From contig JAGTXX020000012.1 of the NCBI GenBank assembly GCA_019044685.2, forward strand, positions 1,240,001 to 1,304,000: 64,000 nucleotides of DNA. The letters are read 5' to 3'. Every line of letters starts with the position of its first letter. Positions within the stretch are counted from its first letter, which is position 1. The position numbers were made by a program, and so were the translations under genes. Positions 1 to 64,000 of the stretch are shown in pieces. This DNA is from Nannochloris sp. 'desiccata'. Taxonomy: Eukaryota > Chlorophyta > Trebouxiophyceae > Chlorellales > Chlorellaceae. The notes beneath the pieces were generated by a model that saw only the letters and a program-made list of their open reading frames with translations, searched no databases and was not told the origin of the DNA.

Positions 1-345
1 CCACCTGGCGCTTCAAACTTGATTCAAGTCCTCGGGCCTTCAAACTTCAACTGACGACGATCGCCCAGCAGAGATCAAAAAAGTTACTACCAATGCATAC
101 TTAAGAAACCCACCTTTAATAAATTGCTAGCAAATATGTCAAATAACGCATGTCTTTGAACAAAGTATTTGATTTTGACCAGAAGCATTCCTTGGTTTTA
201 ATCTGATATTACCTTGACCAATAGTAGATTGTAGATTTAGTATATATTGTTGAACGATTACTGGATCATCACACGCGTGAATTGCTGCTGCGATTCGCTA
301 ATGCAATAGAAATAGTGCTGCACACATTTTAGATTATAGCCAACG
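1..345. other. 5' flank of acetyl-CoA carboxylase
   Basis: AT-rich sequence without a supportable gene. It presumably holds the promoter and 5' untranslated region of the downstream carboxylase gene. I see no repeat or RNA gene in it. Confidence 0.4.
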
Positions 346-3300
346 ATGACTTCTTCTCCCGCTGGCCCCACCAACGGCACCACCAAAGGTGCCCCATCCA
401 ATGGCACCAATAGCAAGAGCCGTCTAGAGATGGCTACCAAATACCGGTCAGCCCTTGGTCTTTCCTCCTCAATGTCCTATGACAACATGAACATGGCTCG
501 TGAGAGGTAAGCACGTTAATCTTTTCTTTTCATAGACCTCACGTGTCCCGTGCTGCGAGCGCTTCCCTTGCTCTAGGCACTATGATCTACCCAGTAACGT
601 ATCCATCGGAGTCTGCTCTTCGTTAGAACCCCTACAATCATTTTCTCCTTAGATGCCTTGTCATCTTCAACCTGCCGCTCTCATCTTTGACTTTTACAAA
701 AAAAACTCACTTCTCCTCCTTCTTCTCAACTCCTTTGCAGCTCTGGAGCGATGCCTCTTGGAGTCCCCAAGCGCTCAATGGAAATCTCCGCCTCTTTAGA
801 AGACCAAGTCCGTATTTGGGGTGGTGACCGGCCCATCCACTCGGTCCTTGTCGCCAACAACGGCCTCGCTGCTGTGAAGTTCATTCGTTCCGTCCGTAGC
901 TGGGCCTACAAATGCTTTGGAGATGAGCGTGCCGTCAACATCATTGCTATGGCTTCTCCTGAAGATATGAAGGCTGATGCTGAGCATATTAGAATGGCTG
1001 ATCAGTTTGTAGAAGTCCCAGGTGGCCGGAATGTGAATAACTATGCAAACGTGCAGCTCATTGTTTCCATTGCAAATAGAACTGGAGTTGATGCAGTATG
1101 GCCTGGATGGTAAGCTAGAAAGTAGTTACTCTAGCAATGATATTACTTCGTCATTGGTTCATTTCCTGTATTTGAAGTAAAACAAAACTTATTCATCACA
1201 CCCCCCCTCTTATTTTCTTTCTTTCTTCCTTGCTTTACAGGGGTCACGCATCTGAAAAGCCTGAACTTCCTGACCTCCTTAGCAAAACCCCTACTAAAAT
1301 TCGCTTCATTGGACCTCCTGCTCACGCTATGTCTGCTCTAGGCGACAAAATCGGCTCTACAATTTTGGCGCAGTCTGCTGGCGTCCCGACGTTGCCATGG
1401 AGCGGTGATGGCGTTACCGTCGACTGGGAACAATGTAACAAAGGTGTCCTGCCCGACGATATCTACGATAAAGCATGCATCCACTCTTTAGAAGAAGCTT
1501 TACAATGCTGTAACCGTATCGGGTACCCTGCCATGCTTAAAGCATCTTGGGGTGGAGGCGGCAAGGGTATTAGGAAAGTAATGAATGATGATGAAGTCAG
1601 GCTCGTTTTTCGTCAAGTCCAAGGAGAAGTTCCTGGATCTCCTATCTTTGCTATGAAATTAGCTCCTCAAAGTAGACATTTAGAGGTACAGCTCCTTGCA
1701 GATATGCACGGTAATGTATGCTCTTTGTTTAGTCGCGATTGCTCTGTGCAGCGTCGCCATCAAAAAATTGTTGAAGAGGGCCCTGTCACTGCTGCACCAG
1801 CTCATATCAAGGAGCACATGGAATCGTGCGCTCGTGCTTTAGCACGAAGTGTAGGCTACGTTGGTGCTGCTACTATAGAGTACCTGTATGCAATGGAAAG
1901 TGGAGAGTATTGCTTTTTAGAGTTGAACCCTCGTTTGCAGGTGGAGCATCCCGTCACAGAATGGATCTCTGGAGTGAATATTCCCTCTGCACAGCTTTTA
2001 ATCGCTCAAGGCGTCCCTTTACACGCTATTCCTGATATCCGTCGTCTTTGGGGCCGTGATATTGAAGGAAAAGATACGATTGATTTCGACAACACAGCTG
2101 CAAGGCTGCCTCCAGCTGGTCACGTTGTTGCCGTTCGTATCACCGCTGAAAATGCCAACGCTGGTTTTAAGCCTACCTCTGGTGGTGTGGATGAGATTTC
2201 TTTCCGTAGTACACCTGAAGTATGGGGCTACTTTAGCGTTAAAAATGGCGGTGCCATCCATGAGTATTCCGATTCCCAATTTGGACATTTATTCGCCAAG
2301 GGAGAAAATCGCACCGCTGCTTTGCGCGCTATGGTCGTAGCGTTGAAAGAGATTCGTATTCGTGGTGAAATTCGTACAAACTCTGATTATGTATGTGATC
2401 TTATCCAATGTCGTGAGTTTGTGGAGGATGAGCACCACACATCATGGTTGGATTCACGTATCGCAGCTCAGATTACTTCTGGGCGCCCTCCATGGCACTT
2501 GTCTGTTGTGTGTGGCGCCATGGTTCGTGCCTTTGAGCACAGTAATTCTCGTTTAGCTGAATATCTGGGGTATTTACAAAAAGGCCAACTCCCCCCTGCT
2601 CGTATTTCTCTGGTAACTACGACTGAAGAATTTGTAGTTGATAGTACAAAATACACAGTCAGAGTTGTACGGACTGGTCAACAAACTGCCACGTTGCATC
2701 TTGGCAATAGTACAGTTGATGTCGTATCTCGTAAACTCAACGATGGAGGATTACTCATCCAATTGGATGGCTCTTCCTATGTAGTACACACCGAAGAGGA
2801 GCCTCTTGGCACACGTCTTTCTATTGGCACCCACACGTGTTTACTTTCTAACGAGCACGATCCCTCTAAAATGAATTCTCTTTCCACTGGTAAACTTGTC
2901 CGTTATTTAGTAGAAGATGGCGGCCACGTTGAAGCTGATGAACCCTATGCTGAGATTGAAGTCATGAAAATGGTGATGACCTTCCTCGCACCTGCTTCTG
3001 GGCGAGTCCGTTTCCAGCTACCAGAAGGCTCAGTTCTCGCACCTGGACAGTTGATTGCCAGGTTGGATTTAGATGATCCTGCTGCAGTTCGTCGTGCTCA
3101 GCCGTTTACTGGCACCTGGCCTGAGCTAGGTCCTCCTGTAGTGGCACCTGATGGTATTGGCCATTTATTCACGGCCGCCCATGAAGCTGCAGTTAATATC
3201 ATGTCTGGCTATCACAACGACCTAGACACCGTTGTTCGCGACTTATTACAAGCTTTAGATGATCCTAGTTTGGGTTTGATGCAGTGGAATGAAGCGTTTG

Positions 3301-6300
3301 GAGTTGTTTCCAGTCGCTTACCCCATAAGTTAGCAACCAAATTGGAGAATTTGGCGGAAAATTGCGCTGTTGAACTTGAAGAGGCAAGACTTTCCAGCTC
3401 TTTTACTACCTCCACTACTATCTCTACCAATGGTACTACTAATGGCCCAGATGGTACTACTGCGAATGTGCCTCACATTATTCGTAGAGTTAGCACTGGC
3501 ACTGAGTGCGGTAATATAGCATCCTTCTGTGCCCGGCAAATGTTGGAAGAGATGGCACACGCGGTGGACACCGCCCCCGCTGCTGAACGCTCTGCACTTG
3601 TTACACTTCTTGAACCTTTACAAGAGGTAGCGAGTGCACATGCCGGTGGTAAAGAAGAATTCGCTCGTCGTGTCGCTAAAAACTTGTTACAGTCTTATTT
3701 ACAAATTGAGGAGCAATTCGAATATGGCGGGAAAATTACAGAACAGGAGGTGATCGATTCTTTACGCCAAGCACACTCTTCTGCTCTTGAAAACGTAGTC
3801 GATGTCGTGCTTTCCCACAATGGACTTGTTTTAAAATCTCAATTGATCTTACGTATCATGGGTGCGCTTGTACTGCCTGCTCCAGATGTGTACCGCCCCT
3901 TACTCCGAAGATTAGCTGCATTGGCTGAACCTGGTACCTCTGGTGTCGCGTTACGTGCGCAACAGTTGTTGGAACATTCTTTACTTGGCGAGTTGCGTGC
4001 TATGGTGGCCAGAACTCTTTCTGGGCTTGATATGTTTGTGCAAACCACTGCTGATGGTGGCAGCTCTGTGGCTACCGGTGGTGCCGGTCCTGTAGCTAGG
4101 AAATCTAGTAGCAGAAATTCTGTTGATCGTCGCCTTACCGTAAAAGAAGGTCTCTATGCTGGGTTAGCTAATTTAGAATCTCCTCTAATGAACGCTGCTG
4201 GAGTGGAAGAAAGAATGGCCATGCTGGTCGAGGCGCCTGCTGCTGTTGAAGATGCATTAGCGTCGTTGTTGGATGATGATGATGAAGTTGTACGTCAGCG
4301 CGCTTTAATAACCTATATTAAGCGTATTTACTTCCCCTTCTTGTTGCACGAGCCTGCTTTAGCTGTTGCGCCTAGTAATGCGAAAGGTGGTGCAAGTCTG
4401 ACTGCTGTCTGGGCTTACAGCGATGCTGCTACTGCTGGAACGGCCTTGGCACGTGATTGCCTTGGTGGAGCTGTTTTAATCAATTCTTTAGCTGATTTGC
4501 CTGCGGCGATGAAAGCTTTAGAGAACGCTCGCTCTCAGACTGGCCTTGCTGGTGTCCTCGATAAGGGAACACTACACGTGGTACTGACCGGGCAAGGTGA
4601 AACTGCCTTCCATTTGACCCAGGAGGCTTATGCATTACTCAAAGAAGTAAATGTTGATGGATATGCACCTTCAGATTGTGAAGACAGCAGAAATACTTCA
4701 GTTGACCCCAAGGCAGTGGCTGCTGCAGCGAGTGCTCAAATCCGGTCAATGGCTTCTCAAGTCTTTTCTTCTGGCTATAGCGCAGTTTCTGTTATGAGTA
4801 AACGAGGACAATTGATGCCTTTACGCACTGTACTCTATTATTCTGAGGAAACTCGCAATTTTGAGTTAATTCCAGTGCTCAGTCTGACTGAACCTCCAAC
4901 AGCTGCTGCGCTCGAGCTCTGCAAATTGACTGGCTTCCCCAATGCCACCTACTCTTCTTCTCGCAACTTACAGTGGCATATTTACACTATCACTGAGCGT
5001 GATAGGCCCAGTGCTCCTGCGTTAAAGCGTGTATTCTTACGTGGTGTGGTTCGCCAGCTCGGTCGACCAGACTTGCTTGCTGCGACCTATAGTAGCAATG
5101 CTGCTGGAGCTGCGTCTGCTGCAATGGAGGAAGTTGATTTGACCCTGGAGGGTGCTCTAGATGAGCTTGAACGAATTGGCAATACAGGTAAGCCCCCCTC
5201 CATCTAGTAGTTTTTAATATTGTTGTTAGCTGTGCTGTCTCTCATAGTGCCGCTTACACAGAGAGAGAAAATATTCATTTTATCTTCCACCTTTTACCTG
5301 CGTTCCTTGCGCGGAAATACACCTATTTCTCTATGATTCTAGTATTAAAGCTGTTATTGCTTTTTTACCATAGCTTACATATAAATTTATAAAAATTTAT
5401 TCTGACTAACCTCGCTTTCCTTTCTTCCTTTTTTTTTGCAGCTGCTGCTGGCCTGATGACCGCAGCTCGTCCTGATTGGTCTCATATCTACCTTGACGTC
5501 CTTACCCCTCTCCCTCTCGGCGCTGATCAAGACGAATCTCGCGTTGCAGCTGCCCTCCGCGCTGCTGCTGCATCCATCACTGCCAAATGCAGCGCTCAAC
5601 TTCGCAGAGCCGCTATTGCCCAGTGGGAGGTGAAACTTCGCGTTTCTGATAAAGCAGGAAGCGCTTGGCACGTGATTGTCTCTGTCCCTACTGGACATGA
5701 AGGTGGAGAAGACTGCGTTGATTTATATCGCGAGCAGCCTGCTTCTGATGGCTCTGGCTTGGTTTATATTTCCAAAGACTCTTTTGCTTTGGGTAGAACC
5801 AGCGCAGCTTCTCACGTAGGTTCCTTGGATGGTACTTTCATTTCAGCACCCTATCCTCCTTTAGAACGTCTCCAACAAAAGCGTTTAGCTGCTCGTCGCC
5901 ATAAAACAACCTATTGCTATGATTTCCCTGCCGTTTTTGAGAACGCCTTGCGAGAAATTTGGGCAGCTCGCGCTGCTGCTGGGGAGCCCAATGCTGTGCC
6001 TCCTGCTGCGAGGTTGGTAGAGGTGCAAGAACTTGTTCCTGCTGCTGGGGAGACGCTTTCTTTCCGTCAAAAGACTGCGTTAGTGCCTTCTACTCGTCCT
6101 ATGAGCCAAAATTCTGTGGGTGTAGTTGCTTGGGTGCTCACTCTTCGCACTCCTGAGTGCCCTCAAGGTCGTCAAATCGTAGCTATTGCCAACGATATCA
6201 CCCACGCTTCTGGTGCCTTTGGTCCTGCAGAAGATGCCATGTTCAGAGCTGCTACTGAATTCGCTCTTGAACAGAAGCTCCCTGTGGTCTACCTTGCTGC

Positions 6301-8305
6301 AAACTCTGGCGCACGTGTTGGCTTGGCAAATGAAGTCAAGCAATGCTTGCAGGTAGAATGGACCAACCCTGCTGAGCCATCCAAAGGATTTAAGTATCTT
6401 TATTTAAGCTCTGAAGATTACAATTGTATCAGCAAACGTGCTGCTGCTGCTGGTTCTGGCCCTGCTTTGCTTGCGCGTAAAATTATCACAGACGCTGGAG
6501 AAGAGCGCTATGAAATCACTGATATCGTTGGTTTAGAAGATGGACTTGGTGTAGAATGTCTCAGTGGTAGTGGTGCTATTGCTAGTATCTACGCCAAAGC
6601 GTTCCGTGAAGGTTTTACTGTCACTTTAGTTTCTGGCAGGACTGTGGGAATTGGTGCGTACTTGGCACGTTTAGGTCGTCGCTGCGTTCAGCGCGAAGAT
6701 CAGCCTATTATTCTCACTGGCTATGCTGCGTTAAATAAACTTCTCGGTAGAGATGTTTATACCAGCCATATGCAGTTGGGCGGACCTAAAGTAATGGGCC
6801 AAAATGGAGTTTCTCACCACATAGTGGAAGATGACTTGGCAGGCGTGATGTGCGTGCTGCGCTGGTTATCCTACACAGCTGCTCGTGTAGGTGAAGCTCC
6901 ACCTCGCTTGCCTACCTCAGATCCTGATACGCGTCCTGTTACTTACCTTGTTGAAGAAGGAACCAAGCTGGACCCTCGCGCTGCGATCGCAGGCCGGCTT
7001 TCTGTTTCTGCTCCTGGTGGTTGGGAAAGTGGCATGTTTGATCGTGGCTCCTGGACTGAAGCACACCCTGGCTGGGCTCGCACTGTCGTTACTGGCCGTG
7101 CTCGTTTGGCTGGTCAGCCTGTTGGTGTTATTGCAGTCGAAGTTTCTACTATTTCTTTAAATCTTCCTGCAGACCCTGGTATGCCAGATTCTTCAGAAAG
7201 AATTGTTCCTCAAGCAGGACAAGTATGGTTCCCTGATTCTGCTCTGAAAACTGCGCAAGCAATGGAAGAATTCGATTTAGAAAAACTTCCTTTGTTCGTC
7301 TTGGCAAATTGGAGAGGCTTCTCTGGAGGCCAGAGAGACTTGTTTGAAGGTGTTTTGCAAGCCGGTTCTTTGATTGTGGACAGCTTGCGTACCTATGGGC
7401 AGCCTGTAGTTATGTATATCCCTCCTGGATGCGAGCTTCGTGGTGGTGCTTGGGTCGTTATTGACTCCCAAATCAACTGTGAGCAAATTGAGAGCTACGC
7501 AGACCCCACTGCCAAAGGCGCTGTTTTGGAGCCTGATGGCGTAGTAGAAATCAAATTCAGACCTGCTGAATTACTCACTATTATGCATAGAATCGACCCT
7601 GTTATTTTAAAATTAAAACAGGAAGGCGCTGGTCCTGGAGATGCTGCTATCAAATCACGAGAGGCTGCCTTGATGCCAGTCTACCATCAAGTTGCTTTGG
7701 CCTTTGCCCAAATGCATGATACTCCTCAAAGAATGATGGCAAAGGGTGTATTACGTGGGGTCGTCCCCTGGATGGAATCACGTGCTTTCTTTTCTGCGCG
7801 CTTACGTCGCCGTATGGCTGAAGAAGCCCTTCTCCGCCATATTAAAGCTGCAGATAGCGAGGTTTCTCGTGAAAATGCTGTTTTTATGCTTCGTTCTTGG
7901 TTCAATTCTTCATTCTCTGCTGGAAATGTGGTTGTTCCGGATAGGAAGAGTAAAAGTGAAGAAGCTATTGCCCATGTCCAACTCGCTGCTGCTTCAGCAG
8001 CAGTCGCCAATATTACGTCTTCCTCTACTATTTCGTCCTCGAATTCTTCTTCTACGTCTTCTTTGGGGGAGAAGGAGATGGCTTGGGAGAGTGATGGTGC
8101 CTTTATGAGCTGGGTAGAGAGCGCCAGTGGAGCGGCACGTATTGCTATTGAATTAAAAGCCTTGAAACAACGTGCCGCGAGTGCTGTAGTTGCTGAATTG
8201 GCGGCTACTGCTGAGGGAACTGATGGATTAATTCGAGGACTGGCTGAAGCGGTACGGTCAAACCCTTCATTGGTATTGCAACTCCGTAGTTTGGTGAATA
8301 AGTAA
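346..8305 (+). CDS. ACC1: Homomeric (multidomain) acetyl-CoA carboxylase
   Basis: Carboxylates acetyl-CoA to malonyl-CoA for fatty-acid synthesis and elongation. Exons: 346-506, 741-1109, 1241-5187 and 5442-8305, all with GT-AG introns and continuous frame, giving 2,446 residues. That is slightly long for the family (about 2,200-2,350). Domain order is biotin carboxylase (ATP-grasp loop GGGGKGIRK, codons near 1553-1577), biotin carrier (EVMKM, biotinyl lysine at about residue 753, codon 2967-2969), the central regulatory region, then the carboxyltransferase encoded by exon 4 (SGARVG, FDRGSW and GGQRDLFEG motifs). The start at 346 is the first ATG in exon 1. The N-terminus is Ser/Thr/Asn/Gly-rich and does not look like a plastid transit peptide, so a cytosolic enzyme is likely. 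Ser/Gly-rich low-complexity linkers follow the biotin carrier and lie near the C-terminus. Confidence 0.97.
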
Positions 8306-8903
8306 ACGAGAGAGGACTATTAATTTCGGATAAGTACTAGAGGATTACTAGGTAGAACAGCATTTATTGAATTAATTAGAGAAGATTAAAAAAATATTGA
8401 TAAAATAAAAATTGAACACAACATGTTGACGGTGAAGAAAGACAGAAAGAATTTATGAGATTAAAAATATAGATATACGAATTTATGATGATTCATTTGA
8501 TATACTTGATACCCGGTTTACCAATCCTTCCATTTATCTTTGAGGCTTTAGCGACTTTGTCTTTTGTTTATTCCCTCTTTGCTTTGCTTTGTCTCGGCGG
8601 CACGCTGGCGAGGGCATCGTCTGCGTGTCGCTTTCTAGGCATTAAAAAAGAGGGAAGTATAGCTGTCCTAGGCTGACGATGAGAACACTAATGTTCGTAT
8701 AATACCATCTTTATGTTTTGTAAATCGTTGTAATAAAAATATATAAAGAAAATCAGTAAACTAAATAAGAAAGGAGCAGCCGGGACGGGGACCGTGAGCA
8801 CAGCATGCAAAAGGAGGAGTTTGGACTTTCATATAAAGGCGTAATTTTCTTTCATCTAAATAAATCTATGGAAATTATATATTCTTAGAGTAGATTAATC
8901 ACA
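8306..8903. other. Intergenic, 598 bp
   Basis: Contains the A/T-rich 3' untranslated region of the carboxylase and the promoter of the next gene. A 63-codon open frame at 8485-8676 has no recognisable domain and I do not call it. Confidence 0.5.
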
Positions 8904-10196
8904 ATGCTGCGGTGGGCACCAGCTGAAATCAGTGCTCATCAGGGAACTAACTGGTATATGGTAACTAACAGTCGCAGAGTCCATGCTCGACCAAATAGAA
9001 TGGATAGGATACTAGCGGAGGCAACACCCACATCATCGAATGGTGAAGAACGTGTTGGGTGAGTTGGATCTCTACAAAAACCCTTCAAAAACTATTGTTA
9101 TCTTGCTCAAATAAAGGATCAATTCCTTGATCACTGAATAATTTGTTTTTACCTTTTCATCGCACATTGCAGGACTAAAAGGACAAAAGTGCTGCGAGGA
9201 GCACGCCAGAAAAACGGCATCTTAGTCGATCTCTCACGCACCCAACCCTATGAAGCAGCAACAATCCCGCTTGGCGTCTTGGATGGCCGCTTTTGCCTCT
9301 CTCCTGAGCGAGTCCAGCAACTCCTTCAAGAGCACGCGCTTACTGAAGACCAGCTTTTAACTCTCCTCATCACCTCAGCTTCAAAGCTTGCTCGACCACC
9401 AATTTCCTCGTTTCACGTAGGAGCTGTCGGTCTTGGGGCCTCTGGCGCTTTATACGTTGGGGTTAATTTAGAATTCGCTCGATTGCCTCTCTACAACTCA
9501 GTCCACGCGGAACAATTCTTAGTAGTCAACGCGCTACATCATGGAGAGAAAGGTATCCAAAAACTAGCCATTTCTGCAGCACCTTGTGGTCATTGTCGTC
9601 AATTCTATTCAGAGCTGGCCTGTGCAGAAACGGTGAAATTCAGTTTTCAAGGAGGAACTTACACTTTAGGGCAGCTTTTACCGCTTAGATTTAAGCCAGC
9701 GGACCTTCTTCCAGACCCTTCTACCCCATTATTACTAGATCAACAAAACAACCGCATTGTATTCACCCCAGAAGCGCAAGAAATAATCAAATCATTACCA
9801 ACGAACAGTTCTCTAGCAGATGCCGCAGATGCTGCTCTTGAAGAAGCCCGCCGTTCGTACGCCCCCTATAGCCATTGTCCTGCAGGCATTGCGATTGTAA
9901 CTCAAGAAGAAGGTCCACGGGTATATAGTGGGGGATATATAGAAAGTGCAGCGTATAATCCTTCCATGCCGCCATTACAAACTGCGATTATTGATGCTGT
10001 GATTGACGGGATGCCCTGTTATACGGGCATTAGTGATGTCGTACTAGTCGAGTTACGAGGTGGTCCCGTACAGCATGCACCTACGACGAAAGTGATATTG
10101 GAGCAGATTGCACCACAAGCGAGGTTGATGGTGCTGCAGGCGGATTGGGAGGAAGGTGAAGCGCCAGATGGGACTAACGGCGGAACTTTAAGTTGA
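8904..10196 (+). CDS. CDA: Cytidine deaminase (two-domain type)
   Basis: Deaminates cytidine and deoxycytidine in pyrimidine salvage. Exon 1 is 8904-9058 and exon 2 is 9173-10196. The donor GTGAGT and acceptor TTGCAG keep the frame, giving 392 residues. The first half carries the zinc and proton-transfer motifs HAEQ and PCGHC. The second half repeats the fold (RRSYAPYSHCPAGIAI) but has no HAE or PCxxC, as in plant and E. coli enzymes, where this domain is a structural partner. Plant CDA is usually about 300 residues. The extra roughly 75 N-terminal residues, mostly from exon 1, are Arg-rich and could be an organelle-targeting or merely divergent leader. The ATG at 8904 is the first in frame with a good splice into exon 2. 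Confidence 0.93.
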
Positions 10197-10395
10197 GATA
10201 AATGGGATTTGTTTTTTATTTTTTCTTGTTTTACTTTACTCTAATTAATGGAGCGAAATTCTTCCCTATTTGAATTTCATTAAACACAGTTATAGTATTA
10301 CTTGAATATTGCATAAAATAATTGCACTGTATATATACCTGCTACGTTTAAACTGAATCCACAACGCTCCACAAGGAATTCTCAAAAATATTCAG

Positions 10396-11974
10396 TTAAT
10401 TCTGTATTTCTCTCTGTTTTTTCGCTGCCTTTATGATTTGTTGATCTAGTTCATAATGCTTTGGGATCTTTGACGTGGACTTTCTATCCAAATCCACAAC
10501 AGAAATACGGTACTCAACGTTATATAGCCCTTCTTTCTCTTCCTTTTCAAAAAAGACAACATTGCCGTTTTCTTCTTCAGTTTGAAGTTTGGCCAAAAAA
10601 GAAGAATCTTCTTTTTCTTTGCTTTTATTTCGCGCATCCCTACGACCGTTACTACGCATAGTTATCATGATGGAACAATCTTTAGCAGTGGTTGCGATTA
10701 CATACGATCTCAAAGTCTCTACAGACTCCTTCCAGGGCAACCTAACAACATCATCGATAGCGTCGCGATGCTCTCGTGCAGTGAGGTACACCTGTACATC
10801 ATCCCTGCAACGGAAATCATTGTCACCATCTTCTACTATATCTGATATTATTGGGCTTCCATCCAAAGGAGCCTCTTCACATGTCTCTTCAGCTCTCTCT
10901 TCCCGCGCATTCAATTTCAGCATCATGAGATGATGGAGGTGGTAGATGCCCACAATATCGACGTGACATGCCTGCTGTGCTCTGCTGATATTTTGTAAAA
11001 CTGGTTCTTGCTGGAGAATCAGCCTTAGAAGCGTAGCTAGAGAATTCCTCTCATTTGTACCATCGGTGGTATCTGATTGATTGTTGAGAGGTTCTAGAAG
11101 AGCAGCAGCTGCTGCACTTATGGCTTTGTCAAGCGAACATCTTTCACACTGATCGCTGGTGATGCCCACGCCCTCTCCACTAGTATCAACAAAGTCCACC
11201 GGCTTGCCATTGATAAATATATTCAAGTTATTCTGAGGATTCTCCAATAAAGAGCATAATGCTTTCTCCATTCTGTCAGTTTTGCCAGAAAAGAGGTCTA
11301 AAGGGTCATAGCTGCTGACTGTGCTGATGGTCCCTTGGTCTCTCTTGAGAAGCTGATGGAGCTGGTAACGAGAAGTACTATGCTTTAATTCCTTTTCTTC
11401 TGGGTGAATGGTGTTGCATTTGGTTATAGAACCGTACTTCGGTTTAATTTCTATGCAGATTGTACAAGGCAAATGCTGCTGCTTTGGTGAAGACGACGGA
11501 GGGGGTGGTGAAGGCGGTGAAGGAAGAGGGAGGAGAGTAACATCTGGCATTACGACACCTTGGGGTGCCCCGTATATTTGGACTTCGTTGTTATTCAAAT
11601 TAATCAGTTCCTGCAATAAAAGAAGCGTGTTTAGTAAAACACTATTATTTACCAAGAGCAGGTTGGCAGGCGGAAACTAAATAAATATTTTTTGTATTAA
11701 ATTGAGCTTTTACCTGAGGAGGAATGTATTGAGATCCTATGAATGGAGCTAGAACCTGTTTTATGTACTGCAGATCGGATTGCAACGATAATAAACTAGC
11801 TCCCTGTTGCCGAAGTTCAGGCCAAATTATCTCATCAATGCCTGCTTTTTGTAGCTCTTCCATTCCATTTAAGCGGCTCTTCCGTAGTCTTATGACTTGT
11901 ACTAAATTTTTGGAATTTTTATATTGCACCACAATGTTCGCTCCGCCCTCTCCTTTGAAAATCAAGTGATCCAT
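10396..11974 (-). CDS. IPK1: Inositol-pentakisphosphate 2-kinase
   Basis: Phosphorylates inositol 1,3,4,5,6-pentakisphosphate at the 2-position to make phytate (InsP6). Exon 1 is 11714-11974 and exon 2 is 10396-11610 (minus strand). The 103-bp intron has donor GTAAAA and acceptor TTGCAG, giving 491 residues. The N-terminus has the family nucleotide-binding motif FKGEGGANIVV followed by VIRLRKS, close to plant IPK1 (RGEGGAN...). IEIKPKYG in the middle and ATTAKDCSIMITMR near the C-terminus are the other two family signatures. The family is usually about 450 residues in plants. The middle has a proline-rich insert before IEIKPKYG and the C-terminus is charged. Convergent with cytidine deaminase across 199 bp. 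Confidence 0.92.
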
Positions 11975-12152
11975 GTAATTTGCTTGATTGCCTACAAGCG
12001 TTTTCGCTTCTCTATGCCATCTAATTAATTACAAAGAAATCTATTATGAACATCTAATTTTAAAAAGGACATACAGATTTATACAAAATGAAGCACTTTA
12101 TTCATTTTCTAATCCTCCCGGGCCGCTTTGCCCCGCTGCCGCAGCAAAATCT

Positions 12153-13466
12153 TTACTGCTCACTCATAGCTTGCTGCCCTCCAGTTCCAGCAGTTGAGGG
12201 ATTCAGAACCACCTTCACACATCCATCATCTTTATCGTCAAACATCTTGTACGCTGCAGGGGCTTTATCAAGAGACAGGTGGTGTGTAATAACCATGGAG
12301 GGATCAAGCGCACCATCGCGGACCAATTTTAAAAGTTTTTTCCAGTACTTTTGCACAGGAGTCTGCCCTGCTGCCATCGTCAATCCCTTTTCCATAAATG
12401 CACCGATGTTGAGATGATTACAGTACCCAGAGTAGACTCCCACCACTGAGATACGCCCCGCTTTACGCACTGCGTAGATCAATTCGTTGATGGTCTCACT
12501 CGGATCGTTCTCCAGCTTCAACGCCATCTCAACTTTGTGCAACCAGCTGTTTGCATAATGGAACCCCACAGCCTCTATCGCACAGTCGACGCCTACATAT
12601 CTCCCCTGCTCATCTTGGAACATTTCATGCAAAGCATCCAACGTTTTCTTTTCAGTGAAATTGATAGTTTCAATTCCAGGGAGTTTCTCGCGAGCAAAGT
12701 TGAGACGAAACTCATCTCGATCAATGAGGACAACACGAGCAGCGCCTCTAGCTTGAGCACAATGAGCAGTCAGGATTCCGACTGGCCCAGCGCCCCAAAT
12801 AGCGACATTGTCTCCACTTTGAACAGAGCCAAGCTCATTTGCGTGCCACGCAGTAGCCAAAACATCAGAAATCAAAAGCAATTTATCATCAGACAGCTTG
12901 GCTGCATCTTCTTCAATCTTCAAGCAGTTGGTATCAGCGAGAGGGACACGAAGATACTCGGCTTGACCGCCAGGATAGCCCCCAGTCAAATGCGAGTAGC
13001 CAAACAATCCAGCAGTGTGATGGCCATATAGGGCTTCTTGTTCTTTAGAAGGATTAGTGTTGTCACACCCAGAGTAGGCGCCTTTTTCGCAGTAGGTGCA
13101 ATGGCTGCAGGCGATGTCAAAGGCGACGACGACTCGATCTCCAGATTTTAAAGATTTTACATCAGGGCCTACAGACTCAACGATCCCCATAGTTTCGTGG
13201 CCCATTATATCACCTTTCTTCATTCCTGGCATAAATCCTCCGTACAAGTGTAAATCGCTCCCGCAAATGGCAGCAGAGGTGACTTTAATGATGACGTCTT
13301 CTGGATCTGTTATGAGGGGGCGATATTCTTCGACAACACGCATATCCTTGGTGCCATACCACTGAACGGTCTTCATTTTAGGTGCGGATTTATCACGGTT
13401 GGGCTGGGTGTGGATCTCTGGGGCGTCATTTCTCTTTGGAATGAGGGCGCCCGCGACGGTTGTCAT
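12153..13466 (-). CDS. Zinc-dependent alcohol dehydrogenase (MDR family, formaldehyde-dehydrogenase-like)
   Basis: A 437-residue medium-chain dehydrogenase/reductase. Visible features are the catalytic-zinc segment ICGSDLHLYGG with GHE, the four-cysteine structural-zinc loop (CSHCTYCEKGAYSGC), and the Rossmann motif GAGPVGILTAHCAQ, so it should use NAD(P)H on an alcohol or aldehyde adduct. The overall pattern resembles bacterial and fungal glutathione-dependent formaldehyde dehydrogenase-like zinc ADHs, but the substrate cannot be read from sequence. The start is placed at the ATG at 13466. The frame stays open to about 13535 but without an upstream ATG. No introns. The residues ahead of KTVQWYG are polar and have no clear targeting signal. 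Confidence 0.88.
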   Translation of the reverse strand: MTTVAGALIPKRNDAPEIHTQPNRDKSAPKMKTVQWYGTKDMRVVEEYRPLITDPEDVIIKVTSAAICGSDLHLYGGFMPGMKKGDIMGHETMGIVESVGPDVKSLKSGDRVVVAFDIACSHCTYCEKGAYSGCDNTNPSKEQEALYGHHTAGLFGYSHLTGGYPGGQAEYLRVPLADTNCLKIEEDAAKLSDDKLLLISDVLATAWHANELGSVQSGDNVAIWGAGPVGILTAHCAQARGAARVVLIDRDEFRLNFAREKLPGIETINFTEKKTLDALHEMFQDEQGRYVGVDCAIEAVGFHYANSWLHKVEMALKLENDPSETINELIYAVRKAGRISVVGVYSGYCNHLNIGAFMEKGLTMAAGQTPVQKYWKKLLKLVRDGALDPSMVITHHLSLDKAPAAYKMFDDKDDGCVKVVLNPSTAGTGGQQAMSEQ

Positions 13467-13715
13467 TGTTCTATTTGTATTGTTCTGTGTCTTGGAGGGG
13501 GTCTTTTCTTGCCTTGGACGGATTGCAGAAGTCAAACAATGGAGTAAGTTATTTAATATGACTTCTCTAATGAGGAAGACTGTCTAAAGCAGACAGTCGA
13601 GGGGTGGTTTTGCACGCAGCTAGGTCGCAACTGCCCTTGAACAGCAATAAGAAAGCAGACCACTAAACCCAAACACTGCATTACAACTTATAAACAAGCA
13701 CTTCGCATTTTAATA

Positions 13716-16700
13716 TCACGGTGAAGCTACTTTTGCAGCATTAAAAGCAGTTGTCAGCCCCTCAGAAGTAGGCACCACCCCTACCCCCGGAAACACAGCA
13801 GGCAATCGCTGTTCTAAATCTTCCCATGCTTGTCCACACCGCACCCCCGTTCTCTCCCACACAACATCAATCAAATACGGGCTACTGGCGCCTAAATGTT
13901 TATGTAGCTTTTGTCGAGCAGTTGAAAAACGCTTATCAAGCCCAGAAGCAGCAGCGGAAACGGCTTGCCTCGCGTCCGCAGAAGTCCATTGCAAGCGAGC
14001 TCCAGCTTCAGAAGGGCTGATTCCCGAAGCACCGAACTCAGCGAGTTGCCCAGCTAAATGAACCAGCTTATCGAGTTTTAAAATCTCCAGCTGCTGCTCT
14101 ACACAGGCTGCTAATGCCGTGTTTCGCAAAGTTGCAGCTTCAGAGCATTTCTTTTGTAAAACTGGAGCTTGACTGAGTGGCAGACCTTGCAAACTAAGTC
14201 GTAAAAACGAGTAGTTTTCTAATTTTATACGTGGTGCGTGTTTCACATCGTGCGCAGCATGTGATTCAACAGAAGCGAGCATTGCATCAAGCACTTGGTT
14301 GTAAAGCGAATCAGCCAAAGCACGCACAGCAGCAGCAGGAGTAATAGCTACCATACTACCACCTCTGCTCAACGAAATATGCTGTGAACTACTAGATGAC
14401 TGATTGGAAGGGGCAGCAATACCAGCGACACTGGTAGAGTTTTGATCCATAGCTTCAAAAGGAGAGGGCTTCAGTGCAGCAGGAGCTGCTACAGGGTTTT
14501 CCACGCTTGCTAGCTGGGCATTGCTGTCTTTATTGCCTTTATTCTTCTGCGATAAAGTGGGTTCTTTATGGGGAGAAGGCGATCTACTCCTACTATTACT
14601 AGAAGAGAGATCTCTTTGGATCCAGTCTGTCACTATTTTCTCTATTCTACTCGCCACTGCTTCTAAATTAATAACAAAAGGCAGCACGTGAACACTACTA
14701 TAGCCACCCATGCCAGATTTTCCATCATAATGCTGGATAGCTGTCACACTATCTGCAACATACGCATCCCATATAGAACGTAGCTTGCGTTCGCATTGTT
14801 TAAGAATATCGCAGACAGCAGCAGAAGCAGAAACTCCAGCCAGTTTTGCCTGCCAGTGGAGGGTTGTAGCGATCATAGCTAAACAGGGAAGCACTTTAGG
14901 AGCACGAAGAGTATCTAAAAACGATAAAATCGCCTCTGCAATACCAGATAAAAGAGTAGATATAGCTTCATTTCGCGCAGTACTGGGATCACGCTGCTTT
15001 TCCTCTTGGCAAAGACAAACCAGCTCAAGGCATTTCTCAACTTCAGTTGTGAGCACTGGGAAGAACGTGCTGACCAACGATTCAAAACAATCTTCTAAAG
15101 GCCTGGCAAATGATACTACCTCTTTTCCATCCGCACCTCCTCCAGTTAAGCTAGAGCGCCTGCGGTGATGCCCTCCTCGACCACCTACTACTGCAGGCTC
15201 ACTTGCGGTTCTGGCTGGAGTGCTGCTGCAAATTCTTTCGAGCGTCTTGATCGAATCGGTACTTTTCAACCCAAAATCAGGCTCAACAGCTACTCCAGCA
15301 ACAGGATTGTTATTTTTTAAACTTCCTATACTGCCACTAGTCCCAGCCGCTGCTTGCTTTATCAAATCTTTAATCGCTCCACTAATTTCTTTCCTGAGCA
15401 AAGCATTCACCGACTTGCAATAACAACTCTGCAACGGCGCTGCAGCACCAGGACGCATCGCAACAACGACTTCCATTAAAGACTTCAATTCAGCAGCACG
15501 AGTGTGGAGTTGTGTATGCACCGGGATTCGAAGTCTGTCCCCAGCAGGCAAAGCAGCAACGAGTTTGACCAGTCCATCAGCTATATGAGAATACTCTCTT
15601 TTTAACAAATCAGTAGCACGATGTAAGAAATTCTTGGCCAAGTCTTGCATGTATCTCTTTCGCGTTAAGACGGCGCTCATCGACTGCAAGCGAGGAGAAA
15701 TAAAGAAAGGAAGCCTTGAAGCAGCTGCAGCGGAAGCAGACCTACTAGGATTATTAGATACACTCCCACTCATCACCATTGGATTACTAGACTTGCTCAA
15801 AAAAGAAGAAAAGGAAGGTGCATTATTGTTGAAAGCAGCAGCGGCAGAAGCAGTGGCAGCCGGGGTCTCAGCAGAGACAATTAATAGATGTTTATGTAAA
15901 TCCCACGCTGCAGAGATAGCTTGCTCTAAAGGAGTATAGGAGCCTTGTTTAATATGCTTCTCAACTGCACTACTCGTACTACTGGTACTATGGCTGCTAG
16001 GCAATACTTGTTGATCCCATTCTGGTGCTTGTAACGCGGCTTCAGTTCCCTGCTCCAGCACCAAAGCACTGGCCACACTTTCCAAAGTGGCCAGCAATCG
16101 TACATTACTTCTACTATGAGTCTCTAATTTATTATTCCAATCCTCTATTGCTGCCATATCTTCTCTCATATGCCGTAACTTCGCATCCAACATGCCGAGC
16201 GTCTCTTCTAAATCGTCCACAAACTCCAAAGTAGACCCAATCTCGTGTTCTATGCTTCCCGCAGCAGCTGCACTTTCGAGTAATTCGTGTACATTTGCAC
16301 CTTGTAAAGCTGCTAATTCAGCAGTTAAGCGGCTGCGAACGTCATTAAGTGAAGTACCTCCACCGGCAACAGCGTCAAGAAGGCTGGCGAGTTGGGTATC
16401 CTGCCGTGCAGACCATGCTGCGTTCATTTCAGCTTCAACTACAGACAAACTGGTACTATTACGCTGCTGCACTCCAGATACATTATTAAAACCATCACCA
16501 TCGTGTATACCACCAAATACAACTTTTCTAGTCGGTCTTCTATCGCCACCACCGACAACATCAGCACCAGGAGAGCCAGCAGCAGCACTATTAGTGGCGA
16601 TGGGCGTTGTGTTTGTATATGTACTTTCTAGCGTATTTCTCGGTGTAATAATCATCTGTGAACTAGAATCTTCACCTATGATGTTTCCCTTCCCGTATTC

Positions 16701-17390
16701 CTCGTCAGCATCGTCATATTCGTCATCTTCTAGTACATCTGCGTACATCCCCATCTCGGCTCTTTGCAAACCCACGACTAGCGGAGATCGTTCTTCATGG
16801 GATTTACAGAAACTGTATAGTAATCCTATAATTTCACCACGTGAAGCATCACTGGAGGCTTCAAAACTGAGTTTGGAGTCACCTCCAGTGAAAGCACGTT
16901 GCATTACTGTGATCTCTAGCAGGGGTTGAGTGGCGGTTGGTGGGCGGAATGCCTCAAGTTTTGTCAAGAGTCGTAATCGGAAGCTTTTACGGATATCATA
17001 ATGGCCCGGTTCGCCTTTACAGATGTGGAGGGTTGCTTTGAAGCCACGGGAACCGACACGGCGTTGGACAGTGACACAGAGAACACGGGGTTTGCCCGTT
17101 GGTTGAGGCGGTTTGATGGTTCGATTGCGGGATTGAGAACTAGAAGCACATTTTATTACCTATTTGGAGATAGAGAAAATCGGAAGAAAGGTGATAAGAT
17201 GGTGTGTGGTTACTGGAAGTTGCATTGTGTCTCTATAAGTGAAACAGAGGGGATCCTCTTTAGCCAAGCTCAGAACAGGACCAAGAGACGAGCGGCGAAA
17301 AATAAATATATTAGAACTTACTGGGAAAGCTGAGACCACTCTATGCTCTGTGTGGAGGAAAAGCCTCTCCATGTCACGAAGGACAGACAT
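13716..17390 (-). CDS. SEC3: Exocyst complex subunit SEC3
   Basis: SEC3 marks the plasma membrane for exocytic vesicle tethering. Exon 1 is 17322-17390 (23 codons) and exon 2 is 13716-17159. The 162-bp intron has donor GTAAGT and acceptor AATAG, giving 1,170 residues. Exon 2 opens with a Sec3-type PIP2-binding PH segment (GKPRVLCVTVQRRVG ... FRLRLLTKLEAF). Around residue 335 is the family's most conserved stretch, DDLEETLGMLDAKLRHMRED followed by WNNKLE, as in plant SEC3. The rest is helical with alanine- and serine-rich disordered inserts, which make it longer than Arabidopsis SEC3A (about 890 residues). The ATG at 17390 fits the splice phase. The gene is head-to-head with NAA38 across 178 bp. 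Confidence 0.88.
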
Positions 17391-17568
17391 CTTGATGTAG
17401 GAGTGTGTTCTCCTTTGGTTAGCGTAGGGGCTGCTTCATAACAAAGATTTGATAATGAGAGCCGTTTTGATCAGATCATCACTGAATAATGCCTAAAGAT
17501 GCATTCGCCGGTTATATCATTAGTATTAACTTCTTAGAGGGCATCTACTTCTATTAGACGTCAAAATA
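17391..17568. promoter_or_regulatory. Divergent promoter region, SEC3 / NAA38
   Basis: The 178 bp between two start codons on opposite strands must contain both 5' untranslated regions and promoters. I see no clear TATA box or named element. The call rests on gene layout only. Confidence 0.4.
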
Positions 17569-18190
17569 ATGAAGCCAAGCAACGGTTTTTCATCACCTTT
17601 GGTCCTCTGTTCAAAGCTTAAAGCTTTTTCGGCGCACTATTTCTCTTCAAATTTGCATAAACCGTCCTTTAATTCGATTTTAACCTATTCTATGAAAATG
17701 ATAGGAGTTGAACAAGAGAGCACGGAAGCTCACAAACTCCCGTCTACAAGTGGGCAGCCATCATTAGATGTTCGATCTCCACTCACTGAAGCTGCAGCAA
17801 AGCTATTATATAAGCGAATGCGGGTAAGATTGATTTACTAAACTGTGTCTAAGCTTTTAAAATTGTTGTTATAGGCGTCATCTCTCTCTAACACTCGTAG
17901 AATTTCCCCTGCAATTTTTGTCGCAGATTACCGTCGCCGATGGCAGAATATTGATTGGCGATTTCATATGCCTGGACAAGCAAGGCAACATCATTCTAGA
18001 CCAGACTGTTGAGCAATATGAAGTCAACGGAAAGGTGGAAGAGAAAATGCTGGGTCAAGTGCTGATATCTAAAAAACAGAGAGTCTCTTGTGACGTTGAA
18101 GTCGTTGCGGCGGAACGAGAAATGATTGCAAATTTATTGGAAAATCCGTTGCAATCACTAATTACAGAAACATTAACGAATTTAACGTGA
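17569..18190 (+). CDS. NAA38: LSM-domain NatC auxiliary subunit NAA38-like protein
   Basis: Exon 1 is 17569-17823 and exon 2 is 17927-18190. The 103-bp GT-AG intron falls inside the LSM fold, giving 172 residues. The joined text RMR + ITVADGRILIGDFICLDKQ, then ILDQTVEQYEV and LGQVLISKKQRVSCDVE, matches the LSMD1/NAA38 family: an Sm fold that acts as the small auxiliary subunit of N-terminal acetyltransferase C. Family members are about 100-130 residues. Here about 60 residues precede the domain. The first 45 are Ser/Phe/Lys-rich and lack acidic residues, like an organelle-targeting leader. An internal ATG at 17692 would give a family-sized protein, so the true start is uncertain. Confidence 0.8.
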
Positions 18191-18328
18191 TTCAAAAATA
18201 TATCACCTTGGGGTTTTAAGTAGAAAGTAAATTATTTAGGGTAGACAGAGACAGACAATAAAAATAAAAATAAACAAAGGCGATCTATCGGCGATATTAT
18301 TATTTTATATCCTAGATAATTGATTTTC

Positions 18329-19876
18329 CTAGACCAGCCCAGTCATCGCATGCTTTGGTGAAGAGCGTCGCTGTCCCCCATGCCTTCCTCTTTTCTGTTT
18401 CCTTGCAACCAAAGTCACAGCCACAAACACAGTCACTACAGCAACTACAATATATGCTACAAAACCTTTCTTACTAAATTTTAAGCCCGTACGCTCTTCA
18501 TTTTTTCCCGCATCACTATACGCCCCCCTCAGCCAATCGAATGCAGAAGCGTGACTACTATCCTTAGTGCTTCCAGCACCACTACTTGGCCCCAGAACCG
18601 CTCCCTCATCGCTTACCCCACCACCCTCAAACACGCTTCTTTCTACGTGTCCCCTTGCCTTTATAGTTCTATAATCATACCCCATAGCTTGCACTCGTGA
18701 AGGGTAGTATCCATACTCGGCAACTCTACGACTTTCTTCCTCTCGTTGATCAAAAGGAGCCGGAACGGAATATAAGTTATTTTTCCCTTTTGCTTCACCC
18801 GCTCCTTGACTGTGCCGCATGCACACATCATCAATCACTCCAATATGCCGTTCTGGGTACCGCAATAAAAACGGCCAACTGAAATCCAAACCCCAACCCG
18901 TATATGCATTCCATAGAGAAGGTTTGACAACTCCGTTGAAAAAATCCATCTCAAAGACTGGAGCCATAATCTCAACAAAGGTAACATAGCGAAGTACAGT
19001 TTCCTTTCTATTAGAATACAACAAATCCCAGTAGGTTGACCTGTATGGTGTACGGCACAGACTGGGCTGGCCGAGAACGAGCTTATACGCGTTAAAGACT
19101 TCAAATATACGATTAATGGAACATGTATCGAAGAACTCGACATCGTCATCTGCTACCATGACCGCTTTGTATTGCTTTGAAAACTCAGCCCACATGGTAG
19201 GTTCTTTGTCTATAAATCTGTTGAGCAAGCCCCATTTAGCACCTGCCCCTGGGATGACTGCCTTGCATAAAGGGCAAGAGAAGGCGGTGTCATCGGCGCC
19301 GTAGTAAAGAGCAACTATGTCATAGGTGGCGAGATTTGGGTGTGTCATCCATTTGGAAGCGTTAAAATCACTGCCAACAGGTGCAATAATTAAGAATTCA
19401 CGTGTTGGTGGGATCTCAGTCCCTGCTCGGGTTGTCGTCTGAGCTGTGATAGTGAGCTCAGGCGCAGCGGCAGAAGCTGCGGTGGCAGCTGCAAGAGCCG
19501 AGTCCATTTGCTGGCAATTGTCGGAGTTTTCTGCCCATTGCCAATTCTTCCATACATGTGCATCTTCAACTGATTCTTTCTCTTTAAAAAATGGTTTGAG
19601 ATGCATATTTGATGCCTTTCCATTAATTTTTGGCAACACAGGTGGCGCTGAGGCTAGTTGGTCATAAGGGGTTGCCTTGAAATACGCATGTAGCCATTCT
19701 GCCATCTTTGAATGAGCCTCATAACCAATAGGATCGATTTGCTCTGCCCAGGGGAAGGTGTTGGAGTTCTTATTACCTCCAAAAAGCTGTAAATTTCGGT
19801 GAGTTCCAATTTCGCTATTTTCCCTAGAAGCAGCCGTTAGTTCGCTACAAACGAGAAGCAACACTGGAAAAATCAT
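18329..19876 (-). CDS. DUF707 family type I membrane protein (putative glycosyltransferase-like)
   Basis: A single 515-residue frame starting with a signal peptide (MIFPVLLLVCSELTAAS). The lumenal domain runs from LIIAPVGSDFNASKW through MVADDDVEFFDTCSI, YTGWGLDFSWPFL and IDDVCMRHSQG, the conserved blocks of plant DUF707 proteins. The DDD motif and the GWGLDF block resemble metal and acceptor sites of GT-A glycosyltransferases, but no reaction is established. A hydrophobic segment near residue 475 (GFVAYIVVAVVTVFVAVTLV) followed by an Arg/Lys-rich tail suggests type I topology with a short cytosolic end. DUF707 proteins are more usually anchored N-terminally, so a cleaved signal plus a C-terminal anchor is a little unusual. 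Convergent with NAA38 (138-bp gap). Confidence 0.82.
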   Translation of the reverse strand: MIFPVLLLVCSELTAASRENSEIGTHRNLQLFGGNKNSNTFPWAEQIDPIGYEAHSKMAEWLHAYFKATPYDQLASAPPVLPKINGKASNMHLKPFFKEKESVEDAHVWKNWQWAENSDNCQQMDSALAAATAASAAAPELTITAQTTTRAGTEIPPTREFLIIAPVGSDFNASKWMTHPNLATYDIVALYYGADDTAFSCPLCKAVIPGAGAKWGLLNRFIDKEPTMWAEFSKQYKAVMVADDDVEFFDTCSINRIFEVFNAYKLVLGQPSLCRTPYRSTYWDLLYSNRKETVLRYVTFVEIMAPVFEMDFFNGVVKPSLWNAYTGWGLDFSWPFLLRYPERHIGVIDDVCMRHSQGAGEAKGKNNLYSVPAPFDQREEESRRVAEYGYYPSRVQAMGYDYRTIKARGHVERSVFEGGGVSDEGAVLGPSSGAGSTKDSSHASAFDWLRGAYSDAGKNEERTGLKFSKKGFVAYIVVAVVTVFVAVTLVARKQKRGRHGGQRRSSPKHAMTGLV

Positions 19877-20085
19877 CTTGGTTATAGCTAGAGTGATATT
19901 GCATTGACAAAATATGAAATGCCTGTGAAATCGCGGCCCCTAAGACACAAATAGAATGGGGGAGTCTCAGGGGACGACAACGAATCTGTCCGAGTCTCTT
20001 GGCATTCATTTATTGGACGAGAATTGCCTAAACGTGGCATAAATATTCAAAACAAACAATTAATTCTCTGCATGGAATTTTAACG
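19877..20085. promoter_or_regulatory. Divergent promoter region, DUF707 gene / Nudix gene
   Basis: 209 bp between head-to-head start codons. Assigned as a shared promoter by position only. No element is recognised. Confidence 0.35.
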
Positions 20086-20838
20086 ATGCGGATAGCATCC
20101 AAACTCTGGTGGCTTGGGCCCTATCGGTCCTTGCTCTACAACAGATGTCTGATCACCAATTTAAAAGACTTCAACGCATCCCCCTCTGCTCATCGAAGTT
20201 CACGCATTACAACGCGCGCTTTTGCCTCAGAAGTGAGCAAATTTTGCCGTAAATGTGGTTCAGCGATGGAATTAATAATCCCTGAGGGTGATTCTAGGAC
20301 TCGCTCCGTCTGCCAAAACGCTGATTGTCGCTACCACGATTATTTCAATCCAAAAATGGTCGTCGGGGCTATAATAGAACATGAAGACAAAATACTACTA
20401 TGTAGAAGAGGTATCATGCCTCAGCGGAACTTATGGACGATACCAGCAGGCTTCTTAGAAGTGGGGGAGAGCACGGCCGCCGGAGCGGCACGAGAAACTT
20501 TAGAAGAAGCAGGTGCTAATATTGAAATTATAGCTCCCTATGTGCATTACGATATAGTAGGAATTGGGCAAGCGTATTTATTATTTAGAGCAAAACTCTC
20601 ATCGCCTTTTACCTTTGCTGCGATGCCGCCGGAGTCTCTAGACGCAGCTTTGTTTGCTCCGGAAAATATCCCATTCGACGAGATTGCTTTCTCAAGCGTT
20701 TCAATTGCACTGAAAAGCTATTTAGAAGATAGAGAGAAGGGGGATTTCAAGTTTAGACATGGATCGATAATTAAAGAACCAGGTTCGGGGCCTAATGAAC
20801 CAGGAACTTTTAAACTGACTGAACTCTACACTGTGTAA
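20086..20838 (+). CDS. Nudix hydrolase with zinc ribbon (NUDX23-like)
   Basis: 250 residues in one exon. The first about 48 residues are basic and hydroxylated with few acids (a likely plastid or mitochondrial transit peptide). A four-cysteine ribbon follows (CRKCG ... CQNADC), then the Nudix box GFLEVGESTAAGAARETLEE with G-A after it, fitting GX5EX7REUXEEXGU. Zinc ribbon plus Nudix is the layout of Arabidopsis NUDX23, a plastid FAD pyrophosphatase, and of bacterial NADH pyrophosphatase. FAD or ADP-ribose hydrolysis is therefore the likely reaction. The stop codon lies only 7 bp before the target-site duplication of the transposon at 20855, so the gene's 3' untranslated region now runs into that element. 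Confidence 0.88.
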   Translation: MRIASKLWWLGPYRSLLYNRCLITNLKDFNASPSAHRSSRITTRAFASEVSKFCRKCGSAMELIIPEGDSRTRSVCQNADCRYHDYFNPKMVVGAIIEHEDKILLCRRGIMPQRNLWTIPAGFLEVGESTAAGAARETLEEAGANIEIIAPYVHYDIVGIGQAYLLFRAKLSSPFTFAAMPPESLDAALFAPENIPFDEIAFSSVSIALKSYLEDREKGDFKFRHGSIIKEPGSGPNEPGTFKLTELYTV

Positions 20839-20845
20839 ATAAATA

Positions 20846-20854
20846 TCAACAAAT
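20846..20854. repeat. Left target-site duplication (9 bp)
   Basis: TCAACAAAT, repeated exactly and in the same orientation at 25804-25812, directly against the two outer ends of the inverted repeats. A duplication of 8-11 bp, usually 9, is the mark of Mutator-like insertion. Confidence 0.95.
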
Positions 20855-20898
20855 GCATCACCGGTCTTTCCTTCTGGCCCGAAATAAGCTTAAGGGCC
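20855..20898 (+). repeat. Left terminal inverted repeat (44 bp)
   Basis: Begins GCATCACCGGTC. It matches the reverse complement of 25760-25803 at 43 of 44 positions; the only difference is A versus T at position 38. Beyond position 44 the two ends diverge. Confidence 0.95.
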
Positions 20899-20998
20899 CC
20901 TTTGGTAGCCTATACTTCATTTCAAGGTTAAATTTTCACATCATTGTTTTTGTAAGACACTAAACTACTTATTTAACCCCGCTGTTCGCCTTTTACTT

Positions 20999-22591
20999 AT
21001 GCCAGAAAGAATCTTTGGCATTACCATCAATGATCAAAGGCTTCTTGAGTCTTTGCAGTTGCTTCCGCATGATGCAAAACGCGAAGAAGAACTTAGACAG
21101 TTGAAACATGGGCCTAAGAGGCTGGAAATATTGCGCTCGGGTATAGAAGTTTCTGAATTGGCTAATGTGATCGGGGTAGCTCCTCAGGGGCTTACCCACG
21201 ATTTAATTTCCAGTAAATTCAATCCTAATTATTCTAAAACAGTTCCTTGTTATGGAGAGGAGCATGAACGCGACTCAAAAGAGGCTTTTCTGGAGTATGC
21301 CAAGGTATGATCACCTTCCCCGCTCCGTCTGATCTAATCAAACTTGCTGATACACTGCAATATCACACAGTACTCTCAATTTCCCCTGCTTCTCGTAGAA
21401 GACTAAACAAAGAGTAAAATTATATGCGCCTGGAATTTTTTCAATTAAAGATGCACCGTTTATTTATGCCGCCCCGCATTTTATTCAGACGGCACCGACC
21501 ACCACCTTGCTCTATGTTTTTAATGTGAACAAGGTTCCAGACTCGCTCCCTGCCCACGTGAAAGTTCAGGTAGTTAGGTTATATATCAACTAGCTGACCT
21601 GGATGTGCTTAGTACTCTTTGTCTGCCATATTTCATCGCTTTTGTGACGCTCTTGCCTTGTTTTGTTCCCACCCGAATGCAGGTGGTTGCAGCGTTGGCA
21701 CTTACGGAGGGTCCTGTTTTCTCCAAAACAGGGATGGAACCTACTGCACAGATTTATTTCTGCCCTTCTCAAGGTGATGGTGTCATTTTTGAAGTTAAAT
21801 ATGGAGATAACGAGCGCATGGAATGGAAAGAAAAGAGAGCAGCAGCGGTCCCGTATTTTCTGCAGAAAATGTTGCCCTACCTTGCAAGAAGCATCAATAT
21901 GGGTCAGCTGCCTCCTACTTCCCCAGCTATCTCATCACCACAACCTACACGTACTTATCCTTCTGCTATACAAGCTCCAGCATTAGATCAAACCCCATCT
22001 GTGGCCGTAAATAAAAAGGTGCGGGATCCTACAAAACCCAACCGAACCGGCATAGTACGAGAGATTTTCGATGCTGAGGATGAAGGAGACAAAAAGGCAG
22101 TAGTTGATTGGGATGGAGAACCAGTGAAACAGCGAAAAGCTAAATATCGCGTCAAAAACCTTGAAGTTATTCCAGTATTAGGCACTTATGAGCTGCCTGA
22201 TGCTGACGGGCAATACGTACAAGTTCTCAGCGGTGAGTATAAACAAGAAATTGCAATGGTGAGACGTTGGAATCCAGATTTTTCGTGGATTACACTAGAA
22301 ACACACTTAAATAGAAACGCTGACACCGATATAGAACCATTAAAGATAGCTACTAAGTCCTTAAAATTGGTTGGCGGTGGGAGAGACGTGACAATGCCTG
22401 CTGCAAAGCATGCTGTGGCATTTCCCCTAGATAGACTCGTACAAGACATGCCTGCGTACCAGAAACAAAGGCATGTACGATTGATTTCCAATATTAGTGC
22501 ACAAAAATTTGTAGAGGAGGTAAAAGAAAAAATAAAGGAAAGAAGAAAGGAGGAAGAAAAGCCTCAAAACAGACCGAAACGTGGCAAATAA
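20999..22591 (+). CDS. Transposon second protein: YqaJ-like nuclease fold plus KOW/SH3-like tail
   Basis: Exons 20999-21304, 21399-21569 and 21683-22591 join in phase 0 to give 461 residues. No close family is certain. Residues 40-100 (LRSGIEVSELANVIG, then CYGEEHERDSKEAFLEY) read like the start of YqaJ/lambda-exonuclease domains: a 'RxxRITAS' helix, then a G-x(3)-E-x(3)-A helix. Residues 114-130 (GIFSIKDAPFIYAAP) align with 'Glf...pflgaSPDG', but the Asp position is His. The expected E-x-K strand aligns with LLYVFNVNK and lacks Glu. PAHVKVQVVAALALTEGP, spanning the exon 2/3 junction, fits the 'Y-x-QVQ-x-L-x-TG' block, which supports the splice. So this is probably a catalytically altered member. 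Residues from about 275 (GIVREIFDAEDEGDKKAVVDW) look like a KOW/SH3-type barrel, followed by a basic tail. Convergent with the transposase across 96 bp. Confidence 0.55.
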
Positions 22592-22687
22592 ATTAATTAG
22601 TTCTGTTTGATTGCTTACATATGCTGTACGCAAAGTAAATACCATGTAAAAAATGTGATAATAGTGTGTAGCATTCTATAATAATTA

Positions 22688-25504
22688 TTAATATTTTTTG
22701 CGCTTGGTGCCTTTTGAACTACTAAACGGCCTTTTATTCTTTCTTGGACCGCCCCGAGCCTTGGCTGCCACAAATCCTTCTTCAATGCCTTGCTGCTGCT
22801 CTTGCTCCTCAGCAAACTGCTCCTCTGCACCCCTTAATGCATCCCGTCTACTGCTTCGACCTTCTACAACAACCTTGCCGGCTGCACTCCTATTGTTGAA
22901 GAGAGGTTTCGATTTTCTGTCGTCCTCGGAGCGATTAGTACTTCTAGTCTTAGTCCTTTGCTGATCTTTATCTTTCTTTCTAAATACACGCACGCTTCCT
23001 CTAGCCTCTTCTATCAAAGCTTGCATCTTTATATGCAGTAAATGACGAGCACCGGGGTCTAGATCCTTGGCCAAATCAGTTAAAGTACGAGCGTCAGCAG
23101 CTATAAAATCATTTTCCCTGGTAGACTTGGAGGTGCTATACACTTGATTTTTTGTAGTGTGCAGCAGCTCCAACTCACGTCCAGCACCTGCAGTAGGCTC
23201 TATCATTGGCGGAGGCATCAAGCGGCGTCTGCAATTCACTGGCAACATGACTTTATCGTGATCCAATTCTGCAATCAGCATTGGCGCCTCGGAAATAAGA
23301 ATTTCACGATCTTCAACGTCAAGAAGAGCAAACAAGTGAGGACACACGTTATGGGCACTGAACATATGGCATGAGCAGTATTTCTCAATAGTATTCACGT
23401 CGTATAGTCTTTTCTGCTGCTTTGCAAGCTGGGGATTTGAATACATGCACAGCGGCGCCACAGCAAAAATGCCATTTTTCTCGTCGATTGCTTCCACCAT
23501 AGTTTCTCTGCAAATCCTGATGATACCAGCCGCACTTTTAACTAATTCTAGTGTAGGACACCTTCCAGAATGCTTGCATGCAGCTTCAACATGCTTACAA
23601 GGCCATCTAACATTTGCCATGCAACAGCAGCTCCCGTCTGCCACGGAAATATTATAAGTTGAACCATCACTCTTTGTGCTTCGAGATACAGCCATTCCAG
23701 TGTCTCCAATACTACCAGGAATATCAGCCATGAATTGAATATATTCTTTCACAGGGTCAGAGAGCAATTTAATGTGATGTTCTAAAGTTGAATCAGCTCT
23801 TTCCGCTGAAATACCAACGCCACCACCTAAACGTTGAATTCTGGTAATAATAAAGTGGGTAACTTCATCTAGAAGCAGAAATATCTGTTGATCAAGCCGT
23901 GTAGCTATTCTCCCTTGAGAGCTTATATGCTTAATGCGTCTGAAATGAGCTTCAACAAGGTTGTTGGTGTCGCTCCGCAAGTCAGCAACATGGAGCCGAC
24001 CAAATGCAGCCCACCTAATAGCATCCTTTTTCCAATTCAAGTACTTGTGCAGCACCGGGTTTTTTAACTCTCCATTAATTTTAGATTCTCCTTTAACTTT
24101 CTCTGCAAGATACGCTTCAAACTGCAAACTCTTAGCTTCAAAGGCGGCGGGGTTTGTGATCTTTTGCAGCTCCGATAATTTATTTAGAATTTGTATACGT
24201 AATCCTTCATTAGACTTCCCATGCACACGGCTTTCAGTAGATCTAAGAAATCTCTCCCACTCTTGCATCATATGGAACTTGCAGAGCAAATAATTGGATC
24301 CAATTTGACCAATAGCGGCAATTTCAATGGTACTTTTATCAATCATAAAAGTTACATCAGCAGGATTTAGGTCAGCAGATTGCAATATAGCAGTCAAAAA
24401 CTCAGACCAAATAGCACCATCTTCGTTGCTACTAATGCAATACCCAGCAGGGAAGCCATGGCCAAACTCGTCTCGAACTACAAGAGCCAGCGTCGGGAAG
24501 CCATACTTGGAGAGACCAAAAACTGCATCCATAAAGCACAATTTACCACCAAACTGCTTGAGCATTGCTCTCTGTGCAGGAGTAGAAATAGCTAAACGTA
24601 AATGTTCCTTCACTTTTTCTTCTTCCTCGTCGTACACTTGAGGGTGATAGTACAAAACAACGTCTGAGCCAAGCAACTCCACAAGCTTCTCCACAGCCTT
24701 TACGTCGTTTTTATTAATACGTGTGCGGGTATACATACGCTTACGAATATTCTCAATATCACGAGCGGTGAGATTCATATTGGGATGCTTGAATATTACG
24801 TCATCTAATTGTTTAAAAATATCCATGTCTGATAAAACTTCCTTGTGGAGATGATCAACTATTTGCTGTGGAGTCAACCCAGTGCAAAGAAGTTTCTCAA
24901 TAACCTCAACTAAATCTGAGTCAATGGGTAAGTACCTCAGGTCATCAGCATCGCCTGGAGTGTGGCCCATGTGACCAAACTTCTCATAGATGTACACCGT
25001 CTCCGGCTCATCTACATAGACCACCCATTCTTCAGTATAGGGGCAAGCTGCATCTTTTTTAGAGGTTCTAGGCTTCTCAAATTCTGATTTAACCTTTGCT
25101 TGGGACGCTCGATCTGGGGCAGCCCTGTGGCATCTGCTAATGCGTTTATGCAAAATCTGTCGAGGATCCCCGGTGGCGGTGAAGGCGGACTCTTCGAAAG
25201 ATACCCGTTTGGGCTCTAGAGCTTGATTTGAAGCTATAGTAGTACCTCCCACAGCATTAATAACCTTGCTAGTACCCAAATTATTAGAAGAAGGGCCAGC
25301 AGAGGTTGTAGGTAGCTTCTCTAGTGATGGTGCCGTCTGGCCATCAAATGCAGCTGCTTGTTCACCACGCCACAAGTTTCTCACGGACCGCCCAATGCCT
25401 GCAATAAATCAACCATATTTACTTAAGATTTATCAATGATAATTCAGGCGAAATTAATCAGCGCAAGGCTAGTATTGCATACCTGCCAATGAGATTGAAG
25501 CCAT
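22688..25504 (-). CDS. MULE transposase (DDE plus SWIM zinc finger)
   Basis: Exon 1 is 25483-25504 (22 nt) and exon 2 is 22688-25398. The 84-bp intron has donor GTATGC and acceptor TTGCAG, giving 910 residues starting MASISLAGIGRS. The catalytic core shows the MULE order: first Asp in CFMDAVFGLSKYGFPTLALV, second Asp in FMIDKSTIE, then the C-x(2)-H signature LLCKFHMMQEWERFL, and the last acid probably in NNLVEAHFRRIKH. A SWIM finger follows (CCCMANVRWPCKHVEAA), typical of MULE/ZSWIM-type transposases. The N-terminal half has a charged DNA-binding-like region and the C-terminus is very basic (nuclear localisation). It should cut and paste the surrounding element by binding its 44-bp ends. Confidence 0.92.
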
Positions 25505-25759
25505 ATTAACCAGCGCAAATTAAAGATGATTAATGCTACTAAAGTTTGCGTATACTTATATGTATTCGTTGGGAAGTCCGCGATCTGATTGAATCAATCT
25601 TGCAGTTAAGATCTAAAGCATGCGAACAATTTAGTTGCCCATGAATCTAGCAGGGGGACATTACAACCGCTTTGCTGCAAGAAATATAATATCATTGATG
25701 ATACAATTGAGGTCTATGCAAATTATTTGTTAAAAAGATAGCGGAATAAGGCTGGAGGA

Positions 25760-25803
25760 GGCCCTAAAGCTTATTTCGGGCCAGAAGGAAAGACCGGTGA
25801 TGC
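25760..25803 (-). repeat. Right terminal inverted repeat (44 bp)
   Basis: Reverse complement begins GCATCACCGGTC at 25803. It pairs with 20855-20898 with one mismatch. Between this end and the transposase ATG lie about 255 bp that should contain the transposase promoter. Confidence 0.95.
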
Positions 25804-25812
25804 TCAACAAAT
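25804..25812. repeat. Right target-site duplication (9 bp)
   Basis: TCAACAAAT, an exact copy of 20846-20854, directly adjoining the last base of the right inverted repeat. Confidence 0.95.
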
Positions 25813-26277
25813 TGCAGCGCCGCCAGCAGGCAGGCTGTTCTGAGACTTCTAAGGAGCTTGATCTGCATGCTCGTCGGCAAATTTTATTGTTATACACGTG
25901 TATATATGTGCTGATCCCTAGCAAGCCTGCGATGGAAGCTCAAAAGACGCATAGGCGAGTAAAATAATCATATATTTCAACGCAACATTCGAAAGATCCA
26001 AGTGAACTTCGCATGTCATATTCAATAATTGCTTTGGCAACGAATGCATATTTCTATACAAGAATTATTTGACGAAATTCAGCTGCGTTTCAAGAAGCTA
26101 GCAAGGTAAGATTATCCTAGGTACATTTCCTTTGATTTAGTCGTTTACCAAGACCTTTCCAGCTGTTGCCTCCGTCAGCCTGCATAAATTATATTCTAAC
26201 CGCTTGATCAAATCAAACATTAATGAATGCTGCCATTCTAACCCCATACAGGGCACATCTGATCACAAGACAACAGC
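25813..26277. other. Intergenic with probable 5'-UTR intron of PRP5
   Basis: The first part is the displaced 3' flank of the Nudix gene. Near the PRP5 start a strong donor (AG then GTAAGA at 26106) pairs with an acceptor (ATACAG ending 26251), suggesting a 146-bp untranslated-region intron. An upstream ATG at 26046 would then read through the splice in a different frame from PRP5. No gene is called here. Confidence 0.4.
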
Positions 26278-29200
26278 ATGGCTCGCAGCGAAAGTCCGGA
26301 CAACAGAAGGGACAGAGGGAGAGAGAGGAGACATAAATCAGATCGACGAAGCCATCGTGACAAGAAAGTAAGAACTAGAGATCAAAATTACATAGCACAG
26401 TTGTGTAGATACTTCGTTTCTATGAAATTTATATATTGCATTCTTTTCCTCCGCCATGAGCGTTCCATCACTCTAGAAACTAATCATAACAAAAAAATAA
26501 TTTCTTTCTATCTTTGCAGAGTTCACGTGATAAACGAAGTAGACGAGATCGAGGTCGTAGCAAAAGTCGCAGTAGATCGCGGTCTAGAAGTAGAGATCAT
26601 AGAAGACGGAGAGATTCCTCATCGCCACCCCCGCCTCCTTCTAGCAGTAACGAAATAGAGACAGGGCGCAAAGTCGCAGCTGCTGCACACACACCACATG
26701 GAGCTACCGAAAGTGAGAGGCAACTGGAAAGAGAACGAGAGCAAGCTGCGTTAGAAGAAGAAATGGAAAAGAGAAGAAGAAGAGTAGAAGCTTGGCAGGC
26801 ACAAAGAAGAAAATTGCAAGAAGAAGAAAAAGAAGAAGCGGCAAGGTTAGCAGCAGCAGCTGCTGCTGCTGAGAAAGAAAGTGCCGAAGCAGCAGCTGCC
26901 GCTACTACAGCTGGAAATGGAGAGGAGAATGCAAAAGGTGCTGCTGGCTGGAATTTGGAAGACGAAGAAGGGCTCTCAGACGGAGAGGAGGCTGCTGCAG
27001 CAGCAGCAGCAGAGGAAGACGCCACAGGGATGGTGGCAGCAGTTGCATCGGAGCAGGGAGATGGGGTATTAGTTAGTACACCACATGTTGCAATAGATGA
27101 CAAGGTATCAGTACCCTTGAAACCTGGGGAGATGCAGAATCAGATATATGATGCAGAGGAGGACGAAGATCCCCTAGATGCCCTCATGAGGAAAAACGCC
27201 GAGACGTTAGCATTACAAAACAAAGCTCAAACAGCAGCTGCAGCTCCTAATGGAGCTGATACTATGGAGTTGGTAGAAGATGATGAATTGGATCCTTTGG
27301 ATGCATTTATGGCTGCAGAAGTACTACCGGAAGTGCAGAAATTAACAACAAACCAAGAAGTTCAATCTCCTCCTGCTGCTATCGCTGGCGCTGGTGCTCA
27401 AGGAGGAGGTCGCCCCGCGTCAGCTGCAGGTGCTGCAGCTGCTAGTTCTAAACGTCGTCGCCGGATTACAAACAAAACTAACAACCGCTATGGAACTGCT
27501 GCCTCTTCTGAGGACGAATCGTATGGTGAAAGCGGAGGAGAAGGTGGTGGCGGTGCTGGCGGTGGTGATGAGGATGACGATGTCGAATGGGCTCGAAAAA
27601 TCCAGGCAGGGAAGCTCAGTAAAGGTGATAAATTGGGTATTACTGACCACACAAAGATGAATTACCCTCCTTTTCGCCGTAATTTTTATATAGAAGTCCC
27701 CGAACTAGCTAGAATGTCAAGTACTGAAGTCGATTCGTATCGCCGGTCTCTCGATGGAGTGAAAGTACGTGGCAAAGATGTACCCAAGCCAGTAAAGAAT
27801 TGGAATCAATGTGGTCTTAGTGCACGTGTATTAGAAACCATCCGTCGTGCTGGCTTTGATACACCACTACCTATTCAATCGCAGGCGCTACCAGTCATCA
27901 TGGGTGGCAGAGATTGTATAGGCATTGCCAAGACCGGTTCTGGTAAAACACTCGCATTTACACTCCCGTTAATTCGACATATCAAAGATCAGCCTCCTGT
28001 GGTCTCTGGGGATGGCCCTGTGGGTCTTATAATGGCACCCACACGCGAATTAGTGACGCAAATTGGAAAAGAGGTGAAACGATTTGCCCGTGCTGCTGGA
28101 TTAGAGTGCACTTGCGTGTATGGTGGATCTGGTGTTGCAAATCAGATCTCTGAACTCAAAAGAGGGACAGAAGTGGTGGTATGCACTCCAGGGAGGATGA
28201 TTGATATCCTCGCTACGGGGAATGGGAAGATCACAAATCTTCGCCGTGTGACGTATTTAGTGATGGATGAAGCCGATAGAATGTTTGATATGGGATTTGA
28301 ACCTCAAATTATGAGAATAGTGAACAATATCAGGCCAGATAGACAGACAGTCCTATTTTCAGCGACATTTCCTCGGTCGGTGGAGATGCTAGCAAGAAAA
28401 GTGCTTCAAAACCCTGTTGAGATCCAAGTAGGTGGTCGATCTGTCGTTAATTCAGATATTACACAGTTTGTAGAGATTCGACGTGATGAAGAACGATTTT
28501 TGAGATTATTAGAGCTGCTGGGGGAGTGGTATGAGCGGGGCAAAATTTTAATTTTTGTTTCCTCTCAAGATCGCTGCGATTCGTTATTCCGTGATTTGCT
28601 GCGTGCTGGATATCCATGTTTGAGTCTACATGGTGGTAAAGATCAATCTGATAGAGAATCGACCATTTCGGATTTCAAGTCTGCCGTATGTAATGTCCTT
28701 GTGGCAACTTCAGTTGCTGCTCGAGGCTTGGACGTAAAAGAGCTGGTTTTAGTTGTCAACTACGATTGTCCTAATCATCATGAAGATTACGTTCATCGTG
28801 TAGGTAGAACTGGCCGTGCTGGTGCAAAAGGCACTGCTGTTACGTTTATCTCTCCAGATGAAGAGCAATACGCCCCAGATCTGGTCAAAGCGTTGAAAGA
28901 AAGTAATGCCAATATACCTACTGACCTAGCTACTCTCGCTGAAGGTTTTGAAAAGAAACGAAAAGCGGGATTAGTCAAAGCCCACGCTTCGGGTTTTGGC
29001 GGTTCTGGCTTCAAATTCGATGAAGCTGAGGACGAGATGGTCAAAATGCTAAAGAAAGCAGCTGCTAAGGAGTTTGGAATTGTTGAAGAAAGTGATAGCG
29101 AAGGTGAAGAAGAAGCTGGTGGGGTCGATGTGGAACAAGGAGATGGCGGGGTGCGCGAAATGGGGGATAGGAAGTCTGCTGCTGCAGCAACAGCTTCTGC

Positions 29201-30096
29201 TGCGATGCACGCACAGCAGGCAGCAGAAGAAGAAGCTAGGTCTGTCGATATCTCAAGTATGTCAAAAGAAGCGCAAGCGAGGATTAAGGCTGCTCAAAGT
29301 ATTGCTGAGAAGCTTCTATCAGCTCCTATGCCACCACCTGCATCAGTGCCGCAAGTATTCAACGCCCCTCCAACTGTTCCTGTGGCTTCAATGCCGCTGG
29401 CAACAGCGGCAGTAACTAATCCGATGCTTGCGGCTGCACAAGCTGCAGCACAGCGTTTGGCAATGCAAATTCCAGGAGCAGCACCGCCACCAGCGCCATC
29501 AGCAGCAGGAGCAAGCCCGGTGGCGCCAAATATTGCTGCCGCCGCTGCCGCAGCATTGCAGGCAATGGGGGTGATGCCAGCTGCTGCCCTTGCAGGAGCC
29601 GCGGGAGCGCAGCCTCTACAGCCAGCATTGCCCGCTGTCAAGCATTATGAAGCTGAATTGGAGATTAATGATTTCCCACAACAAGCTCGTTGGAAGGTAA
29701 GAAAGAATTCTAGAGATAAAGAAAGAAAGAAAGGCAGCGTTTATGTTATTTAGGTGGTTTCTTTTTCAGTCTTTCTTTAGATATCCTTGACTTTATAATG
29801 ATCAGCAAACATAATGAACATATGCCGTTTTTTCCTATCTGTTGCAGATCACCCATCGTGAGACTATTAGAGAAATTAACGAACAGCTAGGTGCCGCTAT
29901 CGTAGTCAAAGGTCGATACTACAAGCCTGGTGAGAAAATTCCAGAAGGAGAAAGAAAGCTCTATTTACACATTACAGCAGTGGATCCCGATATTGTACGC
30001 CGTGCAAAAGGAGATATAAAGCGGATTTTAGAAGAGAGCACTGAAAAAGCTATGAGAAGAGGTGAAGGGTTGGCAGGGCGGTATTCGATTGTTTAG
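26278..30096 (+). CDS. PRP5: DEAD-box pre-mRNA splicing helicase PRP5/DDX46
   Basis: ATP-dependent RNA helicase that remodels U2 snRNP at branch-point recognition. Exons 26278-26367, 26520-29696 and 29848-30096 are all phase 0 and give 1,171 residues (Arabidopsis RH42 is about 1,170). An N-terminal RS domain (RSKSRSRSR) and a charged coiled region come first. Two DPLDA motifs (DPLDALM, DPLDAFM) correspond to the SF3B1-contact motif. Helicase motifs follow: AKTGSGKT, PTRELVTQI, VMDEADRMFD, SAT, ARGLDVKELVLVVNYD and HRVGRTGRAG. The conserved C-terminus begins YEAELEINDFPQQARWK, continues across the last intron into ITHRETIREI, and then GERKLYLHI. An alanine/proline-rich insert lies near residue 980. 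Confidence 0.96.
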
Positions 30097-30641
30097 ATAT
30101 AATTGTTCTTGAATATTTGCTATAAAGAATTAAAGTTTGTAAGGATGCATGCATGCTGAAGTCATACACGCAGGCCGTGCGTAAATTAGGTATCTTTAAA
30201 TCATAGCCATAACTGTACTGCCACAATTTAGATTATAGGAGATGGCCAGGGTTAGATTAGATCATGTTACCTAGAGTAAGAATCAGAGAGCAACTGAGGT
30301 ATAGAAAGCACGGTATCGATGCTTATTCAGATGCGCAGGCTTGCTGAAAGAATTTCGATGTTCCTCTATTTGTTCCGGAGGCACTTGCAAGTGATCAATG
30401 ACAAGGCAAGATGCCTTGGCTTTGGAGGCTTTGCATGGTATTGCGATATTGCGCAGTACTCTTGTGGAATGTGTATTTATTATGATTATTGCCTTTTGTG
30501 AAAGGATCAGAATGTGCTATGTTTATAACGAATAGCCAACAAAGCTCCCAATTTTGCCAAGCAGGACCATCGCCCTTTTTCAGCAAAGTTCATCGACTTA
30601 GGGCGCAGTTTTAATAAATTTGTAATAAGTATCTGGGAAGC
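30097..30641. other. Intergenic, 545 bp
   Basis: Separates two same-strand genes. I see untranslated-region-like AT-rich sequence and no supportable gene or repeat. Confidence 0.5.
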
Positions 30642-32160
30642 ATGGATGCACTGGATGGATACACAGACGGGGCATCATCCTCTGCGGGAGATCCCCACAT
30701 TCAATGTCACTCCAATGTATACCTAAGGCCTGTCCCACCAAATGGTTGGGACGAGACAAGACTGACACAATTCTTCTCTTCATTTGGAGACGTAGATTCA
30801 GTCCGTATCAGCCACCCGACTCCTGGCAGCAGAGCTGGAGTGGCCCATGCTTTTATTCGATTTAGAGACCCAGACGCGGCTCAAGCTGCGATCAGCACTC
30901 TTCAGGGCACTCTCTTAGACGGTCTACCTATTGTAGTCAAGCTGGCAGACGCCGATATGGCGCCGAGGATTCAGAGCGGACTTTGTGCCAGTGAATGGTG
31001 CTACGCTAGAGGTTTGCCCGCACATCTTAACCGAGAGGACGTTGCATCCATTTTCGCCACATATGGACAGGTGAAAGATCTCAAGCAGTAAGTATACACG
31101 TTTGTGCATAGTATACTTGCGTATTTGGTTGCCAATACAGCCCTTTTACGTTGACTCCTAAAATCGGACCATTATCCTTGTTCTTTGCAGCTTCCCTAGC
31201 ACAGAATTTTATCGCGGCAGCGGTGCTTTGGTTCAATACGAGCTTGTTGAAGCTTCCACTGCTGCCATTCAAGCTCTAAACGGGTGTTTATTACCGGGTT
31301 CTACACAGCCATTGTTGGTTCGTTATGCAGATAGCCCTGCTGAGAAAGCAGCCAAGGCAGCAAGGAAGGAAAGGCTGGTCACACGTGGTGGGGCTCTCAA
31401 TGGCCTCGGCGTAGGCCAGCTAGCGCTGCAGGAGCAGATTCAGCAGCATCTTCTCGAACTGGTGAGTTCCTTTAATTTTCTCCACTACAAGGCAATGCAT
31501 TAAGCACAAAGCAACATAAACTGACTTCTTACCATTCCTCCCCCCTTTTCTTTTTGTTAATACCTACAGTCCCTTAAAGCTGGCGTCGGTGCAGGGTTAG
31601 GTGCTCCTGGCTTTGCAGGAGTTGGCGCCCCGGCCTATGGTGACGCCTCATCTTGGCTGGCAGGAAATCCTGCCAGTGGCCCTATAGGCGGTTCTCAGAT
31701 CCCATTGAACCGCCCTAGTGGTCAAGGAAGCAGTATATACATTAAAGGCATGCCGGAAGACGCAGATAAGCTTTGGCTGTATGAAAAGTTCTCCCGATTT
31801 GGCGGGGTCCTCTCCGTTCGAGTTTTACTGGATGAACACAGTGGCCGTTGTAATGGCATTGGATTTGTTAATTATACAGATCCTGAAGGTGCACGTGCTG
31901 CTCATGAAACTATGAATGGAGTTTCTATGGGAGAGAGGCTACTCCACGTTATGGTGCAAAGCCACGGTGCAGGTAGAAATTCCAGCAGCGGCGGTCGACT
32001 GTCCAACAACTCCTTAAACGGTGGCAATGGTGGTGGTGGTAATTTGGCAGTAAATGCGTTACCCGGTGCAGGTTCGTATATTCCTGGAGGCGTTTCTGCT
32101 GCGTTGCAACAACAGCAGCAACAGTCTACTGATTTTATTAACCACCCGGGTAATTGGTAA
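30642..32160 (+). CDS. RNA-binding protein with three RRM domains
   Basis: Exons 30642-31087, 31191-31461 and 31570-32160, joined by GTAAGT/GTGAGT donors and pyrimidine-rich acceptors, give 435 residues. RRM1 begins SNVYLRPVP with RNP1-like AHAFIRF. RRM2 begins SEWCYARGLPAHL and crosses the first intron. A Gly/Ala-rich linker leads to RRM3 (SIYIKGMPEDADKLWLYEKF, RNP1 NGIGFVNY). The C-terminus is Asn/Gly/Gln-rich. The two-plus-one RRM spacing resembles ELAV/CELF-type or plant RBP45/47-type mRNA-binding proteins. The RNA target is unknown. Confidence 0.88.
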
Positions 32161-32352
32161 TTGGTTTTAAGAGAAGGTATTTGATTGGGGCTTTTAAACG
32201 TATTTTATAGGATTTATGTTGGCCAGAAATATTTGATTGAGAGAAGGGGAAAATAACCTCAGCACTACCCCATATATATACCCACAAGGATGAACTAACC
32301 ACAACTAAAACTGACCAATGGTACAAACTTTTTTTTTTTACTTTCTCAAGCG

Positions 32353-32375
32353 CCCCCCCCCCCCCCCCCCCCCCC
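32353..32375 (+). repeat. Poly-C tract, 23 bp
   Basis: Uninterrupted run of 23 C followed by ACCCCACCC, so the other strand is G-rich and could form a G-quadruplex. It lies between the 3' ends of two convergent genes. Exact length may be affected by sequencing of homopolymers. Confidence 0.9.
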
Positions 32376-32842
32376 ACCCCACCCAACACACTCTACCCCA
32401 GATAAACAAGGCGTACTCCCCTTTTATCTTTTATTTTCATTTTAATACAACCCCGTTTTTCTATTTCTCGTTTTTATTTCTCTCTCCGCTGGTCATGGCG
32501 CTTGCTTGCTTACTGTCTATGTTTTTTCTCGTTTCTTCTCTTGCATGCAGCTAGTTCTCAGATACAACGATCCTATAATTATAATCATCATTCTTTCTAT
32601 CTTTCTTTCTTCGTCTTTCATTAATGGTTTTTCATTAGTGTTTGCACCGGTACTAATAAGCATCTATAATGGTGATTGTTTTTCTAGTAGAAGTATTTTG
32701 CTTTGATTGTCTATGCTTCTCCTCTCTTTCTTTTTAAACGCCCAATCCCCTTTGTTTGAAACACGACCCGCGTGTGTTCTTTATTTTTTTAAATAATAAA
32801 ATACACCTTCTTCGTCTTCTTCTCGCCGAGTACTATTCTAAT

Positions 32843-32889
32843 GGTACTATATCTAGTTGGTACTATATCTAGTTGGTACTATATCTAGT
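32843..32889. repeat. Short tandem repeat, 16-bp unit, about 2.9 copies
   Basis: Unit GGTACTATATCTAGTT repeated in tandem without mismatch over nearly three copies, in the convergent intergenic region. No known function. Confidence 0.9.
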
Positions 32890-33090
32890 AATTTAGGACT
32901 TTCAAATAAAGTACTTTGTTCAGTACCATTCAATACGCATGTGTGTGCACTTCCCCTTGTTATTTTCAAATTCAACGATTTTTTATTTCTTCTTGTATCG
33001 TTGCAAGCGTATGCAGTAACTTGTCCCCATCATCGATGTAAATAGAAACACATATAAATTAATTAAGTAATCAATTCAATAGAATTGGAA

Positions 33091-34942
33091 TCAATATATA
33101 ATAGCAGCAACAGCAGTGACATCATCTAATTTCCCTCCTTGTGGCTCCTCCATCAACTTCCGAACAGATTCAGGAACCAGCCGCTCGTGTTTCTCAACTG
33201 CAAATGGTGAATTGTATCTACTATCTTTCGAGTGTTTTGAAGCTAATTTCGCTAATCTAACAGCCAAGGCTTGCACAGTCTGTTGTCCTTTGTAACTGAG
33301 ATCAACAATTCCACCATCAGCAGCACTCTTAATACCACCACCACCACCACCAAACTTACCGCCACCACCTAGTTTCTCTAATTCCTCGGCAACTACTATT
33401 TCTAACTCATGATCCCACAGATTATCCCACAATCCATCACTTCCCATCACAATAACATCCCCAGGTTGTACAACAACATTATAGCGATGCGCGTCATCAG
33501 GCACATTACTCGGGTGGAATCTTGGAGATCCTAGTTGGTACGGTTGATTAAAACGATGTTCCTGTACTATCGATGCAAATATGACTACCCCATCCCGTAC
33601 GATTCTCGTACCACAGTCTCCTAAAGAAGCGAGACGTAAGTAATTGCCTTCTAAAGTGGCTAAGGCGACGGTGCATGTGCCAGGAGCGTGGACTGTCTCA
33701 AATGCGTTCATTAAAATATCGAATGGGTCCCCGTGGAGTGCGGCTCCGGATTCGCAAGCATCTATTAATTTTCGAGGGTATTCTGCTGGATTGATACCTG
33801 CTGCAGCCCAGCCACCAACGCCATCGGCGACGCCGAAGCTTGCATATTCTTCAGAGACGAAGAATGCGTCTTCACCTCCTGTGTGGAGTTTGGCAGGGTG
33901 AGGAATAGCACAGCCGGCAACAGCAAGCTTTCGAAAACTATTGTTCGATGATGTGAGTTCAGTATACTCTGCATCACTGCCGCCTCTTTCTTCTAGAGCA
34001 TTAAGTTGTACTTTCAATTGCTGCATTTTCGTTCGCAATGCGACTTGTCGCTCTACTTGTCGCAATAATTGCGCTTGTACACCTCTATTATAAAGCAAAG
34101 AGCGGTACTTTCGTTTTACCTCTTCATGAGCATGTGGTTGTAATACACCAAAAAGTTCCCACTGTATTTTTGACAATTGCTCTTCTAATTTCACCGCAAC
34201 GTCACTTCCATTATCTGATGTCGATATATGATCTTCAATAGAAGCAATTTTAAAAGTAATCTCATCCCATGCTTCTGTCACCGCAGGAGGCAGCAGCACC
34301 GCCAAGTCGTCTTGCAACTCTAACAACTGGGCATCCATGCTTGTAATAAGCATACGTAATCTTAAGTCTAATTTTTCCAACTCGTCCATGGATAAATGAA
34401 TGGTTTCGTCGACTTGTGCACCAGTTTCTGCGGCGAGGAGGAGAGGGCCCACAGCAGCCACCGCTGCTGCTTCTGAAGAAGAAAGAGGTGCAGCAGGTGA
34501 AGAGGAAGAGGGCTTTTTGTTTAATTTACGTGATGCGGAGAAGATATTTTTGGATAAAGAGAGGGCTGCGATGGATATGGTAATTAAGCCAGCAGCAAAT
34601 GCCCACGACAGCGGCGGCTGCGTGACAGAGGACGGCAATGAGAATGGAAGAGAAGAAGGTTCAGCAGTTTTAATAGACTGCAATCAATCAAATTGAAGAA
34701 TTTGTTTTGTGAGAAGGTCTTTAAGTAGATTTGAGGACTGGTAAGTCCCTTGGCAAGCGTGCAGCTTCAAGTTTTTCAGTGACCAAAATTGCCAAAAAAA
34801 CCAAAATGATATTTATTCAACTTGCCTGCTGTTTCTTGCCATCTTGCGCCCGGCATACTGCACTACATAATCGTGCGGAAGAACCTAACTTATTTGCAGG
34901 TTTGCTTAATGCCGAAAGTTCAACCCGAACTGCAGTTTTCAT
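33091..34942 (-). CDS. PTC7-like PP2C protein phosphatase, probably plastid
   Basis: Metal-dependent Ser/Thr phosphatase. Exon 2 (33091-34677) has no ATG near its start. An in-frame stop lies just upstream and the sequence GATTGCAG forms an acceptor there. The best first exon is 34826-34942: its ATG starts a leader (MKTAVRVELSALSKPANKLG) typical of transit peptides, and it ends CAG before GCAAGT, a standard GC-AG donor in the right phase. This gives 567 residues. The leader is followed by one hydrophobic segment (LSWAFAAGLITISIAALSL), a coiled-coil stretch, then the catalytic domain: GGEDAFFVSEE, VADGVGGWAAAGINPAEYPR, SLGDCG and VMGSDGLWDNL, the PPTC7/PP2C26 subgroup pattern. Exon 1 is inference. 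Confidence 0.8.
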
Positions 34943-35282
34943 TCCCAGCAATTTAATTAACGCCAGCATGTTGAAAGGTGCTAGTTGCGATCACCGTTGC
35001 GATCTCGTTATAATTTATCTAGCTTAACAGGAATATCAATAAAATTCGCTATGCGGGGATAAATTTTATGCAATTTTATAAGATTTTTTTCGGCTTCCGC
35101 TAAGGAAGAGCGCCGAAAGACACCTTACCACAACTTACTGAACAACTAATCACCGATGTGAACAGCATCTAGCATTGCATTGTTTGTACATATTTCAGGG
35201 TAGGTGGACACATGTCCATGGTGCCAAAAGCGATAAACAGAAGCTCATTTGTCTTTTTGATCACACTTTCGAGCAAATCAAG
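34943..35282. promoter_or_regulatory. Divergent promoter region, PP2C / PH-kinase genes
   Basis: 340 bp between head-to-head start codons of a phosphatase and a kinase gene. No specific promoter element is recognised. In-frame open sequence just before the kinase ATG has no earlier ATG. Confidence 0.35.
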
Positions 35283-37557
35283 ATGAAGAAGCTACTCAAG
35301 TTGTTGAAGGGAGGCAGCAATGAGGTAGGCTACAGTACGGACACTATGTTTCTAGTAACACAAATATCTATCTATTTGCTTCCACTTTCTCAAAATATAC
35401 ATTTCACATTTTGTCTCTCTGCCACCACTGCCGCTGCCGCAGCAGACCTTCTCCCCTCCTGCAGCTCCTTCCACTTCTCCATCCGGGACCCGCAAGCTCA
35501 ACGCCCAGCTTTCCAGCAAAGTAAGAAACCCAAGCATCATGCCTGGTTCTTTCTTTGCACGTGATCAACAATTTAAAGAACACAGTGCCAGGGGGGGTAC
35601 CAAAGCCATCGTGCAACCTATGACTCAAGGCCCTGTCGAATTCAAGGAAGGCAAATTTACTTCATGGACACCAGCCTGGGCTCGAATAGAAGGTGCATCT
35701 ATTGTTCTATACCCGCCGCAACAACCAGAAGTACAACACACCGCTGCTTCTACAGAAGACAGCGCCAATGGCGGCAGCAAAGGTGATAAAAATATTATAA
35801 GCAATAGTCTTTCCACTACAACGGAGAAGCAACTGTATAAACCACAAGGTCCTCCTCTAAAGAAAGTACAACTTGTAGGATCTCATGTAACAGCTTTAAA
35901 GCCGCCTCAGGAGTTTACAATCAGTGAAGGAGCCCCTGGCGGTGGCGGAGGAAGTGTACCCAGTGTACCTAGTCACGGCGCTTCAATTTCCATCAAAGCA
36001 GGCACAGCAGGTGAACGAGATCAATGGATGGTTGCATTCGGCAGAATCCCAGGCATCTTCCGTAAAGCTGAAGATTATTACGTTTTTGGAAGAAAGTGGG
36101 GCCATGGTGCCACAAGTGAAGTTATTGAAGTCGTGGGGAAATTCACGTTGAAAAAGTTTGCATTAAAAAGAAGATTGCAAAATACAAGAGAAGCAACCAC
36201 AGCGATGCATAATGAACTCAGAATATTACAAATATGTGCCAAACATCCACACCCTGCGATTCCTACTTTAGAAGACTTCTTTTTTAGTACCTCTGGTCGG
36301 ATAGAGCTGGTCATGCAGCTGATGCAAGGCGGTGAATTATTCGATTGGATTGCCAATCGGGAAGAACACTTGACCGAAACCGATGCCAAAATCGTCTTTC
36401 GGCAAGTAGTATCCGGTATTGCACACCTCCACTCGTTGGGAATCGCCCACAGAGATCTTAAACCACAGAATTTAATGTACGTAACTGCCAGTGAAGGCGC
36501 CGGAGAAGGAGCAATGATAAAAATTATGGATTACGATCTTGCCCGGGTCAATTATTCACCAGAATGGGAAGGCAGTACACCGTGCGGTACAATCCATTAC
36601 ATGGCACCGGAAGTGATACGGCGGCAAAAGTATTCTTTAGCCATAGATTGTTGGAGTTTAGGGGTGTTACTTTATATTTTGCTCAGTGGTTGTATGCCCT
36701 TCTCCGGAATAGATGACGTGGCGATCGAAAGTGCCATTGAGAAAGGGGAATATTCTCTTACTGGGAAGTCGTGGGATGAAGTGAGTGACGAGGCAAAAGA
36801 TTTAGTGAAAAGCTTGTTGAAAATGGAGGCTAGTGAGAGATTAACTGCGGCACAGTGTTTAGAACATCCTTGGTTGCAAGAGGTTGTTGGCAGAGAAGCT
36901 TCGGGTGCGGGAGCAGCTGATACCGGTGGTGTTCTTGGTGGTGGCGCTCCTAGTAGCCCAGCAATAACTATTGGAGGGAAAAGAAGTGGTCAGTTGTCAA
37001 GTCCTGAACGGTCGTTACGTACTGTACAGAACCTGCGTCAGCTTTCTGAAACTCTACGAGGAAGTAGCAGTGGCGGTCTTGGAGGGGGTAGCACTGGTAG
37101 TGCTGACGGTGATCTGCAAAAGCAAGTGGGTGTATCTCCTTCCTCCTCTCCAACACTGCTCTCTAGATCTCCTCTTAGCAAAGCTTTAGATTATAATCTC
37201 GATGCTGTACGGAAACACGCTTCTGCGTTAGGCATTAAAAAAGAAACATTGAGCGATGGAAATAATGAGGATCGGGAAATGAAGAAGAACGATTACAGAG
37301 ATAAAGATTCTGCTGACGTGACAAATCTACGTTTGACCCTGGATTTGGTGGGTACTCAAGGTGGGATATTAGATTCTCAAGTAGCGCGGGCTACTGGCGC
37401 AGGGGAGGGGCTGGTTCAACTGCCTGCAAGTCCTTCAACATTAAACGCTGTTGCCGCGGGAGTCGGTAGGACGAGAGACGAGTTTGCGGATCTGGACGCT
37501 GCTTTTGTAGAGGAAGAAGAGCACCACATGCATAAAGATCTAGAAGAGGAGGATTAA
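35283..37557 (+). CDS. PH-domain / CAMK-like Ser/Thr protein kinase
   Basis: Exon 1 (35283-35324, MKKLLKLLKGGSNE) joins exon 2 (35443-37557) in phase 0, giving 718 residues. The acceptor could also be 3 bp later. A PH domain starts at KEGKFTSWTPAWARIEGASI and ends with the helix GERDQWMVAFGRI, so phosphoinositide-dependent membrane binding is likely. The kinase domain follows: GHGATSEV loop, lysine in KFALKRR, catalytic HRDLKPQN, CGTIHYMAPEV and DCWSLGVLLYILLSG, closest in pattern to CAMK/CDPK kinases. The metal-binding DFG is DYD (IKIMDYDLARV). There are no EF-hands. The tail is Gly/Ser-rich, then acidic. Exon 1 is the least certain part. Confidence 0.85.
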
Positions 37558-37862
37558 GGTAGCATATGCTTAAAAGAAGAGCACATTGCCTTGCAGTTTT
37601 TGGCACCTTTTGACGCCTGAGGTGCTGCTGGCAGCATAGTAGTTAATAGAGGCCTTTCAAGAGGCAACCTTTGGAGTAATGTCGTAACTATTCATTGTTT
37701 CTGTATTTTTGTAATCACAGTCGTTAAACATGTGCTGCGAAGACTGGAAGATTGTCACCATGTGTGCCGCATTATCTTAATTCTTTCGAATCGAACTGAA
37801 ATTTGAAGAGTGCAATCCAGGTATCGAGCTTTATTTTAATACCAGTATTTAATTATAGCGAC
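37558..37862. other. Intergenic, 305 bp
   Basis: Untranslated-region and promoter sequence between two same-strand genes. Nothing else is seen. Confidence 0.5.
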
Positions 37863-38924
37863 ATGGCGTCTTTAGATTTAGGATCACGCAGCGGAAGTGA
37901 TTGGCAGAACAGGATACATTTAAAGCCTCTGCGCCACCAGATGCTCAATAGGCCAACAGCAAGGACACCACGCACTCTGCAACGCACCACAACTAGAGCA
38001 TCTGGAAAAAACGAACCACAGTTTGGAAGGGTGCTCTTCCGTTTACCTTGGTTCTTGGCGCCAGCTGAAGCTCAAGTTGGTTTAATTGCAGCACCGACAC
38101 CACCCAGTCCACCACCAGTGCCTCCAGCAACTACAGAAGTTTCTGCATTTGACAGTCCTATTTTAAGCATAGCTGGCGGTGGTCGTTATTTTTTCTGGTA
38201 TTTAGGCGTCATGAAATACCTTTTAGACTACTTTGACCTCACCAAAGTAACACTCATCGGTGCCAGTGCTGGAGGCCTCGTCGCAGTCCTCTCAGCCTGC
38301 AACGTCAATCTCGACCGCGCAGTTCGCGAAGCGTACCGTCTAAGCGTCGAAAATGACGTTTTTACCCGTCCTGCTGGCTTAGCAGGTATTTGGGGTGAAA
38401 TTATTCGTGAATGGCTTGATGAATTATTGCCAGAGAACGCCCAAGAACTCTGTGCCAACGGGCGAGTAAAACTTGTTGTAACCGAGGCCCTTACTTTACG
38501 ATTGAGATATATAGACGACTTTTCCGATAGAGATGACCTTATAGCCGCATTACGATGCACAATTCACATCCCTTGGTTTTTAGACGGCGCTGCAACGAGG
38601 CAATACCGGGGTAAAAGATACATCGACGGGAGCCTATTTGATTTCATTCTAGGCACCAATTCTGATTTGATCAATTGTGGAGGTGCAGCGACAGTGGTAG
38701 ATTACTTCTTTGATGATACGCTGGAGTTTGATAGGCTTGATTTTGTACGTCTTTCTAGCTATGAGGATGTCAAAGCATTAGTTAAGAAAGGCTATGCCTA
38801 TGCTGAGAGGACAGATGCAGAGGGCAGGTGGGATGAAAAATTAGGGGCTGTGAGAAAAGGAGCCTTGCGGTTGGCGGTAGAATATCCTACGAGGTTACTT
38901 AACAGAGCCTTGGCTGAAGCATAG
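37863..38924 (+). CDS. Patatin-like phospholipase, probably plastid
   Basis: 353 residues in one exon from the ATG at 37863. The frame is open further upstream but only with non-ATG codons. The first about 70 residues are rich in Arg, Ser and Thr, a likely transit peptide. The catalytic core shows the oxyanion loop SIAGGGRYFFWYLGV, the nucleophile elbow GASAGG and the Asp of the Ser-Asp dyad in YIDGSLFDF. It should hydrolyse acyl chains from membrane or storage lipids. Substrate and site of action are inferred only. The domain is compact and resembles algal and PNPLA-type patatins more than plant storage patatins. Confidence 0.88.
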   Translation: MASLDLGSRSGSDWQNRIHLKPLRHQMLNRPTARTPRTLQRTTTRASGKNEPQFGRVLFRLPWFLAPAEAQVGLIAAPTPPSPPPVPPATTEVSAFDSPILSIAGGGRYFFWYLGVMKYLLDYFDLTKVTLIGASAGGLVAVLSACNVNLDRAVREAYRLSVENDVFTRPAGLAGIWGEIIREWLDELLPENAQELCANGRVKLVVTEALTLRLRYIDDFSDRDDLIAALRCTIHIPWFLDGAATRQYRGKRYIDGSLFDFILGTNSDLINCGGAATVVDYFFDDTLEFDRLDFVRLSSYEDVKALVKKGYAYAERTDAEGRWDEKLGAVRKGALRLAVEYPTRLLNRALAEA

Positions 38925-39389
38925 AAAGAAAGAAAGACGCTGGAGTGCAAGAATGACCAGAAGTAGGATCCTCGGTACCTTTTTCATTTCCTGCCGGTAC
39001 ACTTGTCCAGTACATTTTGCAAAATTTGAATTAGTAAAAAACGTTCTGCTGTTTATTCTCTGCTATATTTACTTTTTCAGTCTCCATTTAATTATGTATA
39101 CTATCCCATCGTTTCTTTTCCCTTTTATTTGAATCTGATGCTACTCTGGCTATCTGATTACCCTGGCGGTGCCTTTTATAAAATATTTGCGGAGAAGCTA
39201 TACATAGTTACAGGAGTATGCGCAATAAGGGTCTCGGAAGCGACATTATCTTACCATATAGAAAGTTTTTGTGCAAGTGTTACTTAATAAACGCTTCTTT
39301 CAGCATTTTAGTGTACTAATAATCAATGGTGAATGGAAAATCAGTCACCGAAATTTTAAAATTGGAAACAAATCTTCTTTATTTGTTAA
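38925..39389. other. Intergenic between convergent genes, 465 bp
   Basis: 3' untranslated regions of the patatin and topoisomerase genes. No gene or repeat is recognised. Confidence 0.5.
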
Positions 39390-42300
39390 TCAATCAGAAG
39401 GGCAGTAGTCCTCCTCCTCAGACTCAGGCTCGCTTTCTTCCTCTTCGCTGTCGTCCTCAACATACTTGGCCTTGACCGCAGCAGCAGCAGCACGGCGAGG
39501 TACAGCCTTGGGCTTCGCCACAACAGGAGCAGGAGAATTCTCATCCTCGCTCATAATCTCAAAAACATCATCTTCCTCATCGCTGCTGTTTGCAACTTTG
39601 CGGGCCTTGGGCTTGGGAGCAGCTTTCTTAGCAGCCGCAGCAGCCTTTGGCTTTGCAGCAGCTTTCTTAACAGCAGCTGCATCAGGCTTAGCCTTTGGCT
39701 TCTCAGCGGCAACAGAGGCATTGGAGGGTTTCGCAGCAGCAGCAGCAGCAGCTTTAGGCAGACGGGCAGGGGAATTAGTATCACTATCACCATCACTAAT
39801 TGTAGTAATATTAAATTCTTCTTCCTCGCTATCATCCATAAAATCACTTTCTTCCTCACTCCCTTCTTCATCGCTATCATAAATCCGGATTGGCTTTTTG
39901 ACAGCAGCACGAGCAGGGCGAGGTGCAGCAGCAGGTTTCTTGGGCGCCGGAGGCTTTGCGATCTTGGGGGCAGGAGGTAAACTTAAATTAACTGACATTT
40001 CAGAGCCCTTGGAGTCCAAGTCCATGCCATTCATCCGCATAGCCATACGTTGCATAAGAGACATTTCTTCCTCAACAGGAGGAGGGGAAGGTTCGTGGCT
40101 CGCAGCAGCAGCAGCCTTGGCAGTGCCCTTCTTTCCACCAGCAGCAGTAACAGTGGAGGTGGTCATGGACGACGGCTCAGAGATTGGTTGACGATGGGCA
40201 GGGGCAGGACGACGAGCTTTCACAGCTTGTGCAGGGCGTTTCACATTAATGAAATCCTCTTCATCAGACATATCACTATCACTGAGCTCGCTATCATCGT
40301 CAGACCAGTCAGCTTTCTTCTTCTTGCTATTCTTCTTTGCCTTGGCTGCCTTTACGCGCTTGCTATCAGCCTTGCGAGCTTTAGCCTGCTGGCGGAATAA
40401 AGCCATTTCTTTACGAGCTTCTTCCTCTTCAAATTCTTCATATGCAGCAAGGAATCCATCAAGATCTCTCCGCCACATGTCTGCTTCAGTGGTTCCGCGG
40501 AGACCAGTAACCTCGGCTTCCTTCTCTTCAGCTTCAGATTTCAAGGCCTGAACCTTCTCCATAGTCAAGCTGGAAAGAGACATAGACAGCAAATATTCGT
40601 AACTCCCTTGTTCAGGTTCAGCGCCTTCTTCAGCCTCTTCGGCAAGCTCAGGAATACCAGCGGCTGCCGCAGCGCTCGCTTTCTTCGCGCTGAGCAAGCG
40701 ATCGTAGCCAGCCTTCTCAAGGTCTGCTTCAATCTCGGCACGACGACGGTTGCTCAGCTTGAGAGAACCATCAACCACGGCTAAAATAAAGCGCACACGG
40801 TTGGAAATACGGGTCAATTCAGCTTCAGCAGCCCGCAGCAAGGCCGCTTTACGCTTGACATAGTACTCCATTCGCAGAGGATAAAACTCGCGAATAATAT
40901 CTTCAGGGCCTTCATACCTTCGAATAATGCCATCAGGACCGAACAACATCATATTACTGATCGCAAGCTTGGTAGTAAGCTTGAATTTGGTGTGTAAACC
41001 AGTAGCAAGAGCTTCCTTCATTTTTGCTTCGGACAAAGTCACCACAAAACGAACAGTGGAATCGGTATGATACTCTCTATATTCAGTGATAAAGGGAGTT
41101 GCATTCTTATCTTCAGGACGAGCAAGCTCTTCCAGGAATTCTTTATAATCCTGAGTCCATTTACGCACGGGAAGCTCAATGATTTCCAAGGTCGTAGCAT
41201 CAATCTGGTTGATGACACCATGAACCACATACGAGCGCACCCCTTTATTCGAGACAACTTCTTCAATGGTACCTTGGTACCCACGATACCAAGGATCCAT
41301 AGCAAACATCTCTTCACCATTGAGCAAGCATTTAATGTTGTCAACGATATCACGAGGGTTGTAGTTGGGGATGGAAGTAGACCAGCCGGTACCGATACCT
41401 TCCGCGCCATTAATCAACACGGCAGGAAGAATAGGAGTATACCACTCAGGCTCAATACTCTGCCCTTCTTCATTCAAATATTTCAAAAGTTTATCATCAG
41501 CTTCATTGAATAAATGACGGGTGAGATTAGCGAGACGAGTGAAGACATAACGAGGTGATGCAGCATCTTTTCCACCTTGAAGACGAGTGCCAAATTGACC
41601 CTGGGGAACCAAATAGTTGATATTATTTGACCCAGTGAAATCTTGAGCAAGACCCATGACAGTAGAAGTCAAAGACGCTTCACCATGATGGTAGGCCGAG
41701 TGTTCTGCGACATAACCAGCCAATTGGGCTACTTTAATATCGTTGCGTAAATTACGTTTGAAGCAAGCATACATAATTTTACGCTGACCAGGCTTGAAGC
41801 CATCAACCATGGAAGGAATAGAACGTTCCAAATCAGCACGAGAGAAAAGAATCAATTCTTTATGGACAAACTCGTGATACGAGATAGTATCAGCAGAGTG
41901 GTCAAGGAAGGTGCCGGGGACGAACGAACGAAGCCAATCCTTACGCTCATCAACTTTCTTTTTAGAGAAAGCCATTTCCAGAGCAGTACCATCACCATCA
42001 CCTTGCCAGACGAACTCTTTACGATGAGACTCGATATTAGAGAAGTAATCCTTGGCCTCGCCAGCGGTGGAAGTACCCAGACCTTTGTAGTATTTAATTT
42101 TCCAACCACGGCGGTTGCCCTCCTCCCGCCAATTTTCGTATTCTGGCAGAGTAAAGAAGGAAATCGACTCTTTACCCTTGGTAGCTTTGATAATTGGAGT
42201 AATAAACTCAACCAAAAAACCAGGTAAAGTCAACAAAGATGGGTAGAAGGTGTGAAAAAAGTTCATGATAAGACCTTTAATATGAGATCCATCGTGATCT

Positions 42301-44176
42301 TGATCAGTCATGATCATCAAATGGCCATAACGCAAACTTTTAGTATCGGTATAGCTTTTACCGTGCTGGAGACCCAAAATTTGCTTGATATGGTTGATTT
42401 CAGCGTTTCCAGTGATCTGGGAAGCAGCAGCATCACGCACGTTGAGCAGTTTTCCACGGAGGGGAAAGACACCATAACGATCACGACCTACTACACTCAA
42501 TCCAGAGATGGCAAGAGATTTCGCAGAATCACCCTCGGTCAAAATCAAAGTGCACCGGTCGGAGTTTTTACCACCAGCATCGTTGGCATCGTCAAGTTTA
42601 GGAATACCGACCAAACGAGTTTTCTTCGCACCATCTCCCTTTTTCAGCTCTTTATTTGCTTTGAAGGAAGCAAAAGAGAGCACAGCATCAATGATGCCGC
42701 AGTTGGCTACCTTTTTCAGGTAGGCATCAGACAGCTCACATTTAGACCCAAAGGCAGAAGCGCGCAACGTAAGAGTATCTTTTGTTTGAGAGTCAAACGC
42801 AGGATTTTCAACCAAACAATTAACAAACACCCACAAATAATTGCGAACCATGAAGGGTTTCACACCAGCTTGCTTGTGCTTTTTAGCCATAACTTCCACG
42901 ATGTTTTTCACCACCTGGTCGGCGATATAATTCACGTGTGTACCGCCTTTAGATGTGCAAATAGCATTCGCAAAGGAAACTTGGTTGGGTTGACCATCAG
43001 AAGCAGCGATACACACTTCCCAGCGGTCACTGATTTTTTCATAAATACGAGGGACAGCACCTTCACCAGATTTAGGACCTAAATACAGGTCGACGTAAGA
43101 CTGGAAGTCTTTGACAGGGATTCGGGCACCGTTGTAGTAGACCTTGACTCCTTTACCGAGGATACCAGCCATGTCGTAAACACGCTTCCTCATGAGAGCA
43201 ACAGTATCTTCTTCAAGGGCTTCCATTCCAAAACGCTCCAAATCAGGCTGAAATGAAATGCAAGTCCAATTTTCAGTGGCTTTGCAATCAGTGATTTGTG
43301 GGGCACCCTTAGTAGTCATATTTTGCTTGAAAACTTGCTTGTATCGGCGCTTGCGTTTTCCGTCACATGTCTCTACAACAAACTTTGTAGAGAAAATGTT
43401 GGCCAGCTTGGCACCATACCCATTGCGACCTCCAGTAACCTTCTTTTCCTTGTCATTGTAGTTGGATGAAGTTAAAAGCTGGCCAAATATAAGCTCAGGG
43501 ACGTAGATGCCTTCAGTTTTGTGCACCTCGACCGGAACACCAGCACCATTGTTCAGAACTCGAACCTCGCCCTTTTCCTGCAGAGATAGGGATATGGAAA
43601 TACAGTTTAGAACACTTTTAGACACTGCGTATAGAAGGGGTGACAATAACGCGTAGATCAAACTTTATAGAACTTAATAAACAACTAGCAGCTGCAAAAA
43701 CTTACCACATCAATGTCTACACGAAGAGTATCCATATTAGGGTCACGGACTTTATTATCTGCTGCATTGACCAAAATCTCATCAAAGATCTTGTACAGAC
43801 CAGGAGCGTAGTTGGTGTTGCGTTGCACCATCTTCTCTCCGTCGTGGACCCAAAGCTGTTGAGCTTGCTTTTCGCATGACCCAATGTAGGTATCAGGACG
43901 TAAAAGGATGTGTTCCAGCTGAGAGAGCTTCTGATAGGTATCTTCAATGGATTTACCTCCTGATGCAGGAGGGTTGTGTGGGCCCAATGCAGCCTTTGAG
44001 GCTTTGGCTGTGCCCTTGGAAGAGGCCTGCATAAATCGACAATAAGTTGGTTAGCATGGCAGTTAAACATAAAAATATGCAAATACTGGCTCTTCGTCGC
44101 TGATCACTCTCGTAATATTTAATTTAAATTATACCTTGGTGGCTCCACTATTTTCGCTCAATGTATCCACCTCCAT
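39390..44176 (-). CDS. TOP2: DNA topoisomerase II
   Basis: ATP-driven type IIA topoisomerase that passes one duplex through another. Exons on the minus strand are 44135-44176 (14 codons), 43706-44026 and 39390-43577, all phase 0, giving 1,516 residues. GHKL ATPase motifs: DEILVNAADN and GGRNGYGAKLANIF, with the K-loop SQTK. TOPRIM: LILTEGDSAK and DQDHDGSHI. The catalytic tyrosine is in ASPRYVFTRL (about residue 798, codon 41547-41549). The C-terminal about 350 residues are Lys/Ala/Pro-rich with repeated acidic Ser-Asp-Glu clusters, probably casein-kinase-2-type sites and nuclear signals, as in other eukaryotic TOP2. Both introns lie in the first tenth of the gene. Confidence 0.97.
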
Positions 44177-45246
44177 TGCGGCAATTTGCAACTGTCACTG
44201 GCTTTTTATTAACCGCTGCTTGCACCGCAACTAAGTTGCTCGTTAAGTAGAAGATGTACACGTTGTTGATATCTACTTGATTTTTATTTTATATCAACTA
44301 AAGTTCCTGATTGTAAAAATAATATTGTTATTTCGAAATTTTGTGGAAAATTTTGCGGAAGCACTGCTTAAAGGATTAAAGGCATTAGTTCACGCAACAG
44401 ATTTCATATATCTGAGAATTATTCTTAATGTAATATTATATGAAAAGCTGCATGAAACGTCGAAGAAGTTTCTATCCCTCCAGATTGATCGACTTACTTG
44501 TAATCAGTTAGCGTTAGACTTTGGAGCAAAAACCTCTGCTCTGCGACTTTTGATGCAAAGTATGTTTACTATAATGCCATCCGGGTCCCTGTAACCCCTG
44601 AGACGAGTATTTGAAGACTCACCTGCACTCTTTCCACGTTTAGGCCGCCCAGCGGGTTAAAAAGACGAAACGCTGCTGTCTGACTTTTTGCGTTATCTTT
44701 CCATTAAGCAGGAACCAACATGTTATCATTCTCGCGTAGGTTCAGTAAGACTGTACTATAACGCACCAGTGCCATTGCTACGGTTCATAAAGCGCACGCA
44801 GATCCTGCGACACTGGCGGCAGTGGTGGCTGATTTTTACAAATTTAATAAGACAGTGGTGTGCAGTTCCCATCTGTTTGAAAGAAAGTGTTCTTGAAGTC
44901 TCTCTGGGACAAATGAATAAAGTCTTTCAGTGTCTCTCAAGGTTCAGAAAATTGTCTCTCATCGCTCCAAGTCAGTCAGTGACTGCTGGCAGCCAAAAAT
45001 CATTTGAAAGTGTGAACTGCAAAAATGTGCCGTGCTGCGATCTTATCCTATGTCTATTAGCTTAAATTAGGCAAAAACAGAGTCGCTTTATATTAAATAC
45101 ATTATAAAGAAACCAAGGAGGGGGCGAAGCGTTGCCCCACGTCGAAATGAACACAAAATTGCCATGCTTAACAATTAAATGATCAAGATGGGGGGGATTC
45201 AATTCAAGCTTGTTGTTTAATTATGGATAGTAATTTATATTTAAAT
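44177..45246. other. Intergenic between divergent genes, 1,070 bp
   Basis: The longest gene-free stretch of the window. It holds the promoters of TOP2 and PHYLLO. Open frames at 44277-44594 and 44688-45065 have no recognisable domain and non-ATG or weak starts. One frame around 44837-44899 contains VVCSSHLFERKC, faintly like the end of a THAP finger, but it is interrupted by stops on both sides. Confidence 0.4.
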
Positions 45247-48200
45247 ATGCCTAGTAAGGCTATAATTTGCAACTTTTCTGCACTTTCATCAACGACATTG
45301 CATGGTCGGGGTGCATTTAGCAGGTAATTTATATGTTTTGAAGCTGCTTTTCTATTGACTTATTCCTTCATTTACTGTACTTTTATCGATTACGTTTCGC
45401 TTGCAGAGCGCGAATTTCGAAGCTTCTTCCAAGTAGGCCAGGGAACTCTATTGGGTATAATCACTCGGCCGCCGCCGCCGCTTTCTCCTCTTGTAGCAAC
45501 AGCAGTAGCCCTACTTTACTACCCAACAGCACAAAAGTTCCTCCAGAAATTGACTCAATAGATTCCGAACCTCTATCAGATGTTGAAATTTGCCATGTAG
45601 AGACGTTGCCAACTGAAAACTCTCTTCAAGAGGCGTTGACGTCTTTAGAGACTGCCGTGGCTGAGAGGTGTAGGCAATATTCCCATTTAAATAGCGGGCT
45701 GCTACGATTAGAAGTGCCCTTACCACGTTCAATTAATGCTTTACATTGGCTACGTGGTCAGAATTTGGAGAAAGAAAGTAGCGACGATGGGCATGGTGGT
45801 GGTGGTGGTGGTGCTGCTGCTGCCGCTGTTGAAGCTTCCTTGTTCCCAAAAATCTTATTCTCCCCCCGTCGATCTTCAGCCCCAGATACTGAAGGTAGCA
45901 TCGCAGCCGGTGCAGCGAGTGCTGGGGCAGGGACAGTTGCTGGTGCTGGTTCAGCATGGCTGTGGAAGGGCCAATCAGGTCAGCCGTTGGACAAAAAGGC
46001 GATGGCCTCTATGCAAAGATTTTTAAAGACTGATCATCCTCGTGTGAGAGTCTTCGGAGGGAGTCGATTTGATCCTAAATCACATCCTGCGCCGGAATGG
46101 GAAGAATTTGGAAGCTATTGTTTTGTATTGCCTAGGTAAGAAGGGAAAGAAGAAACTATTAGAAAAAAAGGTTTAAAACTGCCGACCGTGCTGGGCGCCT
46201 AATTTTTTCTAAACAATTTATACTAATTTTCTCTTTTTTCCCTGCTCATATATTTTGCAGAATTGAAGTATTAGAATTGTCTGGATGCAGCATGATTGCA
46301 TGCACCCTAGCTTGGGACGCTGCGTCTACACCTGGCAACAACAAGAATATGAATAGTGCTAGTACATACAACACGTTAAAAACAGCAGCAACTGCAGCCA
46401 TCACTGCGCTACAATCAGTTCAGCCCCCATCACTACCCCACGCGCCTGCTCTTCGTCTTACTCAACTCAGCAGGCAACATCTACCTAGCGAAAATGAATG
46501 GGCTGCACGACTTGACGCTGTGCATGCTGAGCTCGTACCTGCCACGTCATCATCATCATCCACAACAGATGTTACTTTTGGTACAACGACTGATAATTAT
46601 AATGGTACTAATCATGGGTATAGCGACATTGGCAACGACAGTCTTGAGAATCTTTCCACCACTGATACCCACCCGCTACAAAAGCTCAGCCCTGACGTAG
46701 CTCTCGAAGAGTACCTCCGTAATGGGCAGCAAGGTTTAGATGAACTTCTTGCTGCATTGGATAGTGGATTTGAAGCTATACTCTCTACTTCAGGCAGCAG
46801 TGGCGAAGATAGCGAAGATAGCGATTGTGGTACTGCTACTGCTGCTGCTTCTTCCTCTTCTACTGCAGCCACGACCGCCAACAACGGCGCTTCAAAAAAG
46901 AACACAGTTCCTACTTCTAAGAATGGAAGTGGCAAGAGGCATAAAGGCGTGAATCAAGGAATGAATAAAATAGTTCTTGCTCGTCGTACAGACCTCCACG
47001 TAGAAGGTCATCTCGACCCTCTTACCCTCCTAGAAGCACTCCAAGAACGTGACCCACGTGCCTACCAAATCTTTTTTCAACTTCCCTCCCGTACTGCGTT
47101 TCTAGCTTCCACCCCCGAATGTTTGTATACCCGATCAGGGTCAGACGTCGCTAGTGAAGCAGTCGCTGGCACCAGAGCGCGTGGCTCTGGCGGCGATGTT
47201 GAAAAAGATTTTTGGTTGGCATTTGATCTTCTTCGATCTCAAAAAGATGACGTGGAATTTGGAGTTGTACGGGATTGGGTACGAAGGGCACTTGGTACGG
47301 TATGTGACGACGTACGAGTAGAAATAACAAAGTCTGTACTAAAACAGGGTAGTGTACAGCATCTTTATGGCAAACTAGCTGGCAGGTTAAAAGAGGATAT
47401 TGGGGACGCTGGCTTGTTGGCTGCATTGCACCCAACGCCTGCTGTGTGTGGCCAACCACGTGGAGATGCGTTGAAGATGCTGTCGGAAGTAGAGACCTTC
47501 GATAGGGGATTCTATTCTGGTCCTTTTGGGTGGATTAGTAGGGATGCAGCAGAGTTTGTTGTTGCTATTCGATCAGCTTTGGTCCGGCCGAGAGCTTCTT
47601 CTTCTTCTTGCTTTTCTTCTTCCTCCTCTTCCGCTACAAAGAACCCTAGCTCAGTTACCAACAGCATTGATGATATTGGAAGCTATCCTGGTACTGCCCC
47701 TCTCTCAGCCTATGATGTGGCGCTCTTTGCTGGAGTAGGCATCGTTTGTGGCTCAGATACCGCATCTGAATGGGCAGAACTCAATTTAAAGATATCTCAA
47801 TTTGAACGACTCCTAAAACCCGCTCCATCATTTTCATCCGCCCCTAATATCTCCGCTCTGTGGGCACGTGTAATGGTGGAAGAGCTATGTCGACGAGGGT
47901 GCAACACATTCTGTGTAGCTCCTGGGTCCAGGTCGTCTCCGTTGACTGTTGCGATCGCTTCCCACCCGCGAGCCAAAATTGTGCCGTGTATCGACGAGAG
48001 GTCTCTCGGGTTTTGGGCGCTAGGGTATGGCCGTGCACGTGGTCTTCCAGCTGTTGTTGTCACTTCTTCAGGTACCGCCGTTGCAAATTTGTTACCTGCG
48101 GTTGTTGAAGCGAGTCAATCACATGTTCCGATGTTGTTATTGACAGCTGACCGACCGTTTGAGCTGCGAGAAACGGGCGCCAACCAAACAATTGATCAAG

Positions 48201-51200
48201 TTAATATCTTTGGTAGCTATACTCGCTGGGATTGTGATTTAGAAGCTCCGTTGCAAAGTACTCCAGCAATGCGTGCAGTAGAGAAAGTGGGCGAAGCAGT
48301 GCGTGCTGCGTGTGCGACGCATGCTGTGCCTGCTGGGCCAGTGCATCTGAATTGTCAATTTAGAGAACCGTTGGCGCCTAAAGAGGAAGAATTTGAGAGT
48401 TTCCACTGTTTAAAAGGGATAAATGACTGGGAAAAGAGTCAAATGCCGTTTGAAACGCTTTCTTTATCTAATGCTTTTAGTGATAATGGTTCTAAGAGTC
48501 TAACTGGTGCTAATGGCTCACTTTTCAAAAGCACCGACGAAATGGCTGTTCTGCTGAGCACAGCAGGCAAAGCACGGCGTGGTCTTCTCATCATCGGGGA
48601 ACTCATTCAGCCTCAAGATGTTGCAGCAATAGTACAGCTCGCCCAATTGCTTGGCTGGCCAATTGCAGCAGACGTACTCTCTGGAATTAAAGTGGGAGCA
48701 CAGCCGCTGCATGGGGCGCCTTTGAAATTAATTTCACATTTTGATCATCTTTTACTTGATTCTACCCATTGGAAAGCGCTGAAACCAGACGTGGTGTTGC
48801 AAGTAGGTGGTCACATTACGTCGAAACGCGTTGCCCAGTTCTTAGAATGGTGCTGCTGCCAAGAGGCTTCGTCAACGGCGGGCACACCCACAGCGACAAC
48901 GGCGTGGCTGTTTGTTTCTCGTGCTCCTCTGCGTCAAGATCAAGGTCCCAATGTCAGTGTACGTGTGAAAGCTTCAGTGCCTGAGCTTCTATCTGCGTTC
49001 CGACAACAAGAAGACCTGCTTCACCAAGCTCTGGCCAGCACAGGTTCTACAGAGCAGACAACCTACTGTCAGCTTCTACAAACACTGGATACTGAAGCCT
49101 CGTTAGCTATCGATTATGCTTTATCTGAGTTTGCTGAACTCACTGAACCCGCTGTAGCACGTGTATTATCCCAGGAATTGCCACCTGGCGAGGGCCTATT
49201 CATCGGAAATAGTATGCCTATTCGAGATTTGGACATGTATGGCATGCCTGCTGTGCGTGAAATGTCTGTTGCTACTAGTATGATTACTACTAATTCGAAT
49301 CAGTGGTCTCCTCAGGGAGTTGTGCAAGCAGGTGTTGGTGCACCAGTCGCTGCTAACAGAGGCGCAAGTGGTATTGATGGGGTGCTTTCTACCGCAGCTG
49401 GTTTTGCAGATGGGTTACAACGCGGTACTACTCTTGTTGTAGGAGATATTTCTTTCTTACATGATGTGAATGGCCTCAATCTACTCCGCAGCGGTAAGTA
49501 TCTGTATTTGTTTTTTTCTTTTTCCGTTTAGAGTTGAAATAACAAATTTTCCTTCTTTTTTTGTCCTTGATTCTTGCTTCCTTCTACCAAACGCCTCTTT
49601 TCCGTAATTATTTACCTCTTGATTCTTCCTATTTCTCTATTTCTTCCTCTTTGCAGGTGACATGCGTCCTCCTTTGACTGTAGTTCTGGTCAATAACGGT
49701 GGTGGTGGTATCTTCTCCTTCCTCCCTATTGCTCACCACATTCCCGATGAACTCTTCACCCCTCTTTGGGCAACACCTCAGAATGTAGATTTAGCTGGTA
49801 TGTGCCGAGCTCATGGTATCCCTCATATCAAAGTAGCCTCCCCTGAAGAGCTCCGCACCGCGCTTCGATCGGCCTGGGGTCTGAATCGGCATTCTGTTAT
49901 TGAAGCTATTACTGATAGAGAAGCTAATGTGATTCGACATAGAGAAATCCAAGCTGCAGTGCAAGAAGCTTTGAACTCTTCTTTTGCTAGAGCATCTACT
50001 TTGGCTGCTGTACCTTCTTCCTCGTCTTCAGTTTCTGGAGGTGGAGGTGGTAGTATTATTGGTGCTTGCTGTAGTAGATACGAGTTGCCCTTGCAGCGCC
50101 CAGTGACTACTACTGATGCTGCGATGTCGAGGCAGGTAATATACATCATTTTAGATGTGAAATCGAACGATAATAATGGTTCCACCACTACTACTAGCAA
50201 AGTTGCAGGAGAGGTGGCTCCTTTGCCTGGCCTTCATAAAGAGACTTTGGAGCAAGCGCATTGTCAAGCTCAACTTATCTGCGAGCTTCTCTCTTCAGCT
50301 CTTACCGCTAGCACTGCTACCGAAAGCCCTACCTTATCTCTACCAGAAAGTGCGGAGCTATTTGAAGATTGGTTGAAAAGAACGCTGGCTATCGATGCAA
50401 AAGACTTGTTTCCTTCAGTTCGCTTTGGCCTGGAAGGGGCATTGCTCAGTGCGATGGCTGCTGCGCGTGGCATTCCTCTTGATGAAATTTTGATCTCTTC
50501 ACAACTGGCTCAACCATCTTCTTCTAAAGAAAGGCACTCATTCAAATTATCATCCACTGTTCTAGTAAACGCAATGATTGACCCTCAAGGTAATAGCGAG
50601 CTTGCACGTGCGATGGCCCTTTCTGTGCTGCAAACGCAAAAACAACATGGTCCTTCTTCCCTTGGTAATGATGACCAGTGCTGCGTCAAAATTAAAGTAG
50701 GTCGCACAGCCAACCCTCTTGACGATGCTGCAGTAGTCAAAGCTGTATATGATGTCTTTTCTGGAGACGTGAAGATCCGTCTCGATGCAAATAGAGCTTG
50801 GTCGTTAGAACAAGCACTCCAATTTGGTCACGCTCTGAACAGCAAACAGAACAACTCTGACGCAAATAATTCTTCAACCTCTGGCTCTGTAGTTGTTTCT
50901 CTAGTGGCTCAAGTAATAGAGTACATCGAAGAGCCTCTACAGAATCCTACTGCAGAGAACCTATCTGAATTCTATAGGAAAACAAGGATACATACTGCTC
51001 TCGATGAGAGCGTAGACGAAAGACTCTTTGGTTTAGACAATCTTTTCCCTCTAAGCAAAGGAACTTCTGAGAATATTTTGAATAAAAGCAGCAACGGTGT
51101 TGAAATTGGTGCTACTAAGACTGAGACTACTGCTATTACTCTCCCTGAAGGTGTAACCACTTTGGTGTTGAAACCTTCTACTCTAGGTGGCTTCCTTCCT

Positions 51201-52616
51201 ACCCTCAAGCTCGCTCAACATGCACGCAAACTCTCTTCTCTCTCGAGAGTGAAAGGTGTGGACTGTGTTATTAGCTCCGCTTTTGAATTACCTTTGGGTA
51301 TTTCACAGCTGGCACATCTTGCTGCTGCAGTGGATTCTTTGTACTCTTCTTATGAGGAGGGCAGCAAAGCAGCAAAGGAACAACAATATCATGGTTTGGG
51401 CACTGGCGAGTGGTGGGATTTACAAGGGCAACCCAAAGACATTGCTGATAAAATAACTTCAGAGCTTCTTGGCCAGAAGATTTCACTTGAAAATCTTTGT
51501 GACGTAGCAACGTCTGAAAGTCCTGCAGTATTAAATATTAAGAATAAAGCTTCAACTTTGAACAATAGCAATAGCAACAACAATAACAGAAGCGATGTCT
51601 CGATTGAAACTTTGATAGTGGACGTAGCAACAGACGCTGGCAATTACTCTTCTCATTTTCTTGAAACTCGGCCTTCTCAATTCTCTACTAGTACTACTAC
51701 TACTACTACTACTGCTCCAACGATAGTTTTTCTGCATGGGTTCTTAGGGCAGCCTGCAGAATGGATTCCTTTTATGAAGGCTTTCTCATCAGAAGGGCCC
51801 TACCGGTGTTTGGCTCTGAGCTTACCTGGCCACGGCAGTATCGTCTCTCCAAAACACGTGGTCAACGGAAACAATTCTGCTAAAGATGATGCATATTCCA
51901 TTGAATCTACTGCTGCAGCTATAGAAATAGCGCTGGACACACTCGGTGTTACTAACTGCATTGTTGTTGGCTACTCTCTCGGTGCCCGCATAGCTCTCCT
52001 TTTGTCCACCTATGGAGAAAACAACAGCAGACACGTCAACAGCAACGACAAGAGCAATTCAATTAACAGTAATGTGACAATTTCTAGAGTTGTCTCTATT
52101 TCTGGATCCCCTGGTATGCCTGAAAATGACGTCACGCAACGGGAGCAGCGGGTAATGGAAGACGCCATGAGAGCGGTGAAGCTTCGAGAAGAGGGCCTTG
52201 ATGCCTTTATGTCTAGTTGGTATACTGCTCCAATGTGGGACACCTTGACAAAAGAAAATTCTGAAGTATTCAATAGGATTGTTCAAAGCAGAAAACGGGG
52301 GCTTCATGAAAATTTGGACCTTTCTTCCTTAAGTTTGACTTTAGAAAAAATGTCTCCCGGCAGAGCGCCTGATGTACAACCTGACTTGTACCGCCTCTCT
52401 TCCCAAGGGAAGCTTCCCAAAATGGTACTCGTTGCTGGAGAACAAGACAAAAAGTTTGTTGGGATTAGCAAGAAGCTTGTAGAAGACTTGAATAGTGGTG
52501 AACATAGTGTTGAAATTGTCGAGGCTGTCGTTGTTGAAAAATGTGGGCATACTGTACATGTGGAGCAGCCTGTTGTGCTGTTAAACATCTTATTTGATTT
52601 TATTACTTCACACTAA
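45247..52616 (+). CDS. PHYLLO: PHYLLO: four-enzyme phylloquinone fusion (MenF-MenD-MenC-MenH)
   Basis: Makes the naphthoquinone-ring precursor of phylloquinone (vitamin K1) for photosystem I. Exons 45247-45323, 45407-46135, 46261-49493 and 49657-52616 give 2,332 residues. The first about 70 residues (MPSKAIICNFSALSSTTL...) look like a plastid transit peptide. Isochorismate synthase spans to about residue 710 and is complete (KIVLARRTD, AVAGTRARG, HPTPAVCG, GFYSGPFGW). MenD, about 797-1450: CVAPGSRSSPL, ADRPFELRETGANQTIDQ, TPP site GDISFLHD then VNNGGGGIFSF. MenC, about 1500-1950: VKIKVGR, RLDANRAW, YIEEP, TALDES, LVLKPS. MenH, about 2030-2332: FLHGFLG, GYSLGA, KCGHTVHVEQP. Ser/Thr/Asn-rich linkers separate modules. 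Confidence 0.97.
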
Positions 52617-52884
52617 TGGAATAGACACGTATCTTAATGAATTCTATATACTGATATATTCACAGATAGCATTTTTATCTCGCTGTCCCCTCAATTTTGT
52701 TTGGTTTTTTAAATATTACTTTTCCTCTATCATGATACATGTTCAATTTTTTTTCTACCTCCAAGTTCATATATAAATATCACGACATTTACAATTCATG
52801 TAAAACAATCTCAGTATTTATTCCAAATCAAATCAAGTCAATCAACGAGCTAAACAAATGAAGAAAGGAAAAAAAATAAAAAAA

Positions 52885-53970
52885 TCACCACTTTTCAAAA
52901 GGTGCTCCTGAAGAGCTAGGAATTCTACTACTAATCTTATCAAGCTCTGCCATCTCTCCATCACTCAACGTCCACCCAAGCGCACCAGCAAGATCTTCCA
53001 CCTGTGCTGCTGTCTTGGCTCCAGGGATGGGTAAAGCCCCTTTCTCAAGAGTCCACCGAAGTGCTACCTGAGAAGGCGTCTTACCACCTTGTTCATCTCC
53101 TATTTTTTTCATTAAATCCAATAAAACCTCGATTTGGGAAAAGCGAGAATCAGTAAAGAACGCGCGACGAGGACCAGTCGGAGGATTCTCTTTGCTGTAT
53201 TTTCCGCTTAATAAGCCTTGGCAAATAGGTGAATAGGCAACTAAAGTGGTGTTGTTCTCTTTACACGCTTCCATGACACCAGTCTTCTCAGGTTCTCGGT
53301 ATAACAAAGAGTACTGCACTTGGTTGCTTGCTAAACATGAACCTCTCCCTTCAAAAAACTTCGCTGCCTTGTTAACCCGAGCAGCGTTAAAGTTGCTGAC
53401 GCCAACAGCGTCACAGAGACCTTGCTCCCTGCACTGTGCCAATCCTTCAAGGTACGCGTCATTGGCAAAGGCATTAAGGAAGAACCCAGGCCAATGTTGC
53501 ATGTAAAGGCCGACTTTTGAGACATCGAGCCTTCCTAAACTACTACGGCAGGCATCGACCAGGCTCGCAGGGGTCTGCTTCCACGGTAACGGGGCGAATT
53601 TTGTAGCGATCACCGGGGTGGTCTTTGAATCCCTCATAAACTGACCAATAAATTCTTCGGACTGGCCAAAGCCATAAACTTCAGCGGTATCAATGAAATC
53701 AAGGCCAGTAGCAAGCGCTGCGTCGTAAGCGGCTCTCGCTTTGGGGAGATCTTCTTTGGTCCAACCCCAATAGCCAGAACGGTCTCCCCATGACCACGCA
53801 CCTAAACCCATCTCTGAGACTTGTAATCCAGATTTGCCTAGCTCTCTGCGCGCGGCTTTGACGGTGTTTTGGTTGGCTGTCTGGCCAGATGAAGAAGATG
53901 ATGCAGAAACTCGCACCACAACGGCGCGAGAAGGCGGGGCCTGGACCCTAGATCTGGTAGATAACTTCAT
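52885..53970 (-). CDS. Aldo/keto reductase, probably plastid
   Basis: 361 residues, no introns. The N-terminus (MKLSTRSRVQAPPSRAVVVRVSASSSSS) is a classical plastid transit peptide. The NADPH-dependent (alpha/beta)8 reductase core shows the tetrad: Asp and Tyr in FIDTAEVYGFGQSEEF, Lys in VIATKFAPL and His in GLYMQHWPG. The cofactor loop is near PIPGAKTAAQVEDLAG. The overall pattern resembles plant and cyanobacterial plastid aldo/keto reductases. The carbonyl substrate is not predictable. Convergent with PHYLLO (268-bp gap) and head-to-head with the next gene. Confidence 0.9.
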   Translation of the reverse strand: MKLSTRSRVQAPPSRAVVVRVSASSSSSGQTANQNTVKAARRELGKSGLQVSEMGLGAWSWGDRSGYWGWTKEDLPKARAAYDAALATGLDFIDTAEVYGFGQSEEFIGQFMRDSKTTPVIATKFAPLPWKQTPASLVDACRSSLGRLDVSKVGLYMQHWPGFFLNAFANDAYLEGLAQCREQGLCDAVGVSNFNAARVNKAAKFFEGRGSCLASNQVQYSLLYREPEKTGVMEACKENNTTLVAYSPICQGLLSGKYSKENPPTGPRRAFFTDSRFSQIEVLLDLMKKIGDEQGGKTPSQVALRWTLEKGALPIPGAKTAAQVEDLAGALGWTLSDGEMAELDKISSRIPSSSGAPFEKW

Positions 53971-54217
53971 TTTAGTGGCAGAAATTTAAAGTTATCAAAT
54001 AAAATGTGAATATAGTGGCTTCTAAAATTAATTTGTGGTTGTGACAAAACAAATCTGGACTGCTGCTCTGTATTTAAAAGCTGGCAATTTTCACGTTAAT
54101 TCCACATTTATTGTAGTGCATATATATTTAGAAATCTATCGAAGCTCTGCAATGAGGTGGTTTTACTTTATCGCCGCTGTGAATCCCAACTTGATCAGAT
54201 GAATCCTCAAAGCTTTA
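53971..54217. promoter_or_regulatory. Divergent promoter region, aldo/keto reductase / FAD oxidoreductase
   Basis: 247 bp between opposite start codons. Promoter by position only. Confidence 0.35.
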
Positions 54218-55843
54218 ATGCACAATCTGCGTGAATTAGGACGCTACACAATGCTACCAACTATTTGGAAGTATGCTGCACCGCCGCCGCCCCTCCGATC
54301 CTTCTGCACTTCATCTAAAACAACAAAAAAATCCTCATCCTCGAAATCACCGCAGCCTGCCACCACCGCTGCCGCCCAGCCTTGTCCCCACCGTTATGCC
54401 ATTATAGGAGGAGGCTTTGCAGGTGTTGCCGTAGCCTGGCATCTTATGAAACTTTCTACACCACAAAATCCGATCCAGATTGAGTTATTTGATGCTTATG
54501 GCCTTGGTGCTGGCGGATCTGGTGCAGCAGCCGGTTTGCTTCACCCATACACCCCTCGAGGAAAGCTTTTATGGCAAGGATTACCAGCTTTTCAAGCCTC
54601 TCTCGACCTTGTGAACGCTGCAGAAGAAGCTCATAATGTTTTAAATAATAAATTCGAGAATAAAACAAGAAAAAGAAAGCAGTTTGTTTGGCGGCATGGG
54701 CTTTTGAGACCAGCCAGAACGGCAAAACAGGCAAAGGATTTTTCAAGACACAGCACAAGTAAGAAAAACGACTTGGGCAGTAAAGACGAGAGCTCTTTAG
54801 TATGCGATGCAAGCAGTATAGAAACATATGAGGAATTAGTACGACTCGTCCCTGGTCTAGATCCCAAGCTATTGTTTCCTGATATTCATCTGAAGGAAGA
54901 AAGTAAAGCATCTGGACTGGCGACAACACCAACAGCCTCTGCAGGTTTTTTTGTCCAACAGGCAGTGGTCATCAATCCTCGTGGTTACTTAACAGCCTTG
55001 TGGGAAAGTTGCTTACTCCTCGCTCGAAGATCCTCCTCTCTAGCTTCTGCCCAGCTTCGCCAAGAGAGTATTCTTTCATTAGCTCAATTAGAAAGTCAAA
55101 GCGGTCGGTATGATGGGATTGTTGTCGCAGCAGGCGCAGCAGTAGATTCAATAGTTGAAACAAATGGTGTGCTTACTCTAGATCTATGTCAAGGATATAC
55201 TCTAGATATGATACTAGAAAACAAAAGAGAAGAAGAAGGGGGACAATCGAAACAATCTTTATCTTATCCAGCAGGAGCACCTGGCCTCCTCGGATCACCA
55301 TACATCTCACCTCAAGGCACGCATAATTTAGTAGTAGGGGCGACTCAACGTCATGAATGCGCTCTTGACGAGGCAGTTGCTGCCCTAGGGCCTGGAAGTC
55401 TTCAAGAGAAGGAAAATGAAGAATGGAAGGGAGCAGTTGAGGCGCTGGTGCCAGCTGCAGCTAAACTATGGCCTCCATTAGGCGTTGGGTTCTCGTCTTC
55501 CTCTGGTAGAGATGGTAAGAATTCTCTCCCAAATACGAAGACATGGCAAGTAGCTACTGTACGATCTGGTTATCGAGCTCTTCCGCAACGTACCGCTGAA
55601 GGTTCGATTCCCTATGCAGGAAAATTAGTTTATCCAATTACCGCTGTCGGCGAGGACAGGAGTACTAAAGAAAGAAAGCATAATTGGTGGGTTGTGGGTG
55701 GTCTTGGTGCACGTGGTTTAGTCTACCATGGCTGGTTGGGTAAAATAGTTGCTGCTGGGGTGGTGGAAGAAAGTGATGAACAGGTTCCAAAGGAGCTACG
55801 ACGGTGGAGGAAGGAAGAAAACAAAAATAACATAGCAACTTAA
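54218..55843 (+). CDS. FAD-dependent oxidoreductase (DAO family, MnmC C-domain-like)
   Basis: 541 residues in one exon. An N-terminal about 65 residues rich in Lys, Ser and Pro (likely transit peptide) precede the dinucleotide-binding motif AIIGGGFAGVAVAWHL and then GGSGAAAGLLHPYTPRGK. C-terminal blocks ATVRSGYRALPQRTA and VVGGLGARGLVYHGWLG match the DAO/MnmC2 class of amine-oxidising flavoproteins. In bacteria MnmC's FAD domain acts on wobble-uridine modification of tRNA. Here there is no methyltransferase half, so the substrate is open: a tRNA-modifying or small-amine oxidase role are both possible. Confidence 0.8.
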   Translation: MHNLRELGRYTMLPTIWKYAAPPPPLRSFCTSSKTTKKSSSSKSPQPATTAAAQPCPHRYAIIGGGFAGVAVAWHLMKLSTPQNPIQIELFDAYGLGAGGSGAAAGLLHPYTPRGKLLWQGLPAFQASLDLVNAAEEAHNVLNNKFENKTRKRKQFVWRHGLLRPARTAKQAKDFSRHSTSKKNDLGSKDESSLVCDASSIETYEELVRLVPGLDPKLLFPDIHLKEESKASGLATTPTASAGFFVQQAVVINPRGYLTALWESCLLLARRSSSLASAQLRQESILSLAQLESQSGRYDGIVVAAGAAVDSIVETNGVLTLDLCQGYTLDMILENKREEEGGQSKQSLSYPAGAPGLLGSPYISPQGTHNLVVGATQRHECALDEAVAALGPGSLQEKENEEWKGAVEALVPAAAKLWPPLGVGFSSSSGRDGKNSLPNTKTWQVATVRSGYRALPQRTAEGSIPYAGKLVYPITAVGEDRSTKERKHNWWVVGGLGARGLVYHGWLGKIVAAGVVEESDEQVPKELRRWRKEENKNNIAT

Positions 55844-56047
55844 GTAACCCACCCTGTTATTCATACATGTATTGAAGTTTGCGGTTTCTTTGCCTTGAAA
55901 GACTCTTTCGAAAGGAATCTCCCCCCCCCCCCCCCCCGCTCCCACCACTGGTCCTAGGGAAACGCATTTCATTGCTACATTTCAAGGCTTGGTTAATAAT
56001 AATTCAATTTAACATACACGTTAGATATCTATGAACCACACGGATTA
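55844..56047. other. Short convergent intergenic region
   Basis: 204 bp of 3' untranslated sequence from two convergent genes, including the poly-C tract listed separately. Confidence 0.5.
55921..55937 (+). repeat. Poly-C tract, 17 bp
   Basis: Uninterrupted run of 17 C, again between two convergent genes, like the 23-C run at 32353. Confidence 0.9.
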
Positions 56048-57265
56048 TTAATACACGGTCGAGTTTCGTGTCTTTGTTCTATAAAACAAAGTCGTTATTG
56101 CTGCCGATGTCAATGCCACCCCCGCCAGCAGCACCACCTGCCTGGTTGTGGTTGTGTGTGTCTCGACATTAGCATTATTTATTCTTGCCCATATTTTCTC
56201 TACTACACCATTCCATGTAAACGCTTCTTCCTTTTGTTTTTGTTCTAATCGCTCTAATCTGGCATCTATAGATCTCAGAATTGCTGTATTCTCATCGACA
56301 CTCTTGAATACGTAGCGGAGAGACAGCGAAAGAACCTCGTTGACTTCTTCTGGTGGAAGTCCCGCGAGGTCTAGCATAGCAGACGCAGCTTCTTCAGCAT
56401 CATAAAACTCTGCTCCTGTGTGTTCTGTACCACCTTCCCCTACGTCTTCTTCTTCCTCTTCTTCTTGTGGTTCTGATGACAGTAACAAAGGCGGTACTTG
56501 TTCGATTGCGAGGCTCGGAATTCTGCCAAGGGCAGCTTCTAGAGCACCAGCTCGTTGTAGCTCATGTATTTCTTGGCAGCAAAAGCTCAGAAATTGACGT
56601 AAACTTTGCTGTGCAGCGGTTGCCATGAAGCTTTCTATGGTACTAGTTAGGCCCCATGGGCCAGTGGCTGTGACTAGTACAGTTGCGGTAATGGAACAGT
56701 CCCCTGTACCGCTCCCTCCACCGCCACTGCCATCTACGATATCTTCAATCAGTATAGTCGCTGTAGAGGTGAAATTACTCGCTCCTGGAATCTGTGGCAC
56801 AGGCGTGCTTTCTACTTGAATACTTCCAGTAGGAAGTATGCTAAAACTCTGATTTTCTATAACATGAATGCAGTCGGCTTGAATCAAGTTGGCGATGAGC
56901 TGAGGTGCATTGACGGGTGTCCTAAAAGTGAGGTCGCGTTTTCTAGTGTGGTCCCAGGGAGGTACTTCAGCAGCATCGTCATTGTTTACTTGAGCATGGA
57001 AGCGCCGTAGAAAAGAGCTGTCTAAATAGACGAGCCTAAAAAATGCCTGCAAGGTGTGTGGGGGGACCGGAGGGGACGCGAGAGGCAAAACCGAGGAGTC
57101 AAAACATATATTTATTTGAAGCTAGAGAAATCGATGATGCTTCGCAGGTTTAAGAAGTGGTGTGGTATGTTTTAATGGATATTTCCTGGGGTATTGACTT
57201 CTCAATAGACTCACCTGTGCTGTACATTGATCGATAGAAATCAATTCTTGCACCTGCTTGACCAT
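56048..57265 (-). CDS. Tail-anchored VASt/START-like membrane protein (tentative)
   Basis: Exon 1 is 57215-57265 (MVKQVQELISIDQCTAQ) and exon 2 is 56048-57046. The donor GTGAGT and acceptor CTTGCAG match in phase 0, giving 349 residues. The opening of exon 2 (AFFRLVYLDSSFLRRFH, then VPPWDHTRKRDLTFRTPV) resembles the start of VASt domains (lipid-transfer fold found behind GRAM domains), including the pW-x(3)-R and y-x-P pattern. An acidic linker, a short coiled coil (LRSIDARLERLEQKQ) and a single C-terminal hydrophobic helix (VVLLAGVALTSAAITTLFY) follow, so it is probably tail-anchored with the domain in the cytosol. There is no GRAM domain. A sterol or lipid role is inference. Confidence 0.55.
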
Positions 57266-57526
57266 ATTAGCAACGCCAGTAGGGCCAAGTATGCAGTTTC
57301 GAGTATGTTAATGGTGGATTTAGTTAGCAAAGAGCTTGACAATGCGCTTTGATGTCATGTATGCAAAACTATTTGCACTCCGTCCGACGGTCGTGCTTTC
57401 CTCTGGCTGCCTTTGTGGGGTTTAAGTTACTCAAATGCCGATGATCGGTAGCACATTGTCTATTTTCTGCCATGTAATAAAAAACAAAAGTTTAATTAGA
57501 GGCAATTTAGAGCATTTAGAATCGCC
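57266..57526. promoter_or_regulatory. Divergent promoter region, VASt-like / mTERF-like genes
   Basis: 261 bp between opposite start codons. The reading frame of the VASt-like gene stays open for about 17 codons above its ATG but has no other ATG. Nothing else is recognised. Confidence 0.35.
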
Positions 57527-58621
57527 ATGTCTTCCGCATTGGTTCAAATGTTATTTATCGTCGGGGCTCCCCGCCAGCTTAGCTCTCCTAGGCCCGTGTT
57601 TGGCGCTGCCAAAATCAGGAATATTAGGTACGATATATGCACATTGTCGCAATGGGTGTGACGTCAACTGTCTTGGGCATTGGGCTTACTCATCTTCTCT
57701 AGAACATCTTGGTTGTAGCCTTTTCTCTCGAGCTGGCCTCCTCTAATTGACTTTTATTACTTGCAGGAATCGCCGCATACATATGGCTGTCGCCGCTGAT
57801 CTCCCCGTTGCTAACGACATCAGCACCAATAGTATTTTTTTCAGACCTATGAAGGCCACCGTTTCTGCGGTGAGAAAATATTTGCTTAGTGCTGGTGAGA
57901 TAAAACAGGAAATACAAGTTCATTGATGCAGCAACATTACATTAACTGACTTTTCCTGAATCATTCACTAAAATAAGCTTTTATCTTAAAAATTCCAGGC
58001 TGGAGAGAGGCATGGGTGGATGGCGTTGCAGCAGAGATTACTAAACGCAACTTAAAAACATCAGTAGAGCAATGTGAAGCTGTGGTACGCTCTTTAAAGA
58101 CTAATATTCATGCCTTTATTGCAGTGCAGTAGTACTTGAGGGCATCTTCTGCATGTATTTTAAATAAAACACCATTCTTTTTCTCTTCAATGTTTTTCTT
58201 GTTAATTTTTTCCCGACCACTGCCCTGATTCTCTCTGTTTCTCTTCAATATTCCCCCTCTATTTCAGATTAATTATTTGACCAGCTTGGGCATGTCGATC
58301 GCCGAAGTAGAAAACATGGTCTCGCTCAACAAACAAATCCTGGGTTCCAGCGTTGAAGACCTCAAATCAGTTGTTTCTTATCTCGAAAAAGACGGGGTTA
58401 GCAATCAAAAAACGATAAAAAAACTTTTAATGGCGAACCCTTATTTGTTGAGTTACAAGCCTTCCAGCGATGGAACATGCCTGGAGAAAGGTCTTGCGCG
58501 TGCTGCGCTGACGTTCGAAGACAGAAAAGAAGGTGTGAAGGTTGCAGGAATTGTACAATGGAGGGAAGGTACCACGTTTGGAGCATCCCCCGTTTCACCA
58601 GAGCCTCCTAAAAAGTTATAA
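57527..58621 (+). CDS. mTERF-like organellar protein (tentative)
   Basis: Four exons, 57527-57627, 57767-57894, 57999-58084 and 58268-58621, join without frame break to give 222 residues. Donors are GTACGA, GTGAGA and GTACGC; acceptors are CAG. The N-terminus (MSSALVQMLFIVGAPRQLSSPRPVFGAAK) looks like a transit peptide. The helical core has repeated units of about 35 residues: YLTSLGMSIAEVENMVSLNK and YLEKDGVSNQKTIKKLLMA ending NPYLLSYKP. These fit the proline-marked helix pairs of mTERF proteins, which bind organelle nucleic acids. It is short for that family (usually 250-400 residues). Confidence 0.6.
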
Positions 58622-59156
58622 ACGTGATATATCGAGGGATTTCATCTGCATAGAAATTGAGTTTTCATATAGTTGTTCTAAGAATGAGCTTGGCATGCAA
58701 TGTTATGGTGTAAGAGGATGTAGAAATGGCACTAGAAATACAGTAATTTATGGCCTCTGCCTGGGTCTTGATTGAATCCATCAATTCATATTGCGAACCA
58801 ATGATGACGGGTTCGGAAGAGTAAAAGCGAAATTTTACCATGCATTGCTCACAATTTTAACTAGATAATTGTAATTGTATTGGGAATTGTACATAGAGAG
58901 CGCTGGCGTGCATCCTATCAGATTTGTTTGCATTCGGCATGAAAACAAATTGATAAAACTTCGCCAAAGCTCGCCGTCTCCCATACATTATTGGCATTGC
59001 TCTTTAAACATTGATGATATTATTATACTGATTATAACACAAGAGTTAGAAAAGTTTCGGACTGTTTAGCGGATAGTTAATTAGTCTCTGGAGGGCGTCA
59101 TCCCAAAGAATTGGCTCCTTGTGGACACCTCTGGCTTCCTGAGGCGCTTTTTAAGA
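58622..59156. other. Intergenic, 535 bp
   Basis: AT-rich region between two same-strand genes. No supportable gene. Confidence 0.5.
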
Positions 59157-60946
59157 ATGCCACAACCTAGGAGAGAACAAAGCCGGGACACTAGCGCCGA
59201 TATAGCGGCTCGCATTGTCAATGGACCCGATCCTAACCGGGTAAGAATTTCGCAATTGTTTTTTGCATTGTGATTGCTGTTTTGAGACGCTCCGTATTAG
59301 ATTTCGACCACAATACTCACACATCTCTCTTTCATGTCTGCAGTTTTATTGCCCTCATCTCGTGAGTATCTTTTGACAAGCGCTGCGGCATGGCCCTCAA
59401 TCGGAAATTATCCTGCAGGCTCAAGATAAGCCTCCATTTCAAAAGCAATTCTTTATCTTATTGACCTGTTACAACTTGTTCTATCTTATTGCAGGGATGT
59501 AACCGTAGTTTCGCTGAGCTTTGGAGATTAAAGGTGCATTTTCGTGCTCCTCCTGATGTCCGCGGCTCGGGCAAGGAGAGAGGCCACGGCACAGAGCTTA
59601 AATTCTGCCCTAAATGCGGCAAAGAACTGAAACCAGGCAAACATCACGTAGGATGTTCTGCAGGAAAATCCGCTCCGCGACAAGCAGCCAAGCGGCAACG
59701 ACAAATGTCATCCACCACCGAATCTGATTGGGTCTCACAAACTTCTACTGCTTCTCTAGGAGACGAACAAAGCGATAGCTGGGAGGATACAGTACGGCGG
59801 AGAGTTAGTAAAGTGCAACATCAACGCAGTTTAGATGAAGAAACTATCTCTAGACGTATCCCCCAAGGACAGTATGGCAGCAGCGGCGGCGGCGTGACGG
59901 GGGGCTCTGCTCAAGGCTTTGCACCTGTTGAGGATGTTCACTGCCGTGTGAATCGTATGCAGCAAATGCTTACTGAAGGTGATCACAACGCAGAGCTAGT
60001 ATTTACAGCCAATACCATGGCAGATGTTGGTCTCATCCTCCGCCATGGAGTCGGCGGAGGCGGTGGTGATGATGCTGTAAATCGTGGAGATGGAACTGCC
60101 TCTCCTAGCCCTTCCCTTGCAAAATTGTTAGACAATGTCGACGCCCCTGTTGATTTGGTTTCCGCACCATTACTCCGAGTCCCATCTCCACCACCGTTAC
60201 CTCCAGACTGGGATGCCACCAATCTCGGCGGCGGTGGTCATACCTCCCTTCTCTTTGATTTCGATCAATTCGATGCGAATCGTAGAACTACGCTTGATGG
60301 TCTTGCTGAACCTATTATGACAGTCACTTCTGCTATGAATCCCTTAGAGGTGTCCAACCCTAGCGATGATTATATTTGGCAAATTATGTTTGCCGGGGAG
60401 AACGAAATGCCAAGAAGAGTCACAGCACATCTGCATCATGTAGAGTCAGATGCAAATGATGATTTAATGTTGAAGTTATTAAATGATGAAGAGCATCACG
60501 AGCAACAACAACATGGTACCGTATATGATGAAGGAATTAAGTGGGTAGATCCAGCAATCGCAGCAGTAACAACAAATGTAGTGAGCGGCAATGCCGTTAA
60601 CGCTGTTGAAGGTAATTTGAATAATGCTAATGGCAATGGGAATGGGAATGGTACCAATGGTCCTGGAAACGGATCAATGCAGCCACCACCATCCCGGTCC
60701 CCAATAGATCCAATATTATTAGGCCCAGATGGACTGGCGAATTTACCTCCTCCGCCGTCAGAAGCGCTGGCAGCAGCAGAGCACGCGCAGCAGCCTCAAA
60801 CGATCACTGTGACGTATGTGGTACAACCAGGGAGTGGACCAGAGGGGTTGCCACAGTATTCTGTGAAGAGTATTAGGCCAGCAGTAGAGAATAGTGATGC
60901 AGTGGCGGTGGCTGGTGCACCTGAGCAACTGGAGCAACAGCAATAA
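59157..60946 (+). CDS. C2H2 zinc-finger protein with an 18-nt microexon
   Basis: Exon 1 is 59157-59240 (28 codons), exon 2 is 59344-59361 (six codons, FYCPHL), exon 3 is 59495-60946. All are phase 0 with GT-AG introns, giving 517 residues. The microexon supplies the first zinc cysteine, making RFYCPHLGCNRSFAELWRLKVHF, a C-x(4)-C-x(12)-H finger. It is followed by a second Cys/His cluster (CPKCGKELKPGKHHVGC). This double motif, with the basic GSGKERGHGTEL linker, is as far as I know seen in green algal regulators. The rest is low-complexity (Asn/Gly, Pro, Gln, acidic) like transcription-factor activation regions. Target genes are unknown. Confidence 0.8.
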
Positions 60947-61673
60947 GACTACCTATCCTAGCAATTCTCAGCTTCACAGCACTCCAGTGCACTACCATAT
61001 ATATTGTATATATACATTGTTTATAGAGAGCCGAGCGATTTCTGTATCTGAACGAGATTTTCCTCTAGATTAACTACTCACTCGCTCAATGAATTCATTT
61101 AGCGCTGCTTCAAAGAAGTCATATCACTATTTGAACCCATTTTTTCATTCAGATATCTATTTGACTTGGCATCTGCTTGTGTTTAATGCACATCTGCTAC
61201 ATGCCAGAGAGATTTAAAGCTTTTCGTATTTCCCCCTCCTTTTTCTTTTCCTTTTCTTCCCTGTTTGTTTGTCCCTTCCAGGTGTCCCTTTCCTACTTTC
61301 CTCTTTTTTTATTTTTGCGCTTTGTCCTTTTTGCTTATAATTTTTGTTGCTACTACGAATCCTACTAGGGATAACATGCATAGGTGAAGAGGGGGGAGAG
61401 AGGCTAACACATGCGAGAGATTAGATATTTTTTTTGCCCCTGTATTTTCCTTTCTGGATTGAATAAAAGGCCTCTCGCTTCTCGCTTCTTTTACTTTCTC
61501 TTTATCTTCTCCTCTCCTTTCTTTCGCGCCTCAGCTTTAGATACTAACGATTTTTCAAATTTAAAGCCATAGGACTCCCATGTGAGTTCCTACCCATGTA
61601 ATATATACAGAATTCTTACATTCAGAATAACTAATTTGGCTTGAAAGTATCTTATCCCAAGGTGGTAGGATTA
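60947..61673. other. Intergenic between convergent genes, 727 bp
   Basis: Strongly pyrimidine-rich (T/C) runs around 61220-61350 and 61430-61530, with 3' untranslated sequence of the two neighbours. No gene is supported. Confidence 0.5.
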
Positions 61674-64000
61674 TTACTTTTCCAACAGTGCCGATAAATT
61701 TGGAAAGTCTCTACGAAGTCGAACTTCAAACTGTGTATTCAAAGCATCTTCTGTATTCTTCATCATTTCATCGTTTATGTGTTCTAATGCTTCGGTGCTA
61801 TACCGCTGCCTTTGGCTGTCTTCTTCTTTGCCTTTAACAGTGGCCGCTGTTTTTATTTTTTGTTCTGAGTCGGAGCCCAAAGTCAGCCCAGAAAGCTGCT
61901 TGTGTAGAGAATGATCACCTAGAACAACACTACTGGAATTCTCCACTTTCAAGGCAATTAATAAGCTATTCTGTATATTGTGTTTTAGCTGCTCAACTTG
62001 CTCAAAAGTCAACAAACTTTCTTCTTTTTTAAGCTGCACGATAGAGAGTATTTCAAGAGCGGTCTGTAGAGACCGCACAGTACCGCGTTTCTGCAGCATT
62101 TCAACAGCTTCATTCCAATTTTCAGAAGCTATATACTGTGCTGCAGCTCTCTCAAAATCGCCTCTTCCTTCCAATTGTGAGGCATACACCTGCCTCGTTT
62201 CAAGAACAAGAGGATGTCGAGGAGGCAATTTTGCAGCAGCAAGGGAAGCAGCTTCCCTCACCATTCCAGCACGTGTATACACTTTACATGCTGCAACTGG
62301 ATCCCCTATACTTGTCAAATGCAAAACAGCGAGATGAGGTTCCCCTCTTTCTTCCAGAAGAAAAGCATACGCCCGGCTCGCGGCCTCCCAAGCCCCCCTT
62401 CCTGCAGCAGCAGAGAAGCTCACAAAATCTGCAGTCAAGGCGTCATTTTCTACTAAAACCTTAATGGCAGAACCGATATCGCCAGCCCAAAGGGAGACTG
62501 CAGCAGCACGTTGGGCGAGGACTCGAGCTGCAGCTGGGCGCTGTGGGGAACCAGAGAGGAGCGATTCTGAAGCGTGCCGCAAAGCAGGCATAGCAGCTAG
62601 AGGATCGACGATACAGCCAAGCGCAGAGAAATAATCGGATTGAGACTCTTCACGATGATTACCAGTAGTTTTATCAGCTGCAGCTACTTGGGCAGTGAGT
62701 GCCAAAAGTACAGCATCAAGAGAGGCTTGATCATGAAGAGTCTCTGCTCTCGGTAAAGAGGGTGGCAATAAACCTTTAGAACCAAGAGAAACTTGATGTG
62801 CTGCTAAAGAAGTAGCAGCAGTAATAGCACTAGCACTAGTAGCAGTAGCTCCAGCGCTTTTAGTTGTCTTCACATTTGAGGAGGACGAGGAAATTTTTGC
62901 TGCGGTTGGACTTGGCAATGCAGCAACACTTTTTGTTGAATGTTCCTGGGCTATTCCTTCGCTGATCTCGTGTAAAGGTGGAGGTGTTGGAGGGATATTA
63001 TCTTCCTCTTCTTCATTTCCTACACTATTACTAAGCCCACCACTTGCTCTGTCTTCTGCTGCTCCTAATGCGTTCTCCTGATCCTCTCGTTTTCCTTGTT
63101 GTTTCCTCATCACCGTTGCTAAATCCCATTTTCTGACAGATTGATCTTCCGAGCCCGAAAATAACACTACACGCGTGTCTTTTTTATGCTCCAAAGATGA
63201 TACGAAGGCAATCCATTCTAAGCTGACTACAGGGCCTGCATGACCTCGCAACAAAGTAACGAGTGAAATGTTGTTTTCATGCTTCTCATTTTCATTTTCT
63301 TCCTTTCTTCCTTCTTCTTGTTGAGCATCAGGAGTTAAATTGCAGCCCCAGATCTGTATGGTGCCATCTTGAAGACCAACAGCAGCATAAAGTGCTAAAG
63401 AAGTATGGCAAGTGCTACTTTCCGTTGAGACTAACGCCATGCTCGTTACCATAGACGCTGCCTCGGCTTTGCCTCGCTTTCCTCCTGCTCCTGCCAACTT
63501 GGTAGATATTGGAACTTTAAGGCGAGAACGAGACATATCTGCAAGTTGCAGAGTTTGATCTGTATGCAATGAAGCATAGAAAGCTTCATACACTGCTACA
63601 TGAGTTACCGCTGCGTGTTTGTTTTCTTCACCCAGCTGCTGCTGCTTTTCTAGTTGCCCAGCAACACTACCATTTTCAAGGCAGCTGCCTTGTTCTATTC
63701 TAAATATACGTCCATCTACGCAACCTATGACTGTATCCACACTAATATAACCAGGCCCGAGACAGGTAGGAGCATAGATTCCCTTCCCTTTGGAATCTAA
63801 ATGTGGAATAAGAAAAGGAAGAGGGTGACCAAGTTCAGTTCTTGGTGTCACAGCCGCTCCGTGCTGTTGTTGCTGTTTTACTGGTCCAGGAAACAGGTCA
63901 GCAAGAGACGATTCAGGCCAAGAATTCCATTGAAAAAGCAAACCATCTGAAGATAAGGTCAATAAACGATATGATTTGCTGTTACTCTTCAATTTTGTTA
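61674..64000 (-). CDS. GEMIN5: Gemin5-like WD40/TPR protein (5' end outside window)
   Basis: The reading frame is open to the window edge with no ATG at its visible start, so the N-terminal part is missing. About 775 residues are visible. They contain the last WD40 repeats (AAVGLQDGTIQIWGCNL, LFSGSEDQSVRKWDLATV), a Ser/Ala/Glu-rich linker, and a TPR-like helical region. The block YTRAGMVREAASLAAAKLPPRHP with QLEGRGDFERAAAQYIA resembles the TPR segment of Gemin5, the snRNA-binding subunit of the SMN complex. A role in snRNP assembly or translation control is therefore likely but inferred. It ends at TAA 61674-61676. Confidence 0.72.
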   Translation of the reverse strand, partial: TKLKSNSKSYRLLTLSSDGLLFQWNSWPESSLADLFPGPVKQQQQHGAAVTPRTELGHPLPFLIPHLDSKGKGIYAPTCLGPGYISVDTVIGCVDGRIFRIEQGSCLENGSVAGQLEKQQQLGEENKHAAVTHVAVYEAFYASLHTDQTLQLADMSRSRLKVPISTKLAGAGGKRGKAEAASMVTSMALVSTESSTCHTSLALYAAVGLQDGTIQIWGCNLTPDAQQEEGRKEENENEKHENNISLVTLLRGHAGPVVSLEWIAFVSSLEHKKDTRVVLFSGSEDQSVRKWDLATVMRKQQGKREDQENALGAAEDRASGGLSNSVGNEEEEDNIPPTPPPLHEISEGIAQEHSTKSVAALPSPTAAKISSSSSNVKTTKSAGATATSASAITAATSLAAHQVSLGSKGLLPPSLPRAETLHDQASLDAVLLALTAQVAAADKTTGNHREESQSDYFSALGCIVDPLAAMPALRHASESLLSGSPQRPAAARVLAQRAAAVSLWAGDIGSAIKVLVENDALTADFVSFSAAAGRGAWEAASRAYAFLLEERGEPHLAVLHLTSIGDPVAACKVYTRAGMVREAASLAAAKLPPRHPLVLETRQVYASQLEGRGDFERAAAQYIASENWNEAVEMLQKRGTVRSLQTALEILSIVQLKKEESLLTFEQVEQLKHNIQNSLLIALKVENSSSVVLGDHSLHKQLSGLTLGSDSEQKIKTAATVKGKEEDSQRQRYSTEALEHINDEMMKNTEDALNTQFEVRLRRDFPNLSALLEK

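Follow-up and report, generated by a model that had tools for sequence, protein, structure and literature searches.

The window analysed here, a 64,000-nucleotide stretch of the Nannochloris sp. 'desiccata' genome, contains a complete two-gene Mutator-like element (MULE) of 4949 bp at 20855..25803. Its left terminal inverted repeat (44 bp, 20855..20898, + strand) is 98% complementary to the right one (44 bp, 25760..25803, − strand), and the element is flanked by a perfect 9-bp target-site duplication, TCAACAAAT, present at 20846..20854 and again at 25804..25812 (both read on the + strand). Terminal inverted repeats and target-site duplications of 8-11 bp are the marks of a MULE, and both are present; a MULE transposase inside the element and genomic copies with the same ends complete the assignment. 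The two genes are convergent, ORF2 lying on the + strand and the transposase gene on the − strand. The host genes to the left encode a Sec3 exocyst subunit (13716-17159), a DUF707 protein (18329-19939) and a Zn-ribbon Nudix hydrolase (20032-20838), the open frame of which stops at 20838, immediately before the element. Beyond the right end lies a DEAD-box helicase gene (26490-29753).

The transposase gene was read as two exons on the − strand, a 22-nt exon 1 encoding MASISLA (25483..25504; splice model by eye) and a long exon 2 (22688..25398). If exon 1 is joined across the 84-bp intron, the predicted protein has 910 aa and the frame is open to the stop. Residues 292-382 match the MULE domain of Pfam (PF10551) with 29.5 bits, for a cut-off of 27.6. 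By eye, the motif positions point to D294, D357 and E486 (in ORF numbering) as candidate DDE residues. SWIM-like C-x-C..C-x-H motifs were also read by eye in exon 2, and the corresponding Pfam match (E=0.068) is under the cut-off. None of the six Pfam rows obtained for the transposase at E up to 1 is a PIF/Harbinger-like family, the criterion for ISL2EU elements. IMG/VR scans confirmed no relatives of the transposase, nor of P0003, P0004 (described below) or A6.

ORF2 begins with an ATG at 20999 and its stop codon ends at 22591, exactly the interval given for the gene in the preliminary description. It has three exons on the + strand and encodes a protein of 461 aa, P0001. Exon 1 (20999..21304) encodes the N-terminus, S52, the helix glutamate E90 and R46, a possible phosphate-pocket arginine. 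Exon 2 (21399..21569) covers a degenerate catalytic region, with H129 in the D slot, Y141/F143 in the E-x-K slot, and Q159. Exon 3 (21683..22591) completes the YqaJ-like domain and goes on with a Tudor/KOW-like SH3 barrel, a prediction for residues about 262-326, a weak second KOW-like segment (about 335-364) and a basic C-terminal tail. All 461 aa of P0001 coincide with those of a hypothetical protein annotated at NCBI for Nannochloris sp. 'desiccata' (Chlorellaceae, Trebouxiophyceae), so that hand splicing and annotation are in agreement. The four conserved blocks initially named as following the order of YqaJ/lambda-exonuclease domains are all found in P0001.

Copies were searched for in the whole genome (18 contigs, 21.55 Mb). 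The whole-element search yielded a single full-length copy of the window element's family, family A, which is the window copy itself. Shorter copies lie on contig C11 (middle deleted), on C6 (left end doubled as an inverted pair) and on C10 (middle deleted, frame-broken), and fragments occur besides these. The C11 and C6 copies are 99.9-100% identical, the C10 copy 84-87%; from the near identity of the former two we infer that family A moved recently. The fold-back copy on C6 (C6:454061-455878, L021:262-2079) joins the left 957 bp to an inverted repetition of the left 871 bp, and its 9-bp target duplications differ at one base. The same contig carries a micro-element of 59 bp (C6:1367674-1367732, L023:275-333) with little beyond two family-A terminal repeats; flanked by the perfect 9-bp duplication GGCCAGGTG, it represents a transposed MULE derivative of very small size.

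A second family, B, is arranged like the window element, with ORF2 rightward and the transposase leftward. It is represented by full-length copies on C10 and C9, and by copies on C6, C15 and C1 without most of the transposase. These transposase-deleted copies (L059, L060 and L104) all keep the ORF2 gene over its length, unbroken only in C6 (L059): in C15 a stop falls close to the C-terminus, and in C1 exon 1 has a gap of one base. Target duplications were examined at 10 insertion sites, five of family A, four of family B (the C1 copy being left out) and that of a related element on C2. Seven sites have perfect 9-bp duplications, two have duplications with one mismatch, and at the last one (C15) none was seen.

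The transposases of families A and B are 37-45% identical over aligned segments. Their ORF2 proteins, P0001 for A and P0003 for B, align over ~360 columns with 20% identity (E=5e-9, single comparison), and the first ORF2 intron occupies the same aligned place in the same phase, after K102 in P0001 and after K100 in family B. The terminal repeats (window 20855-20880 for A, L056:663-688 for B) have in common the opening GCA and, at positions 20-26, a CTGGCCC block, which further hints at a common origin of the two families. Two more relatives of ORF2 were recovered: P0002, a family-A relative from JGI data, 63% identical to P0001 over 62% of the length, and P0004, a 274-aa metagenomic protein encoded on a 1607-bp contig and found by a deep search with residues 1-240 of P0003. 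The deep protein searches recovered P0001-P0004 only; they required shared 5-residue words, scoring in the first two being applied to the best 7993 candidates by shared words, and may thus miss distant relatives. Recent family-B copies of ORF2 each carry 1-2 synonymous and 1-4 nonsynonymous substitutions (exon 2 only for the C1 copy), with no sign of purifying selection among them, a comparison that is uninformative on selection.

Is ORF2 related to YqaJ-type nucleases? Searched on its own, P0001 had no YqaJ (PF09588) match in Pfam, where a KOW row (E=0.09) and a permease row (0.1) were taken as chance, and no nuclease match in PHROG (one row, at 0.11); against an exonuclease profile, hhalign returned 0.13%. 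P0003 matched PHROG 434, a family of RecE-like recombination exonucleases, over residues 28-221 with E=2.3e-13, and Pfam YqaJ with E=0.0053 (17.5 bits, below the cut-off of 22). For P0004, the PHROG 434 match had E=2.8e-6 and the Pfam YqaJ match 14.7 bits (same cut-off). A tblastn search of phages with P0003 gave 11 records at E<=10. Six come from Arthrobacter phages and are RecE-like exonucleases (one labelled endonuclease; best E=0.04), two are from one Vibrio phage (exonuclease), and three, from Lactococcus or Microcystis phages, match another part of P0003. BLASTP between P0003 and the best of these phage matches gave E=9e-9 (single comparison).

A reference profile was built from 11 intact exonucleases, ten phage proteins (taken from 46 phage matches) and the YqaJ domain of the host. 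The host YqaJ gene lies on C9 (C9:1822779-1823288; L001:1180-3096, − strand), has intact SPDG and EIK motifs and is the genome's only Pfam YqaJ match; we also considered it as the source of ORF2, which is unsupported (best E=0.24 against family-B ORF2). Compared with the profile as single sequences, P0003 reached 94.5%, P0004 37.7%, and P0001 and P0002 0.1-0.2%. A profile of the four sequences, led by P0001, reached 96.2% (score 72.5, one-to-one E=2.8e-9), and 100 shuffled versions of P0003 scored 26.4 at most. In the YqaJ region, P0001 aligned to P0003 with a score of 91 (500 shuffles: mean 32.2, SD 5.2, maximum 71) and four gaps of 1-2 residues, all outside residues 103-173. P0001 aligned to P0004 with a score of 146 (500 shuffles: mean 35.8, SD 5.2, maximum 65), and P0003 to P0004 with 444 (best of 100 shuffles, 57). 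The likeness of P0001 to P0003 and P0004 is therefore beyond chance, the scores exceeding those of all shuffles.

With P0003 and the A2 profile, a sequence search of the PDB found no exonuclease, the single row of the A2 profile being an SPT5 KOW chain (E=1.4). A structure model made without exonuclease rows, from the three relatives only, had a pLDDT of 40.8, too poor for the YqaJ part. With exonuclease rows in the alignment the pLDDT rose to 59.1, and the top matches of this model were LHK-Exo and lambda exonuclease, a model that is not independent of the hypothesis; Foldseek against the PDB gave no match at E<=0.001, and rmsd values were large. By profile comparison, P0001 is homologous to the YqaJ/lambda-exonuclease family, a relationship reached via P0003, P0004 and the four-sequence profile and not via P0001 alone. 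We conclude from the sequences that its first ~230 residues are descended from a RecE/YqaJ-type nuclease of the lambda-exonuclease family.

P0001, P0003 and P0004 align without gaps through the active-site region, and this permits a direct reading of the catalytic positions. P0004 reads SLDY and VEIK, with the D and the E-x-K intact. P0003 reads SLNY and VQMK: the aspartate is replaced by N128 and the glutamate by Q140, the lysine (K142) being kept. P0001 reads APHF and LYVF, with H129, Y141 and F143 in place of D, E and K. In terms of lambda exonuclease, the D119 slot holds H129 in P0001, N128 in family B and D in P0004, and the E-x-K slot (E129 and K131, the catalytic Glu and Lys) holds Y141/F143, Q140/K142 and E/K, respectively. 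N and Q stand at the catalytic positions in all five family-B copies, and the diverged, frame-broken C10 copy of family A reads AAPHF and LYVFNV, which makes a sequencing error unlikely. The initial reading of APHF in place of SPDG was right, H129 being the residue that stands for D. NVNK had been assigned to the E-x-K slot; it starts three residues after the E position, the true slot being Y141-V-F143, so that P0001 has lost the lysine as well. The proposal of a YqaJ-type protein deprived of its catalytic residues is supported by the PHROG 434 match of P0003 and by the gap-free D and E-x-K of P0004, with one amendment: the D, E and K positions are lost, but the helix glutamate is retained.

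This glutamate, E90, in the place of lambda Glu85, and Q159, a QVQ-type glutamine, belong with S52, G114 and A126 to the nearly invariant positions of alignment A5, which includes 15 viral RecE-like proteins (from 29 distinct IMG/VR loci). The tryptophan and arginine of the lambda phosphate pocket are both found in P0003 (W39 and R43, by eye on A5). In P0001 the Trp24 position is a leucine, and R46 is an uncertain counterpart of R43, as it meets it only with a one-residue gap and stands one column off in A5. In lambda exonuclease, Glu85, Asp119 and Lys131 are active-site residues and Trp24 and Arg28 form the 5′-phosphate pocket; when these positions are changed, activity is lost or can hardly be detected, K131A has been used to trap a DNA complex, and channel mutants are those most impaired in DNA binding (PMC7496540). 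By analogy with these mutants, P0001 should not cut DNA but may bind it. Seen along the alignment, active-site loss looks stepwise, from D/E/K in the intact relative to a neutralised N/Q/K in family B and to H/Y/F in family A.

Two-gene MULEs are already known. Maize MuDR, like the window element, is an autonomous MULE in which a second gene, mudrB, accompanies the transposase gene, mudrA; mudrB is reported to be required for Mu integration, and its product is called novel or of unknown function (PMC8224964, PMC6446971). Its terminal inverted repeats are about 200 bp long, compared with 44 bp here. Other MULEs with accessory genes are VANDAL21/Hiun, with VANB and the anti-silencing VANC (vanB, vanC), and Mutyl, with the DNA-binding mutB; unlike ORF2, they are given no nuclease ancestry in the text consulted (PMC6446971). 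A YqaJ-type second gene is found in ISL2EU transposons, as had been pointed out at the outset, the functions of the additional ORFs of this type being still unknown according to PMC4482050 (PMC4482050, PMC9179366). The ISL2EU transposase is Harbinger-like with HTH/THAP domains, whereas that of the window element is a MULE transposase. In searches of open-access text we came across no paper that places a YqaJ-type gene in a Mutator-like element, and the earlier guess of novelty stands to that extent. ORF2 resembles PHROG 434, LHK-Exo and lambda exonuclease in the order of its blocks, in the E90 and Q159 positions and in profile homology, which runs through P0003 and P0004; the fold of the better model may be a further likeness. 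It differs from RecE-like/YqaJ exonucleases in having H129/Y141/F143 for D/E/K, a C-terminal Tudor/KOW-like SH3 barrel, and a eukaryotic transposon as carrier.

Several other explanations of ORF2 were weighed. That it is not YqaJ-related at all, the block order being a coincidence, would fit the missing direct profile match of P0001 and the low-confidence model obtained without exonuclease rows; the shuffle tests, the PHROG 434 matches of P0003 and P0004, and the D and E-x-K that P0004 keeps in the same columns leave this a negligible chance. The protein might still be a nuclease with a rearranged active site (using for instance E90, H129 and other residues), or have another activity: metal binding by a histidine in the D slot is conceivable in principle, and E90 and Q159 are kept. 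With D, E and K all gone in family A and a neutral N/Q pair in every family-B copy, we hold this to be highly improbable. An inactive protein could act as a pseudo-subunit that joins an active YqaJ nuclease in mixed rings and modulates the resection of ends where excision has occurred. The native form of lambda exonuclease is a homotrimer, inactive subunits can be incorporated into hybrid trimers in vitro (PMC7496540), and one YqaJ gene with intact motifs was detected in the genome (Pfam E=8.2e-18; LHK-Exo match E=2.1e-5). The host domain, however, has no meaningful pairwise similarity to family-B ORF2, which makes shared interfaces doubtful, and the ORF2 proteins of both families are altered at the catalytic site; we consider the mixed-ring explanation very unlikely.

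Loss of the active site is also what a captured passenger would undergo, decaying after capture with no role in transposition. Gene capture is frequent in MULEs (PMC6446971), recent copies give no indication of purifying selection, and a single one of the three transposase-deleted family-B copies, that on C6, has an unbroken ORF2. Against a passenger, two families with such distant transposases (37-45% identity over matched segments) agree in this gene, in its position and orientation and in its first intron, and the gene is present in the family-A relative P0002 and in P0004 as well; we judge this explanation quite unlikely. Somewhat less so, while still unlikely, is an anti-silencing or chromatin factor like VANC of the Arabidopsis VANDAL elements, which would bind its own DNA and/or histones through the Tudor/KOW-like part and keep the element expressed, the dead nuclease domain serving as a DNA-binding scaffold only.

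The best explanation as a whole, on which our confidence is evenly balanced, is that ORF2 is a helper gene of an autonomous MULE, an inactive nuclease descendant that would aid the transposase by holding DNA. Taken by itself, the statement that P0001 is an inactive YqaJ-type descendant residing in a MULE is very probably right. The loss of the cutting residues suggests help of this kind, by holding and not by cutting. The protein would no longer cut DNA, and its inherited surface for binding duplex ends and backbone would hold the transposon ends or the excision ends, perhaps as a ring-shaped oligomer like lambda exonuclease. The Tudor/KOW-like part might contact chromatin, RNA or the target site, and the whole would assist or protect transposase-driven integration, in the way that insertion in maize depends on mudrB. 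That P0001 itself holds DNA ends for the transposon is a tentative proposal, falling somewhat short of an even chance. More speculative, and in our view rather doubtful, is the full scenario in which a RecE exonuclease of phage type was turned, within a green-algal Mutator lineage, into an end clamp that does not cut and acts during integration; if true, its three stages (intact, neutralised, overwritten) would be a first mechanistic model for MULE helpers such as mudrB. ORF2 is a MULE second gene with a readable ancestry, that of a RecE/YqaJ-type exonuclease, and its catalytic loss can be traced across relatives; what MULE helpers do can thereby be asked in concrete terms, as binding of DNA ends in the absence of cleavage. 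That YqaJ-type partners stand next to transposases of two unrelated kinds, those of ISL2EU and of MULEs, points to a recurring need at transposon ends. Whether helpers with active and with dead catalytic sites exist side by side would be seen from the element carrying P0004.

Three further loci were noted in the genome. The C2 element (C2:612237-615720, L058:3238-6721) has family-B termini, 745-nt inverted repeats that are 98% identical and a perfect 9-bp duplication; its transposase fragment is 37% identical to the window transposase, and it is perhaps a third MULE type. A 51-bp piece of ORF2 exon 1, 90% identical, lies apart from the other copies on C9 (C9:466367-466417, L024:368-418) and is either a relic or a captured fragment. 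Finally, a decayed relic on C1 (C1:316784-317280, L025/L061) has similarity to both the ORF2 C-terminal part and the transposase, and is perhaps what is left of an older family-A-like element.
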